Source: Nocardioides panzhihuensis | Lineage (GTDB): Bacteria > Actinomycetota > Actinomycetes > Propionibacteriales > Nocardioidaceae | NCBI RefSeq assembly: GCF_013408335.1 | Contig: NZ_JACBZR010000001.1 | Span: 4,069,501-4,133,500 of the forward strand | DNA length: 64,000 nt | Reading direction: 5' to 3' | Part shown: positions 1-64,000 of the stretch, piece after piece | Layout of the letters: each line of letters begins with the position of its first letter | Numbering within the stretch: position 1 is the stretch's first letter | Program-made: the position numbers and the translations under genes | The notes under the pieces: model-generated | Told to the model about the DNA's origin: nothing | The model's input: the letters and a program-made list of their open reading frames with translations, nothing else | Database searches by the model: none

Positions 1-824
1 CGGATGCGCTCCACGCTGGTGTCCTGGCGCAGGGTCCAGGCCAGCTGAGCACCCATGAGCTGGAGGTCGTCGGAGCTCTGCTCGCCCAGGTCACCGGCGA
101 GGTCGACCTCGGCCACCCCGTCGCGTACGTCCACGGAGCGGGGCCCCTCCGCCGTGGCCGGGAGGGCGCTGCGGATCACCCCATGCGCCTCCTCCCCCGG
201 GCCGCTCAGCAGGCTGGAGACGAGGGTGGTGGCGTAGGAGGTGCCCTTGGGGGCGAAGATCGGCTCCGGCACCAGGGCGCGCCCGGTGGGTTCGACGTAG
301 TAGAGGTTGCTGCGGGCGAAGTGGGTGAGGAACCAGTCCTCCTCGACCACCAGCGCGTCCGGTGCCGAGCTGATCCGCCACTCGCCCTCGGCGCGAGTCA
401 GCTCGAAGTCGAGGATCGCCTGCGAGGCGGCCAGCCCACCGCGCCACACGCCGCGCTCGTCGAGCCAGCCGGCGTCCTCCAGCTCCACCGAGACTCGCGG
501 TGAGGAGCCGACGTGACTCCCGAGCTCGCCGTAGACCAGCGTGCGGGCGGCGGGCGCCCAGTCCGTCGCCGCGCCCTTGGTGAGGTATCGGCGGGCATAG
601 GCGGTGCTCATCGGGGTGGCCTTCATGGCGTCGAGGAAGCCGTCGACGATCTCGCCCGGGGACGCCCCTGCCCGCGGAGCTCCGGGGTTGTACGGGATGA
701 GCTCCTCCTGCGCGGCCGGTGCGGCCAGCTCGACTCGCTGGACCGGGCCGGAGTCCGGCACGCTCGAGCACGCCGACACGAGCAGCGCGACCGCTGCCAG
801 GGCTGCGGCGAACACGGGTCTCAC
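1..824 (-). CDS. lpqB: Lipoprotein LpqB, 3' part outside window
   Basis: Accessory lipoprotein of the MtrAB two-component system, acting at the outer face of the membrane. Only the N-terminal ~274 residues lie in the window; the gene runs off the left edge. The GTG start overlaps the mtrB stop (GTGA). The product opens with a signal peptide ending in a lipobox (LVSAC, Cys19). The visible domain carries the family pattern of a ladder of short motifs: PGEIVDGFLDAMKATP, ARRYLT, GEWRIS, and LYYVEPTG. Position directly downstream of mtrA-mtrB is the conserved actinobacterial order and is strong supporting context. In mycobacteria LpqB binds the MtrB sensor domain; that role is inferred here. Confidence 0.93.
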   Translation of the reverse strand, partial: MRPVFAAALAAVALLVSACSSVPDSGPVQRVELAAPAAQEELIPYNPGAPRAGASPGEIVDGFLDAMKATPMSTAYARRYLTKGAATDWAPAARTLVYGELGSHVGSSPRVSVELEDAGWLDERGVWRGGLAASQAILDFELTRAEGEWRISSAPDALVVEEDWFLTHFARSNLYYVEPTGRALVPEPIFAPKGTSYATTLVSSLLSGPGEEAHGVIRSALPATAEGPRSVDVRDGVAEVDLAGDLGEQSSDDLQLMGAQLAWTLRQDTSVERI

Positions 825-2440
825 GACGCCTCCAGGGTGTCACGGGCGTCAGCCGGGACCAGCGGGAGCGGACTGTGCCGCAGCGCCGCGCCGGCGTGGC
901 GGGGAAGCGTGAGCCGGAACTGCGCCCCCTGGTTCGGACGGCCCCAGGCCTGCAGCCAGCCGCCGTGGAGATGGGCGTCCTCGAGCGAGATCGACAGGCC
1001 CAGGCCGGTGCCGCCGCTGGAGCGGTCGCGGGCCGGGTCGGCGCGCCAGAACCGGTTGAAGACCAGGGCGGTCTCCCCCGGGGCGAGCCCGACACCGTGG
1101 TCGCGCACCGTCAGCGCGGCGGCGTGCTCGTCGCTGTCGACCCGGATGGTGACGGTCTGGCCGACGAGAGCGTGGTCGGTGGCGTTGGCCACCAGGTTGC
1201 GTACGATCCGCTCGACCCGGCGATGATCGACCTGGGCCGTGCACGGATGGTCCGGAGCGACGATCTTCAGCTCGATGTCGCGCTTCTCGGCGAGCGGCGT
1301 GTAGGCCTCGACGACCGCCCGGCTGAGCGCGGTCAGGTCGGTGTCGTAGAGATCGAGCACCGCCGCTCCGGCGTCGAAGCGACTGATCTCGAGCAGATCG
1401 CTCAGGAGCGTCTCGAACCGGTCGAGCTCGGTCTGCAGCAGCTCGGCCGCACGGGCCGTCGGGGCGTCGAAGGAGTCTCTGGCCTCGTAGAGGACGTCGC
1501 TGGCCATGCGGACCGTGGTGAGCGGCGTACGCAGCTCGTGGGAGACGTCTGAGCTGAACCGTCGCTGGACGCGGGAGAGGTGCTCGAGCTGCCGGATCTG
1601 ATTCTGCAGGCCGCTGGCCATCTGGTTGAACGAGATCGCCAGGCCGGTGAGGTCGTCCGCGCCGCGGACGACCATCCGCTCCTCGAGGCGGCCGGCGGCG
1701 AGCCGCTCGGCCGTCCTACGGGCGATCCGGATGGGTGTGACGACATGACGGGTCACGGTCCAGCTGCCGACGCCGATCAGCAGGATCAGGATCGCACCGG
1801 CGGCCAGAAGCCCCCGGGTGATGATCGCGAGCGTCTCCTGCTCCTGGTCCATCGGGAAGAGGAAGTAGATGTTGTAGGTGTCGTCGTGCAGCTCGATCTG
1901 GGACCCGATCACGATGCCCGGGGTGGCGGAGGTGCGCTCGCCGTCATCGAAGGAGACCCGGGTATAGGTCCAGGCAGGCTCGGCGCGGATCGCCTGGAAC
2001 CGGTCCTCGAGCGTGCGCGGAACGCTGCGTACGTCCAGACCGGGCGTCCACTCGACACCGTCGTCGCTGATCCGGCCGGAGGTCGACGTCACCGGACCGG
2101 CCATGACGACGCCGTAGCCGCGCGAGAGGCTGCGCTGGATGATCGGGTCACCCAGGTCGTTGCGCTGCAACGGGGTGTCGCCGTTGGCCCCCGATGTCTC
2201 GGCGATGCTCGAGCGCGCTGCGGAGAGCTCCTCGGAGGCCTCCGCCTTCGCCGCCGCGACCCGGTCCTGGACCAGCTCGTCGCTGATCTGGTCGAGCAGG
2301 ATGAGCCCGACCAGGCTGACGGCGGCCGCGGTGAGCAGCATCGTATAGACCACGACGCGGGTCTGGATCGACCGACGCCACGTGGTCAGAAGCTTCTTGG
2401 GCACCCGAGCTGCTGCGCGGACGACCGGTTGGAGGGTCAC
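821..2440 (-). CDS. mtrB: Sensor histidine kinase MtrB
   Basis: Membrane histidine kinase of the MtrAB system controlling cell-wall metabolism and division. 539 aa from a GTG start that overlaps the mtrA stop (GTGA), so the longer open frame upstream is not used. Membrane helices near residues 29-49 and 207-227 flank an extracellular sensor domain. A HAMP segment follows, then the HisKA box DVSHELRTP with phospho-accepting His301, then the ATPase domain: N box NLVANATDHA, G1 box RDHGVGLAPGE and G2 box GGTGLGLSI. The C-terminus ends in a basic/proline-rich tail. Mycobacterial MtrB has a similar length and layout. Cotranscription with mtrA and lpqB is very likely given the 4-bp overlaps. Confidence 0.96.
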   Translation of the reverse strand: MTLQPVVRAAARVPKKLLTTWRRSIQTRVVVYTMLLTAAAVSLVGLILLDQISDELVQDRVAAAKAEASEELSAARSSIAETSGANGDTPLQRNDLGDPIIQRSLSRGYGVVMAGPVTSTSGRISDDGVEWTPGLDVRSVPRTLEDRFQAIRAEPAWTYTRVSFDDGERTSATPGIVIGSQIELHDDTYNIYFLFPMDQEQETLAIITRGLLAAGAILILLIGVGSWTVTRHVVTPIRIARRTAERLAAGRLEERMVVRGADDLTGLAISFNQMASGLQNQIRQLEHLSRVQRRFSSDVSHELRTPLTTVRMASDVLYEARDSFDAPTARAAELLQTELDRFETLLSDLLEISRFDAGAAVLDLYDTDLTALSRAVVEAYTPLAEKRDIELKIVAPDHPCTAQVDHRRVERIVRNLVANATDHALVGQTVTIRVDSDEHAAALTVRDHGVGLAPGETALVFNRFWRADPARDRSSGGTGLGLSISLEDAHLHGGWLQAWGRPNQGAQFRLTLPRHAGAALRHSPLPLVPADARDTLEAS

Positions 2441-3144
2441 ACGGGCCCTGCCTTGTAGCCGACGCCACGGACGGTGAGAACGATCTCGGGGTTCTCCGGG
2501 TCGTGCTCGACCTTGGAGCGCAGGCGCTGGACGTGCACGTTGACCAGGCGGGTGTCGGCGGCGTGACGGTAGCCCCACACCTGCTCCAGCAGGACCTCGC
2601 GGGAGAAGACCTGATGAGGCTTGCGGGCCAGGCACTCCAGCAGGTCGAACTCCAGCGGCGTGAGCTGGATCCGCAGGCCGTCGCGGACCACCTGGTGACC
2701 GGCGACGTCGATGGTCAGGTCGCCGATCTCCAGCACCTCGGGCACGGCGTCGACGTGCCTGCGTACGCGGGCCCGGATCCTCGCGATCAGCTCCTTGGGC
2801 TTGAAGGGCTTGACCACGTAGTCGTCGGCACCGGACTCCAGACCGACGACGACGTCCACCGTGTCGCCCTTCGCGGTGAGCATGACGATCGGCACGCCCG
2901 ACTCGTTGCGGATCTGCTTGCACACCTCGATGCCGTCCATCCCGGGAAGCATCAGGTCGAGCAGCACCACGTCGGGCTTGTAGTCGCGGAAGGCGGGCAA
3001 CGCCAGGTCACCGCGGGCGACCAGCCGCGAGTCGAACCCCTCTTGCCTCAGCACGATCGCGAGCATCTCGCTCAGCGAGGCGTCGTCATCGACGACGAGG
3101 ACCTTTCCCTTGGCGGGCTGGTCGGACGTGCTGCGATCGGCCAT
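2437..3144 (-). CDS. mtrA: Response regulator MtrA
   Basis: OmpR/PhoB-type response regulator, partner of MtrB, 235 aa. The receiver domain (about residues 14-125) shows the acidic cluster DDD at 19-21, the phospho-acceptor Asp63 in VLLDLMLPGMDG, the conserved MLTAK and the Lys in VVKPF. The C-terminal winged-helix DNA-binding domain (about 140-232) carries LTPLEFDLLE, VWGYRHAADTRLVNVHVQRLR and the terminal VRGVGYK signature. It heads the mtrA-mtrB-lpqB operon. MtrA in mycobacteria regulates replication and peptidoglycan hydrolase genes; the window's PGRP amidase and LCP genes are plausible but unproven targets. Confidence 0.97.
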   Translation of the reverse strand: MADRSTSDQPAKGKVLVVDDDASLSEMLAIVLRQEGFDSRLVARGDLALPAFRDYKPDVVLLDLMLPGMDGIEVCKQIRNESGVPIVMLTAKGDTVDVVVGLESGADDYVVKPFKPKELIARIRARVRRHVDAVPEVLEIGDLTIDVAGHQVVRDGLRIQLTPLEFDLLECLARKPHQVFSREVLLEQVWGYRHAADTRLVNVHVQRLRSKVEHDPENPEIVLTVRGVGYKAGPV

Positions 3145-3202
3145 GTGTCCGATTCTGTCACCCAGTGCGTGTGACGCGTCACAGGAGCCACCTATAACGC
3201 AC

Positions 3203-3249
3203 GAGTCGGCGCGCCCAACCCCGAGATCGTGGGGCGGACGCGCCGACTC
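3203..3249 (-). terminator. GC-rich hairpin downstream of ahcY
   Basis: The arms GAGTCGGCGCG (3203-3213) and CGCGCCGACTC (3239-3249) form a perfect 11-bp stem, with a smaller nested pairing inside. It begins 8 bp after the ahcY stop codon, so it probably ends the ahcY transcript and insulates the mtrA promoter. There is no long T tract, as is usual in high-GC actinobacteria. The same GAGTCGGCGC stem recurs in the hairpin at 50044-50099. Confidence 0.6.
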
Positions 3250-3257
3250 AGCGGTGC

Positions 3258-4697
3258 TCAGTAGCGGTACTGGTCCGACTTGTAGGGACCCTCGACCGGG
3301 ACGCCGAGGTAGTCGGCCTGCTCCTGCTTGAGCTCGGTGAGCTCGACACCGAGGGCGTCGAGGTGGAGGCGGGCGACCTCCTCGTCGAGCGCCTTGGGCA
3401 GGACGTAGACGCCGATCGGGTACTCCTCGAGCTTGGTGAAGAGCTCGATCTGGGCCAGCGTCTGGTTGGTGAAGGAGTTCGACATCACGAAGCTCGGGTG
3501 GCCGGTGGCGTTGCCCAGGTTGAGCAGGCGACCCTCCGAGAGCACGATGACCTTCTTGCCGTCAGGGAAGATCCACTGGTGGACCTGCGGCTTGATCTCG
3601 TCCTTGACGATCCCCGGGATCTTCGCGAGACCGGCCATGTTGATCTCGTTGTCGAAGTGGCCGATGTTGCCGACGATGGCCTGGTTCTTCATCTTCTCGA
3701 AGTGCTCGACCCGGATGATGTCGAAGTTGCCGGTCGTGGTGATGAAGATGTCGGCGGTCTCGACGACCGACTCCAGGCGGCGGACCTCGTAGCCGTCCAT
3801 CGCCGCCTGCAGCGCGCAGATCGGGTCGATCTCGGTGACGATGACGCGGGCACCCTGGCCGCGCAGCGACTCCGCCGAGCCCTTGCCGACGTCGCCGTAG
3901 CCGCACACGACCGCGACCTTGCCGCCGATCATCACGTCGGTGGCGCGGTTGATGCCGTCGATGAGCGAGTGGCGGCAGCCGTACTTGTTGTCGAACTTCG
4001 ACTTGGTGACCGAGTCGTTGACGTTGATCGCCGGGAAGAGGAGCGAGCCCTCCTTGTACCGGTCGTAGAGGCGCAGGACACCGGTGGTGGTCTCCTCGGT
4101 GACGCCCTTGATGCCTCCGGCGACGTTGGTCCAGTAGGTGGGGTCGTTCTTCAGGCTGCGGTCGAGGACGCGCAGGACCTCCTTGAACTCCTCGTTGTCG
4201 GTGGAGTCCTGGCCCGGCACCTCCCCTGCCTTCTCGAACTCGACGCCCTTGTGGAGGAGCATCGTGATGTCGCCACCGTCGTCGAGCAGCATGTTGGGGC
4301 CGACCTGGTTGCCCTCGGCGTCGGTGAACTGGAAGACCTTCTCGGCCTCGTCCCAGTACTCCGCCAGCGTCTCGCCCTTCCAGGCGAAGACCGGGGTGCC
4401 CTTCGGGTCCTCGGGAGTGCCCTCACCGACGACGACCGCCGCGGCGGCGTGGTCCTGGGTGGAGAAGATGTTGCAGGTGGCCCAGCGTACGTCGGCGCCG
4501 AGAGCGGTCAGCGTCTCGATCAGCACACCGGTCTGGATGGTCATGTGCAGAGACCCGGCGATGCGAGCACCCTTGAGCGGCTGGTCCTTGCCATAGCGCT
4601 CGCGCATGGCCATCAGGCCCGGCATCTCGTGCTCGGCGAGGGAGAGCTCTTTGCGGCCGTACTCGGCCAGGCTCAGGTCGGCAACCTTGTAGTCCAT
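3258..4697 (-). CDS. ahcY: S-adenosylhomocysteine hydrolase (adenosylhomocysteinase)
   Basis: Cytosolic NAD-dependent enzyme that reversibly splits S-adenosylhomocysteine into adenosine and homocysteine, closing the activated methyl cycle. 479 aa, normal for the actinobacterial form. Visible are the N-terminal substrate domain ([16 protein letters not shown]), the cofactor motif [13 protein letters not shown], and the C-terminal tail with the conserved Lys and Tyr (YKSDQYRY). The segment [13 protein letters not shown] is a family signature. mtrA lies downstream on the same strand but a hairpin and 113 bp separate them, so it is likely transcribed alone. A structured leader precedes the gene. 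Confidence 0.97.
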
Positions 4698-4724
4698 GGT
4701 TATTCCTTACCGAAGTGTTGCGGG

Positions 4725-4767
4725 CCTGCGTCGCGCATCTGCGCACCAGCGGGATCTCCCACGCAGG
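4725..4767 (-). promoter_or_regulatory. Predicted three-way-junction leader upstream of ahcY
   Basis: On the minus strand, 27 nt before the ahcY ATG, a 7-bp helix (CCTGCGT / ACGCAGG) encloses two small hairpins, one with arms GGG/CCC and one GCGC-AGAT-GCGC. Placement in the 5' leader of a methyl-cycle gene suggests control by structured RNA. It does not match the SAH or SAM riboswitch cores as I remember them, so only a structured leader is claimed. Confidence 0.35.
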
Positions 4768-4841
4768 GCCTCCAGAGTACAAGTGCTGGTTGAGGGTGGC
4801 GGTAATCCGCAACCAACAGATCCGGCGGAACCCTGCCTAAA

Positions 4842-4859
4842 ACTAGAACGAGTTCCTAT
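4842..4859. promoter_or_regulatory. KstR-like operator
   Basis: The sequence TAGAACGAGTTCCT (4844-4857) fits the steroid-catabolism repressor motif TNNAACNNGTTNNA at seven of eight fixed positions. The half-sites AGAAC and GTTCC are centred on GA. It sits 13 bp upstream of the ATG of the serine hydrolase at 4871, where a bound repressor would block transcription. The regulator itself is not in the window. Confidence 0.4.
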
Positions 4860-4870
4860 TATTGGCGGGC

Positions 4871-6025
4871 ATGACGGCAACGACACCCGACCCGCACACG
4901 GTCCTGGGCGACTGCGCCCCTGCGTACGCGCCCCTGCGCGACCTGCTCGCGCGCAACCTCTCCTCCGGAGCCGACCTCGGCGCCTCCGTCGCGGTGATCC
5001 GTGACGGCGAGCTCGTGGCTGACCTGTGGGGCGGTGAGGCGCGGCCGGGCGAGGCGTGGCAGGAGGACACCATCGTCCGGGTCTGGTCGGTGACCAAGAC
5101 GATGGCTTCTCTGACCGCACTGGTGCTCGCCGACCGGGGCGAGCTGGACCTGGACGCTCCGGTCGCGGACTACTGGCCCTCGTTCGCCGACGAGCGGATC
5201 CTGGTACGCCACCTGCTCTCTCACACCTCCGGGATGTCCGGGTGGACCGAGCGGCTCTCCACCGAGGCGCTCCTGGACCTGCCGCTCGCCAACGAGATGC
5301 TCGCCCGGCAGGAGCCCTGGTTCGAACCGGGCTCGGGGTCGGGCTACCACATGGTCTCCTACGGGCACCTGGTCGACGGCCTGGTCCGTGGTGTCACTGG
5401 GAAGCCGCTCGCGGAGGTGTTCGCCGAGCTGGTCGCGGGGCCGCTGGGGGCCGACTTCCACCTGGGCGTCCCCGAGGGCGAGCTCGGCCGCTGCGCCGAT
5501 CTCGAGGCTCCGCCGCCCGGGGGCATCGACGTCTCCGCGCTGCCCGAGGGCAACCTGATGATCCCGACGCTGGTCAACCCGAAGCTGGATCCGGCCGAGT
5601 TCAACACGGCCCAGATGCGTACGGTCTCGTTGGCGGGGATCAACGGACACGGCAACGCCCGCTCGATCGCCCGGGCCCAGTCGGTCGTCTCCCACGACGG
5701 GGAGGTCGGCGGCGTACGTCTGCTGTCACCGGCCACCGTCGAGCGGATCTTCGAGGTGCAGGCCGACGGTGTCGACCAGGTGCTGCTGACGCCGATGCGG
5801 TGGGGCATCGGCTACGGGCTGCCGCAGCCGGTCGCGGCTCCGGCGGTGCCCGGGGGGCGGGTGTGCTGGTGGACCGGCTACGGCGGCGCGATCGTGGTCA
5901 ACGACCTCGAGCGGCGGGTCACGGTGGCGTACGCGATGAACCGGATGACCCAGCACATGACCTCCTCGGAGCGCACCGACGCCTACGTTCGCACCGCCTT
6001 CGAGTGTGTGGAGGCGGCGGGATGA
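4871..6025 (+). CDS. Beta-lactamase-family serine hydrolase (esterase-like)
   Basis: Penicillin-binding-protein/class C beta-lactamase fold hydrolase, 384 aa, probably an esterase rather than an antibiotic-degrading enzyme. The nucleophile motif SxxK is SVTK in VWSVTKTMASL, followed by HLLSHTSGM, and the second catalytic motif is likely SYGH in GYHMVSYGHLVDGLV. No signal peptide is evident, so it is predicted cytosolic. The ATG at 4871 is preferred over an in-frame TTG nine bases upstream. The KstR-like operator directly upstream and the monooxygenase gene 79 bp downstream suggest a role in sterol or lipid catabolism. That role is inference only. Confidence 0.85.
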   Translation: MTATTPDPHTVLGDCAPAYAPLRDLLARNLSSGADLGASVAVIRDGELVADLWGGEARPGEAWQEDTIVRVWSVTKTMASLTALVLADRGELDLDAPVADYWPSFADERILVRHLLSHTSGMSGWTERLSTEALLDLPLANEMLARQEPWFEPGSGSGYHMVSYGHLVDGLVRGVTGKPLAEVFAELVAGPLGADFHLGVPEGELGRCADLEAPPPGGIDVSALPEGNLMIPTLVNPKLDPAEFNTAQMRTVSLAGINGHGNARSIARAQSVVSHDGEVGGVRLLSPATVERIFEVQADGVDQVLLTPMRWGIGYGLPQPVAAPAVPGGRVCWWTGYGGAIVVNDLERRVTVAYAMNRMTQHMTSSERTDAYVRTAFECVEAAG

Positions 6026-6104
6026 GCGAGCGTCGGCGAGCGAACCTCGGACCTTTCATCGGGCCGCGTCCGTATCCTGGCGCTTGCGCTACGGAGGTGG
6101 CCCG

Positions 6105-7439
6105 ATGAACGCAGAGAAGGTCTGCATCATCGGCGCGGGCTGCTCGGGGATCACGACGGCCAAACGGCTCAAGGAGTTCGGGGTCGCGTACGACCAGTTC
6201 GAGCTCTCCGACGACGTCGGCGGGAACTGGTACTTCCGCAACCCCAACGGGCGATCCTCGGTCTACGAGTCGCTGCACATCGACACCTCGACGACACGGC
6301 TGGAGTTCGAGGAGTTCCCGGCGCCGGAGTCGTTCCCGCACTTCCCGCACCACACCCTGATCCACCGCTACTTCCGCGACTACACCGACCACTTCGGGCT
6401 GCGGGACCAGATCACGTTCAACACCGGCGTCGAGCGGGCCACGCAGCGCGACGACGGCTCGTGGGACGTTACCCTGTCGACCGGGGAGACGCGCTCCTAC
6501 ACCGACCTGGTGGTCGCCAACGGCCACCACTGGTCACCGCGGCTGCCGGACTGGGAAGGCGAGTTCGCGGGCGAGATCATCCACAGCCATGCGTACGTCT
6601 CCCCCTTCGAGCCGATCGAGCTCCGCGGCAAGCGGGTGATCGTGGTCGGGATGGGCAACTCGGCGATGGACATCGCCTCGGAGCTCTCCTCGCCGTGGAT
6701 GGCGTCGAAGCTGTACGTCTCGGCGCGCCGGGGTGTGTGGGTGCTGCCGAAGTATCGCAACGGGCAGCCGGCCGACAAGGTGATGGCGCCGCCCGACATC
6801 CCCAAGGAGCAGGCGCTGGCGGCCTCCCGCGAGCTGATCCGTGGGCTGGTCGGGTCGATGTCGACGTACGGACTCCCGGAGCCCGACCACGAGCCGCTGT
6901 CCGCGCATCCGTCGGTCAGCGCCGACTTCCTGACGAAGGCCGGCTCGGGCGACATCCACATGCTTCCCGAGATCGCACGCTTCGAGGGGTCGACGGTGCA
7001 CCTGGTCGACGGCTCCTCGGTCGAGGCGGACGTCGTCATCGCGGCGACCGGCTACAAGATGTCGTTCCCGTTCTTCGACGCGGGCGAGGTCTCGCTGCAC
7101 CCCGACGCAGACCACCGCTATCCGCTGTTCAAGCGGATGATCAAGCCGGGTGTCGAGCACCTCTACTTCATGGGGCTCGCCCAGTCCTCCCCCACCATCG
7201 TCAATCTCGCCGAGCAGCAGTCCAAGCTCCTGGCTCGCCTGCTCACCGGGCGCTATGCGCTTCCGCCCGTCGAGGAGCAGGCGAGCATCCTGAAGGCCGA
7301 CGAGGAGGCGCACCTGGAGCAGTACTACGCCGCCCCGCGCCACACCATCCAGATCGACTTCGCCCGCTACGTCGTCGACCTGATGGCCGAGATCGAGGCC
7401 GGGGAGGCACGCGCTGCCGGGGCCGTGCAGGCGGGGTAG
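6105..7439 (+). CDS. Flavin-containing monooxygenase
   Basis: NADPH-dependent class B flavoprotein monooxygenase, 444 aa. It starts with an FAD-binding Rossmann motif (GAGCSG near residue 9) and has a second dinucleotide motif VVGMGNSAMD for NADPH. The FMO fingerprint FxGxxxHxxxY is visible as FAGEIIHSHAY. The start at 6105 is chosen because ACGGAGGTGG lies just upstream and the Rossmann strand begins immediately. It follows the serine hydrolase in the same direction and may be cotranscribed with it; a hydroxylation or Baeyer-Villiger step on a lipophilic substrate is plausible. The substrate cannot be read from sequence. Confidence 0.92.
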   Translation: MNAEKVCIIGAGCSGITTAKRLKEFGVAYDQFELSDDVGGNWYFRNPNGRSSVYESLHIDTSTTRLEFEEFPAPESFPHFPHHTLIHRYFRDYTDHFGLRDQITFNTGVERATQRDDGSWDVTLSTGETRSYTDLVVANGHHWSPRLPDWEGEFAGEIIHSHAYVSPFEPIELRGKRVIVVGMGNSAMDIASELSSPWMASKLYVSARRGVWVLPKYRNGQPADKVMAPPDIPKEQALAASRELIRGLVGSMSTYGLPEPDHEPLSAHPSVSADFLTKAGSGDIHMLPEIARFEGSTVHLVDGSSVEADVVIAATGYKMSFPFFDAGEVSLHPDADHRYPLFKRMIKPGVEHLYFMGLAQSSPTIVNLAEQQSKLLARLLTGRYALPPVEEQASILKADEEAHLEQYYAAPRHTIQIDFARYVVDLMAEIEAGEARAAGAVQAG

Positions 7440-7459
7440 GCGGGTAGGCGGGTAGGCGC
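7436..7459. repeat. Three tandem 8-bp repeats
   Basis: GTAGGCGG occurs in three tandem near-identical units that begin inside the stop codon of the monooxygenase gene and run into the gap before the convergent DUF808 gene. A slippage-prone microsatellite; no function is evident. Confidence 0.8.
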
Positions 7460-7466
7460 AGGTGGG

Positions 7467-8426
7467 TCAGTGCTTCTTCTTGATCGGCAGCAGGTGGAGT
7501 ACGCCGACCACGATCGCCCCGACGATGAGCCCGACGACGGCGGAGAAGAAGGTGTTGACCAGCCAGGCGGCGGCCGCACCGACGGCGCCGAGGGCGTGGT
7601 GGACCTCCTCCTCGAGGTGGTGGACGGTGTCGTAGGGCCACGACCAGCCGGGGTGACCGGCGGCGAGGCCGTTGACGTCGTAGACACCGACCAGAAGCAG
7701 GTGGCCACCGACCCAGAGCATGGCAACGGTGCCGACGATCGAGATCCCGGCGAGCACCTTCGGCATGGCCGCGACCATGCCCAGGCCGAGCCGCTGGGCG
7801 CCCGCGCTGGAGCGCTGGGAGAGCGAGAGGCCGGCGTCATCCATCTTCACGATCAGGGCGACCACGCCGTAGACGACGATGGTGATCAGGAAAGCGACCG
7901 CCACCAGGGCGCCGAGGCGCATCCAGAAACCTTGGTCGATGACCTCGTTGAGCGCGATCACCATGATCTCGGTGGAGAGGATCAGGTCGGTGCGCACAGC
8001 ACCGGCGATCATCTTCTTCTCGGCCTCGGGACCCTCCAGGACGACCGGCGTCTCATGGGTCTCCGCGTGCGGCCGGACCCATTCCAGCACCTTCTCGACA
8101 CCTTCGTAGGCGAGGAAGGCGCCACCGAGCATCAGGATCGGGGTGATCGCCCATGGCGCCCACTGCGCCAGGATCAGCGCGACCGGCAAGATGAGCAGCA
8201 GCTTGTTGCGCAGCGAGCCGAAGGCGATCTTCTTGATGATCGGCACCTCGCGCTCGGCGGCGATGCCCTGGACGTACTGCGGCGTCACCGCGGTGTCGTC
8301 GATGACGACACCGGCGGCCTTGGCCGAGGCCTTGCCGGCGGCAGCGCCGACGTCGTCGACCGACGCAGCCGCCAGCTTTGCGATGGCGGCTACGTCGTCG
8401 AGGAGTGCGAAAAGACCGGCACTCAT
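7467..8426 (-). CDS. DUF808 (YedI-type) inner-membrane protein
   Basis: Integral membrane protein of the DUF808/YedI family, 319 aa, of unknown biochemical function. The N-terminus MSAGLFALLDDVAAIAKLAA and the segment ITPILMLGGAFLAYEGVEK are family hallmarks. About six to seven hydrophobic stretches are visible, starting with LLLILPVALILAQWAPWAI and ending in VNTFFSAVVGLIVGAIVVGVL before a short basic tail. It is transcribed alone, convergent with the monooxygenase gene and separated from the next upstream gene by a gap. Family assignment is firm; function is unknown. Confidence 0.9.
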   Translation of the reverse strand: MSAGLFALLDDVAAIAKLAAASVDDVGAAAGKASAKAAGVVIDDTAVTPQYVQGIAAEREVPIIKKIAFGSLRNKLLLILPVALILAQWAPWAITPILMLGGAFLAYEGVEKVLEWVRPHAETHETPVVLEGPEAEKKMIAGAVRTDLILSTEIMVIALNEVIDQGFWMRLGALVAVAFLITIVVYGVVALIVKMDDAGLSLSQRSSAGAQRLGLGMVAAMPKVLAGISIVGTVAMLWVGGHLLLVGVYDVNGLAAGHPGWSWPYDTVHHLEEEVHHALGAVGAAAAWLVNTFFSAVVGLIVGAIVVGVLHLLPIKKKH

Positions 8427-8533
8427 GCCTTCGCCTCCGTAGTGAAAGGCGCAGAGTACGGAAGCGAAGGCCTGAGGCCGATTGTCGCTCGCTGTCGCTC
8501 GCTCATGCCCGGAACTCTAGCGGGTGGCCGTTG

Positions 8534-9349
8534 CTACTCGACGCCCTGCTCGCGGAAGAGCTCGGAGAGCGGGTACTCCCGGAAATAGTCGGTCTTGATC
8601 CGCAGCCAGTCGCCCTTGACGATCATCTCGTCGATGGCATCGTTGGCCTGCTCCTTGAGGCCGTCGCCCGTGCGGAAGACGAAGGCGATGGGCGCCTTGT
8701 CGGACGGGAAGACGATCCGCTCCTCCATCGGGATCGGAGCGTTCTTGATCAGTCCTTCGGTGAAGGGCGCGTCATAGAAGAACGAGTCGGCCTTGCCCGC
8801 AGCGACCGCCTCGAGAGCGGCGGCCTCGTTCTTCCGCTTCACGATCTCCGCCTTGGGGAAACGCGCCTTGAGAATGCTCTCCTGCGCCGTGCCCTCCACG
8901 ATGGCGACCCTGGTGCCGTTGACGTCCTTCAGCTTCTTGATCGGGGAGTTCTTCGGCGTCGTGAAGGACAGGTAGGTCACGAAGTAGGGGTGCGAGAAGT
9001 CGTAGGCCTTCTCACGTTCCTCGGTCACGCTCACCTGGGACGCGATCATGTCGATCTCGCCCGCATCGAGCGCGGTGAACAGGTCGGCGAAGTCCATCGG
9101 CACGAAGGACGGCTTGATGCCGAGCGACTCGGTGACGCCGAGGGCGACCTCGTAGTCGAACCCCTTCGCGACGGAACCTTGGGTGTAGTAGACCGGGGCG
9201 CTGTTCAGCACGCCGATCTTGATCTGGCCGTCATCGGCGGCACTGCTGCGCTTGGCAGCGGGGCCGGTCGTCTCGACCGTGTTGGAGACCACGATCAGGA
9301 TCACCAGAAGGGTGACCGCGCCCGCGAGGATGAACTTGAGGGATTTCAT
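8534..9349 (-). CDS. Family 3 solute-binding protein (amino-acid ABC type), copy 1
   Basis: Periplasmic-binding-protein-like receptor of the bacterial extracellular solute-binding family 3 (polar amino acids), 271 aa. An N-terminal hydrophobic anchor (FILAGAVTLLVILIVVSN) is not followed by a lipobox Cys, so it is likely membrane-anchored or secreted rather than a lipoprotein. Family motifs are KGFDYEVALGV, LFTALDAGEIDMIASQVSVTEER, YDFSHPYF and the domain-crossing hinge KLKDVNGTRVAIVEG. The next upstream gene is a paralog. No ABC permease or ATPase is adjacent, so the transport partner lies elsewhere or the protein acts as a sensor. Confidence 0.88.
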   Translation of the reverse strand: MKSLKFILAGAVTLLVILIVVSNTVETTGPAAKRSSAADDGQIKIGVLNSAPVYYTQGSVAKGFDYEVALGVTESLGIKPSFVPMDFADLFTALDAGEIDMIASQVSVTEEREKAYDFSHPYFVTYLSFTTPKNSPIKKLKDVNGTRVAIVEGTAQESILKARFPKAEIVKRKNEAAALEAVAAGKADSFFYDAPFTEGLIKNAPIPMEERIVFPSDKAPIAFVFRTGDGLKEQANDAIDEMIVKGDWLRIKTDYFREYPLSELFREQGVE

Positions 9350-9441
9350 ACGACGTCCTGGTTGGGGGGAGTTTTTGCGCCGAGACGCTGCGGCCTCGGC
9401 TGAACCGGGCCAGCGGGCATCGTAGGCTACTGGACTTCAAG

Positions 9442-9458
9442 CGCCCCGAAGAGGGGCG
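9442..9458 (-). terminator. Small GC hairpin between the two solute-binding protein genes
   Basis: CGCCCC-GAAGA-GGGGCG forms a 6-bp stem 8-24 bp after the stop of the second binding-protein gene. A weak terminator or processing site between tandem paralogs. Confidence 0.4.
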
Positions 9459-9465
9459 AACGGCG

Positions 9466-10281
9466 TCAGGCGCCCTTGTCCTTGAAGACCTCGGAGAGCG
9501 GATACTCCTTGAAGTACGCCTTCTTGAGCTTCAGCCACTCGCCGTCGAGGATCATCTGCTCCAGGATGCCGTCGATCTGCGCTTTGCGGGGGTCGTCCTT
9601 CTGCATGACGAAACCGATCGGGGCGTCGTCCGCCGGATAGACGATCGACTCCTTCAGCGCGATCGGCGCCCGCTTGATGATCGGCGCGGTGTAGGGGGCG
9701 TCGTAGAAGAACGCGTCGGCCTTGCCGCTCGCGATCGCCCTGACCGCTCCATCCTCGTCCTTGGCCTTGATGACGTTGACGTTCTCGTACTGCTCGGCGA
9801 GATAGCGCTCGTGGATGGTGCCCTCGACGACCGCGACGTTCTTGCCGTTGATGTCGCCGCGCTTGTTGATGGTCGAGTCCTCGGGAGTGAGGAAGGAGAG
9901 GTAGGTGACGAAGTAGGGCGTGGTGAAGTCGAAGTCCTGCTTGCGTTCGGCGGTCTCGGTGACCTGCGAGCCGATCATGTCGATCTCGCCCGCTTCGAGC
10001 GCGGTGAAGAGGTCGCTGAAAGGCATGACCTTGAACTCCGGTTTGGCACCCATCCCTTCGGCGACGCCGAGCGCCATCTCGTAGTCGAAGCCCTTGGTGA
10101 CGCCGTCGACCTTGAAGAAGGCCGGCTCGGTGCCGTCGACGCCGATTCGTAAGGTGCCGCCGGCGGCTGCGGCGCTCTCCTGATCGGTCGCCTGCGGAGC
10201 GGGGTCAGCTAGGTAGCCGCCGATGACCATGACCCCTAGGAGGGCCAGGGCGCCGGCGACGACGAACTTGATGTGATTCAT
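9466..10281 (-). CDS. Family 3 solute-binding protein, copy 2
   Basis: Paralog of the gene directly downstream, with the same length (271 aa) and the same motif order: a non-lipobox hydrophobic N-terminus (FVVAGALALLGVMVIGGYL), KGFDYEMALGV, LFTALEAGEIDMIGSQVTET, FDFTTPYFVTYLSFLTP, GKNVAVVEG and the near-identical end YPLSEVFKDKG. Strong similarity and tandem placement indicate duplication. The intervening 116 bp holds a small hairpin, so the copies may be expressed differently. A CRP-type palindrome lies 178-193 bp upstream. The ligand is probably an amino acid, by family, but is not determined. Confidence 0.88.
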   Translation of the reverse strand: MNHIKFVVAGALALLGVMVIGGYLADPAPQATDQESAAAAGGTLRIGVDGTEPAFFKVDGVTKGFDYEMALGVAEGMGAKPEFKVMPFSDLFTALEAGEIDMIGSQVTETAERKQDFDFTTPYFVTYLSFLTPEDSTINKRGDINGKNVAVVEGTIHERYLAEQYENVNVIKAKDEDGAVRAIASGKADAFFYDAPYTAPIIKRAPIALKESIVYPADDAPIGFVMQKDDPRKAQIDGILEQMILDGEWLKLKKAYFKEYPLSEVFKDKGA

Positions 10282-10450
10282 GCGGAAGTCCTGTGGTTTC
10301 GGGATGGTGGGGCATGCCCGTCACGTCGGCACCGAGAATCCGAGACGTGCTGGCCACGGAGTGGCCGGACGATGTTGCATCAAACACCGGACTGCTCGCC
10401 CGCGTCCAGGTTTTCGAGCATCATCGGCACGTTCCGTGACCGAACTTCCC

Positions 10451-10482
10451 GCATGGCGTGTGACTCAGATCACACGCCATGC
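10451..10482. promoter_or_regulatory. Perfect CRP/GlxR palindrome within a 13-bp hairpin
   Basis: TGTGACTCAGATCACA (10459-10474) matches the cAMP-receptor consensus TGTGA-N6-TCACA exactly. It is extended by flanking complementary bases into a 13-bp stem with a 6-nt loop. It lies between the 3' end of the SIS-domain gene, 13 bp away, and the start of the second solute-binding protein gene. It could be a CRP/GlxR operator for the binding-protein gene, a terminator for the mannose operon, or both. Confidence 0.5.
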
Positions 10483-10495
10483 CCACTATTTGGAC

Positions 10496-11527
10496 TCAGT
10501 CGTCGGCGACCAGACCCAAACGCAGATATTCGGCCGCATACGTGCCCTGGAGCAGCAGGGACGCGTAGCGGGCGACCTCTGTGGACGCATTCGCCTCTAC
10601 GACCTCCACCCGTACGCCGCGCGTGTCCGCAGCCTCGGTGAGCAACCGTCGCTGCTCGACCATGATCGGATCGGTCGCACCGTCATCGAGGATGACCAGG
10701 ACGGGGCGTACGGACGACTTCTCCTCGGCGAACGGGTCGTCGAAGACGTTGCGGGGCCGGGCTGCCTCCAGGACCGGGAGCAGGTCGTCGGCGACACCGG
10801 CGATCGCACCGCGACCGCTGGCCCGGCGCAGACTCTCGGCGACACGGCGGGCCGCCCGGGCGGCCAGGACGGAGCCACCCCAGACAACCGGGAGCGAGTC
10901 GGCGAGGGAGAGCGCCAGGATCTTGCCCGGGTTGACCGAGATGTCGCGATGCGGCGAGCAGGCCGTGGCGACGTCGTCGAGCGCGTCTGCCACCTTGTCC
11001 GCATCGGCCTCCGGGCCGAGGCCGATGGAGTTGAGATAGGTGAGCATCAGGATCGACATCGCGAGCGTGTCGCCGCCCTCGACCGGAAGCAGCGTGCTGT
11101 CGCGGCCCTCGGCGTGCTGGGCGACCAGAGACTTCTCCGGAGCCGCCACGACCAGCTGGGCGCCACGGCGGACGGCCTCGGCGGCGGCCGAGGCCTCCCC
11201 CGGGTCGGAACCGGTCGGCGCCAGCACGACGACGAGATCGAGGCTGCCGGCCCAGCCCGGCAGGCCCGGCGCCGGCCAGGCCACGAACGGCACCGGGCAG
11301 TACGGCTCGAGGACCGCGCGCAGCAGACGCGAGTCGGGACCTGCGGCGACGACGGCCCGGGGACGCCCGGTCTCTGCCGCGCGGCGTACGGCCTCCTGCA
11401 GGGGCTCCAAGGCGCCCGCGGCCTCGCGCCGGACCCGGGCCCCGGACGCCGCCAGCGACCGCAGCAGCTGGTCGATCCCGGTCAGCGCCCGCTCGTCGTC
11501 CAGCCTCGACTCGTCGAACCAGGTCAT
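10496..11527 (-). CDS. SIS-domain sugar-phosphate isomerase-like protein
   Basis: 343-aa protein related to the uncharacterised Rv3256c group and to bifunctional phosphoglucose/phosphomannose isomerases. The SIS-like fold is suggested by RPRAVVAAGPDSRLLRAVL, LDLVVVLAPTGSDP and the helix with GSVLAARAARRVAESL. The ATG at 11527 is used; the open frame continues upstream only through out-of-frame sequence of the next gene. It is the last gene of a three-gene operon with a Trm112-like protein and phosphomannomutase, matching the mycobacterial manB neighbourhood. The natural reaction may be fructose-6-P/mannose-6-P interconversion, which would fill the absence of a manA gene here. That is inference. 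Confidence 0.75.
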   Translation of the reverse strand: MTWFDESRLDDERALTGIDQLLRSLAASGARVRREAAGALEPLQEAVRRAAETGRPRAVVAAGPDSRLLRAVLEPYCPVPFVAWPAPGLPGWAGSLDLVVVLAPTGSDPGEASAAAEAVRRGAQLVVAAPEKSLVAQHAEGRDSTLLPVEGGDTLAMSILMLTYLNSIGLGPEADADKVADALDDVATACSPHRDISVNPGKILALSLADSLPVVWGGSVLAARAARRVAESLRRASGRGAIAGVADDLLPVLEAARPRNVFDDPFAEEKSSVRPVLVILDDGATDPIMVEQRRLLTEAADTRGVRVEVVEANASTEVARYASLLLQGTYAAEYLRLGLVADD

Positions 11528-11534
11528 TGTCGCC

Positions 11535-11762
11535 TCACCCCTCCGTCGGCTGAGCCTTGGAAGAACCCTTGGTGGGACGGCCCTCGTCGATGAGCAGGAC
11601 GGGGATGCCGTCACGGACGGGGTAGGCCAGGCCGCACTCCCCCTGGCACACCAGCTCGCCATCCTGGTCGGGCACCGTGGCCTCGACGGGCAGCAGGTCG
11701 CCGTGACACTGCGGGCAGACGATGATCTCCAGCAGCTTCTCACTGAGGCCCAGCGCGCTCAT
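11535..11762 (-). CDS. Trm112-like zinc-finger protein
   Basis: 75-aa Trm112/UPF0434 family protein. A zinc ribbon is formed by CPQCHGDL (Cys16, Cys19) and CQGECGLAYPVRDGIPVLL. Homologs act as small activators of methyltransferases or are uncharacterised bacterial relatives. Its start codon overlaps the stop of the phosphomannomutase gene by one base (TGATG), indicating translational coupling; the next gene starts 7 bp after its stop. Role in mannose metabolism is unknown. Confidence 0.9.
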   Translation of the reverse strand: MSALGLSEKLLEIIVCPQCHGDLLPVEATVPDQDGELVCQGECGLAYPVRDGIPVLLIDEGRPTKGSSKAQPTEG

Positions 11763-13156
11763 CAGTTACGCCTTTCACTAGGTAGAGTCTTTCGAATGAT
11801 CGCGAGCGCCTCGTCGCGCACGCGCTCCATGGTGAGTATGTCCTTGCCCTCCGCGTTGAGCCGCAGCAGCGGCTCGGTGTTGGAGGCACGGACGTTGACC
11901 GTCCAGTCGGCGTGGGAGAGGGTCAGCCCGTCGAGCTTGTCGACGGTGACGCCGTCGCGCTCTGCGTACGTCTTCTCGATCTCGGCCACGGTCGCGGCCT
12001 GGTCGGGGACGGTGGAGTTGATCTCGCCGCTCATCGGGTAGCGGGCGTACGACGCCAACAGCTGGCTCAGCGGCTCGTCGGTCTTCGCGAGCGCGCCGAG
12101 GACGTGCAGGGCGGCGAGCATGCCGGAGTCGGCGCGCCAGAAGTCGCGGAAGTAGAAGTGGCCACTGTGCTCACCGCCGAAGACCGCTTCGGACTCGGCC
12201 ATCACGGCCTTGATGTAGGAGTGGCCCACCCGGGTGCGCACCGGGGTGCCGCCGAGCTCGGTGACGATCTCGGGGACCGCGCGGGAGGTGATCAGGTTGT
12301 GGATGATCGTCGCGCCCGGCTCCTTGGCCAGCGCGCGCTCGGCGATCAGGGCGGTGATCGCGCTCGGGTTGACCACCTCGCCCTTCTCGTCCACCAGGAA
12401 GCAGCGGTCGGCGTCACCGTCGAAGGCCAGGCCGGCGTCGGCACCGGTCTCGCGCACCTTGGCCTGCAGGTCGACCAGGGTCGTCGAGTCGAGCGGGTTG
12501 GCCTCGTGGTTGGGGAACGTGCCGTCGAGCTCGAAGTACATCGGGATCAGCTCCACGGCCTCCTCGCCCAGGCGGCCGAAGACCGCCGGTGCGGTATGGC
12601 CGGCCATGCCGTTGCCGGCGTCGGCGACGATGGTGAGCCTGCGGCCCACGACCGGAGCCAGACCGAGCAGATGCGCGGCGTACGCCTCCAGCACGTCGGT
12701 CTCGCTGATGCTGCCGGCGACCTCCGCGATCGGGGCCGCACCGGAGATGACCAGGTCGCGGATCTCGTCGAGACCGGTCTCCGCGCCGACCGGGACCGCG
12801 TTGGCCCGGCAGAGCTTGATCCCGTTGTACTGCGCCGGGTTGTGGCTCGCGGTGAACATCGCGCCCGGCAGGCCGAGGTGGCCGGAGGCGAAGTAGAGCT
12901 CGTCGGTCGAGGCCAGCCCGATCATCGTCACGTCTGCGCCGGCCTCGGTCGCACCGTCTGCGAAGGCTCCCGAGAGTGCCGGGGAACTGGGGCGCATGTC
13001 GTGCCCGACCACGACGTGCGATGCGCCGACGACGTGCACGAAGGCCCGCCCGGCGAGCCGGGCGAGGTTCTCGTCGATCTGGTCAGGGACGGTGCCACGG
13101 ACGTCGTACGCCTTGAAAACGGCGTTGGCGACGTCGGGCTGAACTCTCTCCGGCAT
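11762..13156 (-). CDS. manB: Phosphomannomutase/phosphoglucomutase
   Basis: Cytosolic alpha-D-phosphohexomutase converting mannose-6-P to mannose-1-P, the substrate of ManC at 23134. 464 aa with the four-domain family layout: the metal/phosphoserine loop TASHNPAQYNGIK, the magnesium loop DGDADRC, the sugar-binding loop GGEHSGH, and the phosphate-binding loop RASNTEPLLR near the C-terminus. First gene of the operon manB, Trm112-like, SIS protein. DUF3499 lies 19 bp upstream in the same direction and may be cotranscribed. The order matches Rv3258c-Rv3257c-Rv3256c in M. tuberculosis. Confidence 0.95.
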   Translation of the reverse strand: MPERVQPDVANAVFKAYDVRGTVPDQIDENLARLAGRAFVHVVGASHVVVGHDMRPSSPALSGAFADGATEAGADVTMIGLASTDELYFASGHLGLPGAMFTASHNPAQYNGIKLCRANAVPVGAETGLDEIRDLVISGAAPIAEVAGSISETDVLEAYAAHLLGLAPVVGRRLTIVADAGNGMAGHTAPAVFGRLGEEAVELIPMYFELDGTFPNHEANPLDSTTLVDLQAKVRETGADAGLAFDGDADRCFLVDEKGEVVNPSAITALIAERALAKEPGATIIHNLITSRAVPEIVTELGGTPVRTRVGHSYIKAVMAESEAVFGGEHSGHFYFRDFWRADSGMLAALHVLGALAKTDEPLSQLLASYARYPMSGEINSTVPDQAATVAEIEKTYAERDGVTVDKLDGLTLSHADWTVNVRASNTEPLLRLNAEGKDILTMERVRDEALAIIRKTLPSERRN

Positions 13157-13175
13157 GTCCGGAACTCTAGTCGTC

Positions 13176-13577
13176 CTACTCAGACGTCAGCACGCGGAGG
13201 TGGCCGCGGCGGGTGCCACCTGGGCGGGGCTGGCCGTCGTTCGGCCCGGACCCGTCAGGAGCCTCTGGCCCGGGAGCGCCGGCAGGGCCTCGCGGGGCGG
13301 GAGCGGGTGGCCGCGCTGCCTCACGGACGGCGTCGGCCAGCGCGAGCAGATCGTCGCCCTTGGGCTGCGGGTCGACCGGCTCGCGGGCCAGCCTGACGAC
13401 CTCCCAGCCCCTGGGCGCAGAGAGCCGCTCGGCGTGCTCCTCGCACAGGTCGTATGCGTGCGGCTCGGCATAGGTCGCCAACGGGCCGAGCACGGCCGTC
13501 TGGTCGGCGTACACATAGGTGAGCGTGCAGACGGCTTGACGCTGGCAGGCGGTACGCGAACAACGGCGAGCAGTCAC
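13176..13577 (-). CDS. DUF3499 protein
   Basis: 133-aa actinobacterial protein of unknown function (Rv3258c type). The GTG start at 13577 gives the characteristic N-terminus TARRCSRTACQRQAVCTLTY, followed by LCEEHAERLSAPRGWEVVRL. Spaced cysteines and histidine (CxxxxC, C, CxxH) suggest metal binding. The C-terminal 40 residues are Pro/Gly rich and likely disordered. It lies just upstream of manB and diverges from the zincin-like gene at 13627, leaving a 49-bp bidirectional promoter region. Conservation of position next to manB and whiB suggests a housekeeping role. Confidence 0.82.
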   Translation of the reverse strand: MTARRCSRTACQRQAVCTLTYVYADQTAVLGPLATYAEPHAYDLCEEHAERLSAPRGWEVVRLAREPVDPQPKGDDLLALADAVREAARPPAPAPRGPAGAPGPEAPDGSGPNDGQPRPGGTRRGHLRVLTSE

Positions 13578-13626
13578 GGATGAACCGTACTCCCCAGAGG
13601 CCAGCCGCGCAGTTAGGCTCGCGTAC

Positions 13627-14043
13627 ATGACCAGGCACAGGGATCGACACGGCCGCGGAAGACGTGGTCCGATGGCCGTGCCGACCGACCCGAAGGTGCC
13701 GACCCTGCGCACTCGCCGGGAGCGCTTCGACGACATCGCGCTCGCCATCGTCAGCGACATCGATGCCCGCTGGCAGTCACGGCTCGGTCTGATCGAGTAC
13801 GCCGTCGAGGAGTCGCCGGACATCCCCAAGGAGTGGACCGTCGAGGACCACATCCCGCTCGGGTCGCTGGAGCGCGGCTCCGGCGCGACCCCGGCTCGCC
13901 TGGTGGTCTACCGGCGGCCGATCGAGCACCGCTGCCAGACCCGCGCCGAGGTCGAGGCGATGGTGCTCATGGTCGTGGTGGAGCAGGTCGCGGATCTGCT
14001 CGGGATCGCTGCCGAGGACGTCCATCCGCGCTATCAGCCTTGA
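13627..14043 (+). CDS. Zincin-like metallopeptidase family protein (Rv3259 type)
   Basis: 138-aa protein of the DUF1025/zincin-like metallopeptidase family. The core reads RERFDDIALAIVSDI, then IPLGSLERGSGATPARLVVYRRPIEHRC. The position where family members carry HExxH reads VVVEQVADLLG, so the zinc ligands are missing and peptidase activity is doubtful. This divergent form is typical of the actinobacterial branch. It is divergently transcribed from DUF3499, as in M. tuberculosis. The function is unknown. Confidence 0.8.
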   Translation: MTRHRDRHGRGRRGPMAVPTDPKVPTLRTRRERFDDIALAIVSDIDARWQSRLGLIEYAVEESPDIPKEWTVEDHIPLGSLERGSGATPARLVVYRRPIEHRCQTRAEVEAMVLMVVVEQVADLLGIAAEDVHPRYQP

Positions 14044-14097
14044 GGGTTGGCGGTCTTTCTCGTTCCGGCGCGCATTTGGTACTGGTTTTTCGGGTTG

Positions 14098-14265
14098 GTC
14101 TGGGCCGCCGACCCTCCTTCGAGGGTCTTCTCGACCTGCCCCGGAGTCAAGGACGGCCTTCGGCCGCCGGCTCCGCCGGTCGCCTTCGGCGATCCTGGAC
14201 ACCGGACCATGTCGAGAAAAGATTTGGCTGGCTATCGGGGCGGCGGCCCGGGTGTGGCCGCGGGG
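14098..14265 (+). repeat. Cloverleaf interspersed repeat, copy 1
   Basis: First of three copies (others 57744-57900 and, inverted, 61190-61378). The core 14146-14200 starts GTCAAGGA and ends TCCTGGAC, enclosing three hairpins: GGCCTTCGGCC, CCGGCTCCGCCGG and CGCCTTCGGCG. An outer stem CTCGAC/GTCGAG lies further out, and a conserved right flank contains TTTGGCTGGCTATCGGG. It begins 54 bp after the zincin-like gene. The 546-bp gap 14044-14589 holds no credible gene: it consists of this element, two palindromes (14339-14428) and a partial repeat copy (14492-14543). Confidence 0.85.
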
Positions 14266-14338
14266 AAATCACCTACGACAGGTCGCCGTTATGTCACTAC
14301 GGCCAGCAGAAAACCAGCTGACGAGAAGGCGCTCTTCT

Positions 14339-14428
14339 GGGCGAACGAAAGTTCGTTCGCCCGCACTAGCCAAGTCCCAGCCGAGAACGCCCCTGGGTGC
14401 CCGAACGAATTTTCGTTCGCCCAGGGGC
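14339..14428. repeat. Pair of CGAACGAA-NN-TTCGTTCG palindromes
   Basis: Copy 1 (14339-14362) has 11-bp arms GGGCGAACGAA/TTCGTTCGCCC with a 2-nt centre. Copy 2 (14402-14419) has the 8-bp core and is embedded in a larger stem formed by CCCCTGGG (14390-14397) and CCCAGGGG (14420-14427). The same palindrome occurs twice at 45278-45386, again as a pair in an intergenic region. Confidence 0.85.
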
Positions 14429-14491
14429 AACGGATCACCAGGCCCAAGCCCCTGCCCCACCCAAACCTCCGCGCCAAACCCCTGCCGCCGA

Positions 14492-14543
14492 CCCGATAGC
14501 CAGCCAAAATTCTCGTCGCCGTCCAAGAACGGGTCGGCGGCAA
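14492..14543 (-). repeat. Partial copy of the cloverleaf repeat, flank only
   Basis: CCGATAGCCAGCCAAAATTC followed by GGGTCGGCGGC reproduces, in inverted orientation, the flanks of the cloverleaf repeat without its hairpin core. A solo or deleted copy; no coding capacity. Confidence 0.6.
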
Positions 14544-14589
14544 ACCCCAACCACAAAGCACACCGACCTAAGCGAGCCAAGAAGAAGGA

Positions 14590-16407
14590 CTAGGGCCCCA
14601 AAGGCAACGGCAACCCCGGCGCAACCCCAGCGGTACGCACCTCCGACCGCAACGGACGGAACGGCACGACCGCATCCCCGTCACCACTCATCACCACGGC
14701 CGCGTTGACCTCAACACCCTCGGGTACGAGCTGGATCAGCGCGGCGTCAGCGGGCACCTCGATCTCGGCGCCCACGCCGGGACCGACCTCGACGGACTTG
14801 GCCTTGAGCGCCTTGCCCTTCGCGTTCGTCGGGATCACCTTGACGGTGCCGCTGCTCCCGGTCTTGGCCACGGGGCCGGAGATCACGACGCGCTTCTTGC
14901 CGACGGCGGGGCCGGCCGGAACGACCACGGCGGTCGCCTCAGAGAGCGTCTCGGTGGCCGTGGTGATCGCGACGTCGCCGCCGTCGACCGAGCGCATGGC
15001 GGTGCTGACCGGGCCGGTGGCGACGATCTCGACACCGAAGGCGTCGGCGGCGCTGTCCTTGCCGAGCAGCTTGGTCAGGTCGACCTGCGTCTGACCGTTG
15101 GGCGGCACGCTGATCTCCGGAGCTCCCTCCGGCGTGAGCACGTTCTTCGGGGTGAGCAGGCGCAGCTCCGCGCTCACCTGGGCGTCTCCCGGGTTGACGA
15201 CGGTGAGCGTGCGGCTCGCGGAGCTGTTGGGGTAGCCGACCAGCAGGTTGGTCTCTGCCGGCGTCGACTGGCCCGAGAAGTAGTCCTCGCTCGCTGCCTG
15301 CGTCTCGAGCGCGACCTCGCGGTCGCGGACCATCACCCCGGCCTGGCCGCGTACGACCGTGGTCTTCAGGGAGAGGTCGCCCTCGCGCGGGATCACGTTC
15401 AGCAGATCGAAGGTGCGCGTGGTGTTGCCGGGGATCGCGACGCCGCGAAGGTCCTCGGGGACCGCCACGACACCCTTCTCGTCGTAGAGGGAGATGTCGA
15501 CGGTGGCCGCACCGCTGTTGGGGTTGGCGAGCTCGAGGATCGAGTTGTGGGTGGCACCCGCGCCGATGCCTGGGAACCAGGCCTCCGCCTGCGGAGGCAG
15601 ACAGCCCGTCGCCGCGAGCGGCTTGATCGTGGAGCGTCCGGCGACCAGGCCGGGCGCGACCTCCTTGCCTGCCCGGACCACGACCGAGCCGGGCTTGGCC
15701 GACACGCTGGTGACCTTGCCGGAGCCGACGGTGGCCTGCGAGCCCTTGCCCGCACCCGGGCCGCTCAGGGCCACCTCGCCCGAGCCGGAGGCGGCGTTGG
15801 TGACGGCGATCTGGTCGGCACCGGCCTTCGGCTTGCCGGGGCAGACCACGGTGGCCGCCTTCGGCGCGCTGCTGTCGGCGGCGAGCGTCGGCTGCTCCCA
15901 CTGGTGGGGCCGGTTGAGCAGCAGGGCCACCGCCATCGCGGCGACAAGGCCAAACGCCACCAGAGCGGTGTTGTCGAGGCGGCGACCCCGCTGCCTGCGT
16001 ACGCTGCGCAGCCGGGGCCGGGCGGCAGCGGCTGCCGCCGCGGCGGCAGCCATCCGACTGCCTCTGGCGGGCTCGGACTCGGCCTGCGGCTCGTCACCCC
16101 GCATTTCGTCGGGGGTCGGCCAGGCCTCGTAGTCGGGCTGGTTCGCGGCTTGGAACTCGCCGGTCTGATAGTCCGGCGAGTAACCGGTCTGGGCCAGCAT
16201 CTGCCCCGTCTCCGGCCCCGGGACGTAGGGCTCCTGAGCGTAGATCTGCTCGGGCGTGTACTCCGGCGCGACATGGCCCGGAGTCTGTCCGACGTAGGGG
16301 TCGGCGTAGGGATCCGCGTAGGGGTCCAGCATCCACGGCTCCTGGCCGTAGACGTCGTCGGCCGGCTGCTCCTGCGAGCGGTCATAGGGGTCACGTGGAT
16401 CGCTCAT
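14590..16407 (-). CDS. DUF5719-like membrane-anchored extracytoplasmic protein
   Basis: 605-aa protein of the actinobacterial DUF5719 type. A disordered acidic cytoplasmic N-terminus contains DPYADPYADPY repeats. One membrane helix follows at about residues 165-185 (ALVAFGLVAAMAVALLL), then a ~400-residue extracellular beta-rich region with repeated LxVxNPxxxxA-type strands such as NSILELANPNSGAATVDISLYDE. The start overlaps the stop of the giant glycosyltransferase gene (ATGA), so the two are translationally coupled and likely work together at the envelope. Function is unknown. Confidence 0.78.
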   Translation of the reverse strand: MSDPRDPYDRSQEQPADDVYGQEPWMLDPYADPYADPYVGQTPGHVAPEYTPEQIYAQEPYVPGPETGQMLAQTGYSPDYQTGEFQAANQPDYEAWPTPDEMRGDEPQAESEPARGSRMAAAAAAAAAARPRLRSVRRQRGRRLDNTALVAFGLVAAMAVALLLNRPHQWEQPTLAADSSAPKAATVVCPGKPKAGADQIAVTNAASGSGEVALSGPGAGKGSQATVGSGKVTSVSAKPGSVVVRAGKEVAPGLVAGRSTIKPLAATGCLPPQAEAWFPGIGAGATHNSILELANPNSGAATVDISLYDEKGVVAVPEDLRGVAIPGNTTRTFDLLNVIPREGDLSLKTTVVRGQAGVMVRDREVALETQAASEDYFSGQSTPAETNLLVGYPNSSASRTLTVVNPGDAQVSAELRLLTPKNVLTPEGAPEISVPPNGQTQVDLTKLLGKDSAADAFGVEIVATGPVSTAMRSVDGGDVAITTATETLSEATAVVVPAGPAVGKKRVVISGPVAKTGSSGTVKVIPTNAKGKALKAKSVEVGPGVGAEIEVPADAALIQLVPEGVEVNAAVVMSGDGDAVVPFRPLRSEVRTAGVAPGLPLPLGP

Positions 16408-19310
16408 GCCGATTCCCTCCTCTGGACCAGCGTCGGCAGGCACAGGACCAGAACGACGAACAGCCCGATCCCGGCCAGGACCAACAGGATCGTACGGATG
16501 ATGGACTGCGACTCGGTCACGCCCGGGTCGCTCGGTGAGGAGTCGAGCAGCCAGGCACGGGTCGAGCGCTCGACGGTGCTCGCCTGGGTCACCGAGCCGG
16601 AGGCATCGATCCCCTCGGCGACCGAGGAGTCGGCCGGCCCGGGCATCACGATGTAGGCCACACCCTGCGCGGCCAGGTCACCGATCACCGCGTCGTCGGG
16701 GTCGGCCGCCAGGCGGCGTACGACTCCGGTGAGCTCGTCGGAGCCACCGGCGACCTGCGCGATCTCGTCCTCACCGAGGGTGATCCCGTCGTTGCGCAGG
16801 ACGGCGTAGCGGATGCCCTCGTCGACCGACCCGCGCAGCACGAGGACGCCGTCCTCGGGCCCGAGCGTGGTCGAGGTCGGGTCGAGCATGTAGGACGGCA
16901 CACCGGTGTGACCCAGGGCCCGGGTGTTGTCGGTGAGGTCGCCGGTGCCGGCGTAGACGAACCAACCGAGGCTGCCGACCACACCGACTGCGGCTGCCGC
17001 GGCAGCCACGCCGACCATTACCTTCCGCAGACCGCGCAGGCCGTCGAGGATCGCACCCTGGGCGCCCAGCACAGCCGCGACGACCGCGAAGCCCTGGATG
17101 GCGACCAGCGGGAAGCCCCAGCCGACGCGGGCGATGCCGGCGTCGAGCGGGATCGGGATCCAGGAAAGCAGCATCGTGACGAGGGCCGTCGCGACCGCGC
17201 CGATCCAGCAGACCAGGACCGGGATGCGGGTGCGGCTCGGGATCAGTGCGAGCACCGCCAGCAGCGGCAGCGCCAGGCCCAGCCACCACGGCGCACCGAG
17301 GTCGGCACCGTCGAGCCCGGTCACCCGGCCCACGAGGAGGTCGAAGCCGCCGGCGACCGGGGCCGGCAACCGGCCCGGGTCGAGCAGCAGCCCGGCCCAG
17401 CCACCGGAGAAGATCAGCGGCAGCCACCACGGGATCAGCAGGCCGACCGGCGTCGCGATCGCCGCGGCCGGAGGACCCCACTGGTCCCGGTCGCGCAGGA
17501 CCGCGGGCATCAGCTTGCGTACGACGATGAAGATGACCGTCGCGAAGACGGCCGCGACGAGGAAGGCCATCGGCGCGAAGGCGGTGATGACGGTCAGCAG
17601 CAGACCGGTGCGCCATCCGGCCCGCCAGCGGCGGTCGGCGACGGGGTCGCTGAACCCGAGCGCGGCATGGGCGAGCCAGGGCAGCAGCGCGCCGACGACG
17701 ACCGCACCGATCCGGCCGTCACCGAAGGCACCGCTGGCGTAGGGAACCAGGGCGTACGCCGTCGCACCCCACAGCAGCAGCCAACGAGGCGCGCCGAGGT
17801 GGCTGATCAGCCGGCCCACGACCCGTAGCAGCCGCCACGCCCCGCCGAGCGCGATCGGGAAGCTGAGCAGCATGACGCCGGTGACCGCCAGGCTCGGGTT
17901 GCCACCGAGGAACGTCGCGAGGACCGCCAGCGGGAAGATGTGCGGCGGCGCGGGCACGCCGGTGCCCTGCGAGATCGCGTGCCAGGACTCGAACTGCAGC
18001 TGCCACCAGTCGCCCACGTTCTGCGGCGTCGGTCCGAGGCCACCGCCGGCCACACCTCCGAGAGCCGCCCGCGCCCCGATGACGCCGAGGATGCCGACGA
18101 CGACCAGCAGCACCGCGACCGGGTTGGTGAACAGACGCACCAGCAACCCGGTCTCGGCCGGGATCTCGTCCTCCTCCAGCTGGGCCCGGTCGGCCTGCCG
18201 CTTGGCGGCGAAGGAGGCCGGATCGGCCTCTGCCTGCGCCATCTGGCGCCGCTCGGCGATGTCGGAGGCCTGCAGGGTGACCGCGTTGGCGACGTCGGAG
18301 ACGAAGTCGAGACCGTGTCGGTACGGCAGCCACGGCGGAGGCAGCAGCGCCTTCACCACGTCCTTGTCAGCATGCGCCTGCTTCCGGCGCTGCCGCTTGG
18401 CGAGCACGATCTGGCCGGTGTGGCCGTAGATCCAGCCGAGCGCGCCCAGGTCGTCGAGCGCCGCTCCAGGATCGCGCACGAGGATGAAGCCGAGCATCCG
18501 CCACAGGGTCTGGAAGAAGAACCGGACCATCCACAGCGCCAGCGTTCCCCGTCCGCTGTTGACGAGCAGGGTGTAGAGCGCGGCCCGTCGCTCCTGGTAG
18601 TGGATCCGGCGACCGGTCAGCTGCGTCTTGCGTACGCCGCGGTGGGCCGCCTCCACGTGGAAGACGACCGCATCCGGGACGGCGATGGTGGTGAACCCGG
18701 CGTTGGCGGCCCGCCAGCCCAGGTCCATGTCGGTGCCGAGGACGGGAAGGTGCTTGTCGAAGCCGCCCAGGTATTCGAGGACCTCGCGACGGATCAGCAT
18801 GCCTGCGGTGTTGACTGCCAGGACGCGGCGTACCTCGTCGTGCTGGCCCTGGTCGTACTCACCCCGCTCCAGACCGGTCTCCCGGTTTCCGGTGACCGAG
18901 ATCGAGACGCCGAGCTCGAGCATCCGGCGCAGCGAGGGCCACTCCCGGATCTTGGGGCCGAGGATGTCGGCCTCCGGGTATTCCTCGGCGGCGTTGAGCA
19001 GCGTCGCCAGCGCGTGCGGATCGGGGGTGGAGTCGTCGTGGAGGAACCAGATCCACTCCGGCGGCTGCGCCGCCTGGTGGAGGATCGCGAGCGCCTCGTT
19101 GGCCGCGTCCGCGAACGTCGTCGACGCCGGGAGCTTGACCACCTGGGCGAAGGTCTCCTCCAGGATCTCGACCGACCTGTCGGTCGAGCCGGTGTCGATC
19201 GTGACGGCAAAGCTCACCGGAGCCTGCTGGTTCCGGATCCCGTCGATGACGGTCGGAAGCCAGCCGGCGCCGTTATGAGAGACGAGAACGAGAGCGACCG
19301 ACGCTTGCAC
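16404..19310 (-). CDS. Family 2 glycosyltransferase fused to a large membrane domain
   Basis: Very large membrane glycosyltransferase of about 968 aa. The N-terminal GT2 domain (about 1-260) shows LVLVSHNGAGWLP, a DxD-like FLHDDSTPD, and GTDMDLGWRAANAG. A helix-rich part follows, then about ten or more transmembrane segments between residues 390 and 800, an extracellular domain and a final membrane helix near the C-terminus. The GTG at 19310 has TAGGG upstream; a TTG three codons earlier is possible. It overlaps the DUF5719 gene. Such proteins sit next to whiB and manB in many actinobacteria and probably build an envelope glycan; donor and acceptor are unknown. Confidence 0.85.
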   Translation of the reverse strand: MQASVALVLVSHNGAGWLPTVIDGIRNQQAPVSFAVTIDTGSTDRSVEILEETFAQVVKLPASTTFADAANEALAILHQAAQPPEWIWFLHDDSTPDPHALATLLNAAEEYPEADILGPKIREWPSLRRMLELGVSISVTGNRETGLERGEYDQGQHDEVRRVLAVNTAGMLIRREVLEYLGGFDKHLPVLGTDMDLGWRAANAGFTTIAVPDAVVFHVEAAHRGVRKTQLTGRRIHYQERRAALYTLLVNSGRGTLALWMVRFFFQTLWRMLGFILVRDPGAALDDLGALGWIYGHTGQIVLAKRQRRKQAHADKDVVKALLPPPWLPYRHGLDFVSDVANAVTLQASDIAERRQMAQAEADPASFAAKRQADRAQLEEDEIPAETGLLVRLFTNPVAVLLVVVGILGVIGARAALGGVAGGGLGPTPQNVGDWWQLQFESWHAISQGTGVPAPPHIFPLAVLATFLGGNPSLAVTGVMLLSFPIALGGAWRLLRVVGRLISHLGAPRWLLLWGATAYALVPYASGAFGDGRIGAVVVGALLPWLAHAALGFSDPVADRRWRAGWRTGLLLTVITAFAPMAFLVAAVFATVIFIVVRKLMPAVLRDRDQWGPPAAAIATPVGLLIPWWLPLIFSGGWAGLLLDPGRLPAPVAGGFDLLVGRVTGLDGADLGAPWWLGLALPLLAVLALIPSRTRIPVLVCWIGAVATALVTMLLSWIPIPLDAGIARVGWGFPLVAIQGFAVVAAVLGAQGAILDGLRGLRKVMVGVAAAAAAVGVVGSLGWFVYAGTGDLTDNTRALGHTGVPSYMLDPTSTTLGPEDGVLVLRGSVDEGIRYAVLRNDGITLGEDEIAQVAGGSDELTGVVRRLAADPDDAVIGDLAAQGVAYIVMPGPADSSVAEGIDASGSVTQASTVERSTRAWLLDSSPSDPGVTESQSIIRTILLVLAGIGLFVVLVLCLPTLVQRRESA

Positions 19311-19454
19311 GATCGGCAACCCTAGTGCCCAACCGGTGATAGACCGAATGGACCTGTCGGGTGATCGAAGATATCCCCGTGGGCATCAGGTGGGCATCAG
19401 GCGGGCATCAGGTCCGTATCCGCGCGGTTCGCGAAACGATCGTAAATGGACAGC

Positions 19455-19481
19455 AGGCCCGGACCTTGACGGTCCGGGCCT
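19455..19481 (-). terminator. Strong hairpin downstream of whiB
   Basis: Arms AGGCCCGGACC and GGTCCGGGCCT form a perfect 11-bp stem with a 5-nt loop, 24-50 bp after the whiB stop codon. It separates whiB from the downstream glycosyltransferase transcript. Confidence 0.7.
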
Positions 19482-19505
19482 TGCTGGCTCGTGTTGCTTG
19501 TTGCC

Positions 19506-19760
19506 TCAGACTGCGCGCTTCTTCAGCTTGCGGCGCTCCCTCTCGGAGAGTCCACCCCAGATTCCGAAGCGCTCGTCGTTGCCCAGAGCAGACTCAAGGC
19601 AGTCCTGGCGCACCTCGCAGGTCTGGCAGACCTTCTTGGCCTCCCGAGTCGATCCACCCTTTTCAGGGAAGAACGCCTCCGGATCCGTCTGCGCGCACAG
19701 AGCGCGCTCCTGCCAGCCCCCTTCGTCGGTGTCCGGCTCGAGGAGAAACAGCTCTCTCAT
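19506..19760 (-). CDS. whiB: WhiB-family iron-sulfur regulator, WhiB2/WhmD type
   Basis: 84-aa WhiB-like regulator carrying an oxygen- and NO-sensitive [4Fe-4S] cluster. Four cysteines are present: one in ALCAQTDPEAFFPEKGG, then CxxC plus a fourth (VCQTCEVRQDC). The C-terminal turn GIWGGLSERER and the basic tail RRKLKKRAV complete the family pattern. Placement beside cofD and near manB matches whiB2 (Rv3260c), which controls septation and division genes. It is transcribed alone from the region shared with cofD. Confidence 0.93.
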   Translation of the reverse strand: MRELFLLEPDTDEGGWQERALCAQTDPEAFFPEKGGSTREAKKVCQTCEVRQDCLESALGNDERFGIWGGLSERERRKLKKRAV

Positions 19761-20110
19761 CGTCTATCCGACCTTTCGACCCTATTCAGCTGAATTTGGG
19801 ACCGTGACCCCATCTTGGGCCAGTCACCTCACGCCATCGGCAGGTAACCGATCCCCCCGTTTTGCGGGTACTGCCTCTAGTTACGACCTAGGCCGCATTT
19901 TTGATGCAGTCCCCTTGCCGAAACTTTCCCGAGATCCTGGGCGCTGTCTCCAACGCTGTCGTTTCCTGGTTCCGTTTCGAATGACACTGATGAAATTACA
20001 TGCCTGTCGGTGCCACAAGTCAACCCTCAAATCTGCTAGGGCCGCATTAACACAGGCATTTCATACCGGCTGGAGCAGGGGTGCTGGCCCTCGTCTGAGA
20101 GGCTAGGGCC
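19761..20110. other. Divergent promoter region between whiB and cofD
   Basis: 350 bp without a credible gene and visibly less GC-rich than its surroundings, as expected for a regulatory region serving two divergent genes. No known riboswitch or operator was recognised. Confidence 0.6.
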
Positions 20111-21124
20111 ATGCGTGACATCACCGTTCTCTCCGGCGGCCATGGTGGCTCGAAGTTCATCTCCGGGCTCCTCCACGGCATCTCCGCCGGCCGCGTCCCG
20201 GGCATTGAGGAAGATGCCCGGGTCACCGTGATCGCCAATACCGCCGACGATCTGTGGATGCACGGCGTCAAGGTCTGCCCCGACCTCGACACGGTGATGT
20301 ACACCCTCGGAAACGGATTCGACCACGAGCGCGGCTGGGGCCGCAAGGCCGAGACCTGGTCGATCAAGGAGGAGCTCGAGGCCTACGAGGTGCCCGGCAC
20401 CTGGTTCGGGCTCGGCGACCGCGACATCGCGACCCACCTCGTACGCACCCAGATGCTCGAGGCCGGTTTCTCGTTGTCGCAGGTCACCGCGGCGTTGTGC
20501 GAGCGGTGGCTGAAGCCGGTGTGGGGCGACCGGGTGCGGCTCCTACCGATGACCGACGACCGCGTCGAGACCCACGTGGCGGTCAAGGACGCGGATTCAC
20601 CCAGTGGACTCGCGGTCGTCCATTTCCAGGAGTACTGGGTACGCCTGCGGGCCGGCGTGCCCGTCGAGAAGCTGATCTTCGTGGGTCAGGACGAGGCGAA
20701 GCCGGGTCCCGGGGTGATGGACGCGCTGCTGAAGTCCGACCTGGTGATCGTGCCGCCGTCCAACCCGGTCGTCTCGATCGGGACCGTCCTCGGCGTGCCC
20801 GGGATCCGGGAGGGCCTGGTCGCCACATCGGCACCGGTCGTCGGGATCTCGCCGATCATCAGCGGTCATCACGTACGCGGCATGGCGGAGCAGATGCTGG
20901 CCGCGGTCGGGGTCGACGCGACCGCCGCCGCAGTCGGTCTGCACTACGGGAAGCGGGGCTCCGGCGGGGTGCTCGACGGCTGGCTGGTCGACACCGCGGA
21001 CGCGGACGCCGTTCCCGCTCTCACCGAGTCCGGGCTGAAGGCGACCGCCGTCCCGCTGTGGATGTCCTCCGAGGACGCCACCGCCGACATCGCGGCCGCC
21101 GCGGTCGGGCTGGTCGCCCGATGA
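20111..21124 (+). CDS. cofD: 2-phospho-L-lactate (phosphoenolpyruvate) transferase, F420 biosynthesis
   Basis: CofD/FbiA transfers the phospholactyl or phosphoenolpyruvyl group to the deazaflavin Fo, forming the F420-0 skeleton. 337 aa. The N-terminal nucleotide-binding signature LSGGHGGSKFISGL and TVIANTADDLWMHG are diagnostic, as are LGDRDIATHLVRT and PPSNPVVSIG. Its stop overlaps the cofE start (ATGA), so the two are translated together. Presence of the pair shows the organism makes F420. Fo synthase is not in this window. Confidence 0.96.
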   Translation: MRDITVLSGGHGGSKFISGLLHGISAGRVPGIEEDARVTVIANTADDLWMHGVKVCPDLDTVMYTLGNGFDHERGWGRKAETWSIKEELEAYEVPGTWFGLGDRDIATHLVRTQMLEAGFSLSQVTAALCERWLKPVWGDRVRLLPMTDDRVETHVAVKDADSPSGLAVVHFQEYWVRLRAGVPVEKLIFVGQDEAKPGPGVMDALLKSDLVIVPPSNPVVSIGTVLGVPGIREGLVATSAPVVGISPIISGHHVRGMAEQMLAAVGVDATAAAVGLHYGKRGSGGVLDGWLVDTADADAVPALTESGLKATAVPLWMSSEDATADIAAAAVGLVAR

Positions 21125-22188
21125 CCGGGCAGAACGTCGGGCGGGGCATCACCGTCATGGCCCCTGCCGGCGTACCCGAGGTCCGTAAGGGCGACGACCT
21201 CGCCGCCCTGCTCCTCCACGCCCTCGACCGTGCCGAGACGTCACTCCCGTCGGCCGAGTTGGCATCACGTGACGTCTCGGCCGACGCGGGTGACGTCTCG
21301 GCCGACGTACGTGACGTCTCGGCGCTGCGGGACGGGGACATCGTCGTGGTCACCTCGAAGGTCGTCTCCAAGGCGGAGGGCCAGGTGCGGGAGGGCAACC
21401 GGGACGACGCGCTCCCCGGCGAGACGACGCGGGTCGTGGCACGGCGCGGGCCCACCCAGATCGTGCGCAGCCGGCTGGGCCTGACGATGGCCGCCGCCGG
21501 GATCGACGCCTCCAACGTCGAGGCCGGCCACATCGTGCTGCTTCCCCTGGATCCCGACGCCTCCGCGCGCACCCTGCGGGCCACGCTCCGTGACCGCACC
21601 GGAGCCAACGTCGGGGTGATCATCACCGACACCGCCGGGCGAGCCTGGCGCGACGGGCAGACCGACATCGCGATCGGCTCGGCCGGGCTCGAGGTGCTGG
21701 AGAGCTTCGCCGGCCAGATCGACGCCTTCGGCAACGACCTCGTCGTCACCGCCCCCGCGGTCGTCGACGAGATCGCGTCGGCCGCCGAGATCTCCCAGGG
21801 CAAGCTCGGCGCGCGGCCGTTCGCGATCCTGCGCGGCCGGGCCGACCTGGTCCGCGAGCCCGGCGACGACGGGCCGGGAGCGAGCACGCTCATCCGTCCC
21901 GAAGGGTCGGACTTCTTCGGCTTCGGCGCCCGGGAGGCCGTCGTACGTGCCCTGAAGGGGGCCGCCGAGGACCAGGCTCCCTTCGGAGCACCGGCGAGCA
22001 TCGAGGAGCTCTCCGCGGCTGTAACGGAGGTGACCGGGACCTCCCCCGTCCCGCACGAGGGCGGGCTTCAGGTGGCCGGAGCCGACCCCGCGGTGATCGC
22101 CGCACTGGCCTTCGCGCACGGCTGGCGCTGCGAGCGCAATGACGTTAATCACGGGGCAACTTCCCATCTGCTACCACTGACCACCTAG
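21121..22188 (+). CDS. cofE: Coenzyme F420:L-glutamate ligase
   Basis: GTP-dependent ligase adding glutamates to F420-0. 355 aa, shorter than the ~450-aa two-domain FbiB of mycobacteria: the CofE-like ligase domain is complete, but the C-terminal FMN-binding nitroreductase-like domain is replaced by about 100 residues with no recognised motif. Ligase motifs are LRDGDIVVVTSKVVSKAEGQ, GLTMAAAGIDASNVE and GVIITDTAGRAWRDGQTDIAIG. An unusual 21-bp triplet repeat inserts DVSADAG-type heptads near residue 50. Coupled to cofD by a 4-bp overlap. Confidence 0.93.
   Translation: MTGQNVGRGITVMAPAGVPEVRKGDDLAALLLHALDRAETSLPSAELASRDVSADAGDVSADVRDVSALRDGDIVVVTSKVVSKAEGQVREGNRDDALPGETTRVVARRGPTQIVRSRLGLTMAAAGIDASNVEAGHIVLLPLDPDASARTLRATLRDRTGANVGVIITDTAGRAWRDGQTDIAIGSAGLEVLESFAGQIDAFGNDLVVTAPAVVDEIASAAEISQGKLGARPFAILRGRADLVREPGDDGPGASTLIRPEGSDFFGFGAREAVVRALKGAAEDQAPFGAPASIEELSAAVTEVTGTSPVPHEGGLQVAGADPAVIAALAFAHGWRCERNDVNHGATSHLLPLTT
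21234..21331 (+). repeat. 21-bp triplet repeat with inverted copy inside cofE
   Basis: Three tandem 21-bp units beginning GTGACGTCTCGG start at 21269, 21290 and 21311 and encode DVSA-containing heptads. An inverted 12-bp copy (CCGAGACGTCAC) lies at 21234-21245. The reading frame is kept, and the insert sits just before the conserved LRDGDIVVV of the ligase. Confidence 0.85.
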
Positions 22189-22229
22189 AATCTGCGCGTC
22201 CCGACAAAAGACCCGAGGTACGCCGAACC

Positions 22230-23012
22230 GTGGCCAACAAGTCGCCTAGCAAAGACCGCCGTGCGGTCATCAACGACATTCGCAAGAAGCAGGGCCGCGC
22301 CGAGCGCGTCCGTGGTGCGGCGATCATCGGTGTCTGCGTCACCATCGCGGTGCTGATGGTGGGTGCCGCCGCATGGGGGCCGATCACCGGCTTCATCAAG
22401 GACAGCGAGTTCGACAACGTCGCGCTGCAGGACATCGGCAAGAGCGCCGAGTCCGCCGGCTGTCAGAAGATCATCGAGACCAAGGCCGACGGCAACCAGA
22501 ACCACATCGCGACCGGCACCGAGCAGACCTACACCACTGCTCCCCCGGCCTACGGTCCGCACTGGAACGAGGCGAACGTCGCTCCGGCGGACATGTCGCG
22601 CAAGTTCTACTCCGCCGACGACCGCCCGGACCTCGAGGCGCTGGTGCACAACCTCGAGCACGGTTACACGATCGTCTGGTACGACGAGACCGTCTCCGAG
22701 GACGAGCTGGACGAGCTCCGCGCCATCGGTCAGAAGTTCTCCGGCACGTCGAACTTCCGCTACAAGTTCATCGCGGCCCCGTGGACCGCTGCCGACGCCA
22801 AGGAGACCGCGGTCGCCGGCGACAAGAAGACCGAGTTCCCCTCGGGCACCCACATCGCCATGACCCATTGGTACGCAGACCCGGCGAACCCGACCGAGGC
22901 CTCCACCCAGAAGGGCGTCTTCCAGTACTGCGAGGGCGTCTCCGGCGAGGCGATCAAGGACTTCATGACCACCTACCCCTACACCGACACCCCGGAGCCC
23001 CAGGCCATGTGA
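22230..23012 (+). CDS. DUF3105 membrane protein
   Basis: 260-aa protein with a basic cytoplasmic N-terminus, one membrane helix (about residues 30-50, AAIIGVCVTIAVLMVGAAAW) and an extracytoplasmic DUF3105 domain. The family signature is visible as APPAYGPHWNEAN and ALVHNLEHGYTIVWYDE, with further conserved THWYADP. Two cysteines could form a disulfide. The GTG start at 22230 follows GAGGTA. It lies 41 bp after cofE and may be part of the same transcript, which ends at the strong hairpin 23036-23068. Function unknown. Confidence 0.85.
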   Translation: MANKSPSKDRRAVINDIRKKQGRAERVRGAAIIGVCVTIAVLMVGAAAWGPITGFIKDSEFDNVALQDIGKSAESAGCQKIIETKADGNQNHIATGTEQTYTTAPPAYGPHWNEANVAPADMSRKFYSADDRPDLEALVHNLEHGYTIVWYDETVSEDELDELRAIGQKFSGTSNFRYKFIAAPWTAADAKETAVAGDKKTEFPSGTHIAMTHWYADPANPTEASTQKGVFQYCEGVSGEAIKDFMTTYPYTDTPEPQAM

Positions 23013-23035
23013 GCTGGGCCCTTCAAGACGTACGC

Positions 23036-23068
23036 CGGCCGCCTCTCCTTCGGGAGAGGCGGCCGTTT
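23036..23068 (+). terminator. Rho-independent terminator
   Basis: A perfect 13-bp stem (CGGCCGCCTCTCC / GGAGAGGCGGCCG) with a TTCG tetraloop is followed by TTTCGTT, 24 bp after the DUF3105 stop. It ends the cofD-cofE-DUF3105 transcript and faces convergent manC. Confidence 0.88.
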
Positions 23069-23079
23069 CGTTCATCTCG

Positions 23080-23126
23080 CTGGTCGAGCCGCCGGAGCCG
23101 CTAGGCGGAGGCGTGTCGAGACCAAC
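23080..23126 (-). repeat. Interspersed repeat B, long form, inverted
   Basis: TGGTCGAGCCGCC...GGAGGCGTGTCGAGACCA is an inverted copy of the 50-bp element also at 45491-45544 and 61408-61460. It lies between the terminator and the manC 3' end. The ends are complementary, so it can fold on itself. Confidence 0.75.
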
Positions 23127-23133
23127 GCGGTGG

Positions 23134-24210
23134 TCAGGTGAGGTGGGTGCGGTCGGAGTCCTTGAGCGCGGCGACGACCTTCTTGACCTGCTGGGCGTGG
23201 GCACGGGTGGTGACCAGAACGGCGTCGTCGGTGTCGACGACGACGATGTCCTCGAGACCGATGAGGGCGACCATGCGACCGGAGTGGGGCACGACCAGCC
23301 CCGTGGAGTCGAGGGCGTGGACGAGCGTGGCGTCGCCGAGGATCGTGGGACCGTCGGGCGAGGCGGTTGAGGCGGCCTGGAGCAGCGTCGCGAGCGAGTC
23401 GAAGTCGCCGATGTCGTCCCAGCCGAGGTCGGCAGGCACCGTGGCGACCTTGCCCGCCGCGGCAGCGGGCTCCGCGACCGCATGATCGACGGCGATCTTC
23501 GGCAGCGTCTCCCACAGCTCCGCGAGCCGCGACGGCTCGGCGGCGATGGCCCGCAGTCGTTCGGTGAAGCCGGGGTCCGACTCCGCAAGCAGGTCGAGGA
23601 GGACGGTCGGGCGGACCACGAACATCCCTGCGTTCCACCGGTAGCGTCCGGTCGCCAGATAGCCGGCGGCGACCTCCGCCGACGGCTTCTCTACGAACTC
23701 GTCGACCAGGTAGGCACCCCGGTGACCGGCCAACGCCTTGCCCTCGGCGATGTAGCCGAACGCCGTCGAGGCGAAGGTCGGCGAGATCCCGATCGTCACC
23801 AGCCAGCCGTCGGCGGCGACGGCCGCGGCGCTGCGTACGGTGTCGTGGAAGTTGTCGACGTTGCGGATCACGTGGTCCGCGGCGAAGGAGCCCATCACCG
23901 CATCTGGATCGCGCCGCTCGAGGAAGGCCGCGGCCAGACCGATCGCGGCCATCGAGTCGCGCCCGCTCGGCTCGGCCAGGATCGCGTCGTGCGGCACCTC
24001 CGGCAGCTGCTCGCACACCGCGCGCTCGTGCACGGCACCCGTCACGACCATGATGCCGTCGGAGACGGGCTGGAGACGGTCGAAGGTCTCCTGCAGGAGC
24101 GTACGTCCGTGGCCGGTCAGGTCGCGCAGGAACTTCGGCTCAGAGGACCGCGAGAGCGGCCACAGCCGTGTGCCGGCACCACCTGCGGGGATCACTGCCC
24201 AGAACGTCAT
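23134..24210 (-). CDS. manC: Mannose-1-phosphate guanylyltransferase
   Basis: Makes GDP-mannose from mannose-1-P and GTP, the donor for mannosylated envelope glycans. 358 aa from the ATG at 24210. The nucleotidyltransferase signature GGAGTRLWPLSR lies at the N-terminus, with LAEPSGRDSMAAIGLAA, the metal site SFAADHV, VDEFVEKP and RWNAGMFV further in. No isomerase domain is fused, so it is the short GMP type. It is monocistronic, convergent with the cofE operon and divergent from the TIGR03089 gene 23 bp upstream. Works after ManB (11762). Confidence 0.95.
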   Translation of the reverse strand: MTFWAVIPAGGAGTRLWPLSRSSEPKFLRDLTGHGRTLLQETFDRLQPVSDGIMVVTGAVHERAVCEQLPEVPHDAILAEPSGRDSMAAIGLAAAFLERRDPDAVMGSFAADHVIRNVDNFHDTVRSAAAVAADGWLVTIGISPTFASTAFGYIAEGKALAGHRGAYLVDEFVEKPSAEVAAGYLATGRYRWNAGMFVVRPTVLLDLLAESDPGFTERLRAIAAEPSRLAELWETLPKIAVDHAVAEPAAAAGKVATVPADLGWDDIGDFDSLATLLQAASTASPDGPTILGDATLVHALDSTGLVVPHSGRMVALIGLEDIVVVDTDDAVLVTTRAHAQQVKKVVAALKDSDRTHLT

Positions 24211-24233
24211 GCCGCACACCTTAGGGTTTCAAC

Positions 24234-24938
24234 GTGCAGACCTACCCCGAGACCCTTGCCCAAGCCCTGCGGGCAGACCCCGGCGGCCCGTTGGTCACCT
24301 TCTACGACGAAGCGAGCGGCGAGCGCCAGGAGCTGTCGACCACGACGTACGCCAACTGGGTGGCCAAGGCCTCCGGCCTGCTCGTCGACGAGCACGGCCT
24401 CGAACGGGGCGACAGCATCCGTATCGACCTGCCCGCGCACTGGCTGGCCACGGTGTTCCTCGGTGCCGCCTGGAACACCGGGCTCGTGGTGACCGATCAC
24501 GAGAGCCCCGACGCCGTCGTCTGCGGGCCCGAGACCCTGGCGAGCTGGGCAGACGGTGCCGGGAAGCGGCCGACGCTGGCCTGCTCCCTGCTGCCGTTCG
24601 GCGTACGTTTCGCCGACCCGCTCCCGCAGGACGTCCACGACGTCGGCATCGAGGTCTGGGGACAGCCTGATGCGTTCACCCCCTGGGACCCGCCGACCGC
24701 GGACGACCCGGCCACCTCGTGGGCCGGCGTCGAGACCAGCCACGCGGACCTGTTCGGAGGCGACGGGAAGGCCGAACGGCTGCTCTCCACCGTCCCCTCG
24801 GCCTCGCCGGCCGGCGCCGAGCTCCTCGCCTCCCTGCTCGCCGGAGGTGGCTCGCTGGTGCTGGTCACCAACGCGACCGACGAGCGCCTCGCCGCTCTCG
24901 CGGAGAGCGAGCGGGCTCAAGGCCCGACCAGGAGCTAG
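24234..24938 (+). CDS. TIGR03089 family protein (truncated acyl-CoA-synthetase-like)
   Basis: 234-aa protein resembling the N-terminal part of AMP-dependent ligases: TFYDEASGERQELSTTTYANWV then GLERGDSIRIDLPAHWLATVFLG. It lacks the AMP-binding P-loop and the C-terminal subdomain, so it is unlikely to adenylate by itself. The family (Rv3268 type) sits beside manC in actinobacteria. GTG start at 24234. Its TAG stop shares four bases (CTAG) with the stop of the convergent amidase gene. Confidence 0.82.
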   Translation: MQTYPETLAQALRADPGGPLVTFYDEASGERQELSTTTYANWVAKASGLLVDEHGLERGDSIRIDLPAHWLATVFLGAAWNTGLVVTDHESPDAVVCGPETLASWADGAGKRPTLACSLLPFGVRFADPLPQDVHDVGIEVWGQPDAFTPWDPPTADDPATSWAGVETSHADLFGGDGKAERLLSTVPSASPAGAELLASLLAGGGSLVLVTNATDERLAALAESERAQGPTRS

Positions 24939-26272
24939 TCGGCGCGCGCGGCCCAGGCCTCCTGCTTGGAACCCGCCTGTGAGCGGATCGTGCTCAGCTC
25001 GGGGTAGAGGTAGCGGCCCGGGCATGCGGTGGAGCCGGCGTCACGGTGGCCCATGATCGCGTGCGAGAAGGTGCGGTCGCCCATGCGCGTCGAGCCCTGG
25101 TTGCCGGGCACACCGTGCAGCGACAGCTTCCAGGCGAACAGCGTGCCGAAGGCGTTCACCAGCGCCGCCGAGGGCGCGACCTCGTCGAAGTTGCCGATCG
25201 CGGAGGCGCCGAAGCCATGGCTGTTGTAGCCCGAGGTGTGGGCGCCCACGACGGGACGATCGACGCCGCCGTAGCGGCCCTCCCAGATGCGGCCGAACCG
25301 GTCGATCAGGAAGTTGTAGCCGAGGTCGCGCCAGCCGCGGCTCTGCACGTGGTAGGTGTAGATGCTCTGGATGATCCCCGGCACCTGGTCCCTGGTGTAG
25401 GAGTTGGTGTTGACGGTGTGGTGCACGAACCCACCGCGGACCTCGCGATACTGGGGCGGACCGGCCTCGCGTACGCCCTCGTCGGCGCCCCACTGGCTGC
25501 GACTGTAGATGCTGGGCTCGGCGGTCTGGGTCGGCTCCGGCGCATCATCCGCCCCGGGACCGATCTCGGGGGACTCGCTCCGGGTCGTGGCCGTCTCACC
25601 GGGCGTGATCACGGCCAGCCTGAGATCGGCGGGCACCTGAGCACCGCTCAGCCGCAGCCTCGTCTGCACCTGGTCGACCTCGCCGACGACCGCTTCCATG
25701 GTGCCGGGGCGAGACCCGTCGGCCTCAGCGGAGTCGGGATCAGGAGCGTGGTCGTCGATGTGGACGTCCAGCGCCTGCCAGTCGCTCCAGGTCCCGTCCA
25801 CCAGCGTGCGTACGTCGGCCCCGACCGCATCCTCCGGGACGACCGCGCCGGGCGCCCAGGTGAGCCCGACCGTCCCGAAGCCGTCGACCGGCTGGGGCAG
25901 GCTGGTCAAGGTCACCGCATCGCTCCGGGAGGTGGCCTTCTTCGCCTCCGCGGTGAGTCGGCCGACAGCACCGCGTCCGGACTGCCGTCCCTCGGCCAGG
26001 GGCGCGGTCAGCGAGATCTCCTCGAGACGGGCTCGGACCGTGTCCGCGGGCACCTGTGCCGCCACCGGCGCGACCACGGGGCTTGCTGACACCGGGCTCC
26101 CTGACACCGGGACCTCGCCGGGGCGGACCACTCTCAGGTCGATGACGGTGCTCGCCGGAAACAGCGCCGCCATGACGACCCCGAGCACGAGCAGCTGCTG
26201 GGTCGAGACGACGTAGCGAGAGCGAGCGCGCTGAACGTCGCCCACCCTCCGTTGCCCAGCTTGCGAGAACAT
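24935..26272 (-). CDS. N-acetylmuramoyl-L-alanine amidase, PGRP type
   Basis: Exported peptidoglycan-recognition-type amidase, 445 aa, expected to cut the bond between muramic acid and the stem peptide. A hydrophobic signal anchor lies at about residues 22-40 (QQLLVLGVVMAALFPAS). A beta-rich central region follows, and the catalytic domain is at about 265-440, with zinc ligands in FVHHTVNTN and GHRDAGSTACPGRYLY and the family segment HTSGYNSHGFGASAIGNFD. The ATG at 26272 is preceded by GGGGGATCC. It is insulated from the wzt operon by two hairpins. MtrA control is plausible from mycobacterial analogy but not shown. Confidence 0.9.
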   Translation of the reverse strand: MFSQAGQRRVGDVQRARSRYVVSTQQLLVLGVVMAALFPASTVIDLRVVRPGEVPVSGSPVSASPVVAPVAAQVPADTVRARLEEISLTAPLAEGRQSGRGAVGRLTAEAKKATSRSDAVTLTSLPQPVDGFGTVGLTWAPGAVVPEDAVGADVRTLVDGTWSDWQALDVHIDDHAPDPDSAEADGSRPGTMEAVVGEVDQVQTRLRLSGAQVPADLRLAVITPGETATTRSESPEIGPGADDAPEPTQTAEPSIYSRSQWGADEGVREAGPPQYREVRGGFVHHTVNTNSYTRDQVPGIIQSIYTYHVQSRGWRDLGYNFLIDRFGRIWEGRYGGVDRPVVGAHTSGYNSHGFGASAIGNFDEVAPSAALVNAFGTLFAWKLSLHGVPGNQGSTRMGDRTFSHAIMGHRDAGSTACPGRYLYPELSTIRSQAGSKQEAWAARAD

Positions 26273-26338
26273 GTCTGGATCCCCCTGGTTCCGTAACACC
26301 AGGGAACATCTTTCACATCAGCCACACGCAAAGGGAAG

Positions 26339-26378
26339 AGCCCGCGGGGAACTACAGATCTGTAATTCCCCGCGGGCT
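26339..26378 (-). terminator. Terminator-like hairpin between wzt and the amidase
   Basis: AGCCCGCGGGGAA and TTCCCCGCGGGCT form a 13-bp stem whose loop contains the palindrome ACAGATCTGT. On the minus strand it is followed by TCTTCCCTTT. It blocks read-through from the galactan export operon into the amidase gene. Confidence 0.75.
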
Positions 26379-26466
26379 GCTTCTGACCTAATCTCCTCAG
26401 GCTGGATCTCGACCCGCAGTCGCGGGTTCGCAAGCTCACCCGCGCGCTCGCTCGATCTCTTCGCGC

Positions 26467-26495
26467 TGCGACCTGCGACTCCGTCGCAGGTCGCA
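26467..26495 (-). terminator. Hairpin immediately downstream of wzt
   Basis: TGCGACCTGCGAC and GTCGCAGGTCGCA form a perfect 13-bp stem with a 3-nt loop, 4 bp after the wzt stop. Likely protects or terminates the transcript end, in tandem with the hairpin at 26339-26378. Confidence 0.7.
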
Positions 26496-26498
26496 GGC

Positions 26499-27320
26499 TC
26501 AGACCTCCGCGCCGAGCGCGCTGTCAGCGGCGTCGAGCCTCTTCTGCGCTGCCGAGCTCTTGCCGTCGTCCTCACCGTAGTGGAGATACTCGATGCCCTC
26601 GTCGACATCACCGTCGAAGACCAGCCGGCCCTTCTCCAGGCAGATGACCCGGTCGCACATCCGCTTGACCGAGCCGGCGGCGTGGCTGACGTAGACCACG
26701 GTCCGGCCGCTGTCGCGGATCTCCTCCATCTTCTCCATGCACTTCTTCTTGAAGGGCTTGTCACCGACGGCGAGAACCTCGTCGGCGAGGAAGATGTCGG
26801 AGTCGATGTGGACCGCGACCGAGAACCCGAGGCGCGAGTACTGCCCCGAGGAGTAGTTGCCCACCGGCGAGTTGAGGTGGTCGCCGAGCTCGGCGAACCT
26901 CACGACGTCGTCGTAGATCTCGGCGGTCTCCTCGGCGGAGAGCCCGTAGATCGCCGCGTTGAGGAAGATGTTCTCCCTGCCGGACAGCTGTGGGTGGAAG
27001 CCCGCACCGGTCGCGATCAGGCCGGCGATCTGGCCACGTGTCTTCACCACACCCTGGTCGGGCCGCATCACACCGCTGATCAGCTTCAGCAGCGTCGACT
27101 TGCCGGAGCCGTTGAGCCCCATCAGGCCGACCGACTCGCCCTGCTTGATCGTGAAGCTGACGTCGTCGAGCGCCTTGAAGGTGTTGGAGACCGCCCGCCC
27201 CTTCATCTTGGCGACGGTGATGTCCTTGATGCTGCGGTGGTAGCGGAGCGTGAAGTGCTTGGTGACCCCGTCCACCACGATCGAGTCTGCGGCGCTGCCC
27301 TGAGCTTGTCGAAGGGTCAT
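26499..27320 (-). CDS. wzt: Polysaccharide-exporter ATPase (Wzt/RfbE type)
   Basis: ATP-binding subunit of an ABC-2 exporter for a lipid-linked polysaccharide, partner of the permease gene it overlaps (ATGA). 273 aa. Walker A is GLNGSGKST, the signature is YSSGQYSRLGF and Walker B DIFLADEVLAVGD. The family-typical long loop and the late H-loop (VYVSHAAG) are present. It has no C-terminal glycan-recognition domain, like the mycobacterial galactan exporter Rv3781. Its first residues (TLRQAQGS) are encoded by an interspersed palindrome at 27298-27316, so the N-terminus has been replaced or extended by a repeat. Last gene of the glf operon. Confidence 0.9.
   Translation of the reverse strand: MTLRQAQGSAADSIVVDGVTKHFTLRYHRSIKDITVAKMKGRAVSNTFKALDDVSFTIKQGESVGLMGLNGSGKSTLLKLISGVMRPDQGVVKTRGQIAGLIATGAGFHPQLSGRENIFLNAAIYGLSAEETAEIYDDVVRFAELGDHLNSPVGNYSSGQYSRLGFSVAVHIDSDIFLADEVLAVGDKPFKKKCMEKMEEIRDSGRTVVYVSHAAGSVKRMCDRVICLEKGRLVFDGDVDEGIEYLHYGEDDGKSSAAQKRLDAADSALGAEV
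27298..27316 (-). repeat. CCCTTCGACAAGCTCAGGG palindromic repeat within wzt
   Basis: On the minus strand CCCTTCGACAAGCTCAGGG follows the wzt ATG. This imperfect palindrome is a familiar actinobacterial interspersed element and resembles repeat B (GACAAGCTC core). Here it is translated as TLRQAQG. Confidence 0.75.
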
Positions 27321-28202
27321 GTCAGGCGCTCCGGGATCTTGTTCTCATGCTTGCTGAAGATCAGCTGGGCGATCACCAGCAGCACCAGCGATGCACCGAA
27401 CGCACCCAGGCCCCACATCCACAGGTCATCGGGCAGCGTGGCGGCGGACTTCTCCGGATCGGGTGTCGCGCCGACCCAGAAAGCCTGCTGGAACAGGAGC
27501 ACCGCATCGGCGATCGGGTTGAGCAGGTAGATCCAGGACTTGTCCCCGAGGAAGCCCTCGATCATCGTGAACGGGTACATCATCGGTACGCCGAACCGGA
27601 TGTAGTTGGTCAGGATGTTGACCGCGCTGCCGAAGTCCCGGAAGAAGACGTTGGCCAGGCTGAAGACCAGCGCGAGCGCGGTGCCGAGCGCCATCACGAT
27701 GCCGAGAGCGAGCAGGAACGCGGGAACCGTCTCCCACGACGGCTTCCATCCGCTGAAGAGGCAGACGACGACCAGGATCAGGGTCGCCGGCACCAGGTGG
27801 TAGAGCGAGACCAGCATGGAGGCGACCGGGAACATCTCCTTCGGCATCGCCATCTTCTTCAGCAGGCCCTTGTTGCCCATCAGCGACCGGGTCCCTGCTC
27901 CGAAGGTCTCGGTGAAGAAGTGGACGATCACCAACCCTGCGAACAGGTGGACCGGGTAGTTCTCCATGCCCTTGGCGTCGGACATCCCCATGACCTTGCC
28001 CATGAACAGCCAGTAGACGCAGAACTGCGTCAGCGGGTTGATATAGGACCAGAAGACTCCGAGGATCGAGTTGGAGTAGCGACCGCTGATCTCCCGCTGC
28101 ACGAGCAGCTTGAGGAGGTAGCGGCGCTTGAAGACCGAGAGCAGCCCGAGATTCTCCGCCGGCGGTGCCAGCGGTGCGTCGACGATCCGTACGGGACGCT
28201 CA

Positions 28203-28219
<17 letters not shown>
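27317..28219 (-). CDS. wzm: Polysaccharide-exporter permease (Wzm type)
   Basis: ABC-2 membrane subunit, 300 aa, forming the channel of the exporter with Wzt. A short cytoplasmic N-terminus is followed by RYLLKLLVQREISGRYSNSILGVFWSYINP, the family entry motif, then about six hydrophobic segments (YWLFMGKVMG, LFAGLVIVHFFTETF, LVPATLILVVVCLF, ALGIVMALGTALALVF, LNPIADAVLLFQQAFW, LVLLVIAQLIF). It overlaps glfT2 upstream by 17 bp and wzt downstream by 4 bp. Homologous placement next to GlfT2 and Glf suggests export of galactan on a lipid carrier. Confidence 0.9.
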
Positions 28220-31432
<3,213 letters not shown>

Positions 31433-31494
31433 TCAGTCTAGGTCTCTATGGGTAAGGAGTCGGTCAGGGAGTTGGTTCAGGCGGGTGGGACGGT

Positions 31495-32394
31495 TCAAGA
31501 TTTGGGCAGGGTGCGCATGTCCCGCGCGGCGCGCAGGGCCTTGATCACGTTGACGGCCTCGTGCTTGCCGCCGCGCAGCGGGCTGAGGAGGACCACAGCC
31601 GCGGTGATGAGCCAGGGCTTGAGACGTACGAGGACGTTCTCGCCGTAGCGGAAGTGGACGACGAAGAGGTTTCGGTACATGTAGAAGCCCTTCCAGCCGG
31701 CCAGGTCGTGCTGCTGGCTGAAGTCGAGCTGTCGCACGAGCACCGCGTCGCGTACGGCCCAGATGGTGCGGCCGGCGCGGCGGGCGCGGATCGCGAGATC
31801 CACGTCGTCGTAGAAGATGAAGTAGGACGGATCGGGGAGGCCGATCTCCTCCAGGACGCTGCGGCGGATCATGAAGCCCTCGAAGGCGACGTTCTCGACC
31901 GCGACCCGCTCCGGGAGCGCGTCCCGGGTCGGGTAGGTGTCCATGACCGAGGCGGTCTTGGGCTTGATCGCGAACGGGTTGCGCAGGTCGAACTTGAGCG
32001 CGGCCAGCTCGATCAGCTTGCCGTTGCGGTCCTCGCGGACCGAGAAGAGGCAGTCCTCGTCCTGGGCGAGCAGCACCTCGAGGCAGTCGTGGGCAGGGAC
32101 GACGTCGTCGTCGATCAGGTAGAGGCGGTCCCAGCCCTGCTCGACCGCGGCCTTGGTGCCGAGATGGAAGCCGCCGGCGCCGCCGAGGTTCTCCGGGCTG
32201 TCGATGACCTGGAGATTGGGCGTGACCGCCTCGGCCAGCACCTGGGCGGTGTGGTCGGTGGAGGCGTTGTTGACGACGATCACCGCGTCGGCGGGCCGGT
32301 CGAGCTTGGTGAGCCCGTCGAGCAGCCCGCGCAGCATGTCGGCGCGGTTGTAGGTGACGACGACGATCGCGACCGTCTCACGGGTGGTGCTCAA
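31495..32394 (-). CDS. Family 2 glycosyltransferase, GlfT1-like
   Basis: 299-aa GT2 enzyme starting at a TTG that overlaps the stop of the upstream glycosyltransferase gene (TTGA), with GAGAGG just upstream. Motifs: AIVVVTYNRADML, VVNNASTDHT, NLGGAGGFHLG, the metal motif LIDDDVVP and FIFYDDVDLAIRARRAG. The NLGGAGGF block is shared with mycobacterial GlfT1 (Rv3782), which adds the first galactofuranose residues. Location just upstream of glf supports a role in galactan initiation. Rhamnosyl transfer is the main alternative. Confidence 0.82.
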   Translation of the reverse strand: MSTTRETVAIVVVTYNRADMLRGLLDGLTKLDRPADAVIVVNNASTDHTAQVLAEAVTPNLQVIDSPENLGGAGGFHLGTKAAVEQGWDRLYLIDDDVVPAHDCLEVLLAQDEDCLFSVREDRNGKLIELAALKFDLRNPFAIKPKTASVMDTYPTRDALPERVAVENVAFEGFMIRRSVLEEIGLPDPSYFIFYDDVDLAIRARRAGRTIWAVRDAVLVRQLDFSQQHDLAGWKGFYMYRNLFVVHFRYGENVLVRLKPWLITAAVVLLSPLRGGKHEAVNVIKALRAARDMRTLPKS

Positions 32395-33332
32395 CGAAGG
32401 AACCTCTCGTGTCCACTGAAGTCCCCCCGGACGGCCGCCCACCACGCCTGCGCAGATAGCCGAATCCGCTTCGGCTGCGGCTTGGTGAGCAGGTAGAACC
32501 ATAGAGTCTTCGCGACGAAAGCCAAAGCGAAGGGCCACCCTCGGTAGTCGCGCAGGTTGAGCAGGTTGTTGCGAGCCATGCAGTAGTGCTTCAGGTCGCT
32601 CGGCGTGTGGTTGTACGTCGCCCTCCCCCACGCCATCGGCGTGCCGAGGTCGCCCACGGCCGGGTGGCGCACCTGAGCACCGACGACGGTCGCGATCCGG
32701 GCTCCGGCCTTCTCGGCCCGGAGGCGGTACTCGTGGTCGTCGCCCCAGATGAAGTACTCCGCGCGGGGGTAGCCGATCCGCTCCACGAGGTCGCGGGTGA
32801 CCAGGACGCCGTTGAACGGGATCACGATGTCCTTGATCAGGCCGTCGGTGGCGGCCCGCTCGACATCGGCGAGCTGGTGCACGACCTTCGAGCGGCCGGG
32901 GAGCCGGATCGGGAAGACCAGGCGGCCGGGGTCGTCCTCGTCGACGACGAGCGGCCCCCAGAAGTCCAGGTCGGTCTGCTTCAGCAGGAGGTCCAGGCAG
33001 TCGGGGTCGGGCAGACCGTCGTCGTCCATCAGCCAGATCAGGTCGGCGCCGCGCTCGATCGCGACCTCCAGGCCGTCGTGGAAACCGCCGGCGCCGCCGC
33101 TGTTGCGCGTCAGGGTGCGAGCGACCACCGGCACCGCTCTCTTGGTGGTCGCGCCCCCATCGGCGCCGTCGAGCTCGGCCAGCCACTGCGACGTACCGTC
33201 GGTAGAGGCGTTGTCGATCACGATCACCTCGTCGAGACCGGCGACCGTGTCGATCCGCTCCAGCAGTCGCTGCAGCAGCTCGAGACGGTTGAAGGTCACC
33301 ACGACGGCGGCGACACGATTGCTCCCTGGCAC
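32391..33332 (-). CDS. Family 2 glycosyltransferase, GlfT1-like
   Basis: 313-aa GT2 enzyme, a diverged paralog of the next gene: AAVVVTFNRLELL, VIDNASTDGT, NSGGAGGFHDG, LMDDDGLPDPD and IWGDDHEYRLRAEKAG. The C-terminus is basic and hydrophobic and probably membrane-associated. Cotranscribed with the following glycosyltransferase (4-bp overlap). Either enzyme could be the GlfT1 that primes galactan synthesis on the rhamnosyl linker; the pair may act in sequence. The donor sugar is not determined by sequence. Confidence 0.82.
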   Translation of the reverse strand: MPGSNRVAAVVVTFNRLELLQRLLERIDTVAGLDEVIVIDNASTDGTSQWLAELDGADGGATTKRAVPVVARTLTRNSGGAGGFHDGLEVAIERGADLIWLMDDDGLPDPDCLDLLLKQTDLDFWGPLVVDEDDPGRLVFPIRLPGRSKVVHQLADVERAATDGLIKDIVIPFNGVLVTRDLVERIGYPRAEYFIWGDDHEYRLRAEKAGARIATVVGAQVRHPAVGDLGTPMAWGRATYNHTPSDLKHYCMARNNLLNLRDYRGWPFALAFVAKTLWFYLLTKPQPKRIRLSAQAWWAAVRGDFSGHERFLR

Positions 33333-33406
33333 GGATCCAGACTAGCCGCGACCGCGGGGTATCCCGGGAATCAGCGAGTCGCTGCGACCTGCGGTTAACC
33401 CGCTGT

Positions 33407-34933
33407 TCAACACGCTGAGGCGAGGTCGTCGGTCTCGTTGGCCTGGTAGCCCTTGTTGCGCGAGCCCAGTGAGCCGCCGGTGACCGGACCGCCCTTGTCC
33501 GAGCCGGCCTCGGAGTCGCCGGCCGACTTGGTCTTGCCGCCAGTCGTGCCGTCGGCCTTCTGGGTGGGCGCCTTGCTCTCGCCGTCGGTGCCGGGACCCT
33601 CGAAGACCTCCTCCTTCTTCGGAGTGGCCTTCTTCACGGCCTTGCGCACCTCGGCGTGGATGTCGGACATGTCCGGGTCGGAGGTGTTGACCAGGGGCGG
33701 CACCAGCGAGAGCGTCGAGATCTTCTGCGACTTTGCCTTGAGGGCCAGCGCGGAGAAGCGCTCGATCTCGCTCGGGGGCACGCTCGTGGTGATCGTGGAC
33801 CCGGTCGCCTTCGCGACGTCCTGGTAGTGGCGTACGACGTCCGCGGGGCTGGTCTGCTGCAGGATCGCGTTCAGGACGCACTTCTGGCGGGCCATCCGGG
33901 AGTAGTCGTCGGAGTCGTGACGGGCCCGGGCGTACCAGAGGGTCTCGAACCCGTCGAGCTTCTTCGTCCCCGGCTCGATGTGGGTGTAGAAGCTGTCGGT
34001 GGGGATGCCGACCGGGATCGGCTGGCGTACCTTCAGGGTGACTCCCCCGATCGCGTCCACGATCTCCTCGAAGCCGTTGAGGTCGACGATGGCGTAGTAG
34101 CTCATCTGCAGGTCGGTGATGCCCTCGACGGCGTCCACGGTGGCGGCCATGCCCGGGTCCTTCTCACCCTTGTAGAGCTCCTTGTGCTCACCGGCCCAGG
34201 TGCTCACTCCGTTGAGGTAGCAGCCGTCGCAGTCGAAGCCGCGCGGGAACTCCTTGTCCATCGGCGAGCCGTCGTCGAAGGTGAAGTTCTGCATGTTGCG
34301 GGGCAGGCCGATGAGCACGGTGCGGCCGGTCACGGCATCGATCGAGGCGACGGTGAGCGAGTCGGGGCGCAGGCCCCAGCGGGTCTTCCCGCCGTCGGAG
34401 TCGGCGCCGGCGAGCAGGACGTTGAACCGGCCGTTGTGGGCCTCGGCGGCCTCGGCGCCGGCGAAGATCGCCTCGACCATGCCCTTGTGCACGCCGACCA
34501 GGTGGGCGCCGAAGATCATGGTCGCGGCCACGGAGAAGGCCAGCGCGCCGTTGATGGCGACGACGATGCGGCGCTGCTTGAGGTCGAGCTCGAGCGGGCG
34601 GCCCAGGCGCCAGGCGTCCACGAAGAGCGCTGCCCAGGCGATGGCACCGGCGATGAGCGCGAAGCGGAAGATGCCGAGCAGCCACGGCGTCGTACCCAGC
34701 CGGAAGACAAGGCCGTGCCACAGCAGGGAGATGCCGAAGACCAGCCCGGCGGTGACCGCGAGACCGAGGACGGTCCAGATCGCGATCCGGCCGACGCGGC
34801 GGTTGCCGGCGACGAGCTGGGCCGAGCCGGGCAGCAGCAGCGTGATCAGCAACAGCGCCATGGCACGGCGGAAACGCACGCGGGAGGCGCGTTCGGCGGC
34901 CGTACGCTGGGGCCGGTAGTTCTGGTCAGCCAT
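33407..34933 (-). CDS. LytR-CpsA-Psr (LCP) family glycopolymer ligase with polytopic N-terminus
   Basis: 508-aa LCP protein expected to transfer lipid-linked glycopolymers to peptidoglycan outside the membrane. Unlike single-helix LCP proteins it has about four N-terminal membrane segments (RAMALLLITLLLPGSAQLV, IAIWTVLGLAVTAGLVF, FRFALIAGAIAWAALFV, IVVAINGALAFSVAATMIF). The LCP domain follows: LRPDSLTVASID, LIGLPRNM, the Arg/Asp-rich pyrophosphate site WYARARHDSDDYSRMARQ. A Ser/Gly/Lys-rich tail ends in Cys. It sits at the head of the galactan island and diverges from a second LCP gene. Start ATG 34933, with a GTG one codon upstream. Confidence 0.88.
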   Translation of the reverse strand: MADQNYRPQRTAAERASRVRFRRAMALLLITLLLPGSAQLVAGNRRVGRIAIWTVLGLAVTAGLVFGISLLWHGLVFRLGTTPWLLGIFRFALIAGAIAWAALFVDAWRLGRPLELDLKQRRIVVAINGALAFSVAATMIFGAHLVGVHKGMVEAIFAGAEAAEAHNGRFNVLLAGADSDGGKTRWGLRPDSLTVASIDAVTGRTVLIGLPRNMQNFTFDDGSPMDKEFPRGFDCDGCYLNGVSTWAGEHKELYKGEKDPGMAATVDAVEGITDLQMSYYAIVDLNGFEEIVDAIGGVTLKVRQPIPVGIPTDSFYTHIEPGTKKLDGFETLWYARARHDSDDYSRMARQKCVLNAILQQTSPADVVRHYQDVAKATGSTITTSVPPSEIERFSALALKAKSQKISTLSLVPPLVNTSDPDMSDIHAEVRKAVKKATPKKEEVFEGPGTDGESKAPTQKADGTTGGKTKSAGDSEAGSDKGGPVTGGSLGSRNKGYQANETDDLASAC

Positions 34934-35096
34934 CACAGGTCCCTCGGGGAAGTTCTTCTTGACCGGGCAGGTTTTGCCGGGCGAGGGGGGTTACCTGGCA
35001 AAAGGGTTGCCCCGTCAGTATCACTAGTCACACGCGTAACAAAGGGGTGCGACGCGCCGTCTAACTCTAGCGGCGCGGCACGGTACCTTTGAGCGC

Positions 35097-36446
35097 ATGC
35101 CAAACCCCCGCAACCCGGGCAACCCCAACGATCCCCGGTCGCAGCAGTACGGCTGGGCGTACGGTGGCGGTCAGTCCGCTCCGTCCTCGGGACCGGAGCC
35201 CACCAATGTCATGCCCACGGTCGGGCGACCTCCTGCGGGCTCGCCGCCCCCGGCGCCGCCGCGCGGTGGCTACGACCGGCCGCTGCCTGAGCCGGGACAG
35301 ATCGCGCCGACACCTGGGTACGACCAGCGGGGCTATGGCCAGCAGGGCTATGACCAGGGCTACCAGCAGCAGGGCGGCTGGAACCAGCCGAGCGAGTACG
35401 GCAACGGTGGCTACGGCGGCCCCGGCGGTCCGGGCGACGGAAACGGCGGAGGTCGCGGCGGTCGCGGGGGCCGCACGCCCAAGCCGAAGAAGCGCCACCC
35501 GTTCCGCCGGTTCGTCGCCATCGTCATGATCCCGGTCCTGATCCTGGTCGGCGCGGTCGCCTGGATCGGCATCAGTGCCTGGAACAAGGTCGACAAGGTC
35601 CCCTACGAGCCGACCGCCGGCGAGCGGCCTGCGGACCAGCCGGGCAAGACGTATCTCATCGTCGCCAGCGACTCGCGCGAGGGCCTGACCGCCAAGGAGA
35701 AGAAGAAGCTCTCCACCGGTGACGCCGCGGGCAGCCGCACCGACACGATCAAGCTGCTGCACACCGGGGCCGGCAAGACGATCGTGGTGACCCTCCCGCG
35801 TGACTCCATCGTGCCGATCCCGGGTCATGGCGAGACCAAGATCAACGCGGCCTTCGCCTACGGCGGCCCCGAGCTGCTGGTCCAGACGATCGAGCAGAAC
35901 ACCGGCGTCCGCATCGACGGCTATGTCGAGATCGGCATGGGCGGACTGGCCCGGCTCGTCGACGGCGTGGGTGGCATCGAGATCTGCCCGAAGAAGGACA
36001 TGAAGGACCCCAAGGCCGGCCTGGACATCCAGAAGGGCTGCCAGGAGGTCGACGGCGTCACCGCGCTCGCCTACTCCCGCTCGCGCTACGCGGCCGAGGC
36101 CGGTGACCTGGGTCGTGGCGCCAACCAGACCGAGGTCATCTCGGCGATCGGCAAGAAGGCCACCAGCCCCGCCACGCTGCTGAACCCGTTCAAGCTCGCC
36201 GAGATGGGCACGGGCGCCGAGGGGCTCAAGGTCGGCGAAGGCATGAGTGTCATCGGCGGCGCGCAGTTCCTGTGGGCGTTCAAGGCGCTCGCGGGCGGCT
36301 CTGCGATGACCTGTGGCGTCCCGATCCGCGACTTCGCGGTCAACTGGCGCAAGGAGGACGCGCTGACGATGTTCGGCCACATCAAGAACGACACCGTCGA
36401 CGAGATCCCGGCGGACATCTGCACGCCGACGGGTCTGCCCGAATAG
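35097..36446 (+). CDS. LytR-CpsA-Psr (LCP) family glycopolymer ligase
   Basis: 449-aa LCP protein. A ~135-residue cytoplasmic tail rich in Pro, Gly, Gln and Tyr (YGQQGYDQGYQQQGG) precedes a single membrane helix (FVAIVMIPVLILVGAVAWIG) and the extracellular LCP domain: RTDTIKLLHT, VTLPRDSIVPIPGHGETKINAAFAYGG cut here to its core RDSIVPIPGHG, and AYSRSRYAAEAGDLGRGANQ with the catalytic arginines. Divergent from the polytopic LCP gene over a 163-bp shared promoter region. The transcript ends at the strong terminator 36458-36500. Probable task: attaching the galactan or another polymer. Confidence 0.9.
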   Translation: MPNPRNPGNPNDPRSQQYGWAYGGGQSAPSSGPEPTNVMPTVGRPPAGSPPPAPPRGGYDRPLPEPGQIAPTPGYDQRGYGQQGYDQGYQQQGGWNQPSEYGNGGYGGPGGPGDGNGGGRGGRGGRTPKPKKRHPFRRFVAIVMIPVLILVGAVAWIGISAWNKVDKVPYEPTAGERPADQPGKTYLIVASDSREGLTAKEKKKLSTGDAAGSRTDTIKLLHTGAGKTIVVTLPRDSIVPIPGHGETKINAAFAYGGPELLVQTIEQNTGVRIDGYVEIGMGGLARLVDGVGGIEICPKKDMKDPKAGLDIQKGCQEVDGVTALAYSRSRYAAEAGDLGRGANQTEVISAIGKKATSPATLLNPFKLAEMGTGAEGLKVGEGMSVIGGAQFLWAFKALAGGSAMTCGVPIRDFAVNWRKEDALTMFGHIKNDTVDEIPADICTPTGLPE

Positions 36447-36457
36447 CTCGTTCCACC

Positions 36458-36500
36458 CAGCCGTCCCTACTGACCTTCGTCAGTAGGGACGGCTGCTTTT
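36458..36500 (+). terminator. Rho-independent terminator
   Basis: CAGCCGTCCCTACTGAC and GTCAGTAGGGACGGCTG form a perfect 17-bp stem with a CTTC loop, followed by CTTTT. It starts 11 bp after the LCP stop codon. Confidence 0.93.
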
Positions 36501-36541
36501 CGTCCACTGTGCCCGGCTGCGTACGTCCATAGGTTCGAGGC

Positions 36542-37267
36542 ATGATCACTTTGGACCACCTGACCAAGAGATACGGCGCGACCACCGCGGTCGACGATCT
36601 CACCGTGCAGATAGAACCCGGAAAGGTCACCGGCTTCCTCGGCCCCAACGGCGCCGGGAAGTCCACGACCATGCGGATGATCCTCGGCCTCGACCGGCCC
36701 ACGTCCGGGACCGCCACGATCGACGGCCGTCCGTACGCCTCGCTGCAGCGTCCGCTGCGCGAGGTCGGTGCGCTGTTGGACGCCAAGGCGGTGCACCCGG
36801 GTCGTCGGCTGCGTACGCATCTGGTGGCGATGGCGCGGAGCAACTCGATCCCGGCGGCCAGGGTCGACGAGGTGCTCGAGCGGGTCGGCCTGGCCGGGGT
36901 CTCCCGGCGCCGGGCAGGGAGCCTCTCGCTCGGGATGAGCCAGCGACTCGGGATCGCGGGCGTGCTGCTCGGCGACCCGCGGGTGATGCTCTTCGACGAG
37001 CCGGTCAACGGGCTCGACCCGGACGGGGTGATGTGGATCCGGAAGCTGCTGAGGTCGCTCGCCGCGGAGGGGCGTACGGTCCTCGTCTCCAGCCATCTGA
37101 TGAGCGAGATGCAGCAGACCGCCGACCATCTGGTGGTGCTGGGCCGGGGTCGGCTGCTCGCGGACTCCCCGATTGCCGACTTCGTCGCCGGGCACGGGTC
37201 GCTCGAGGAGGCGTACTTCCGGCTGACCGCCGGGAGCGTCGAGTACACCGGGACGGAGGTGGCCTGA
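36542..37267 (+). CDS. ABC transporter ATP-binding protein (ABC-2 exporter)
   Basis: 241-aa ATPase of the DrrA/NatA/bacitracin-type exporter class. Walker A GPNGAGKST, signature LSLGMSQRLG (degenerate C-loop), Walker B VMLFDEPVNGLDPDG and the H-loop VLVSSHL. It partners the permease gene, whose start overlaps its stop by one base (TGATG). The NarL-type two-component genes downstream on the opposite strand may regulate it, as is common for such modules. The substrate is unknown. Confidence 0.92.
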   Translation: MITLDHLTKRYGATTAVDDLTVQIEPGKVTGFLGPNGAGKSTTMRMILGLDRPTSGTATIDGRPYASLQRPLREVGALLDAKAVHPGRRLRTHLVAMARSNSIPAARVDEVLERVGLAGVSRRRAGSLSLGMSQRLGIAGVLLGDPRVMLFDEPVNGLDPDGVMWIRKLLRSLAAEGRTVLVSSHLMSEMQQTADHLVVLGRGRLLADSPIADFVAGHGSLEEAYFRLTAGSVEYTGTEVA

Positions 37268-38043
37268 TGCTTGCTGCGATCTCGTCCGAGTGGACCAAGC
37301 TCTGGTCGGTCCGCTCGACCTGGTGGTGCCTCATCGGCGCGGCCGCGTTGATGGCGCTCTACTCGGTCCCGCTGGGCTTCGACGCCGCCAACCCCAACCC
37401 GAACATGTCCCACGCCGACCAGCTCCTCCACGCCGAGGACGTCGCCACCGCTGGGCTGCTGTTCACCCAGTTCGCACTGATCGCGCTGGCGCTGCTGACG
37501 GTCACCGCGGAATACGCCTCGGGCAGCATCCGCACCACCCTGCAGTGCGAGCCCCGGCGTGGCCGGGTGCTGGTCGCGAAGCTCCTCGTCGTCGAGGTCG
37601 TCGCGCTCGTCTCCGGGGTGCTGCTCGCCGTCCTGGGCGCGGGCCTCGGCTATCTGACCGCGGGTGACTACGGCGTCTTCGACGTCTCCTCGGTGGCCAC
37701 GGTGGCCGGCAAGGTCAGCGTCTACATGGGCGTGGTCGTCGCGCTGGCCATCGGCCTCGCGGTGGCGCTGCGCAGCACGGCGGGGGCGCTCGTCGTGGCC
37801 TTCCTGGCGCTCTTCCTGCTGCCGATGGTGCTGATGATGAGCGGTATGGACCTGATGACCGACGTCTCCTACTACCTGCCGGGGACGGCGGGCACCGAGT
37901 ACCTCGGCATCGGGATCGCGACCCTCTTCGGGCTCGACGACGGGCTCCCCTATGACGCCACCGGCGGCCTCGGGCTCTTCGCCGCCTGGTCGGCGGTCAC
38001 GCTCCTGGCCGGCTACGTGGTGTTCCGCCGGCGCGACGCCTGA
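37267..38043 (+). CDS. ABC-2 transporter permease
   Basis: 258-aa integral membrane subunit. The cytoplasmic start AAISSEWTKLWSVRSTWW is typical of ABC-2 permeases; about six helices follow (CLIGAAALMALYSV, FTQFALIALALLTV, LLVVEVVALVSGVLLAVLGAG, VYMGVVVALAIGLAVAL, GALVVAFLALFLLPMVLMM, FAAWSAVTLLAGYVVF), ending in the basic RRRDA. The segment EYASGSIRTTL after helix 2 is conserved in the class. Pairs with the ATPase gene it overlaps. Confidence 0.9.
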   Translation: MLAAISSEWTKLWSVRSTWWCLIGAAALMALYSVPLGFDAANPNPNMSHADQLLHAEDVATAGLLFTQFALIALALLTVTAEYASGSIRTTLQCEPRRGRVLVAKLLVVEVVALVSGVLLAVLGAGLGYLTAGDYGVFDVSSVATVAGKVSVYMGVVVALAIGLAVALRSTAGALVVAFLALFLLPMVLMMSGMDLMTDVSYYLPGTAGTEYLGIGIATLFGLDDGLPYDATGGLGLFAAWSAVTLLAGYVVFRRRDA

Positions 38044-38055
38044 TCGTCCCGAACG

Positions 38056-38724
38056 CTACCGATCCTCGCTCACGAGCCCGGCCTCGTGGGCGAGGATCGC
38101 TGCCTGCACCCGGTTGCGTACGCCGAGACGACCGAAGGCGCTGCTCAGGTAGGCCTTCACGGTGCCCTCCACAAGGTGGAGCCGGCGGCCGATCTCGGCG
38201 TTGGAGAGCCCGGCGCCGACCAGCGCCATCACGTCGCGCTCGCGGTCGGTCAGGGTGGCGACCTTCGCCCGCGCGTCCGCGGCCCGCGACATCCGATCGC
38301 CCGTGCCGGCGCCGAGCTCGGCGATGACCCGCTGGGCGACTCTCGGGGAGAGGAAGGCGGCGCCGTCGGCGACGGCGTGCACGCCCGCGAGCAGCTCGCG
38401 GGGATCGCCGGACTTCAGCAGGAACCCGCTCGCCCCGTCGCCGAGCGCACGGGCGATGTAGGCGTCCTCGGAGAAGGTGGTCAGCATGATCCGCGCGGTC
38501 TCCGGTGCCGTCCTGGCGATCTCGGCCCCGGCGGCCAGGCCGTCCATCCGCGGCATCCTGACGTCGAGCAGCGCGACGTCAGGCCGGTGGCGCTGAACCG
38601 CTTCGACCGCCTCGCGCCCGTCGGCGGCCTCTGCGACCACCTCGATCGTCTCGTCGGTCTCCAGGATCGCGCGTACGCCGGCCCGCACCATCGCCTCGTC
38701 GTCGGCCAGCAGCACCCGGATCAC
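38056..38724 (-). CDS. NarL/LuxR-family response regulator
   Basis: 222-aa regulator. Receiver domain: acidic pair in VLLADDEAMVR, phospho-acceptor in DVALLDVRMPRMDG, conserved Lys in FLLKSGDP. C-terminal LuxR HTH: LTDRERDVMALVGAGLSNAEIGRRL and VKAYLSSAFGRLGVRNRVQAAI. The GTG start overlaps the stop of the histidine kinase gene (GTGA). It converges with the ABC-2 permease, 12 bp apart, a common gene arrangement for exporters under NarL-type control. Confidence 0.94.
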   Translation of the reverse strand: MIRVLLADDEAMVRAGVRAILETDETIEVVAEAADGREAVEAVQRHRPDVALLDVRMPRMDGLAAGAEIARTAPETARIMLTTFSEDAYIARALGDGASGFLLKSGDPRELLAGVHAVADGAAFLSPRVAQRVIAELGAGTGDRMSRAADARAKVATLTDRERDVMALVGAGLSNAEIGRRLHLVEGTVKAYLSSAFGRLGVRNRVQAAILAHEAGLVSEDR

Positions 38725-39863
38725 AGACTCACCTCGCGCCGCTGGTCGGCGGGGACCGGGAGATCGGCGACCACCTCGAAGCCGCCGCCGGCGGTGGCGC
38801 CGTGCCGCAGGCTGCCGCCGGCGGCACGTGCCGCCTCCTCGAGCCCGGCCAGGCCGAGGCCCGTCGTCGCGCCGGCTCGGGGCGGAAGGGTCGCGCGGCC
38901 GTTGGTCACGCTGAGGCGTACGCCGGTGGCGGCTGTGTCCACCGAGACAGTCACCGTCGACCCGGGAGCATGCCGGGCAGCGTTGGTGAGTGCCTCCTGC
39001 ACGATGCGGTGGGCGGCCGCGTCGCGCACCCTGTCACCGGGCTCGAGCGAGCCCAGCAGACGTGCGTCCATCCCCGACGCACGGGCGCGCTCGACCAGGC
39101 CGTCGATCCCGTCCGAGGCGGGCACGAGCGGAGCGTCCTGGGACACCGGGCGCAGGACGCCGACGATCTCACCGAGGCGCGCGGTGGCCTCTGCGGCGGC
39201 CGCGCGAATGGCTCCGGCGGCCTGCTGATGATTCTCGGCGAGTCCCGGCGCCACCTCGAGGGCACCGGCCCGCAGCGCGATCAGGCTGAGCTCGTGGCCC
39301 AGCGAGTCGTGCATCTCCTGGGCGATCCGGGCGCGCTCGGCCAGCTGGGCCTGTTCGACCTGGGTCGAGTGGCTGCTCACGACCTGGCGCAGATAGCGAC
39401 CGCTGAGCCAGGGCAGCGCCATGAAGATGACCATGTTGCCGGCCATCGCCACCTGAACGCCGCCGCCGTTGACCACGGCATCGACCACCGTCAGCGTCAC
39501 CACGGACACGCCCACCACGACCGCCACCGGCAGCACTCGCTCGGCCCATCTGCCGACGAGGAAGCTCATGAAGACCGCGAAGGCGATGTAGCTCAGCAGG
39601 GACCAGCCATCGAAGGCCACCACCGTGCCGCCGACCAGGGCGCAGGTGATCGCGACCGCGACGGCCGGGTGCCTCGGCCGGACCCACAGTGCGACCGCGA
39701 CGACGAGGACGCCGGCCATCGCCACCCAGCCCGACCACTGCGGGTGGCGGGCACCGCTCATGTAGAGGTGCTCGGCCGCGACCGCCGCGACCACGAGCAC
39801 CGACAGCAGCTCCGCTACGGGCAACGATCGCGGCCGGGGGCGGGGACGGCGTAGCAGGCTCAC
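38721..39863 (-). CDS. NarL-type sensor histidine kinase
   Basis: About 380 aa. Roughly five or six membrane helices make up the N-terminal sensor (LLSVLVVAAVAAEHLYM through MVIFMALPWLSG), with no large extracellular domain, so the signal is likely membrane-associated. The HisKA_3 box is ARIAQEMHDSLGHELSLIAL with the phospho-accepting His; the ATPase domain shows VQEALTNAARHAPG and TGLGLAGLEEAARAAGG. The start is uncertain: GTG at 39863 directly follows GGGGAGG, and another GTG lies three codons upstream. Operonic with the response regulator. Confidence 0.9.
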   Translation of the reverse strand: MSLLRRPRPRPRSLPVAELLSVLVVAAVAAEHLYMSGARHPQWSGWVAMAGVLVVAVALWVRPRHPAVAVAITCALVGGTVVAFDGWSLLSYIAFAVFMSFLVGRWAERVLPVAVVVGVSVVTLTVVDAVVNGGGVQVAMAGNMVIFMALPWLSGRYLRQVVSSHSTQVEQAQLAERARIAQEMHDSLGHELSLIALRAGALEVAPGLAENHQQAAGAIRAAAAEATARLGEIVGVLRPVSQDAPLVPASDGIDGLVERARASGMDARLLGSLEPGDRVRDAAAHRIVQEALTNAARHAPGSTVTVSVDTAATGVRLSVTNGRATLPPRAGATTGLGLAGLEEAARAAGGSLRHGATAGGGFEVVADLPVPADQRREVSL

Positions 39864-39955
39864 CCTCCCCACGGTAGTTGCCGCATCGCGCCGGGCGTAC
39901 CGACTTTCGACAGTACGTAAACCCGCCCTGCGGTGGCGAACGGATACGAGACAAG

Positions 39956-40011
39956 GGGTCTCGACAAGCTCGACCACCGGACAGTCGGGTCTCGACAAGC
40001 TCGACCACCGG
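39956..40011. repeat. Two tandem copies of interspersed repeat B
   Basis: GGTCTCGACAAGCTCGACCA followed by CCGG occurs twice (39957-39980 and 39988-40011) in the gap between the histidine kinase and the enoyl-CoA hydratase. The core TCGACAAGCTCGA is nearly palindromic. Related copies are at 45459 and 61461-61546. Confidence 0.85.
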
Positions 40012-40026
40012 TGCAGACTGGGGCCC

Positions 40027-40923
40027 ATGGCTTACGAGACCCTGACCTTCGACGTGGACGCCGACGGCATCGCGCTCCTCACCCTCAACCGCCCAGACGC
40101 GCTCAACTCGTTCACGGTGACGATGGCGCGCGAGCTGGAGGAGGTCTTCACCACCGACGCGATGGCGGACGAGGTGCGCGCGGTGATCGTGACCGGCGCC
40201 GGACGGGCGTTCTGCGCGGGGATGGATCTGTCCGCGGAGGGGAACGTGTTCGGCCTCGACGAGTCGCTGCAGCCGACAGCCGAGAAGCTCAGCGAGCATC
40301 TCGCCGACCCTGCCAAGCACCCCGAGTACGCCGAGGGCGTCCGCGACACGGGCGGCAAGGTCACTCTCGCGATCCACGCGCTCCCCAAGCCGGTGATCGC
40401 CGCGATCAACGGTCCGGCGGTCGGCATCGGCGCCACGATGCTGTGCGCGATGGACGCCCGCCTGGCCTCCTCGAAGGCGAAGATCGGCTTCGTCTTCGGC
40501 AAGCTCGGTATCGTCCCCGAGGCCTGCTCGTCCTACTTCCTGCCGCGCGTCGTGGGCATCCCCCGGGCGCTCGAGTGGCTCTACACCGCGGAGATCCTCG
40601 GCCCCGACCAGGCTCTCGAGGGCGGCCTGGTCCGAAGCATCCATCTCCCCGACGAGCTGCTGCCCGCCGCCTTCGAGCTGGCCCGGAGGTTCACCCAGAA
40701 CCGCTCGCCGGTCGGCACCGCACTCGTACGGCAGCTGATCACCCGCAACGCCTCTGTGCGTCATCCGCTCGAGGCGCACATGGCCGACTCGTTGGCGATG
40801 TTCTACAGCTCGATCGGGGACGGCAAGGAAGGAGTCGCGGCGTTCCTCGAGAAGCGAGACCCGGAGTTCACCTCGAAGGCATCCGAGGTCCCGGACGTAT
40901 TTTGCCCTTCTGACCTGCGCTGA
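40027..40923 (+). CDS. Enoyl-CoA hydratase/isomerase (crotonase) family protein
   Basis: 298-aa crotonase-fold enzyme. The first oxyanion-hole loop GAGRAFCAGMDLS and the second GPAVGIGATMLCAMD are intact, and FGKLGIVPEACSSYFLPR carries one conserved catalytic-type Glu. The residue pattern fits hydratases or isomerases acting on unusual acyl-CoAs. Monocistronic. It starts 16 bp after a repeat B copy, so its promoter must overlap or precede the repeats. Substrate unknown. Confidence 0.9.
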   Translation: MAYETLTFDVDADGIALLTLNRPDALNSFTVTMARELEEVFTTDAMADEVRAVIVTGAGRAFCAGMDLSAEGNVFGLDESLQPTAEKLSEHLADPAKHPEYAEGVRDTGGKVTLAIHALPKPVIAAINGPAVGIGATMLCAMDARLASSKAKIGFVFGKLGIVPEACSSYFLPRVVGIPRALEWLYTAEILGPDQALEGGLVRSIHLPDELLPAAFELARRFTQNRSPVGTALVRQLITRNASVRHPLEAHMADSLAMFYSSIGDGKEGVAAFLEKRDPEFTSKASEVPDVFCPSDLR

Positions 40924-41072
40924 CAGTCGCGAACCCTCTGTTGTTCCGGGGGATCCTGGGCTACCGTCGAAAGTAGGCCCGCCCGCTGGTCCATACCCGG
41001 GCGAGGCCGCGGCCGGCACGCAGTGCCCAACCCGAGATGGGCGCGTGTCGGCCGCCTCTCGGGCAGGCCCGC

Positions 41073-42314
41073 CTACGTCGGTGCGGCCATCGAATCCGTC
41101 GGGGTGATGATCGGGATGTGGACGAGGGCATCGAACGATTCGCGCAGCGAAGGAAGCTCGATGTAGTTGTCACCGTCGGCGTTCGGGTCGTACAACCCGG
41201 AGATGAGGCGCGTCGAGAGCGAACCGGCCTCGGCAAGGCCCGCCGTGCGCACGATGAGGGTACGCGCGGTGCCGCCTTCATCGAGCAGGGCGTCAACGGA
41301 TCCAGCCTGCGGTGCGGGAATGTCGAACCTGGCGATCCGGCCCCGCCCGAAGCCGACGTTCACGGCGACGTAGTCGTCGCCGAGTGACGCACGCAGGTGA
41401 GTGCCCAGCATCGGCCCCAGGGCGACCGGGGGTTGCGCGGCTATGTGGGCGGTCCCCTCCCAGACGACGATGCGAGCTTTCGTGCGCTCGTGGTGGCTCA
41501 GTAGGCGTTCGGCTGCCGCGCGTTCACTGCGTGCCATGTCGTACCCACCGAAGGGTGCCGTGGTTTCCGACGGGCCGGCGTTGTCGTCCCGTTCCGCAGT
41601 GGCGGGCTGCGGCGAGCCCGGCGCGTGAGCGTGGTAGTCGACGATGTCGTCGAGAATCGTCAGCGCCTGATCGCGCGCCGGCCCGGCAGGAGCACGGAGC
41701 GCTGCGGCTCGGGCGGTGCGGGCGAGGTCGACGAAGGGCGTACCCGGGTGCAGCCCGCGGGCCCGTTGCACGTGCTCACCGCCGTCGTGGGCGACGCGGA
41801 TCACGTTCAGGTGCTGCTCGACATCCTCGGCGATCTGCTGGTCGACGCCGCGGAGCAACTCGGCGACGGTGTCGTAGTCGGCAGCGACGGTCGTGGACGC
41901 CCCGATGCCGACGAGCCTGACCCGGTCATCGGTCGGTCGAGTCGCGTTGAGCGTCCGCAGACGGATCAGCTCGTCGCGGAACTGCGCATTTCGCCATGGC
42001 CCCCATGCCTGATCGAGCGCATGCTCGAGGTCGACCGTCTCCCCGATGACGTACCGGTCATACTCGGCGACGACCCGCGGCGAGTCCAGGATCGCGATCG
42101 TCGTGAACCCCTCGTCGGCGAGCGATCGGGTGGCCTCGAAGATGAAATCGAGCACTTCTCGCGACTCGCGAGTGCTCATCCCCATCCCCAGGATGGAGGC
42201 GTCGCGGGCGAGATCCGCGATCAGGTCCGGCTGCACACCATCGACAGGTCCGGAGGCGATGGCGCGAGAAGGTGAAGGTGGAGGGCTTGCGGTGTCAGAC
42301 AGCGATTCGTTCAT
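41073..42314 (-). CDS. Erythromycin-esterase-like protein with degenerate active site
   Basis: 413 aa. Fold family suggested by ILGMGMSTRESREVLDFIFE, then GFTTIAILDSPRVVAEYD, VVWEGTAHIAA and HLRASLGDDYVAVNVGFGRG, which parallel the EreA/EreB/YbfO blocks. In active family members the first block reads LGEATHG with catalytic Glu and His; here both are replaced (LGMGMST), so macrolide hydrolysis is unlikely. The ATG at 42314 is preferred because it lies 7 nt after a MerR-type -10 box. It lies 60 bp after merR on the same strand but has its own promoter. Confidence 0.7.
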   Translation of the reverse strand: MNESLSDTASPPPSPSRAIASGPVDGVQPDLIADLARDASILGMGMSTRESREVLDFIFEATRSLADEGFTTIAILDSPRVVAEYDRYVIGETVDLEHALDQAWGPWRNAQFRDELIRLRTLNATRPTDDRVRLVGIGASTTVAADYDTVAELLRGVDQQIAEDVEQHLNVIRVAHDGGEHVQRARGLHPGTPFVDLARTARAAALRAPAGPARDQALTILDDIVDYHAHAPGSPQPATAERDDNAGPSETTAPFGGYDMARSERAAAERLLSHHERTKARIVVWEGTAHIAAQPPVALGPMLGTHLRASLGDDYVAVNVGFGRGRIARFDIPAPQAGSVDALLDEGGTARTLIVRTAGLAEAGSLSTRLISGLYDPNADGDNYIELPSLRESFDALVHIPIITPTDSMAAPT

Positions 42315-42321
42315 GCAGAAC

Positions 42322-42352
42322 ACCGTGCGGGTTCAACATAGGTTGAAGTCAA
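42322..42352 (-). promoter_or_regulatory. MerR-type promoter of the esterase-like gene
   Basis: On the minus strand TTGACT (-35) is separated by 19 bp from CACGGT (-10), and the ATG follows after 7 nt, implying a leaderless transcript. The spacer contains the perfect dyad TTCAAC-CTAT-GTTGAA. A long spacer with a dyad is the hallmark of promoters activated by MerR proteins. The partner promoter at 42808-42838 has the same geometry. Confidence 0.75.
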
Positions 42353-42374
42353 GGGCGACCTCGGCGCGAGCCGG

Positions 42375-42782
42375 TCACCCGTTGGTTTCGGCGCCGATCT
42401 CGCAGAGAGTGGTGCCGGATCCCAGGGCGGCGAGCTGCTCCTTGAGGCGTGCGACCCGCTCCTCGGCTTCGTTGATCAACTGGGCAGCGATCCGGTCCCA
42501 GTCGAGCGCGTCGGGGTGGCGGTCGCTGGGGAGCTGATCGAAGAGCTCGGCGATCTCCCGGACAGTCAGACCGACGCGTTGCGCGAGTTTGGCGACCAGG
42601 ATGCGGCAGGCTGCAGAATCGTCGAATCGGCGCTGGTTCCCTGCCGTCCGCACCGCGTGGACGACGCCGTGCTTCTCGTAGAACCGGACGGCCGAGGACG
42701 CGACGCCGCTTTCGTTCGCGACCTCCTGGACGGTGAGCTGGGTATCCGTTCCGGCGGTGTCGAGCAGCACGTCTGAGGTCAT
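42375..42782 (-). CDS. MerR-family transcriptional regulator
   Basis: 135-aa regulator. The HTH begins LTVQEVANESGVASSAVRFYEKHGV with the wing AGNQRRFDDSAACRILVAKLAQRVG, followed by a dimerisation coiled coil (INEAEERVARLKEQLAAL). The C-terminus has only one Cys (TLCEIGAE), so it is not a SoxR cluster or a classical metal sensor; a redox thiol or small-molecule signal is possible. It is divergent from the NADPH-dependent reductase and upstream of the esterase-like gene; both carry its predicted operator. Its own promoter overlaps the same dyad. Confidence 0.92.
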   Translation of the reverse strand: MTSDVLLDTAGTDTQLTVQEVANESGVASSAVRFYEKHGVVHAVRTAGNQRRFDDSAACRILVAKLAQRVGLTVREIAELFDQLPSDRHPDALDWDRIAAQLINEAEERVARLKEQLAALGSGTTLCEIGAETNG

Positions 42783-42788
42783 CTCCTC

Positions 42789-42817
42789 ACGATAGGCGCA
42801 CCGCCAGTTGACTTCAA
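42789..42817 (-). promoter_or_regulatory. merR autoregulated promoter
   Basis: Minus strand TTGAAG, 17-bp spacer, TATCGT, then ATG 6 nt later. The -35 box lies inside the dyad bound at the divergent promoter, so MerR binding should repress its own gene. Confidence 0.6.
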
Positions 42818-42838
42818 CATATGTTCAACCCTCAGCGT
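42808..42838 (+). promoter_or_regulatory. MerR-type promoter of the reductase gene
   Basis: TTGACT, 19-bp spacer, CAGCGT, then ATG at 42846 after 7 nt. The spacer holds the near-perfect dyad TTCAAC-ATAT-GTTCAA, one base different from the copy at 42322-42352. Confidence 0.75.
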
Positions 42839-42845
42839 GGCTCCT

Positions 42846-43457
42846 ATGACATCCACTACTGCCGTCTCAACCGCGTCATCATCCCACCCTGTCCTTCCAC
42901 AACGGGTTGCGGTGGTGTCCGCCAGCGTGCGGTCCCAACGGATCAGCCCCGCCATCGCAGATTGGGTCACCGCCCTTCTCTCCCGCACGGAGACGGTGAC
43001 CATCGATCCGATCGATCTCGCCGCCATCTCGCTTCCCGACGACGAGCACCTGCTTCCCGGCGGCGGCCCGAGGAGCGAGGTGGTCGATCGAATCGAGTCC
43101 GCCGACGCGTTCGTGTTCGTGACCCCGGAGTACAACCGTTCGTACCCGGCGTCGTTGAAGAGACTGATCGACTGGCACTACCGGGAGTGGATGTTCAAGC
43201 CGGCCACCATCGTGGCGTACGGAGCTCAGGGCGGCCACGCGGCCGCCGAGCACCTACGCGGGGTCCTTGCCGAGCTGCACGTCGTCACCACCGGAAACGC
43301 AACGAACCTGCGAAGTCCCTGGTCCGCCCTGGACGACAGCGGCCGGTTCATCCCCAGCCAGAGTCTCGACGCGGCGCTCTCCGCCGCCCTCGACGAGCTT
43401 GTCTGGTGGGCGGACGCGCTGACACCTGCACGCACCGCTCGCCCCTTCACCGGCTGA
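42846..43457 (+). CDS. NADPH-dependent FMN reductase family protein
   Basis: 203-aa flavodoxin-fold reductase. FMN phosphate loop VVSASVRSQRISPAIADW, then FVFVTPEYNRSYPASLKRLIDW, the family signature, and TIVAYGAQGGHAAAEHLRG. Members reduce FMN, quinones, azo dyes or chromate. The ATG at 42846 is preferred over a GTG three codons upstream because the MerR-type -10 box overlaps that GTG. Divergent from merR and predicted to be activated by it, which suggests a response to a redox-active or electrophilic compound. Confidence 0.88.
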   Translation: MTSTTAVSTASSSHPVLPQRVAVVSASVRSQRISPAIADWVTALLSRTETVTIDPIDLAAISLPDDEHLLPGGGPRSEVVDRIESADAFVFVTPEYNRSYPASLKRLIDWHYREWMFKPATIVAYGAQGGHAAAEHLRGVLAELHVVTTGNATNLRSPWSALDDSGRFIPSQSLDAALSAALDELVWWADALTPARTARPFTG

Positions 43458-43460
43458 CAG

Positions 43461-43958
43461 CTAGGCGCCGATCCGACCCGCGTACTCCTCGACGATGGCG
43501 TCGACAGGCTGGGCGACGTCGATGGCGAACCCCGCCTCGTCGTCCCCGAGCGGCTCCAGCGTTCGGAACTGGCTCTCCAGGAGCGAGGCGGGCATGAAGT
43601 GGCCGGGCCGGCTCGCCTGGCGCCTCGCGATCACCTCAGGCGTGCCCTCGAGGTGGAGGAACGTCACCTCGGGGAGGTGTCCGCGGAGCTGGTCTCGGTA
43701 TTTCCGCTTCAGCGCCGAGCAGCTCATCACGCCGCCGCGCTCGGCGTGCCTGGCGAGCCAGTCCCCGACCACCTCCAGCCACGGATAGCGGTCATCGTCG
43801 TCGAGCGCGATCCCGGCGGTCATCTTCTCGATGTTCGCCTGCGGATGCAGGTCGTCGGCGTCCTCGAACGGGACCCGGAGTCTGCCGGCGATCGCCGCCC
43901 CGATCGTCGACTTCCCCGAGCCCGAGACCCCCATCACGACCACCACCGGTTTCGCCAT
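43461..43958 (-). CDS. gntK: Gluconokinase
   Basis: 165-aa kinase phosphorylating D-gluconate to 6-phosphogluconate. P-loop MGVSGSGKST, then the family segments FEDADDLHPQANIEKM, DRYPWLEVVGDWL, SCSALKRKYRD and RPGHFMPASLLESQFRTLEPL. Full length for the thermoresistant GntK type. Its ATG shares one base with the stop of the dienelactone hydrolase gene (TGATG), so the pair forms an operon. No gluconate transporter is adjacent. Confidence 0.95.
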   Translation of the reverse strand: MAKPVVVVMGVSGSGKSTIGAAIAGRLRVPFEDADDLHPQANIEKMTAGIALDDDDRYPWLEVVGDWLARHAERGGVMSCSALKRKYRDQLRGHLPEVTFLHLEGTPEVIARRQASRPGHFMPASLLESQFRTLEPLGDDEAGFAIDVAQPVDAIVEEYAGRIGA

Positions 43959-44707
43959 CAGACCATCGTACGGGCGTAGAGCCCCTCGAGCTCAGCGAAG
44001 TGCCGCTGCGCGCCCGCCTCCTGGTAGGAGGACGTGTCCGCCATGGTGTAGCCGTGCGGCGCGTCGGGATAGATGAGGTTGGTGTGGGCGACTTTCGCGC
44101 TGTCCAGCGCAGCGCCGAGGTCGGCCACGTCGGCAGGCGTCATGGAGCGGTCGTGGTCGGCGTGGCCGAAGTAGTACTCCGCCTTCGTCCCCGCGATGCA
44201 GGTGTGCGGCGAGGCCGCGTCCGCGGTGACCAGCCCGCCCCCGTGGAAGCCGCCGACCGCGACGAACGCGTCCGGGAACCGCCCGGCGGTGCGCACCGCC
44301 AGCCGCGCCCCCATGCAGTAGCCGTGCGTTGCGAGCGGGCCGGAGACGTACGTCTGGAGGGTCTCGACGTACGCCGGGACGTCGGCCGCGAGCCGGTCCA
44401 CGGTGAGGCCACGGACCCGGTTCATCGCGCCGCCGGCGAAGAACGCATCTCTCGCCGCAGGGTCGCGGAGGTCACCGGTCGGCGCCAGGTCGGCCACGCT
44501 ACCGTCGCGGTAGAACGTGTTGGGCGCGAGCACGAGGTAGCCCCAGGACGCGACCTGCTCGATCATCTCGGCGATCCGCGGCCGCAGGCCGATGGCGTCC
44601 ATGTAGACGAGTACGCCACCCTTCGGGCTGCTCTCGGGCCGGGCCAGATATGCCTCAGCGATGCCGTCAGGTGTCTGGATGTCGATCTGTTCCACCACGG
44701 TCCTCAC
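43958..44707 (-). CDS. Dienelactone hydrolase family protein
   Basis: 249-aa alpha/beta hydrolase. The Cys nucleophile elbow GYCMGAR and the catalytic His in YPDAPHGYTM are visible, with LVYMDAIGLRPRIAEM near the N-terminus. Family members open lactone rings or hydrolyse esters. Upstream partner of gntK with a one-base overlap, and divergent from the SRPBCC gene over 35 bp. Substrate cannot be inferred; coupling with gluconokinase hints at a sugar lactone, which is speculative. Confidence 0.88.
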   Translation of the reverse strand: MRTVVEQIDIQTPDGIAEAYLARPESSPKGGVLVYMDAIGLRPRIAEMIEQVASWGYLVLAPNTFYRDGSVADLAPTGDLRDPAARDAFFAGGAMNRVRGLTVDRLAADVPAYVETLQTYVSGPLATHGYCMGARLAVRTAGRFPDAFVAVGGFHGGGLVTADAASPHTCIAGTKAEYYFGHADHDRSMTPADVADLGAALDSAKVAHTNLIYPDAPHGYTMADTSSYQEAGAQRHFAELEGLYARTMV

Positions 44708-44742
44708 GCTACCGGCACGTACTTGCTGCCATGCTCGTCGTC

Positions 44743-45213
44743 ATGACCCTGCACCTCGAAGCATCCCGAGCCATCCCGGTCGAGCCCGAGATGGCCCTGG
44801 CTCTCGTCCTCCCCGCCCCGCTGCCGAAGATCTTCGGCCGCCGCTACGCCGCCATCACCCCGATCACCGAGATCCGGGACCAGACCGGCGCCTGGGACAC
44901 CGCCGGCCAGACCCGCACCATCGTCCTCGCCGACGGCGCGACGATGCAGGAGACCCTGACCGCGATCGACGCCCCGTCCTCGTTCTCCTACGAGATCACT
45001 CCGCTCTCCGGCCCGCTCAAGCTCCTGGTCGGCCACGTCGTCGGCCGCTGGTCCTTCTCCCCCGCCGGCACCGGCACCCGGGTCACCTGGTCCTGGGACG
45101 TCACGCCGACGTCGGCTGCCGCATCCGTTGCGATGCCTGTCTTCGGCTGGATGTGGAAAGGGTATGCCCGGCAGAGCTTGGAGGCTCTCGAGGAGTTGTT
45201 GGTCGGCGCCTGA
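44743..45213 (+). CDS. SRPBCC (START/polyketide cyclase-like) family protein
   Basis: 156-aa single-domain hydrophobic-ligand-binding fold: SRAIPVEPEMALALVL, FGRRYAAITPITEIRDQTGAW, a central VLADGATMQETL strand, WSFSPAGTGTRVTWSWDVTP and a C-terminal helix. The start at 44743 is preferred; an ATG four codons upstream is possible. Divergent from the dienelactone hydrolase gene. Ligand and role unknown. Confidence 0.78.
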   Translation: MTLHLEASRAIPVEPEMALALVLPAPLPKIFGRRYAAITPITEIRDQTGAWDTAGQTRTIVLADGATMQETLTAIDAPSSFSYEITPLSGPLKLLVGHVVGRWSFSPAGTGTRVTWSWDVTPTSAAASVAMPVFGWMWKGYARQSLEALEELLVGA

Positions 45214-45277
45214 GCTTTGCTTTCTTGCACGCCGGCGTGGTGGGCGTCTCCTCCCTGGCCCAGTCGGGTGGGGGAGG

Positions 45278-45386
45278 CGAACGAAAATTCGTTCGGCGGG
45301 AGAAACCCTCGCCAGCTTTCTTTCACCGGAGGTGAGAGTTCCCTTCTGCATGGTCGATCGGCGGCGAACGAATCTTCGTTCGCCGC
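45278..45386. repeat. Second pair of CGAACGAA-NN-TTCGTTCG palindromes
   Basis: Copy 3 is at 45278-45295 and copy 4 at 45361-45386, the latter with 12-bp arms GCGGCGAACGAA/TTCGTTCGCCGC. They match the pair at 14339-14428. The 351-bp gap 45214-45564 between the convergent SRPBCC and cysQ genes holds these palindromes and repeat B copies and no credible gene. Confidence 0.85.
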
Positions 45387-45458
45387 GGAACGGCTACCTA
45401 CCGCGGAGTGAGTGTTCCGCGGCCCGCACCGGCCTTCGGGTGAGACGTTCCGGCAGGG

Positions 45459-45544
45459 AGGTCTCGACAAGGTCGACCACACCGAATCGACTGTGTTGGT
45501 CTCGACACGCCTCCGCCTAGCGGCTCCGGCGGCTCGACCAGCGG
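45459..45544. repeat. Repeat B short form plus long form
   Basis: GGTCTCGACAAGGTCGACCA (45461-45480) is followed by the long form 45491-45544, which opens CTGTGTTGGTCTCGACACGC and closes GGCTCGACCAGCGG. The block starting GGCCTTCGGGTG at 45431 continues into these repeats and is nearly repeated at 61378-61460. Confidence 0.85.
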
Positions 45545-45564
45545 GGGCGGGGAGGACCGAAAGG

Positions 45565-46371
45565 TCACTCCACCCCGTGCCGCTTGATGAACGAGAGGAT
45601 CTGCTCGGAGAGCTCGGGGCGACAGACGATGACGTCGGGCAGATAGACGTCGTCCTGGTTGTAGCGCAGCGGCGAGCCGTCGATGCGGGAGGTGAAGAGC
45701 CCGGCAGCGGCGGCGACGGCGACGGGGGCGGCGGAGTCCCACTCGTACTGTCCACCCGCGTGGACGTACGCATCGGAGATGTCACGCACGACCGACATCA
45801 TCTTCACCCCGGCCGATCCCATCGGGACCAGCTCGGCGCCGAGCTCCTCGGCCAGGGCCTCGACGAAGGCCGGCGGGCGGCTGCGGGAGACCGCGATCCG
45901 CGGACGAGCCGAGGTCGAGGGCGGCACGACGGGAGCCACACCGGTGTGGAAGGTGCTCTGCAGGGAAGCGTCCGCGAGCGCCGGCTGCGCGACCGCACCG
46001 GCGATCAGCTCTCCACCGTTGGAGGAGGCCCACAGCGCCACGTGCACAGCCCAGTCGTCGCGCGGCGGCTCCGAGAACTCGCGGGTCCCGTCGAGGGGGT
46101 CGATGATCCAGACCCGGTCCTGGGTGAGCCGCTCCTTGGAGTCCTTGCCCTCCTCGGACAGGACGCCGTCCTCGGGGCGGTGCTCGGCGACGAGCTCCAT
46201 CAGCAGCTCGTGGGCGGCCAGGTCACCGGCGTCCTTGAGCTCCTTGCCCTCGAGACCGGAGGTGGCGCGCACCTCGAGCAGCCGCCGACCGGCGGTCTCG
46301 GCCAGCCAGGCGGCCAGCAGGTGATCGGAGGCGAGGATCTCGGGCGTGGGCACGCCGGCTTCGAAGGTCAC
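45565..46371 (-). CDS. cysQ: 3'(2'),5'-bisphosphate nucleotidase / inositol monophosphatase family (CysQ-like)
   Basis: 268-aa metal-dependent phosphatase of the FIG/IMPase superfamily. Metal site 1 GVLSEEGKDS, the signature WIIDPLDGTREF and the second acidic site QYEWDSAAPVAVAAAAG are complete. The arrangement fits CysQ, which hydrolyses PAP from sulfate assimilation. It lies 9 bp downstream of the Ser/Thr kinase gene and is likely cotranscribed with it. The exact substrate (PAP or inositol phosphate) is not certain. Confidence 0.87.
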   Translation of the reverse strand: MTFEAGVPTPEILASDHLLAAWLAETAGRRLLEVRATSGLEGKELKDAGDLAAHELLMELVAEHRPEDGVLSEEGKDSKERLTQDRVWIIDPLDGTREFSEPPRDDWAVHVALWASSNGGELIAGAVAQPALADASLQSTFHTGVAPVVPPSTSARPRIAVSRSRPPAFVEALAEELGAELVPMGSAGVKMMSVVRDISDAYVHAGGQYEWDSAAPVAVAAAAGLFTSRIDGSPLRYNQDDVYLPDVIVCRPELSEQILSFIKRHGVE

Positions 46372-46380
46372 CGCGGCACT

Positions 46381-48462
46381 CTATCGAGACGCCCTGCGAC
46401 TCCGATAAAGGCCCAGTCCGAGCCCGAGAGCGACGACCAGCGCCACCCCGGTCAGCACGGCGCGAAGGACGAGTCCCGACTTGGCACGCTCGTGCTCGTC
46501 GGTGACGTTGTTCGCCATGCTCTCGGTCGACTTCAGGATCACGTCGCGAAGGCTCTGGATGTACTCCACCGCGCCGTCTGACCAGGTGCGTACGATCGGC
46601 TCACCCTTCGACGCCGCTCGCAGCTCCGTGGCGACGCCCTCGACGCTCCCCTTGGCGGCGACGTCGCGGACCGTACGCTGCACCATCATCGCACCCGAAC
46701 CCTTGTCGAAGGTGCCGTCGGAGATCCGGTCGAGGTCCGCCTGCAGCGCGGGCGAGGCACCCGAGTAGAACGCGGAGGACGCCTTGACCCACGCGGCCTC
46801 GGCGTCGGCGAGCTCCTTGACCGACTTGGTGCCGATCTCGTTCTCGGACAATGCGAACATCATGAGCTCCCGCTCGGTGCTGAACGCCTCCGCGACCGCC
46901 TTCAGCTTGGTGAGGTTGCGGAGCTGGTCGCCGGTCTCGTCCTCCAGCTCCGGCAGCTGCGCCGCGAGCATCAGCAGGTTGCCGGCCAGCCCGGTGTAGA
47001 CCTCGCGGGCCGCGTCCTGGCTGGCCCGGTCGCCTTGCTGCATCTCGACCCGGTAGAGCTCGAAGTCGTCGAGCACCTCGGTGATGTCGTCGTGGAGCGT
47101 CCGCAGCTCGGTGTCACTGTCGACGTCGATCTCGGCCGCGGCGGTCCGCCACTCCTGGATCGCGAGGTCGGTGGTGTGCAGATACGTGGAGCGTACGTTG
47201 ACCGGTGCCTGCGAGACGGGCTGCAGCGCGTCCCGCTCGAAGATCACGTCTACGGCGAGCTCGATGGTCTCCGGGAGCGCCTCGCTGATCGCGGCCGCCT
47301 GCCCCGTCTCGGAGGCGCTGCGGAAGGCGGCGAACGTCGCCCAGCCACCGACGGCGACGCCGAGCAGGGCGACGGCCAGCAGGATGCTCACCACCCGATG
47401 ACCGCCGCCGGAGCGCTTCGCGGCCCGCGCACCGCCTGTCGGGAAGGAGCCGCTGGCGCCGATCTTGGCGAATCCGCCCGTCGATCCGGTGGCGTCGGCG
47501 GCCGGGAACGAGCCGCTCCCGCCGAACGCCTGCGCGCTGCGCGCGCTCACTGCCTCGAACGCGCCGGAGGTGCTGATCGGGCCGGACGCGTGCGTCGTAC
47601 GCGGCCTCGGCACCTTCGCGTCGAAGACCGGCAACGGCCCCGACCCGGTGAGCACCGCGACGACATCCTGGGCGTTCGGCCGCTGCTCGGGATCCTTGGC
47701 CATCATCATCGCGACCAGGTCGTCGATGATCCGCGGCACCTGGACCGTGCCGCTGACCCGCGGGACGGGCGCGCTCGCGTGCTGGTAGACCATCGTGGCC
47801 GGCGCACCGCCGGAGTATGGGTTGCGCCCGGTGAGCATCTCGAAGAAGACACAGCCCAGGGAGTAGATGTCGCTCGGCGGACCGACCTCGCCGCCCGAGC
47901 CACGCTCGGGCGAGAGATACGCAAGGCTCCCGACGACATCATGGGTCGAGGTCAGCCGCTGGTCACCCAGCCGGGCGAGCTGGGCGATCCCGAAGTCGAC
48001 GATCCTGATCCGGCGCTCGCCGTCGTAGACGAGGTTGGAGGGCTTGATGTCGCGGTGGACGATCCCCTGGCCGTGGACCGCTGCGAGGGTACGCGCGGCC
48101 TGGACGATCACCTCCCCGGCTTCCCGGGCGATCAGCGGGCCGTGCGAGCGCAGCCGCTCGCCGAGGTCGGGGCCGGTCAGGAGCTCCATGACGAGGAAGG
48201 CCATCGGCCCGCTGCTGGTCTGCTCGATCCCGGCGTCGTGCACCTGCACGGTGCCGGGGTGGCTGGCGGCCGCGGTGGAGAGCGACTCGCGTCGGAATCG
48301 TTCGACCATCGTCGGGTCGGCCGATGTCCTCACGACCTTGACCGCGACCCAGCGCTGCAGGGTGAGATCCATGGCTTGCCAGACCTCGCCCATACCGCCT
48401 CGCCCGATCAAGCGGTGCAACTCGTAACGGCCGGCGATCATGGGTTGGGGGGAGGTTTGCAT
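46381..48462 (-). CDS. Ser/Thr protein kinase with NIT-like extracellular sensor domain
   Basis: 693-aa receptor-like kinase. The PknB-type kinase domain (about 12-270) has GRGGMGEV, catalytic Lys42, HRDIKPSN with Asp138, DFGIAQL and SDIYSLGCVFFEMLTG. A Ser/Gly-rich linker leads to a membrane helix (about 370-393). An all-helical ectodomain follows, with FERDALQPVSQ-type NIT (nitrate/nitrite sensing) features, then a second membrane helix near the C-terminus (VLRAVLTGVALVVALGLGLGL) and a short basic tail. NIT domains usually belong to histidine kinases and chemoreceptors, so this fusion is unusual. PASTA repeats are absent. Cotranscribed with cysQ. Confidence 0.88.
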   Translation of the reverse strand: MQTSPQPMIAGRYELHRLIGRGGMGEVWQAMDLTLQRWVAVKVVRTSADPTMVERFRRESLSTAAASHPGTVQVHDAGIEQTSSGPMAFLVMELLTGPDLGERLRSHGPLIAREAGEVIVQAARTLAAVHGQGIVHRDIKPSNLVYDGERRIRIVDFGIAQLARLGDQRLTSTHDVVGSLAYLSPERGSGGEVGPPSDIYSLGCVFFEMLTGRNPYSGGAPATMVYQHASAPVPRVSGTVQVPRIIDDLVAMMMAKDPEQRPNAQDVVAVLTGSGPLPVFDAKVPRPRTTHASGPISTSGAFEAVSARSAQAFGGSGSFPAADATGSTGGFAKIGASGSFPTGGARAAKRSGGGHRVVSILLAVALLGVAVGGWATFAAFRSASETGQAAAISEALPETIELAVDVIFERDALQPVSQAPVNVRSTYLHTTDLAIQEWRTAAAEIDVDSDTELRTLHDDITEVLDDFELYRVEMQQGDRASQDAAREVYTGLAGNLLMLAAQLPELEDETGDQLRNLTKLKAVAEAFSTERELMMFALSENEIGTKSVKELADAEAAWVKASSAFYSGASPALQADLDRISDGTFDKGSGAMMVQRTVRDVAAKGSVEGVATELRAASKGEPIVRTWSDGAVEYIQSLRDVILKSTESMANNVTDEHERAKSGLVLRAVLTGVALVVALGLGLGLYRSRRASR

Positions 48463-48544
48463 GGGGGACGTTCCCGTCGAGGATCCAGTTGTCAGTTCAT
48501 GTCAGGTTGCTCACACAACGGCCTCGGAGTTTAGGGGACTCCAA

Positions 48545-49891
48545 CTAGTAGGCGCCAGAGCCCCGGACTACAGCCTTCACTGTGCGCACGACGATCCCGA
48601 AGTCACGCAGCAGCGTCCAGTTGTCCACATAGTCCAGGTCCAGCCTGACCGTGTCCTCCCAGGAGAGGTCCGAACGCCCCGAGACCTGCCACAACCCGGT
48701 CAGACCAGGAGCAACCGCGAGTCGGCGATGAGAGTCGCGATCGTACATCGCCACCTCGCTCGGCAACCCTGGACGGGGACCGACCAGCGACATCTGGCCC
48801 AGCACGATGTTGAACAGCTGCGGCAGCTCGTCGAGGGAGTACTTCCGCAGCACCCGTCCCACCCGGGTCACCCGGGGGTCGGTACGGAGCTTGAAGAGGA
48901 CATGTCCCGGACGGTGCTCGAGCGTACGCAGCAGCGACTCCGCGTCGACCACCATGGTGCGGAACTTCCAGATCCGGAACTGCTCGCCACCGCGACCGAC
49001 ACGCACCTGCCGGAAGAACACCGGCCCCGGGGAGTCGAGCTTGATCAGGACCGCCACGACGGCGAAGACCGGGAGGAGCACGGCGACGGCGGCCGCCGCG
49101 GCCAGCCACTCCCACATGTACTTGGCGACCCTGGCCAGCCGCGCCCGGAGGGCCTCGTCGACGTAGAGGAGAGTCATCGAGCCCAGCCGCATCGACGACG
49201 TACGCTGTGGGGTGACGTCCTGCATCCGGGTGCTGACCAGCAGCGGCAGGCCGAAGGACTCGCTCGTCCAGGCCAGCCTCTGGATCTCGCGGCCGGCCAG
49301 GTCGGGGCCGGGGACCACGAGGACCGCGTCGGGCGCGGCCGAGGCGATCGCGCCGGAGAGCCCGTCGGCACGGCAGACGGCCGCTGCCTCCATCAGGCCT
49401 CCGCTGAGCCGGTGGGTCCACTCCGGGATCGCGCCGGTGTCATGGGCGGCCTCCACGACGACGACCCGCAGCGGGTTGCGCGGCCGGGAGCTGAAGATGT
49501 AGCCCACCACCCGGAACACGAGCGCGGCCACCAGCCCGAGGATCGTCTGCGCGACCAGCTGCGCCTGCGGGAGCGTGATCAGCGCGCCCAGCAACCAGGT
49601 CGCCATGCTCATCGCCATGAACGCCTTGAAGACCCCGGAGACCGTCGCCCGCAGGCGCTCGGCCCCGGGAAGGATCTTCGGGGCGGTGATCCTCGTCGTC
49701 AGCGCCCAGACCAGCCCCCACCCGAGTGCGTGGACGATCTCCTGACCCAAGAGCAGTGGCGCCAACAGCACCACCGCGAGCCCGTCCAGCATCGAGGCCT
49801 GCACCCGAAGGGAAAGTGTCTTCGGGGACACCCTCCGCCGGTTGAGGTCGAGCGGGGCGGTCACCTCCACCGACGCCAGTTCGATCGTCAT
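48545..49891 (-). CDS. Polyprenyl glycosylphosphotransferase (initiating sugar transferase)
   Basis: 448-aa membrane enzyme of the WbaP/WcaJ (PNPT) class that loads a sugar-1-phosphate onto undecaprenyl phosphate to start exopolysaccharide synthesis. Four hydrophobic segments precede a cytosolic region (VVVVEAAHDTGAIPEW), then a further helix and the catalytic domain: SPGPVFFRQVRVGRGGEQFRIWKFRTM core RVGRGGEQFRIWKFRTM, LRKYSLDELPQLFNIV, LVGPRPGLPSEV and GLTGLWQVSGRSDLSW. It lies 82 bp upstream of the kinase gene on the same strand. The remaining EPS genes are not in the window. Confidence 0.92.
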   Translation of the reverse strand: MTIELASVEVTAPLDLNRRRVSPKTLSLRVQASMLDGLAVVLLAPLLLGQEIVHALGWGLVWALTTRITAPKILPGAERLRATVSGVFKAFMAMSMATWLLGALITLPQAQLVAQTILGLVAALVFRVVGYIFSSRPRNPLRVVVVEAAHDTGAIPEWTHRLSGGLMEAAAVCRADGLSGAIASAAPDAVLVVPGPDLAGREIQRLAWTSESFGLPLLVSTRMQDVTPQRTSSMRLGSMTLLYVDEALRARLARVAKYMWEWLAAAAAVAVLLPVFAVVAVLIKLDSPGPVFFRQVRVGRGGEQFRIWKFRTMVVDAESLLRTLEHRPGHVLFKLRTDPRVTRVGRVLRKYSLDELPQLFNIVLGQMSLVGPRPGLPSEVAMYDRDSHRRLAVAPGLTGLWQVSGRSDLSWEDTVRLDLDYVDNWTLLRDFGIVVRTVKAVVRGSGAY

Positions 49892-50043
49892 TCATCTCCC
49901 CCGTTGCTGCGGCGCGCCCGAACGCTACTTCTGACAGAACAATGCGGTATGGAATGGCCTGATGGGGCCCGACAGGGGTCCGGTTAGACCAAATGAGGGA
50001 ACGACTCAGCACTGGTCCAGACCAGTAGTCCAGACCAGTAGCA

Positions 50044-50099
50044 GCGCCGAGTCGGCGCAGATGTCCCAGAGGTTCGGGACATCTGCGCCGACTCGGCGC
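50044..50099. terminator. Perfect 24-bp hairpin
   Basis: Arms 50044-50067 and 50076-50099 are exact reverse complements (24 of 24) with an 8-nt loop; the stem starts GCGCCGAGTCGGCGCAG. It begins 5 bp after the stop of the response-regulator gene. Likely a terminator. Upstream (50014-50040) is a direct repeat of TCCAGACCAGTAG. Confidence 0.75.
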
Positions 50100-50104
50100 G
50101 TGAG

Positions 50105-50797
50105 TCAGGCCAGCGACTGGGGCGATCGCCAGCCCAGCCGGTGCGCGAGACCGACGGCGGCGATCTGGGAGGTGACCTGGAGCTTGGCGAGGATGGACTT
50201 CACCTGCGTACGCACGGTCGCCTCGGAGACGACGCCGATGACGGCGATCTCGTGGACGGTGCGGCCGAGCATCAGATGGCCGAGCACCTGCGACTCCCGC
50301 TTGGTGAGCAGCTCGATGCGGCGGCTGAGCTCCGCGATCTCGTGCTGACGCTCGAACCAGATCCGGATCAGGCGCTCGCGATCGGTGACCGCGAGCACGC
50401 AGGCGCCCTGGTAGAGCCGTCTGACCGTGCCCAGGATCTCGCCGAGCGGGCGGGACTTCGACAGCACCGTACGGGCACCGTTGCGGAGCGCCTGGCCCCA
50501 GCGCGCCTCCTCGATCGCTCCCGTCACCACGACCACGTCGATACCGGCCTTGGCGAGCGGCTCGATCAGCCGCACGCCGTCGCCGTAGCGCCCCAGGTCG
50601 AGATCGAGGAGCACGACCTTCGGCTTGTTGCGGAGCACGACGGAGACCATGGTGGTGGTGGAGACCGGCTCGTTGGGCATCGGGACGCGGCGTACGTCGT
50701 ATCCCTCCATCGAGACGGCGAGCTCGAGCGACTCGGCGAAGAGGACGTGGTCCTCGACGATGACGACTCTGTACTGGCTACGCGGCGACTGCGTCAT
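50105..50797 (-). CDS. LuxR-family response regulator
   Basis: 230-aa regulator. The receiver shows VVIVEDHVLFAESLEL, phospho-acceptor in KVVLLDLDLGRYGDG, and Lys in TVLSKSRPLGE. The C-terminal HTH reads LTKRESQVLGHLMLGRTVHEIAV and VSEATVRTQVKSILAKLQVTSQIAAVG. Its start lies 20 bp inside the histidine kinase gene, so the pair is translationally coupled. Location next to the EPS-initiating transferase suggests control of polysaccharide synthesis; that is inferred only from position. Confidence 0.92.
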   Translation of the reverse strand: MTQSPRSQYRVVIVEDHVLFAESLELAVSMEGYDVRRVPMPNEPVSTTTMVSVVLRNKPKVVLLDLDLGRYGDGVRLIEPLAKAGIDVVVVTGAIEEARWGQALRNGARTVLSKSRPLGEILGTVRRLYQGACVLAVTDRERLIRIWFERQHEIAELSRRIELLTKRESQVLGHLMLGRTVHEIAVIGVVSEATVRTQVKSILAKLQVTSQIAAVGLAHRLGWRSPQSLA

Positions 50798-51755
50798 CAG
50801 GCGCGCCTTCCTTCTTCTCTTGGATCACGGCACTCGGGAGGGTGACCACGAAGGTCGTACGTTCCGTGTCGGCCAGGCGCAGCGATCCGCCCATCCGCTC
50901 GGCGACGGTGCGGGCCTCGTTGAGCCCGATGCCCTGGCCGGCCGAGTCCGGCCCGCGGACGCCCCAGTCGAACATCCGGTCACGCACCGCGGGAGCGACG
51001 CCGGCACCGTCGTCGGAGACCTCGATCACGACCATCTGGCCGGACACGCCGGCCTCGTGCCGGACCTCGACACCGACAGCGCCGGCGCCGTGCTTGGCAG
51101 CGTTGTCGAGGAGAATGTTGATGATCTGCGCGGCTGCGTCCGAGCTGCCGATGGCGAGCGCGTTGCTGGGCGTGCGATCGATCTTGGCGCCGCCGGCCTC
51201 GTGGGCCAGGGCGAGATTGTGGATGACCGCGTCGACGTCGATCACGCCGACGTCGACCGGCAGCGTGTCGGCACCGCCACGCTGTGCACGCACGAGGCGC
51301 TCGAGCCGCCTGAGCTCGCTGCCCATCATGGTCAGCATCGCGACGCGACGCTCCGGGTCGAGGGTCTCGCAGCTGCGCAGCAGCTCGCTGGCCGAGCGCA
51401 CCCCGGCAAGGGTCGAGGTCACCTCGTGCATCCGGGCCCGGTGGAGACGCTGCGTCTCCCGCGAGCTGAGCAGGTCGTGGTAGATCTCGTCGGCTGCCTT
51501 CGCCTCCGCCGCGCACACGCGCCGGTAGATGCGTACGGCGCCGTACAGGAGGCCCGCGGAGGCCACCAGCGAGGTGGCGATGATGATGATGACCGGGATG
51601 ATCCAGAGAAGTGATCCGTGGGGATGAAAGGTGACCCACGGGCCTTGGAGGACGGCGAGCAGAAGACTCTGGACGCCGACGAAGACAGCGGTAGTGGTTG
51701 CGAACGCGGTGGTTAACCAACCCGAGTTGACCCGCTTGAATATGGACGTAGACAT
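50778..51755 (-). CDS. Sensor histidine kinase
   Basis: 325 aa from the ATG at 51755, which follows GGGGAG. Two membrane helices near the N-terminus (TAFATTTAVFVGVQSLLLAVL and LWIIPVIIIIATSLVASAGLL) enclose a very short extracytoplasmic loop. The dimerisation box is HRARMHEVTSTLAGVRSASELL, with His before Glu, followed by the ATPase motifs ILLDNAAKHGAG, VSDDGAGVAPAV and GQGIGLNEARTVAERMGGSL. Pairs with the overlapping LuxR regulator. The signal is unknown. Confidence 0.87.
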   Translation of the reverse strand: MSTSIFKRVNSGWLTTAFATTTAVFVGVQSLLLAVLQGPWVTFHPHGSLLWIIPVIIIIATSLVASAGLLYGAVRIYRRVCAAEAKAADEIYHDLLSSRETQRLHRARMHEVTSTLAGVRSASELLRSCETLDPERRVAMLTMMGSELRRLERLVRAQRGGADTLPVDVGVIDVDAVIHNLALAHEAGGAKIDRTPSNALAIGSSDAAAQIINILLDNAAKHGAGAVGVEVRHEAGVSGQMVVIEVSDDGAGVAPAVRDRMFDWGVRGPDSAGQGIGLNEARTVAERMGGSLRLADTERTTFVVTLPSAVIQEKKEGAPDDAVAA

Positions 51756-52124
51756 ACTGCTCCCCAGGACGGGTCGGCCAGTGAGGTATGAGTCCCGAGA
51801 CGGGCCGTGTCCAGGCCCTTGCTCCCCCAGCCCGAGCTTGTCGGGCCTTCCCAGTTTGAATGATGTGACCGGATCCTTCGCTGAAGGAAACGTAATCATC
51901 ACGTTATCGTCGCGTGACCTGGTTGCGGGCCAATACCGAGAATTGAGGAGCCATAGAATCCCGAGGTCGTCCTCAACCTACATTGCGGGACACGTTGTCC
52001 CAGGTCATCCCCAAACTTGGGGCACTGTAGAACATGTTCCCGGTCTGCGCCTCTGACCACCCAGAATGGGTATACCCCCTGGGAGATCTGGCGGGGTCCG
52101 AGACGACCGGACGGCGCGGCAGAC
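51756..52124. other. Divergent regulatory region between the kinase and a LuxR gene
   Basis: 369 bp without a credible gene. It holds several small dyads: GAACATGTTC (52030-52039), CCAG-AAT-GGGTATACCC-CCTGG (52061-52082), and CCCGAGCTTGTCGGG (51832-51846), which resembles the CTCGACAAGC repeat family. These are possible operators for the divergent regulatory genes. Confidence 0.5.
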
Positions 52125-52787
52125 ATGGCAGGATCGACCGTAGGACTCAGGGTCGCGGTATCGGCGGACGAGACGATGACCCTCGACGCGGTGAGAGTCG
52201 CACTCGACGAGCGCGGCATCACGGTGACGGCGACTACCGCGACCGACGCCGACCCGGTCGCACTCCTCCACGGTGACCCCGCCACCTGGCTGATGGTCAC
52301 CGACCTCGACCACTGGAGCCAGCTGGACCAGGTGTGCGCGCTGGTGCGCGGCGTACGACTGCCGGGGGTCGTGCTCACCACCGCGTCGCGAGGTGGGCTG
52401 TGGGGTGCGCTGCTCGAGGCCGGGGCGGTCACGGTGCTGGCCGCCGAGGCCGACTCCGACGCCATCGAAGGCGCGCTTCACGACGCTGCGGAGGGCCGCC
52501 CCGGGCAGTCGCCGGCACAGATCGAGGGGCTGTTGGCGCAGTGGCGAATGATGCGCGAGGAGAGGCAGCGGATGAGCCGCCTCGTCGGCTCCTTGACCGT
52601 GCGCGAGCACGAGGTGCTCGAGCTGCTCTACGACGGGGTCACGGTCGCCGAGATAGCGGCACGCTTCGGCGTGGCCCAGGCGACGGTGCGCAGCCAGGTG
52701 AAGGCGATCCTGCGGAAGTTCGAGGTCGGCTCTCAGCTGGCCGCGGTGGCTGCGTACGACCGGTATCTGCGGCCGACGCAAGCCTAG
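52125..52787 (+). CDS. LuxR-family regulator with degenerate receiver domain
   Basis: 220-aa regulator with a C-terminal LuxR HTH (LTVREHEVLELLYDGVTVAEIAARFGVAQATVRSQVKAILRKFEVGSQLAAVA) closely similar to that of the regulator at 50105, of which the core ATVRSQVKAILRKFEV is most alike. The N-terminal receiver-like domain keeps an Asp (LMVTDLDHW) but the position of the conserved Lys reads VLAAEAD, so phosphorylation control is doubtful. Divergent from the kinase/regulator pair. Start ATG 52125 is supported by domain fit. May be a duplicated, phosphorylation-independent partner. Confidence 0.83.
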   Translation: MAGSTVGLRVAVSADETMTLDAVRVALDERGITVTATTATDADPVALLHGDPATWLMVTDLDHWSQLDQVCALVRGVRLPGVVLTTASRGGLWGALLEAGAVTVLAAEADSDAIEGALHDAAEGRPGQSPAQIEGLLAQWRMMREERQRMSRLVGSLTVREHEVLELLYDGVTVAEIAARFGVAQATVRSQVKAILRKFEVGSQLAAVAAYDRYLRPTQA

Positions 52788-52796
52788 GGGTCGCGC

Positions 52797-53408
52797 CTAG
52801 GAGTTGAACCGCTGCTGGGTCTTCTCCAGACCCTCGGCGACCAGCGTCTCGATGGCGTCGGCGGCGGTGTCGACCACGAACGGGAGCACCTTGCGCTCGG
52901 TGCTGGAGAAGCTGGAGAGCACGAAGTCGTGCACCTCCTGGCGTCCGGGCGGGCGGCCGATGCCGACACGCACTCGGTGGAAGTCGCCGGTGCCCAAGGA
53001 GGACCGCATCGACTTGAGGCCGTTGTGGCCGTTGTCGCCACCACCCAGCTTGACCCGCATCGTGTCGAAGGCGATGTCGAGCTCGTCGTGGATGGCGATG
53101 ACGTGGTCGGGCGGGACCTTGTAGAAGGTCGCGAGCGCCTTGACCGGCCCGCCGGACTCGTTCATGTAGGTCCGGGAACGGGCGAGCACGACGCGTGGGC
53201 CGGGCACCCCCGGGGTCGTACCCCGGAGGCGCCCCTCCACGACGTCAGCACGGCCGGACTTGTGGGCACGCCACTTGCTGCCCAGCCGGTTGGCCAGCTC
53301 GTCGGTGACGAGGTAGCCGATGTTGTGACGGTGCCCGGCGTACGTCGGCCCGGGGTTGCCCAGGCCGACGACCAGCCAGACGCCGTCGGTCACCGAGTCC
53401 GAGGTCAC
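52797..53408 (-). CDS. pth: Peptidyl-tRNA hydrolase
   Basis: 203-aa cytosolic enzyme recycling peptidyl-tRNA released from stalled ribosomes. [20 protein letters not shown] contains the catalytic His, with [14 protein letters not shown] and [12 protein letters not shown] downstream. GTG start overlapping the rplY stop (GTGA). The rplY-pth pair is standard and in actinobacteria usually follows glmU-prs; here it is separated from them by ~8 kb. Confidence 0.96.
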
Positions 53409-54019
53409 TCGGAGTCGGCGGCCTCGGCCTCAGCGGCCTCGCCCTCAGCGGCCTCGCCGTCGGCGGGCTCCTCGTTGACCTTGGCCTCGGTGATGTTGAC
53501 GACCAGGGACTCCGGGTCGGTGACGAGGGTGGTGCCCTTCGGCAGCTCGACGGCGCCGGCGAGGATCTGGGTGCCGGCCTCGAGACCCTCGACGCTGATC
53601 TCGATGCTCTCCGGGACGTGGGTGGCCTCGGTCTCGACGGTCAGGGTGTTGGCGTCGGTGACGACCATGGTGCCGGAGATCGCGTCGCCCACGACGTGGA
53701 CGGTGATGTCGACGGTGACCTTCTCGCCGGCCCGGACGGCGACGAAGTCGACGTGCTCGATGACGCGGCGGACGTCGTCGACCTGGACCTGCTTGGTCAT
53801 GGCGAGCTGGATCTTGCCCTCGATGTCGAGCTCCAGCAGCGCGTTCGCACCGTGGTTCTTGAGCGCCATCATGGTGGCGTGGCCCGGCAGGCTCAGGTGG
53901 ATCGGGTCGGCGCCGTGGCCGTAGACGACCGCCGGAATCTTGTTCTCACGGCGGATGCGGCGAGCGGCACCCTTGCCGAACTCGGTGCGCTTCTCGGCGA
54001 CGATCTTCTCGCTGGACAT
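53405..54019 (-). CDS. rplY: 50S ribosomal protein L25/general stress protein Ctc
   Basis: 204-aa two-domain (Ctc-type) L25, binding 5S rRNA. The N-terminal domain reads [32 protein letters not shown]; the C-terminal TL5-type domain has [13 protein letters not shown] and [15 protein letters not shown]. The tail is acidic, Glu/Ala-rich and repetitive ([16 protein letters not shown]). Start ATG 54019 from family fit. First gene of the rplY-pth operon. Confidence 0.95.
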
Positions 54020-54241
54020 GCGGTGAACTCCTCGATGAGTGGTGCTGGCGTCAATGGCGCCCGGCAGGTCCAACGAAGGCCGTGCGACAAAGGCACGGCG
54101 TCTCATGAGAAGACGTCCGCCTTGTCGATCACGGAGCGCGAGGCGCTCCCTCGCCGAGGCAACTGCCACAGCCTATCCTCGGATCACGCTCACAGCGAAA
54201 TGCGCGCGCGTGCTGACCTGCGAGGACGTACGTTGGCAGTC

Positions 54242-56662
54242 GTGTCCCTCACACTCGACGAGGCCCGCGCCCGGGCCGGCGTGCTCAGCTCCGTCTCCTA
54301 CTCCCTCGATCTCGACGTCACCGGCCTCGAGACCTTTCGCAGTCTCACCAGGGTCAGGTTCCGGTCCGCGGCCGCCGAGACGTTCCTGGAGCTGAAGGGC
54401 GCGCTCACGGTGTCGCTGCTCGTCAACGGGGCGGCGGTCGAGGCTGCGTACGACGGTGGGCGGCTGCCTCTGACCGGGCTGTCGACCGAGGCGGTCAACG
54501 AGGTCGAGGTGATCGCGACGCTGCCCTACACGACCGACGGCGACGGGATGCACACGTTCACCGACCCCGCCGACGGGTCCCGCTACGTCTCCGCCTACCT
54601 GGGCATGGACAACGCTGCCAAGGTCTTCGCCTGCTTCGACCAGAACGATCTCAAGGCGACGTTCGCGGTCTCGGTGAGCGCCGATCCGGCCGACACCGTC
54701 CTCGCCAACGGAGCCGTCGTCTCGCACGACGCCGGCCGCTGGGTCTTCGCGACCACTCCCCCGATCCCGCCGGCGCTGCTGGTGGTCGCGGCCGGGCCGT
54801 GGCACTCGGTGCGGTGGACCGCCGAGCTCGACTCCGGGACGAGCCTCGACTTCGGCTGGCACGCCCGGCGGTCGCTGGCGGCCGAGCTTGACCGAGACGC
54901 GGCCGAGCTGCGGCGTACGTCTGAGGCGTGCTTCGCCCACTACGCCGACCTCATCGACGAGCCCTTCCCCTTCGACTCCTACGACCAGGTCTTCGTGCCC
55001 GGGCTCAACTGGGGTGCGCAGGAGATGCCGGGCTGCGTGACCTACCGCGACGAGCTGCTGCCGCGCGGCGCGATCACCGACACCCAGCGCGCGATCCGCG
55101 CGGTGATCATCGCCCACGAGATGTCGCACATGTGGTTCGGCGACTCGATGACGATGACCTGGTGGGAGGACACCTGGCTGCAGGAGTCGTTCGCCGATTA
55201 CATGGGCTACCGGGTCGCGGAGGCCGGGGCGGGCTTCTCCGACCTGCGGGTCGAGGTGGAGATCGGCAGCAAGCCGTGGGGCTACCGCTCCGACGCGCGG
55301 CGCTCGACCCACCCGGTCGCCCCGCTCGCCACCGACGTACCCGACGTCGACACCGCCGCGACCATCTTCGATGGCATCTCCTACGCCAAGGGTGGCGCCT
55401 GCCTGGTGCAGCTGGCCTTCTGGCTCGGTGACGAGGAGTTCATGGCGGGGGTCAACCGTCACCTGACCCGATTCCGCTTCGCGAACGCGACCTTGGCCGA
55501 CTTCGTCGAGTCGCTCGAGGCGAGCTCGACGAAGGACGTACGCGGCTGGGTCGACGCCTGGCTCCGACGACCCGGCTTCGACACGGTGGCGGTTCGGCGC
55601 GAGGGGGACGTGCCCGTGCTGGAGCGCGACGGAAGCCGGCCGCACGCCTTCACCGTGGCCGCCTACGACTCCGCGCTCCGGCTCGTCGGGCGCAGGCGGG
55701 TCGAGCTGGGGGCCGAGCCGCTGTCGCTGCCGGAGTTCGCCGGCCTCACGGTCGTGCCCAACGCCGGTGGCGAGACCTTCGCCGCGCTGCGGTTCGACCC
55801 CGCATCGTGGGAGACGCTCTCCGGCGGGCTGTCCCGGATCGAGGACCCGCTCGTACGTGCCGTGCTCTGGTCCTCCACCGCCCTCCAGGTGCGCTCGCGC
55901 GACCTCTCCGCCGACGACTTCCTCGACCTGGTCGAGACACACCTGCCCGCCGAGACCCGCGCGGACATCATCGAGGGCGTGCTCTCAGAGGCTCGGTCCG
56001 TGGTGATTCCGCAGCGGGTGCCGGCCTCGTACGCCGCGGGGGCGGTGGCCCGGGTCGCAGCCGCGGCCGCCGCGGGCCTGGCGACCTCCGGGGAAGACGA
56101 GCAGCGCGCCTTGGCCTGGGCCGCAACCCTGGCCGCGACCAGCGCCGACGCCGGGCTGCTGCGCGACTGGCTGGACACCGACCGGATCGCGGCCGGCGTC
56201 CCGCTGCTGCCGACGACACGCTGGGAGGCGGTCGTACGCCTCGCCTCCCTCGGGGAGGCCGACGCGCGTCTCATCGCCGCCGAGCGCGACCGCGACGGCA
56301 CCGTCGAGGGAGACCTCGGGGCGCTCCGCGCCCTCGCCGCCCGGCCCTCGACGGTCGCGAAGGACGCCGCCTGGTCGGCGATGCTCGCTCCCGGCGTCGA
56401 CAACCGTCGTTTCGGTGCGCTGGCATCGGGCATGTGGGTCGCCGAGCAGGCCCATCTGCTTCGTCCCTACGTCGCCGCCTATCTCGCCGAGGCCCCGGCG
56501 CTCGCCACGCGTGGTCAGGCCTTCGCCATCGAGGTCGGGCGCGCTTTTCCTCGGATCGCTCTCGACGCCGGCCAGCTCGACGCACTCCGTGCCGCCCTGG
56601 CCGGCGACGTACCGACGATCCTGCGGCGTTCCTGGGAGGACCACTTCGACGACCGCGAGTAG
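54242..56662 (+). CDS. pepN: Aminopeptidase N (M1 family)
   Basis: 806-aa zinc metallopeptidase removing N-terminal residues from peptides. GTG start at 54242, matching the N-terminal TLDEARARAGVLSSVSYSLD. The exopeptidase motif is GAQEMPG (a GAMEN variant), zinc motif HEMSHMW with the third ligand Glu in LQESFADY, and a Tyr downstream in DGISYAKGGACLVQL. A large helical ERAP-like C-terminal domain is present. No signal peptide: cytosolic. Divergent from rplY over a 222-bp gap, and lies between the two halves of the split glmU-prs/rplY-pth cluster. Confidence 0.94.
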   Translation: MSLTLDEARARAGVLSSVSYSLDLDVTGLETFRSLTRVRFRSAAAETFLELKGALTVSLLVNGAAVEAAYDGGRLPLTGLSTEAVNEVEVIATLPYTTDGDGMHTFTDPADGSRYVSAYLGMDNAAKVFACFDQNDLKATFAVSVSADPADTVLANGAVVSHDAGRWVFATTPPIPPALLVVAAGPWHSVRWTAELDSGTSLDFGWHARRSLAAELDRDAAELRRTSEACFAHYADLIDEPFPFDSYDQVFVPGLNWGAQEMPGCVTYRDELLPRGAITDTQRAIRAVIIAHEMSHMWFGDSMTMTWWEDTWLQESFADYMGYRVAEAGAGFSDLRVEVEIGSKPWGYRSDARRSTHPVAPLATDVPDVDTAATIFDGISYAKGGACLVQLAFWLGDEEFMAGVNRHLTRFRFANATLADFVESLEASSTKDVRGWVDAWLRRPGFDTVAVRREGDVPVLERDGSRPHAFTVAAYDSALRLVGRRRVELGAEPLSLPEFAGLTVVPNAGGETFAALRFDPASWETLSGGLSRIEDPLVRAVLWSSTALQVRSRDLSADDFLDLVETHLPAETRADIIEGVLSEARSVVIPQRVPASYAAGAVARVAAAAAAGLATSGEDEQRALAWAATLAATSADAGLLRDWLDTDRIAAGVPLLPTTRWEAVVRLASLGEADARLIAAERDRDGTVEGDLGALRALAARPSTVAKDAAWSAMLAPGVDNRRFGALASGMWVAEQAHLLRPYVAAYLAEAPALATRGQAFAIEVGRAFPRIALDAGQLDALRAALAGDVPTILRRSWEDHFDDRE

Positions 56663-56711
56663 TGCCCACTAGCCTCTTGTCGCCCTCGACCCCCACCCTC
56701 TGAGGACGGCC

Positions 56712-57728
56712 ATGAAGAAGTCGCGCATCTGGCTCGGCGTCGGGATCGCGTTCGTCGTGCTCGTGGTCGCCGTCGGCGGCTCCGGCTGGTATCTCGCCCA
56801 CCGGCTCGATCGTCAGGTGCAGACCGTCGACGTCTTCGCCGGTCTCGAGGAGCGTCCGGAGCCGGCGAGCGACGCGGCCGCGGGGGCGCAGAACATCCTG
56901 CTGCTGGGCACCGACGGGCGCACCGGCGGCAAGGCGACCACCGGCAGCGGGGCGACAGGGTCGTGGACGCCCGGTGAGCAGCGGGCGGACACGATGATGC
57001 TGCTCCATCTCAGCGCGGACCGCCGCTCGGCCTCGGTCGTCTCGATCCCCCGGGACTCCTGGGTGCGGATCCCCGGCCACGGCAAGGCCAAGGTCAACGC
57101 CGCCTTCTCCCAGGGCGGCCCGCGACTCAGCGTGCAGACAGTCGAGAAGCTCACCGGCGTACGCATCGACCATGTCGCCTGGGTCGACTGGGCCGGCTTC
57201 GAGGAGATCGGCGACCTGCTGGGCGGCGTCGAGGTCTACGTCCCCGAGACCGTCCACGACTCGGCGCGCAACCACACCTGGACCAAGGGCACCCACCTGC
57301 TCAGCGGCGAGGAGGCTCTGCTCTACGTCCGCCAGCGCTACGGCCTCCCGGGAGGAGACCTGGATCGGGTCAAGCGCCAGCAGTACGTCCTCCGCTCCAT
57401 CCTCCGCGGCCTGCGCCAGAGCGTCGACCCGAAGAACCCCAAGAAGGCCTACGACCTCCTCGACATCATCACCCGCCACCTCACCGTCGACTCCGGCTTC
57501 TCGGGCGGTGATCTCCGCGACCTCGCCCTCGACCTGGCTCGAATGCCCTCTTCGGACCTGACCTTCTTCACCGCCCCCGTCGCAGGGCTCGGCAAGGAAG
57601 GCACGCAGAGCATCGTTCGTCTCGACAAGCGCAAGGGCCGGCAGCTCTGGGACGCGATGCGCGAGGACGAGATGGATGTGTGGCTGGCTGAGAACCCCGA
57701 GGTCGTGACCGGCGGGACGGTCAGCTGA
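56712..57728 (+). CDS. LytR-CpsA-Psr (LCP) family glycopolymer ligase
   Basis: 338-aa LCP protein with a single N-terminal membrane helix (IWLGVGIAFVVLVVAVGGSGW) and an extracellular ligase domain: LLLGTDGR, RADTMMLLHL, VSIPRDSWVRIPGHGKAKVNAAFS trimmed to the core RDSWVRIPGHGKAK, and YVRQRYGLPGGDLDRVKRQQ with the catalytic arginines. It is the third LCP protein in the window and the smallest. It lies 49 bp downstream of pepN and could be cotranscribed. Likely joins a wall polymer to peptidoglycan. Confidence 0.9.
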   Translation: MKKSRIWLGVGIAFVVLVVAVGGSGWYLAHRLDRQVQTVDVFAGLEERPEPASDAAAGAQNILLLGTDGRTGGKATTGSGATGSWTPGEQRADTMMLLHLSADRRSASVVSIPRDSWVRIPGHGKAKVNAAFSQGGPRLSVQTVEKLTGVRIDHVAWVDWAGFEEIGDLLGGVEVYVPETVHDSARNHTWTKGTHLLSGEEALLYVRQRYGLPGGDLDRVKRQQYVLRSILRGLRQSVDPKNPKKAYDLLDIITRHLTVDSGFSGGDLRDLALDLARMPSSDLTFFTAPVAGLGKEGTQSIVRLDKRKGRQLWDAMREDEMDVWLAENPEVVTGGTVS

Positions 57729-57743
57729 GGTTCCTCGGGGCTG

Positions 57744-57900
57744 GGGCCGCCGACCCTGTATTGGATGGTGTTCTCGCCGGCTCCCGGAGTCAAGGACGGC
57801 CTTCGGCCGCCGGCTTCGCCGGTCGCCTGCGGCGATCCTTGACACCGTGATCCGTCGAGAATTTTGGCTGGTCATCGGGTCGGCGGCGGGGTTTGGCGCA
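57744..57900 (+). repeat. Cloverleaf interspersed repeat, copy 2
   Basis: The core 57788-57843 has a perfect 8-bp closing stem (GTCAAGGA/TCCTTGAC) around the hairpins GGCCTTCGGCC, CCGGCTTCGCCGG and CGCCTGCGGCG. The outer pairing TTCTCG/CGAGAA and the right flank TTTTGGCTGGTCATCGGGTC match the other copies. The 675-bp gap 57729-58403 holds this repeat and the 19-bp-period array (58046-58172) and no credible gene. Confidence 0.87.
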
Positions 57901-58045
57901 GCGGTTGTCGGTTGGGTACGGGCTTCGGAGTCGTGGCTGGCGTGCTGCCGGGGCAGGGCACCCGGGTCCTCGGTGCCTACGCCGGTGGGCGACACCTTGT
58001 GAATCGCTCACAAAGCCGCCGCTTTCCGGCGACGACTCCCGGGCC

Positions 58046-58172
58046 GGGAGCTTCCCACTCCTCCGCACGGTCCCCCACGCCAACGGAGCATTCCCACTCT
58101 CCGGAGCGTGGGGAAGTTCCGTGCGAGTGGGAAAGGTCCGCAGACGTGGGGAAAGCTCCGCCCAGTTGGGGA
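58046..58172. repeat. Inverted array of 19-bp-period GTGGGRAA motifs
   Basis: Four plus-strand motifs begin at 58108, 58127, 58146 and 58165, exactly 19 bp apart, with unit consensus GTGGGRAAGNTCCG plus 5 variable bases. Three motifs on the minus strand end at 58058, 58078 and 58097 (20 and 19 bp apart). The two half-arrays face each other across ~10 bp. A period of 19 rules out translation as the cause. Confidence 0.8.
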
Positions 58173-58403
58173 TCACCAGGCCTGGCAGCAGTCATGGCCC
58201 TAGGGAGTCATGACCGCAATGGGCCACTGCAGGAGGGCGCGAGTCACTTCGCGTCTCTGCGAAGTGCGTCGACGAGGTTTGAACCCGTTGACGTGAGGCC
58301 ACCCAGGTCCACATCGAGGGCCCAAGCGAAGCCGCCGTGGCCTGGGGCAGGAGAAGGTGTCCGCGCAGGCGAGGCATTCGCGGGTGGGTCTCGCTCTGCC
58401 GGT

Positions 58404-58550
58404 TTAGGGACGGCGGGTGAACCGAACGGTGCCGTCGGGTAGCCGCTCATGAACATAGGCAGGGTTGTGCGCCAGACGGTGATGATGCGGGCAGAGCAGG
58501 ACTCCGTCTTTCAGGTTCGTTCTTCCGCCGACTGCCCACGGGTCGAGATG
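58404..58550 (-). pseudogene. 3' fragment of DUF222-HNH gene, beyond the IS110 insertion
   Basis: Reading the minus strand from 58550 to the TAA at 58404-58406 gives a 48-residue HNH nuclease end: HLDPWAVGGRTNLKDGVLLC followed by PHHHRLAHNPAY. This is the missing C-terminus of the DUF222 protein encoded at 59867-61021. It has no start of its own and is presumably not expressed. Confidence 0.85.
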
Positions 58551-58566
58551 GATGCTCCTATGCATG

Positions 58567-59652
58567 TCAAGCGGCGGGTTCGTGCTCTGCGGCTGGTTTG
58601 TTGAGGTCTGTCAGGAGAGCGCGGTAGAGCTCGCGGACGGCCGCGCGCTTGAGGCATCGGATGATCTCGCTTTTGGTCTTTCCTTCGGCGGTGCGGCGGG
58701 TGACGTAGGCCTTGGTGGGTTCGTGCCATCGGAGCCGGTTGATGATGATCATGTGAATCGCGGAGTTGGCTCTCCGGTCGCCGCCGCGGTGGAGTCGATG
58801 CCGGGTTGTGTTGCCGCTGCTGGCTGGGATCGGGGCGACACCGCAGAGGCGTGCGAGTGAGGCCTCGGTTGAGATCCTGTCGCGGTTCTCTCCTGCGGTG
58901 GTCAGGAGTTGCGCAGCTGCTTCAGGTCCGGCGCCGAAGACCTGGAGCAGGGCGGGCGCTGCGTGTTGAACGAGTTCTGTGAGTTGCTGGTTGGCTTCCT
59001 CGATCTCTTCATCGAGAGCTTGAACGCGCCGTGCGAGTCGGCGCAGCATCGTCTTGGCGATGACTGTCAGCTCCCCGGACTGGGTTGAGGTCGTTGGTCG
59101 CAGGCGTAAGCAGCGGGCAACCAGTGCGGCGCGGTTGAGCCCTCGCAGCTGTTCGCGCAGTGGTTCGGGAGCGGAGTAGATCAGGCCGTGCATCTGGTTG
59201 ATCGCGGCCTTGCGTGCTTTCGAGGCGCTGCGCCTGGTGGTTTGGATCATTCGGATCGCTTCTACGTTCCCGTTGCGTGTCTTGGGGACCGTGGTGGCCA
59301 TGCCGGCCAGCACGGCGCGCGCAGCATTGATCGCGTCTAGAGGGTCCGACTTGCCCTGCAGATACCGGGCCTGACGGTTCGCGCGGACGACCTCGATGAC
59401 GACCACGTCGCGGCTGGTGAGGTACCGGGTGAGCCCTGCTCCGTAAGACCCGGTTCCCTCGACCCCGACCGCTTCGACCCTCCCGTACCGCTGCAGCCAC
59501 TTGAGGGCTTGGGCGTAGCCCTTCGCAGTTGCTGGGAACTCGCTGTCGCCCAGCAACTTCCCTGTTCGCGCGTCGAGCGCAGCGCAGTGGTGAGTGGCGC
59601 CGTGGGTATCGACGCCGCCGATCACCTCGCGATCCTCGCTTCGATTCGTCAT
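58567..59652 (-). CDS. IS110-family DEDD transposase
   Basis: 361-aa recombinase. The N-terminal RuvC-like DEDD domain has VIGGVDTHGATHHCAALD (Asp15), VEGTGSYGAGL (Glu), and KSDPLDAINAARAVL (two Asp). A coiled linker (ALDEEIEEANQQLTELV) leads to the C-terminal Tnp domain with GPEAAAQLLTTAGEN, LCGVAPIPASSGNTTRH, bearing the candidate catalytic Ser, and RRANSAIHMIIINRLR. Start ATG 59652. All catalytic motifs look intact, so the element may be active. Such enzymes are guided by a bridge RNA made from the element's leader. Confidence 0.93.
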   Translation of the reverse strand: MTNRSEDREVIGGVDTHGATHHCAALDARTGKLLGDSEFPATAKGYAQALKWLQRYGRVEAVGVEGTGSYGAGLTRYLTSRDVVVIEVVRANRQARYLQGKSDPLDAINAARAVLAGMATTVPKTRNGNVEAIRMIQTTRRSASKARKAAINQMHGLIYSAPEPLREQLRGLNRAALVARCLRLRPTTSTQSGELTVIAKTMLRRLARRVQALDEEIEEANQQLTELVQHAAPALLQVFGAGPEAAAQLLTTAGENRDRISTEASLARLCGVAPIPASSGNTTRHRLHRGGDRRANSAIHMIIINRLRWHEPTKAYVTRRTAEGKTKSEIIRCLKRAAVRELYRALLTDLNKPAAEHEPAA

Positions 59653-59689
59653 GCTGGTGATGCCGTCCTCTCCTCGTCGGGTGGATGGA

Positions 59690-59781
59690 CAGACCACCGG
59701 CATCGCCAGGGCGGACAACACAGAGATGGGCGTGTTCCTAGCAGGCTCCTATCAAGTCACGCCCAGCGTGCCGGTGGTCTG
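59690..59781 (-). ncRNA. Candidate bridge RNA (loop region) of the IS110 element
   Basis: In the minus-strand leader the arms CAGACCACCGG and CCGGTGGTCTG (59771-59781 and 59690-59700) form a perfect 11-bp stem. Inside it GGGCGTG/CACGCCC (59758-59764 / 59728-59734) forms a second stem whose 5' strand loop includes ATAGGAGC, identical to the element's right end (58554-58561). Just beyond its 3' strand lies TCTCTG, complementary to CAGAGA at the left end. These fit a donor-binding loop. The full RNA probably starts nearer the left end. Confidence 0.5.
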
Positions 59782-59866
59782 ACAGCACGCCACCTCGTGC
59801 AACGGTCGACCAATCCATTTCAGGACAGGCGCGCTTCATGCTCGCGCCGTCAATGAGCGCTCAGAG

Positions 59867-61021
59867 TCAGGCCGCCACACGAGATGACGCACCGACATCC
59901 TCTCTGTGGGCGTCGCACCATTCCGGTGGCATGTCGCAGCCTTCGGCTTGGCAGCACTTCTGCTGCAACCGGAGTGCTTTGCGTTGGATCGGCACGAAGA
60001 ACCTGCTGGCCCGGCCGGCGTCAAGGACTTCGCTGTCGCCGCCGAGGACCCAGGGGATGATGGTGGCGTTGCACGCCATCCGCCGGGCCTCAGCAGCGGT
60101 GATGGTGGTCCCGTTGGTCTCGTCGTAGCCGAGGGTCGCGGTGCCGAGCTCTTTGCGGAGCTCCTCGAGCGAGATCACCACATTCACGACCGTGGCGTCG
60201 CCACCGTGTCGGGGCAGCACATTCGGGTCGATGGTCTCGATCAGGCGGGCGAAGCCTTGTCCCATCATCCGCTCCCACGGCGGGAGCGGGGCGCCTTTGT
60301 CGACCAGCTGCTGCTTGCGGGGTTGGGCGTAGGCCTCGACCAGCCGTTTGAAGCGCATCCCGATCGAAACAGGGAGGACACCGTCGAAGCCGATGGTGCC
60401 GTCGTGGTTGTCCCAGACCCGCAGGGCGGTCTTCTGCTGGGCGCGTTCCTCTTCAGCCAACAACGCTTTGGCTTCGGCTGCCTCGAACCGGGCGGGGTCG
60501 ACCTCGAGCAGGATCCGTCTACCGACGACCCGCAGTTCCTTGGCCGTGAACTGGGTGGCGTACTCGACCAGGAGCTTCTCAGCGAGAACGAGGTCCTCGA
60601 CGGTGGCGGCCGGGTCGGTCTCGACCTTGTCGAGGGCCTTGGTGATCACTCGGGCCTTCGCCTCGGAGACGACGCCCTCAGCGAGGCCGGCAGAAACCAG
60701 CTCGTATCTGGCCACCGAGGTGGCGAGCTTGATCTGCGACCGCGCGGCACCTTTGTCGACGAGCAGCTCGGCACGCATCCAGGCGGACGCGTCCTTGTCT
60801 CCGGTCTCTGCGGCGATATCACCTGAGACAGCCAGCACCCGCAGCGTCAACGCCGCTTGTTGGGCTTGGAGCTTCTCCACCTTCGCCAGGAAGTCCTCCT
60901 TCTGACTAGTCCGCCAGTAGGTCGGGTCCATGGCAAGGAGCTCTTCAAGAGAGGTCTCGATGGCAGCAAGAGCCGACTCGATGACGTCGGCGGGGTTGAT
61001 GCCCCAGTGGTCGATGCTCAT
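59867..61021 (-). pseudogene. DUF222-HNH endonuclease gene interrupted by IS110 (5' part)
   Basis: Actinobacterial DUF222 (13E12 repeat-type) protein. The ATG at 61021 follows GGGAGG. The DUF222 region runs through ATSVARYELVSAGLAEGVVSE and VLPVSIGMRFKRLVEAYA. The nuclease part begins LRLQQKCCQAEGCDMPPEWC-DAH and is then cut by the insertion; the last 13 codons and the stop are insertion-derived. The HNH catalytic core lies on the far side (58404-58550). The fragment may still be translated but cannot be a nuclease. Confidence 0.88.
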
Positions 61022-61189
61022 GGCTGCCACCTCCCTTCAAGGCGTGTCGTAGTGCCTCCGATTCTACTCCAACCCAGCCTTCTTGAACACCTATTTATGC
61101 AGGTCAACCGGTGTTTTCGCGGTGAGCGAACGACCTCATACCTGTGGAGGGTAAGTGGCCCGGAGGGCCACCCTCCCACCCCACGAACA

Positions 61190-61378
61190 CCATCGTTCCG
61201 AAGCAAAATTGCGCTGCGCCACACCCGGGCCGCCGCCCCGATAGCCAGCCAAATCTTTCTCGACGTGGTCCGGTGTCAAGGACCGCGAAGCGGCCGGCGG
61301 AGCCGGCGCCCGGAGGGCGTCCTTGACTCCGGGACAGGTCGAGAAGACCCTCGAAGCCGGGTCGGCGGCCCTGTCCGG
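61190..61378 (-). repeat. Cloverleaf interspersed repeat, copy 3, inverted
   Basis: The core 61275-61327 has the perfect closing stem GTCAAGGA/TCCTTGAC. Read in the orientation of the other copies, its hairpins are CGCCCTCCGGGCG, CCGGCTCCGCCGG and CCGCTTCGCGG, with paired base changes in the first and third stems. The outer stem TCTCGAC/GTCGAGA and the CGATAGCCAGCCAAA flank are conserved. The 560-bp gap 61022-61581 holds this element and repeat B copies and no credible gene. Confidence 0.87.
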
Positions 61379-61407
61379 CCTTCGGGTGGGACGATCCGGC
61401 AGGGAAC

Positions 61408-61546
61408 TGTGTTGGTCTCGACACGCCTCCGCCTAGCGGCTCCGGCGGCTCGACCAGCGGAGTCGGGTCTCGACAAGCTCGACCAGCGGAGTCGGGTCTC
61501 GACAAGCTCGACCAGCGGAGTCGGGTCTCGACAAGATCGACCACCG
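61408..61546. repeat. Repeat B long form plus three tandem 29-bp units
   Basis: The long form 61408-61460 is followed by units starting AGTCGGGTCTCGACAAG at 61461, 61490 and 61519, the last slightly diverged (GACAAGATCGACCACCG). There is no spacer variation, so this is tandem amplification of an interspersed palindrome. Confidence 0.88.
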
Positions 61547-61581
61547 AGACGAGACAAGCTAGACCACCTCGGACGACAACC

Positions 61582-62112
61582 TCAGCGAAGCGCCCTCAAC
61601 CGCCCATCCAGCTCACACATGAGCGAAGCGACACGATTCCCCCCAGAAGAAACGGCGGGATACCGCAAGAGAACCCCCACAACCCCCGGCGTCGCCCGAG
61701 CAACAGCACGGTCCAACGAGACCGAAGCAGCCCCAGGATCCCCAGAGGCGTCGATCTGCTCGATCCGAGCGACGCTCGCGGCAGCACGCAGGATGTGCCC
61801 GACCTGAGCAGCGTCGGCGAGCGGATGGAGATAGGCCGCCGAGGCAGCGTCGCCGGCACAACGCGCCGCCAGCCGAGAGGCCTCGTTGGGCGCGTCCGCA
61901 GCCGCGCGATGAGCGTCCATGGAGGTGACCCGCTGCAGCTTCGTACGCCTCGCACCACCGACGAACTCCCAGGCGGCGTCCAGCGCCAGCCTGGGTCGAC
62001 GGTCGTCGGGGCGAGCCGCCTCGAAGACCGGCAGCACCTCGGCTGCGGACTCGGCGACGTAGCGGGCGACGACCCGCAGCTCGTCCGTCGTCAGCTCGAA
62101 GTCGCCGGACAC
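61582..62112 (-). CDS. Imm5-like putative immunity protein
   Basis: 176-aa all-helical protein resembling the Imm5 (putative immunity protein) family: VLPVFEAARPDDRRPRLALD, AHRAAADAPNEASRLAARCAGDAASAAYLH and PLADAAQVGHILRAAASVARIE. GTG start. No toxin or polymorphic-toxin gene is adjacent, so the immunity role is unproven. It lies 22 bp after prs on the same strand and probably shares its transcript, downstream of glmU-prs. Confidence 0.72.
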   Translation of the reverse strand: MSGDFELTTDELRVVARYVAESAAEVLPVFEAARPDDRRPRLALDAAWEFVGGARRTKLQRVTSMDAHRAAADAPNEASRLAARCAGDAASAAYLHPLADAAQVGHILRAAASVARIEQIDASGDPGAASVSLDRAVARATPGVVGVLLRYPAVSSGGNRVASLMCELDGRLRALR

Positions 62113-62134
62113 AGGGACGCGAAAGAAGCGAGGC

Positions 62135-63109
62135 TCAGGCGTGACCGTCGAACATCGAGGTCACCGAGCCGTCCTCGAAGACCTCACGGATTGCGCGGGC
62201 GAGCATGGGGGCGATGGAGAGCGTGGTGAGCTTGTCGAACTGCTTCTCCTCCGGCACCGGGAGTGTGTTGGTGATGACGACCTCGAGGGCCGTGGAGTTC
62301 TTGAGCCGGTCGACGGCCGGGTCCGAGAGGATCGCGTGGGTGGCGCAGATGATCACACCGGCCGCACCCTCGGCCATGATCGCGTCGGCGGCCTTCACGA
62401 TCGTGCCGCCGGTGTCGATCATGTCGTCGGTCAGGATGCAGATGCGGTCCTTGACCTCGCCCACGACACGGTTGGCGACGGTCTCGTTGGGCCGGTTGAT
62501 GTCGCGGGTCTTGTGGATGAACGCCAGCGGCGCCCCACCGAGACGCGCCGCCCACCGCTCGGCGACCTTGATCCGGCCGGCGTCGGGCGACACGACCGCG
62601 AGCGGCTGGTTGCCGTACTTGTCCTTGATGTAGTCGGTCAGCAGCGGCAGCGCCATCAGGTGGTCGACAGGGCCGTCGAAGTAGCCCTGGAGCTGGTCGG
62701 CGTGGAGGTCGACGGAGATGATCCGGTCCGCACCCGCGGTCTTGAACATGTCAGCGACCAGACGCGCCGAGATCGGCTCGCGACCACGGTGCTTCTTGTC
62801 CTGGCGGGAGTAGCCCCAGAACGGCATGACGACGGTGATCCGCTTGGCCGAGGCCCGCTTCAGCGCGTCGACCATGATCAGGTGCTCCATGAGCCACTGG
62901 TTGATCGGCGCCGTGTGCGACTGGATGACGAACGCGTCCGAACCGCGCACCGACTCCTCGTAGCGTACGTAGATCTCGGAGTTAGCGAAGTCGTAGGCCG
63001 CGGTCGGTGTCAGCTTCGTCCCAAGCAGGTCAGCGACCTCCTCGGCCAAGACCGGGTGAGCCCGGCCGCTGAAGAGCATCAACTGCTTCTCGGTGGTGCG
63101 CTTGGTCAT
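62135..63109 (-). CDS. prs: Ribose-phosphate pyrophosphokinase (PRPP synthetase)
   Basis: 324-aa enzyme making PRPP from ribose-5-P and ATP for nucleotide, His and Trp synthesis. Start ATG 63109 by fit to the family N-terminus (KQLMLFSGRAHPVLAEEVA). The signature ISVDLHADQLQGYFDGPVDHL, the flexible-loop SRQDKKHRGREPI and the PRPP-binding DDMIDTGGTI are intact. 74 bp downstream of glmU, the standard order; rplY-pth, expected next, is displaced to 52.8-54.0 kb. Confidence 0.97.
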   Translation of the reverse strand: MTKRTTEKQLMLFSGRAHPVLAEEVADLLGTKLTPTAAYDFANSEIYVRYEESVRGSDAFVIQSHTAPINQWLMEHLIMVDALKRASAKRITVVMPFWGYSRQDKKHRGREPISARLVADMFKTAGADRIISVDLHADQLQGYFDGPVDHLMALPLLTDYIKDKYGNQPLAVVSPDAGRIKVAERWAARLGGAPLAFIHKTRDINRPNETVANRVVGEVKDRICILTDDMIDTGGTIVKAADAIMAEGAAGVIICATHAILSDPAVDRLKNSTALEVVITNTLPVPEEKQFDKLTTLSIAPMLARAIREVFEDGSVTSMFDGHA

Positions 63110-63183
63110 GTGCTGGCTCCTACCCCCGGGGTCACTGCTCTTGGATTCTCCATCAACTACACCGCCTGACCCAACCCCCGACG

Positions 63184-64000
63184 TCACTCCCCTGTCGCCA
63201 GGGGTTCACCGATGATGGGTACGCCGGCCTCGAGCGCCTCCTCGGCAGCGGCAGCCTGCGGCGTGCCTGCCCTCCTCGACAGCGCCCATCCCTCGATGGT
63301 CCGCTGCTGACCTGCAGAGACGGCCAGCGCACCGGCCGGCACGTCCTCCCGGATCAGGGCCTGGCCACCGGTCGCCGCACCGTCTCCGACGACCACCGGA
63401 GCGACGAAGGTCACACCAGACCCCGACTTCACGTGGCGTCCGATCCGGGTCTTGTGCTTGTTGACCCCGTCGTAGTTGGCGAAGATCGTCCCGGCCCCGA
63501 TGTTGGAGCCCTCCCCGATCGTCGCGTCTCCGACGTAGGACAGGTGCGGCACCTTGGCACCGACGCCGATCGTCGAGTTCTTGACCTCGACGAAGCCGCC
63601 GATCTTGCCCTCTTCGCCGAGCACCGTGCCCGGGCGCAGGTACGAGAACGGCCCGACCTCGGCACCGGGTCCGACGACGGCGAGCTCTGCCTGCGTACGC
63701 ACCACCCGGGCGCCGTGGCCGACCTCGGTGTCCTTCAGCGTGCAGTCGGGGCCGACCACCGCGTCCTCTTCGATCCGGGTGGCACCGATCAGCTGGGTGC
63801 CCGGCAGGATCGTGACGTCGGGCGAGAGCTCGACATCGGCGTCGATCCAGGTCGTGGCCGGGTCCATCACCGTGACCCCGTCCTTCATCCACCGGGTCAC
63901 GATCCGGTCGTTGAGGATCTTCCCCAGCGCGGCGAGCTGAGCCCGGTCGTTGGCACCCTCGGCCTCGCTGACGTCGTCGAGGACGTACGCGTCCACGCCC
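63184..64000 (-). CDS. glmU: Bifunctional UDP-GlcNAc pyrophosphorylase/acetyltransferase GlmU, 5' part outside window
   Basis: Makes UDP-N-acetylglucosamine for peptidoglycan. Only the last ~272 residues are present; the gene runs off the right edge. Visible are the end of the uridylyltransferase domain (EAEGANDRAQLAALGKILND), the linker and the left-handed beta-helix acetyltransferase domain: VGPFSYLRPGTVLGE, GGFVEVKNSTIG, HLSYVGDATIGEGSNIGAG core YVGDATIGEGSNIGAG, and FANYDGVNKHKTRIG. Upstream partner of prs. Confidence 0.95.
   Translation of the reverse strand, partial: GVDAYVLDDVSEAEGANDRAQLAALGKILNDRIVTRWMKDGVTVMDPATTWIDADVELSPDVTILPGTQLIGATRIEEDAVVGPDCTLKDTEVGHGARVVRTQAELAVVGPGAEVGPFSYLRPGTVLGEEGKIGGFVEVKNSTIGVGAKVPHLSYVGDATIGEGSNIGAGTIFANYDGVNKHKTRIGRHVKSGSGVTFVAPVVVGDGAATGGQALIREDVPAGALAVSAGQQRTIEGWALSRRAGTPQAAAAEEALEAGVPIIGEPLATGE

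Follow-up and report, generated by a model that had tools for sequence, protein, structure and literature searches.

The window, the whole 64,000-nucleotide stretch of DNA analysed here, contains an insertion sequence of the IS110 group that splits a DUF222/HNH-type gene into two pieces (Table 1). Genes of this type also go by the name 13E12, and no paper in the literature that we searched names both IS110 and 13E12.

Table 1. Features of the element and of the interrupted gene, in order along the minus strand
Feature	Position	Strand	Basis
Host gene, N-terminal piece, ends in WCDAH	59906..61021 (61030 at widest)	-	Identity to siblings
IS110-group element, 1,355 bp	58551..59905	-	Seven identical copies; joined flanks equal the frame of the empty sibling
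Leader, predicted source of the bridge RNA	59653..59905	-	Fold energy; layout common to relatives
5' arm of target-loop stem	59872..59892	-	Fold; own versus swapped arms in 36 parsed relatives
Left target guide AGCGCTCAT (predicted)	59853..59861	-	Homologous place to left target guides that covary with targets
Hairpin between the two target guides	59828..59848	-	Fold
Right target guide AAATG (predicted); GA (59814-59815), the complement of donor core TC, comes next	59816..59820	-	Family test
3' arm of target-loop stem	59785..59805	-	Fold; arm-swap test
5' arm of donor-loop stem	59760..59781	-	Fold; arm-swap test
Left donor guide ATAGGAGC	59745..59752	-	Identical to right end 58554-58561
String ACGCCCATCTC of the original prediction; not a target guide in the present reading	59723..59733	-	
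Right donor guide TCTCT; the next two letters, GT (59720-59721), complement target core AC	59722..59726	-	Complement of left end AGAGA
3' arm of donor-loop stem	59690..59713	-	Fold; arm-swap test
Recombinase, 361 aa, ATG start at 59652	58567..59652	-	Pfam and NCBIfam models
Right end after the recombinase stop, terminating in ATAGGAGCATC with donor core TC	58551..58566	-	
Host gene, C-terminal piece, begins HLDPW	58404..58550	-	48 codons, then TAA

The recombinase scores above the cutoffs of both Pfam DEDD_Tnp_IS110 and Transposase_20, and it reaches 181.4 bits against NCBIfam NF033542 (cutoff, 140). Its match to the IS621 and ISCro4 chains is weak (E 7e-07 for IS621); the EGTG, KSDPLDA and SSG stretches align with IS621, and the first D (GVDTH) was placed by eye. 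A DEDD recombinase with a Transposase_20 domain and precise insertion at the same codon junction in 7/7 copies are features of the IS110 family. The layout, with an RNA-holding left non-coding end of 253 nt (the leader), the 361-aa recombinase and a right end of 16 nt, has the end asymmetry of the IS110 group, not of IS1111. Among the matches listed (8,000 scored candidates), the nearest protein besides the element's own comes from a metagenome contig of 1.4 kb and is 95% identical. At E <= 1e-112, matches among 394 genomes searched across the class were confined to the window's own genome, and the closest full-length relative found in a genome (L091, 65% identical) lies at a different site. 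The same genome encodes two more IS110-type recombinases, which are 38% identical (G000:C1:1011814-1012833 and 4481936-4482955).

A whole-genome search found seven full copies of the element and one split match, which is an unoccupied sibling site. The copies show 0 differences over 1,355 bp in all 21 pairs, whereas their right flanks diverge by up to 27% within the first 60 bp. Each of the seven separates the His pair of DAH^H, and together they occupy seven of the eight members of one DUF222/HNH-type subfamily; the eighth member is the empty site. Joined without loss, the flanks give a 425-codon open frame in every copy, the same as in the empty sibling, with the motif restored as WCDAHHLDPW in five copies and WCDAHHLEPW in two. 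Since the copies are identical, the flanks diverged and the frame restored, the insertion between the two His codons was precise and recent; it left no dinucleotide duplication and at most one shared base. The comparison of copies and the flank joins thus bear out the element boundaries as originally drawn. The original prediction had also joined the flanks over a CA and equated the product, ACGCCCATCTC, with the host sequence before insertion. This string is absent at the empty site: the window flanks joined without loss read GACGCCCAC-CATCTCGAC and the intact sibling reads GATGCCCAC-CACCTCGAC. The lossless join yields the 425-codon frame in all seven copies, so the earlier join drops one His codon.

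The host family has 23 matches in the genome; two of them belong to one gene, which brings the count of loci to 22. Eight loci are 87-100% identical to the window's gene (seven of them occupied), and the remaining 14 (eight at 58-59% and six at 42-43%) have an uninterrupted AHH motif. Insertion sites in the paralogues were read by alignment; a motif-based reading had yielded just one. The N-terminal piece in the window is 93-100% identical to six other occupied or empty siblings and 87% identical to one. The intact sibling L196 scores 55 bits with DUF222 (cutoff, 24.4) and 19.4 bits with HNH, which is under the cutoff of 21.4. Pfam scans of the window's N-terminal piece gave no match, although L196, 93% identical to it, matches DUF222; this is perhaps a search-filter effect. 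Two of the copies, L001 and L002, have an identical left flank over 400 bp and right flanks that differ at 27% of the first 60 bp, a pattern that points to recombination between DUF222 paralogues.

The leader folds at -123.1 kcal/mol (z -4.18), and none of 200 dinucleotide shuffles folds as well. It forms two stem-closed loops, of which the upstream one is the target loop and the downstream one the donor loop, and the layout is common to relatives: the left target guide (LTG), a hairpin and the right target guide (RTG) in the first loop, and the left and right donor guides (LDG and RDG) in the second. An RNAalifold consensus of 43 donor loops gave nearly no structure (-0.83), and we therefore compared the stem arms of each relative with arms swapped between relatives. 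Own arms pair better for both the donor loop (-36.5 versus -30.2 in 43 relatives) and the target loop (-37.4 versus -22.4 in the 36 of 43 relatives with a parsable stem), with 0/2000 shuffles as low in either case. An Rfam scan returned two matches, both below threshold. The original prediction had described an 11-bp closing stem around an inner 7-bp stem. A long closing stem is indeed present, but it has 13 perfect pairs and is extended further in the minimum-free-energy fold. In the window alone, TGGGCGTG and CACGCCCA, the arms of the inner stem, form a strong local helix (duplex -14.8 versus -9.5 for a rival stem), yet the inner stem is not conserved: across 43 distinct relatives own pairs score -5.72 versus -6.18 for swapped ones, and 1899/2000 shuffles are as good or better. 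The rival stem, in which that 5' arm pairs with bases on the 3' side of the RDG, scores -6.34 versus -5.59 (6/2000 shuffles), and it is the one used in the minimum-free-energy fold of the window.

Relatives were collected from overlapping sets of genomes: 215 of the window's genus and 341 of its family, together with 346 of the genus and 397 of the order of a Mycolicibacterium hit. A scan of genome contigs gave four loci, three of them contig-end fragments of one genome. In total, 179 loci had a recombinase match and 122 of these a donor-loop motif, of which five repeated the window's copies. A left end was obtained for 106 of the other 117; 80 met the selection rule (an exact 5-nt RDG complement, 118-150 nt from the LDG), and 43 of these are distinct. 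Because the rule itself uses the RDG, agreement of this guide was judged on multicopy groups only. The search patterns demanded TGAC before the LDG, [T/C]GTC after the RDG, and G as the first letter after the RDG; the finding of TGAC...GTC in 43/43 elements is therefore no evidence. Several wrong left ends (e.g., L055, L056 and L059) dropped out, whereas that of L140 was retained and lowers the score. Among the 43 elements, seven have no parsable target-loop stem and eight no usable right flank.

The original prediction had read this locus as an IS110 element with a bridge RNA; this reading is supported, and so are both of its donor guides. The 8-mer ATAGGAGC is present both in the leader and in the right end, and TCTCTG in the leader is complementary to CAGAGA at the left end, so that both guides of the donor loop match the element's own ends. 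In 49/51 distinct elements the LDG 8-mer equals the left-donor 8-mer, over four variants (ATAGGAGC in 42, ATAGGGGC in 3, ACAGGAGC in 2 and ATAGGACC in 2), a count in which the search patterns had fixed some of the letters. The RDG exactly complements the left end in six of seven multicopy groups, whose left ends were set by eye from the divergence of copies; the exact pairs are AGAGA/TCTCT, TGCGA/TCGCA, AGTGA/TCACT (two groups) and TGTGA/TCACA (two groups), and G147 (AGGGA/TCGCT) has one mismatch. The original prediction had named related copies with altered ends but unaltered loops as its refutation. Looked for among these relatives, such a mismatch does not appear in the donor guides save for the two elements of 51 for the LDG and G147 for the RDG.

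The target guides were identified through the relatives. With the left end set from the donor guide alone, the left target matches the target loop at 7.60 of nine positions, compared with 5.98 +- 0.12 after shuffling (43 distinct elements, 0/5000). The signal persists in a thinned set of 15 targets that mutually differ at four or more positions (7.27 versus 5.76 +- 0.22, 0/5000) and when the core letters are left out (5.95/7 versus 4.83 +- 0.10). When the LTG was placed by its conserved flanks, 9/9 letters matched in 13 of the 43 elements, eight in 13, seven in seven, six in three, five in four and four in three. For the RTG, the family test gave 3.49/5 versus 2.33 +- 0.17 (35 elements, G.U counted, 0/5000); candidates were required to be followed by GA, and 34/35 elements had at least one. 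An excess of G.U among the differences between guide and target is weak (19/67 versus 12.8 expected). Our first guess for the RTG of the window, CGAGGTGG, pairs well with the target; however, it lies inside the 3' arm of the target-loop stem, and in relatives the RTG stands before GA.

The match of target loop to target is thus a family-wide one, and it is weak in the window copy alone. The window LTG has 5/9 letters identical to its own site, plus wobble pairs; two G.U pairs are needed to bring its core-proximal pairing to 7/7, and at four other leader positions the pairing with one of the element's sites is equally good. The RTG pairs at 4/5 positions with CATCT or at 3/5 with CACCT. Taken alone, the window's own target guide would not convince; its assignment draws on its homologous position and on L092. 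This relative, in genome G297, has a 63% identical recombinase, the same right-end 14-mer and the same RDG TCTCT, and its insertion site, WCQAH^H in a DUF222 protein, is the same codon junction. Its LTG shares GCTCAT with that of the present element; unlike the latter, it reads a CAA codon, and the LTG place pairs 9/9 (with two G.U) and the RTG 5/5. A search of the element's own genome with the CGCYCAYCAYYT pattern found 23 places versus 21 for the reversed control, which is no excess, and none of the 23 lies at a host-family gene.

Among the 15 empty genes of the host family, the paralogues of the 58-59% group pair with the guides as well as the occupied L005 and L007 do. On these pairings, the guide match fails to explain why only one subfamily is occupied; tolerance of insertions, an additional specificity or recombination between close paralogues may play a part. 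A single entry into the subfamily, followed by spread among close paralogues through homologous recombination or gene conversion, would account for the confinement of the element to genes that are 87-100% identical, and the 400-bp left flank common to L001 and L002 fits such a history. However, next to the element the occupied copies are no more alike mutually than to the empty sibling, the right flanks of most copies differ within the first 3-6 bases, and in other lineages multicopy insertion is seen at unrelated sites that have only the guide match in common. We therefore regard this alternative as rather unlikely.

The original prediction had placed the target guide in the donor loop, beside the RDG, with core CA. 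The first seven letters of ACGCCCATCTC, ACGCCCA, do equal the window's left target exactly, compared with at most five letters for the other 42 targets, and L092, at the same site, also has a seven-letter match there (CAAGCCC). Yet the equivalent stretch carries no family signal: over 43 relatives, the longest common substring is 3.98 versus 3.85 +- 0.12, and 873/5000 shuffles are as good. The targets of relatives match the separate upstream loop instead, the empty site is without the 11-letter string, and the ends show no CA. This layout is accordingly very unlikely, and the matches in the window (59727-59733) and L092 would be chance or a feature of the lineage.

The core dinucleotide, too, differs from the CA proposed originally. 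Core ends were readable in seven of nine multicopy groups inspected; in these, the right end finishes TC in 35/35 copies, with AC, AT or CC at the end of the left flank. For the window's element, all seven copies have TC at the right end and AC (four copies) or AT (three copies) at the left flank. Donor and target thus have unlike first core letters and can agree in the second alone, so that the core within the guide pairing is not common to both. The second RNA letter after the RDG, which the search pattern left free, is the complement of the target's first core letter in 40/43 distinct relatives (A with U in 31, C with G in 6 and T with A in 3; the three others pair G with U, non-complementary), though independent changes are few: five of six CC cases (L094-L100) belong to one lineage and L028 to another, and the three TC cases form one lineage. 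The GA that follows the RTG is the complement of donor TC. In the IS621 structures, strand exchange leaves RDG and RTG paired with the core that the other partner brings in (PMC11208158), and crosswise complementarity is what this handshake model leads one to expect when cores differ. The unshared core matters for whether the element is of the IS621 type; it says nothing against IS621-like working. In two of the three TC cases, L019 and L101, the left ends (...AAAGCATC) resemble donor sequence and shift the host frame by two bases. At positions where donor and target differ, the 80 rule-selected copies have donor-type C[A/G]TC in 2/80 left ends and keep it in 68/72 located right ends; half of the ends might have shown the other strand, because the IS621 structures imply an exchanged stretch of 4 nt (PMC11208158).

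The likeness to IS621, as described in PMC11208160 and PMC11208158, extends to a leader-encoded RNA with a target loop followed by a donor loop, a 9-letter LTG that includes the core, RTG and RDG on the 3' sides, a junction promoter, and a long left and short right non-coding end. The same sources give IS621 the core CT in both donor and target and place it in REP elements, whereas the present element has donor TC and target AC or AT and lies in codons of a protein family. With ISEc21 (PMC11187229), it has in common an upstream non-coding region, no duplication of target bases, a promoter formed in the circle, and a catalytic-codon target, which is a transposase gene for ISEc21 and a DUF222/HNH gene here. 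Joining the ends would place TTGACA in the right end 17 bp from GAGGAT in the left end. Such a promoter (a TTGAC-type -35 and a [G/A]A...T -10, 17 or 18 bp apart) was found in 34/36 distinct relatives, taking the best of spacings 16-19; junction promoters are described for IS621 (PMC11208160, PMC11208158) and ISEc21 (PMC11187229).

The precise insertion, the two-loop leader RNA, and the covariation of guides with ends and targets across relatives are established at the level of sequence comparison. Assignment to the IS110 group with a bridge RNA is well supported, and the mechanism appears to be of a known kind; the interest lies in the choice of target. We consider it very probable that this insertion sequence of the IS110 group has moved recently and works with a bridge RNA whose target guide reads the A-H^H codons of the DUF222/HNH-type family. 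By analogy with the work on IS621 and ISEc21, it would excise as a circle, and a promoter across the joined ends would drive transcription of the leader as bridge RNA; the top strands would be cut just 3' of the core, exchanged and resealed. The target guide would read the codons around A-H^H, so each insertion would split the catalytic motif of one paralogue. The element is probably active. The imperfect guide match of the window copy could instead mean that it is now immobile with decaying guides, but seven copies without a difference and an intact recombinase frame, ends and junction promoter make this very unlikely. That the leader only regulates recombinase expression and guides nothing is the least credible reading: structured 5' leaders can regulate translation, but structure alone would not make the loops covary with targets and ends.

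A broader reading, which we hold tentatively and as possible at best, is that this bridge-RNA lineage is specialised on the catalytic codons of repeated nuclease-like genes. U at the codon third positions of the guide would let G.U pairs accept synonymous variants, and the differing first core letters would be reconciled only by crosswise (handshake) pairing. If so, an RNA guide would in effect direct this parasite to a protein motif, not to one DNA sequence. The actinobacterial family offers many natural guide-target pairs together with a difference between donor and target cores, which makes the handshake model testable from sequence and simple assays. For genome engineering, the cores that vary in nature hint at the letters that related enzymes can accept there, provided that the RNA is changed with them.

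The sites of relatives place this target choice in a wider setting. L091 is inserted elsewhere in a DUF222/HNH-type gene, at CGPD^N. In Mycolicibacterium sp. P1-18, three contig-end fragments with 79-81% identity over 53 residues are followed by HNH-like sequence (HTIPWPCGP...CRRHH after L050; the flanks of L048 and L049 start with a His codon). Eight relatives with other guides interrupt the catalytic region of integrase-core transposase genes, seven of them (L031, L067, L040, L081, L102, L103 and L145) at D^NA and one (L098) at V^ERFH, just before E. Of the relatives scanned, L031, L067, L081, L102, L103, L145, L098 and L019 have pieces that match Pfam rve models. ISEc21 targets the codons around the second D of IS3 transposases (PMC11187229). 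Given these sites and this precedent, the targeting of catalytic codons is a known habit of which DUF222/HNH is a further case. DUF222/HNH genes thus widen the range of catalytic codons targeted by such elements, which may therefore disarm families of nucleases and transposases. Many relatives insert after ...TGAC (L129, L131, L133, L138, L144, L149, L177-L179, L182, L184-L187 and others). The TGA ends an open frame of at least 60 codons in 24/29 copies, compared with 13/29 and 21/29 for the other frames, and insertion one base after stop codons is possible.
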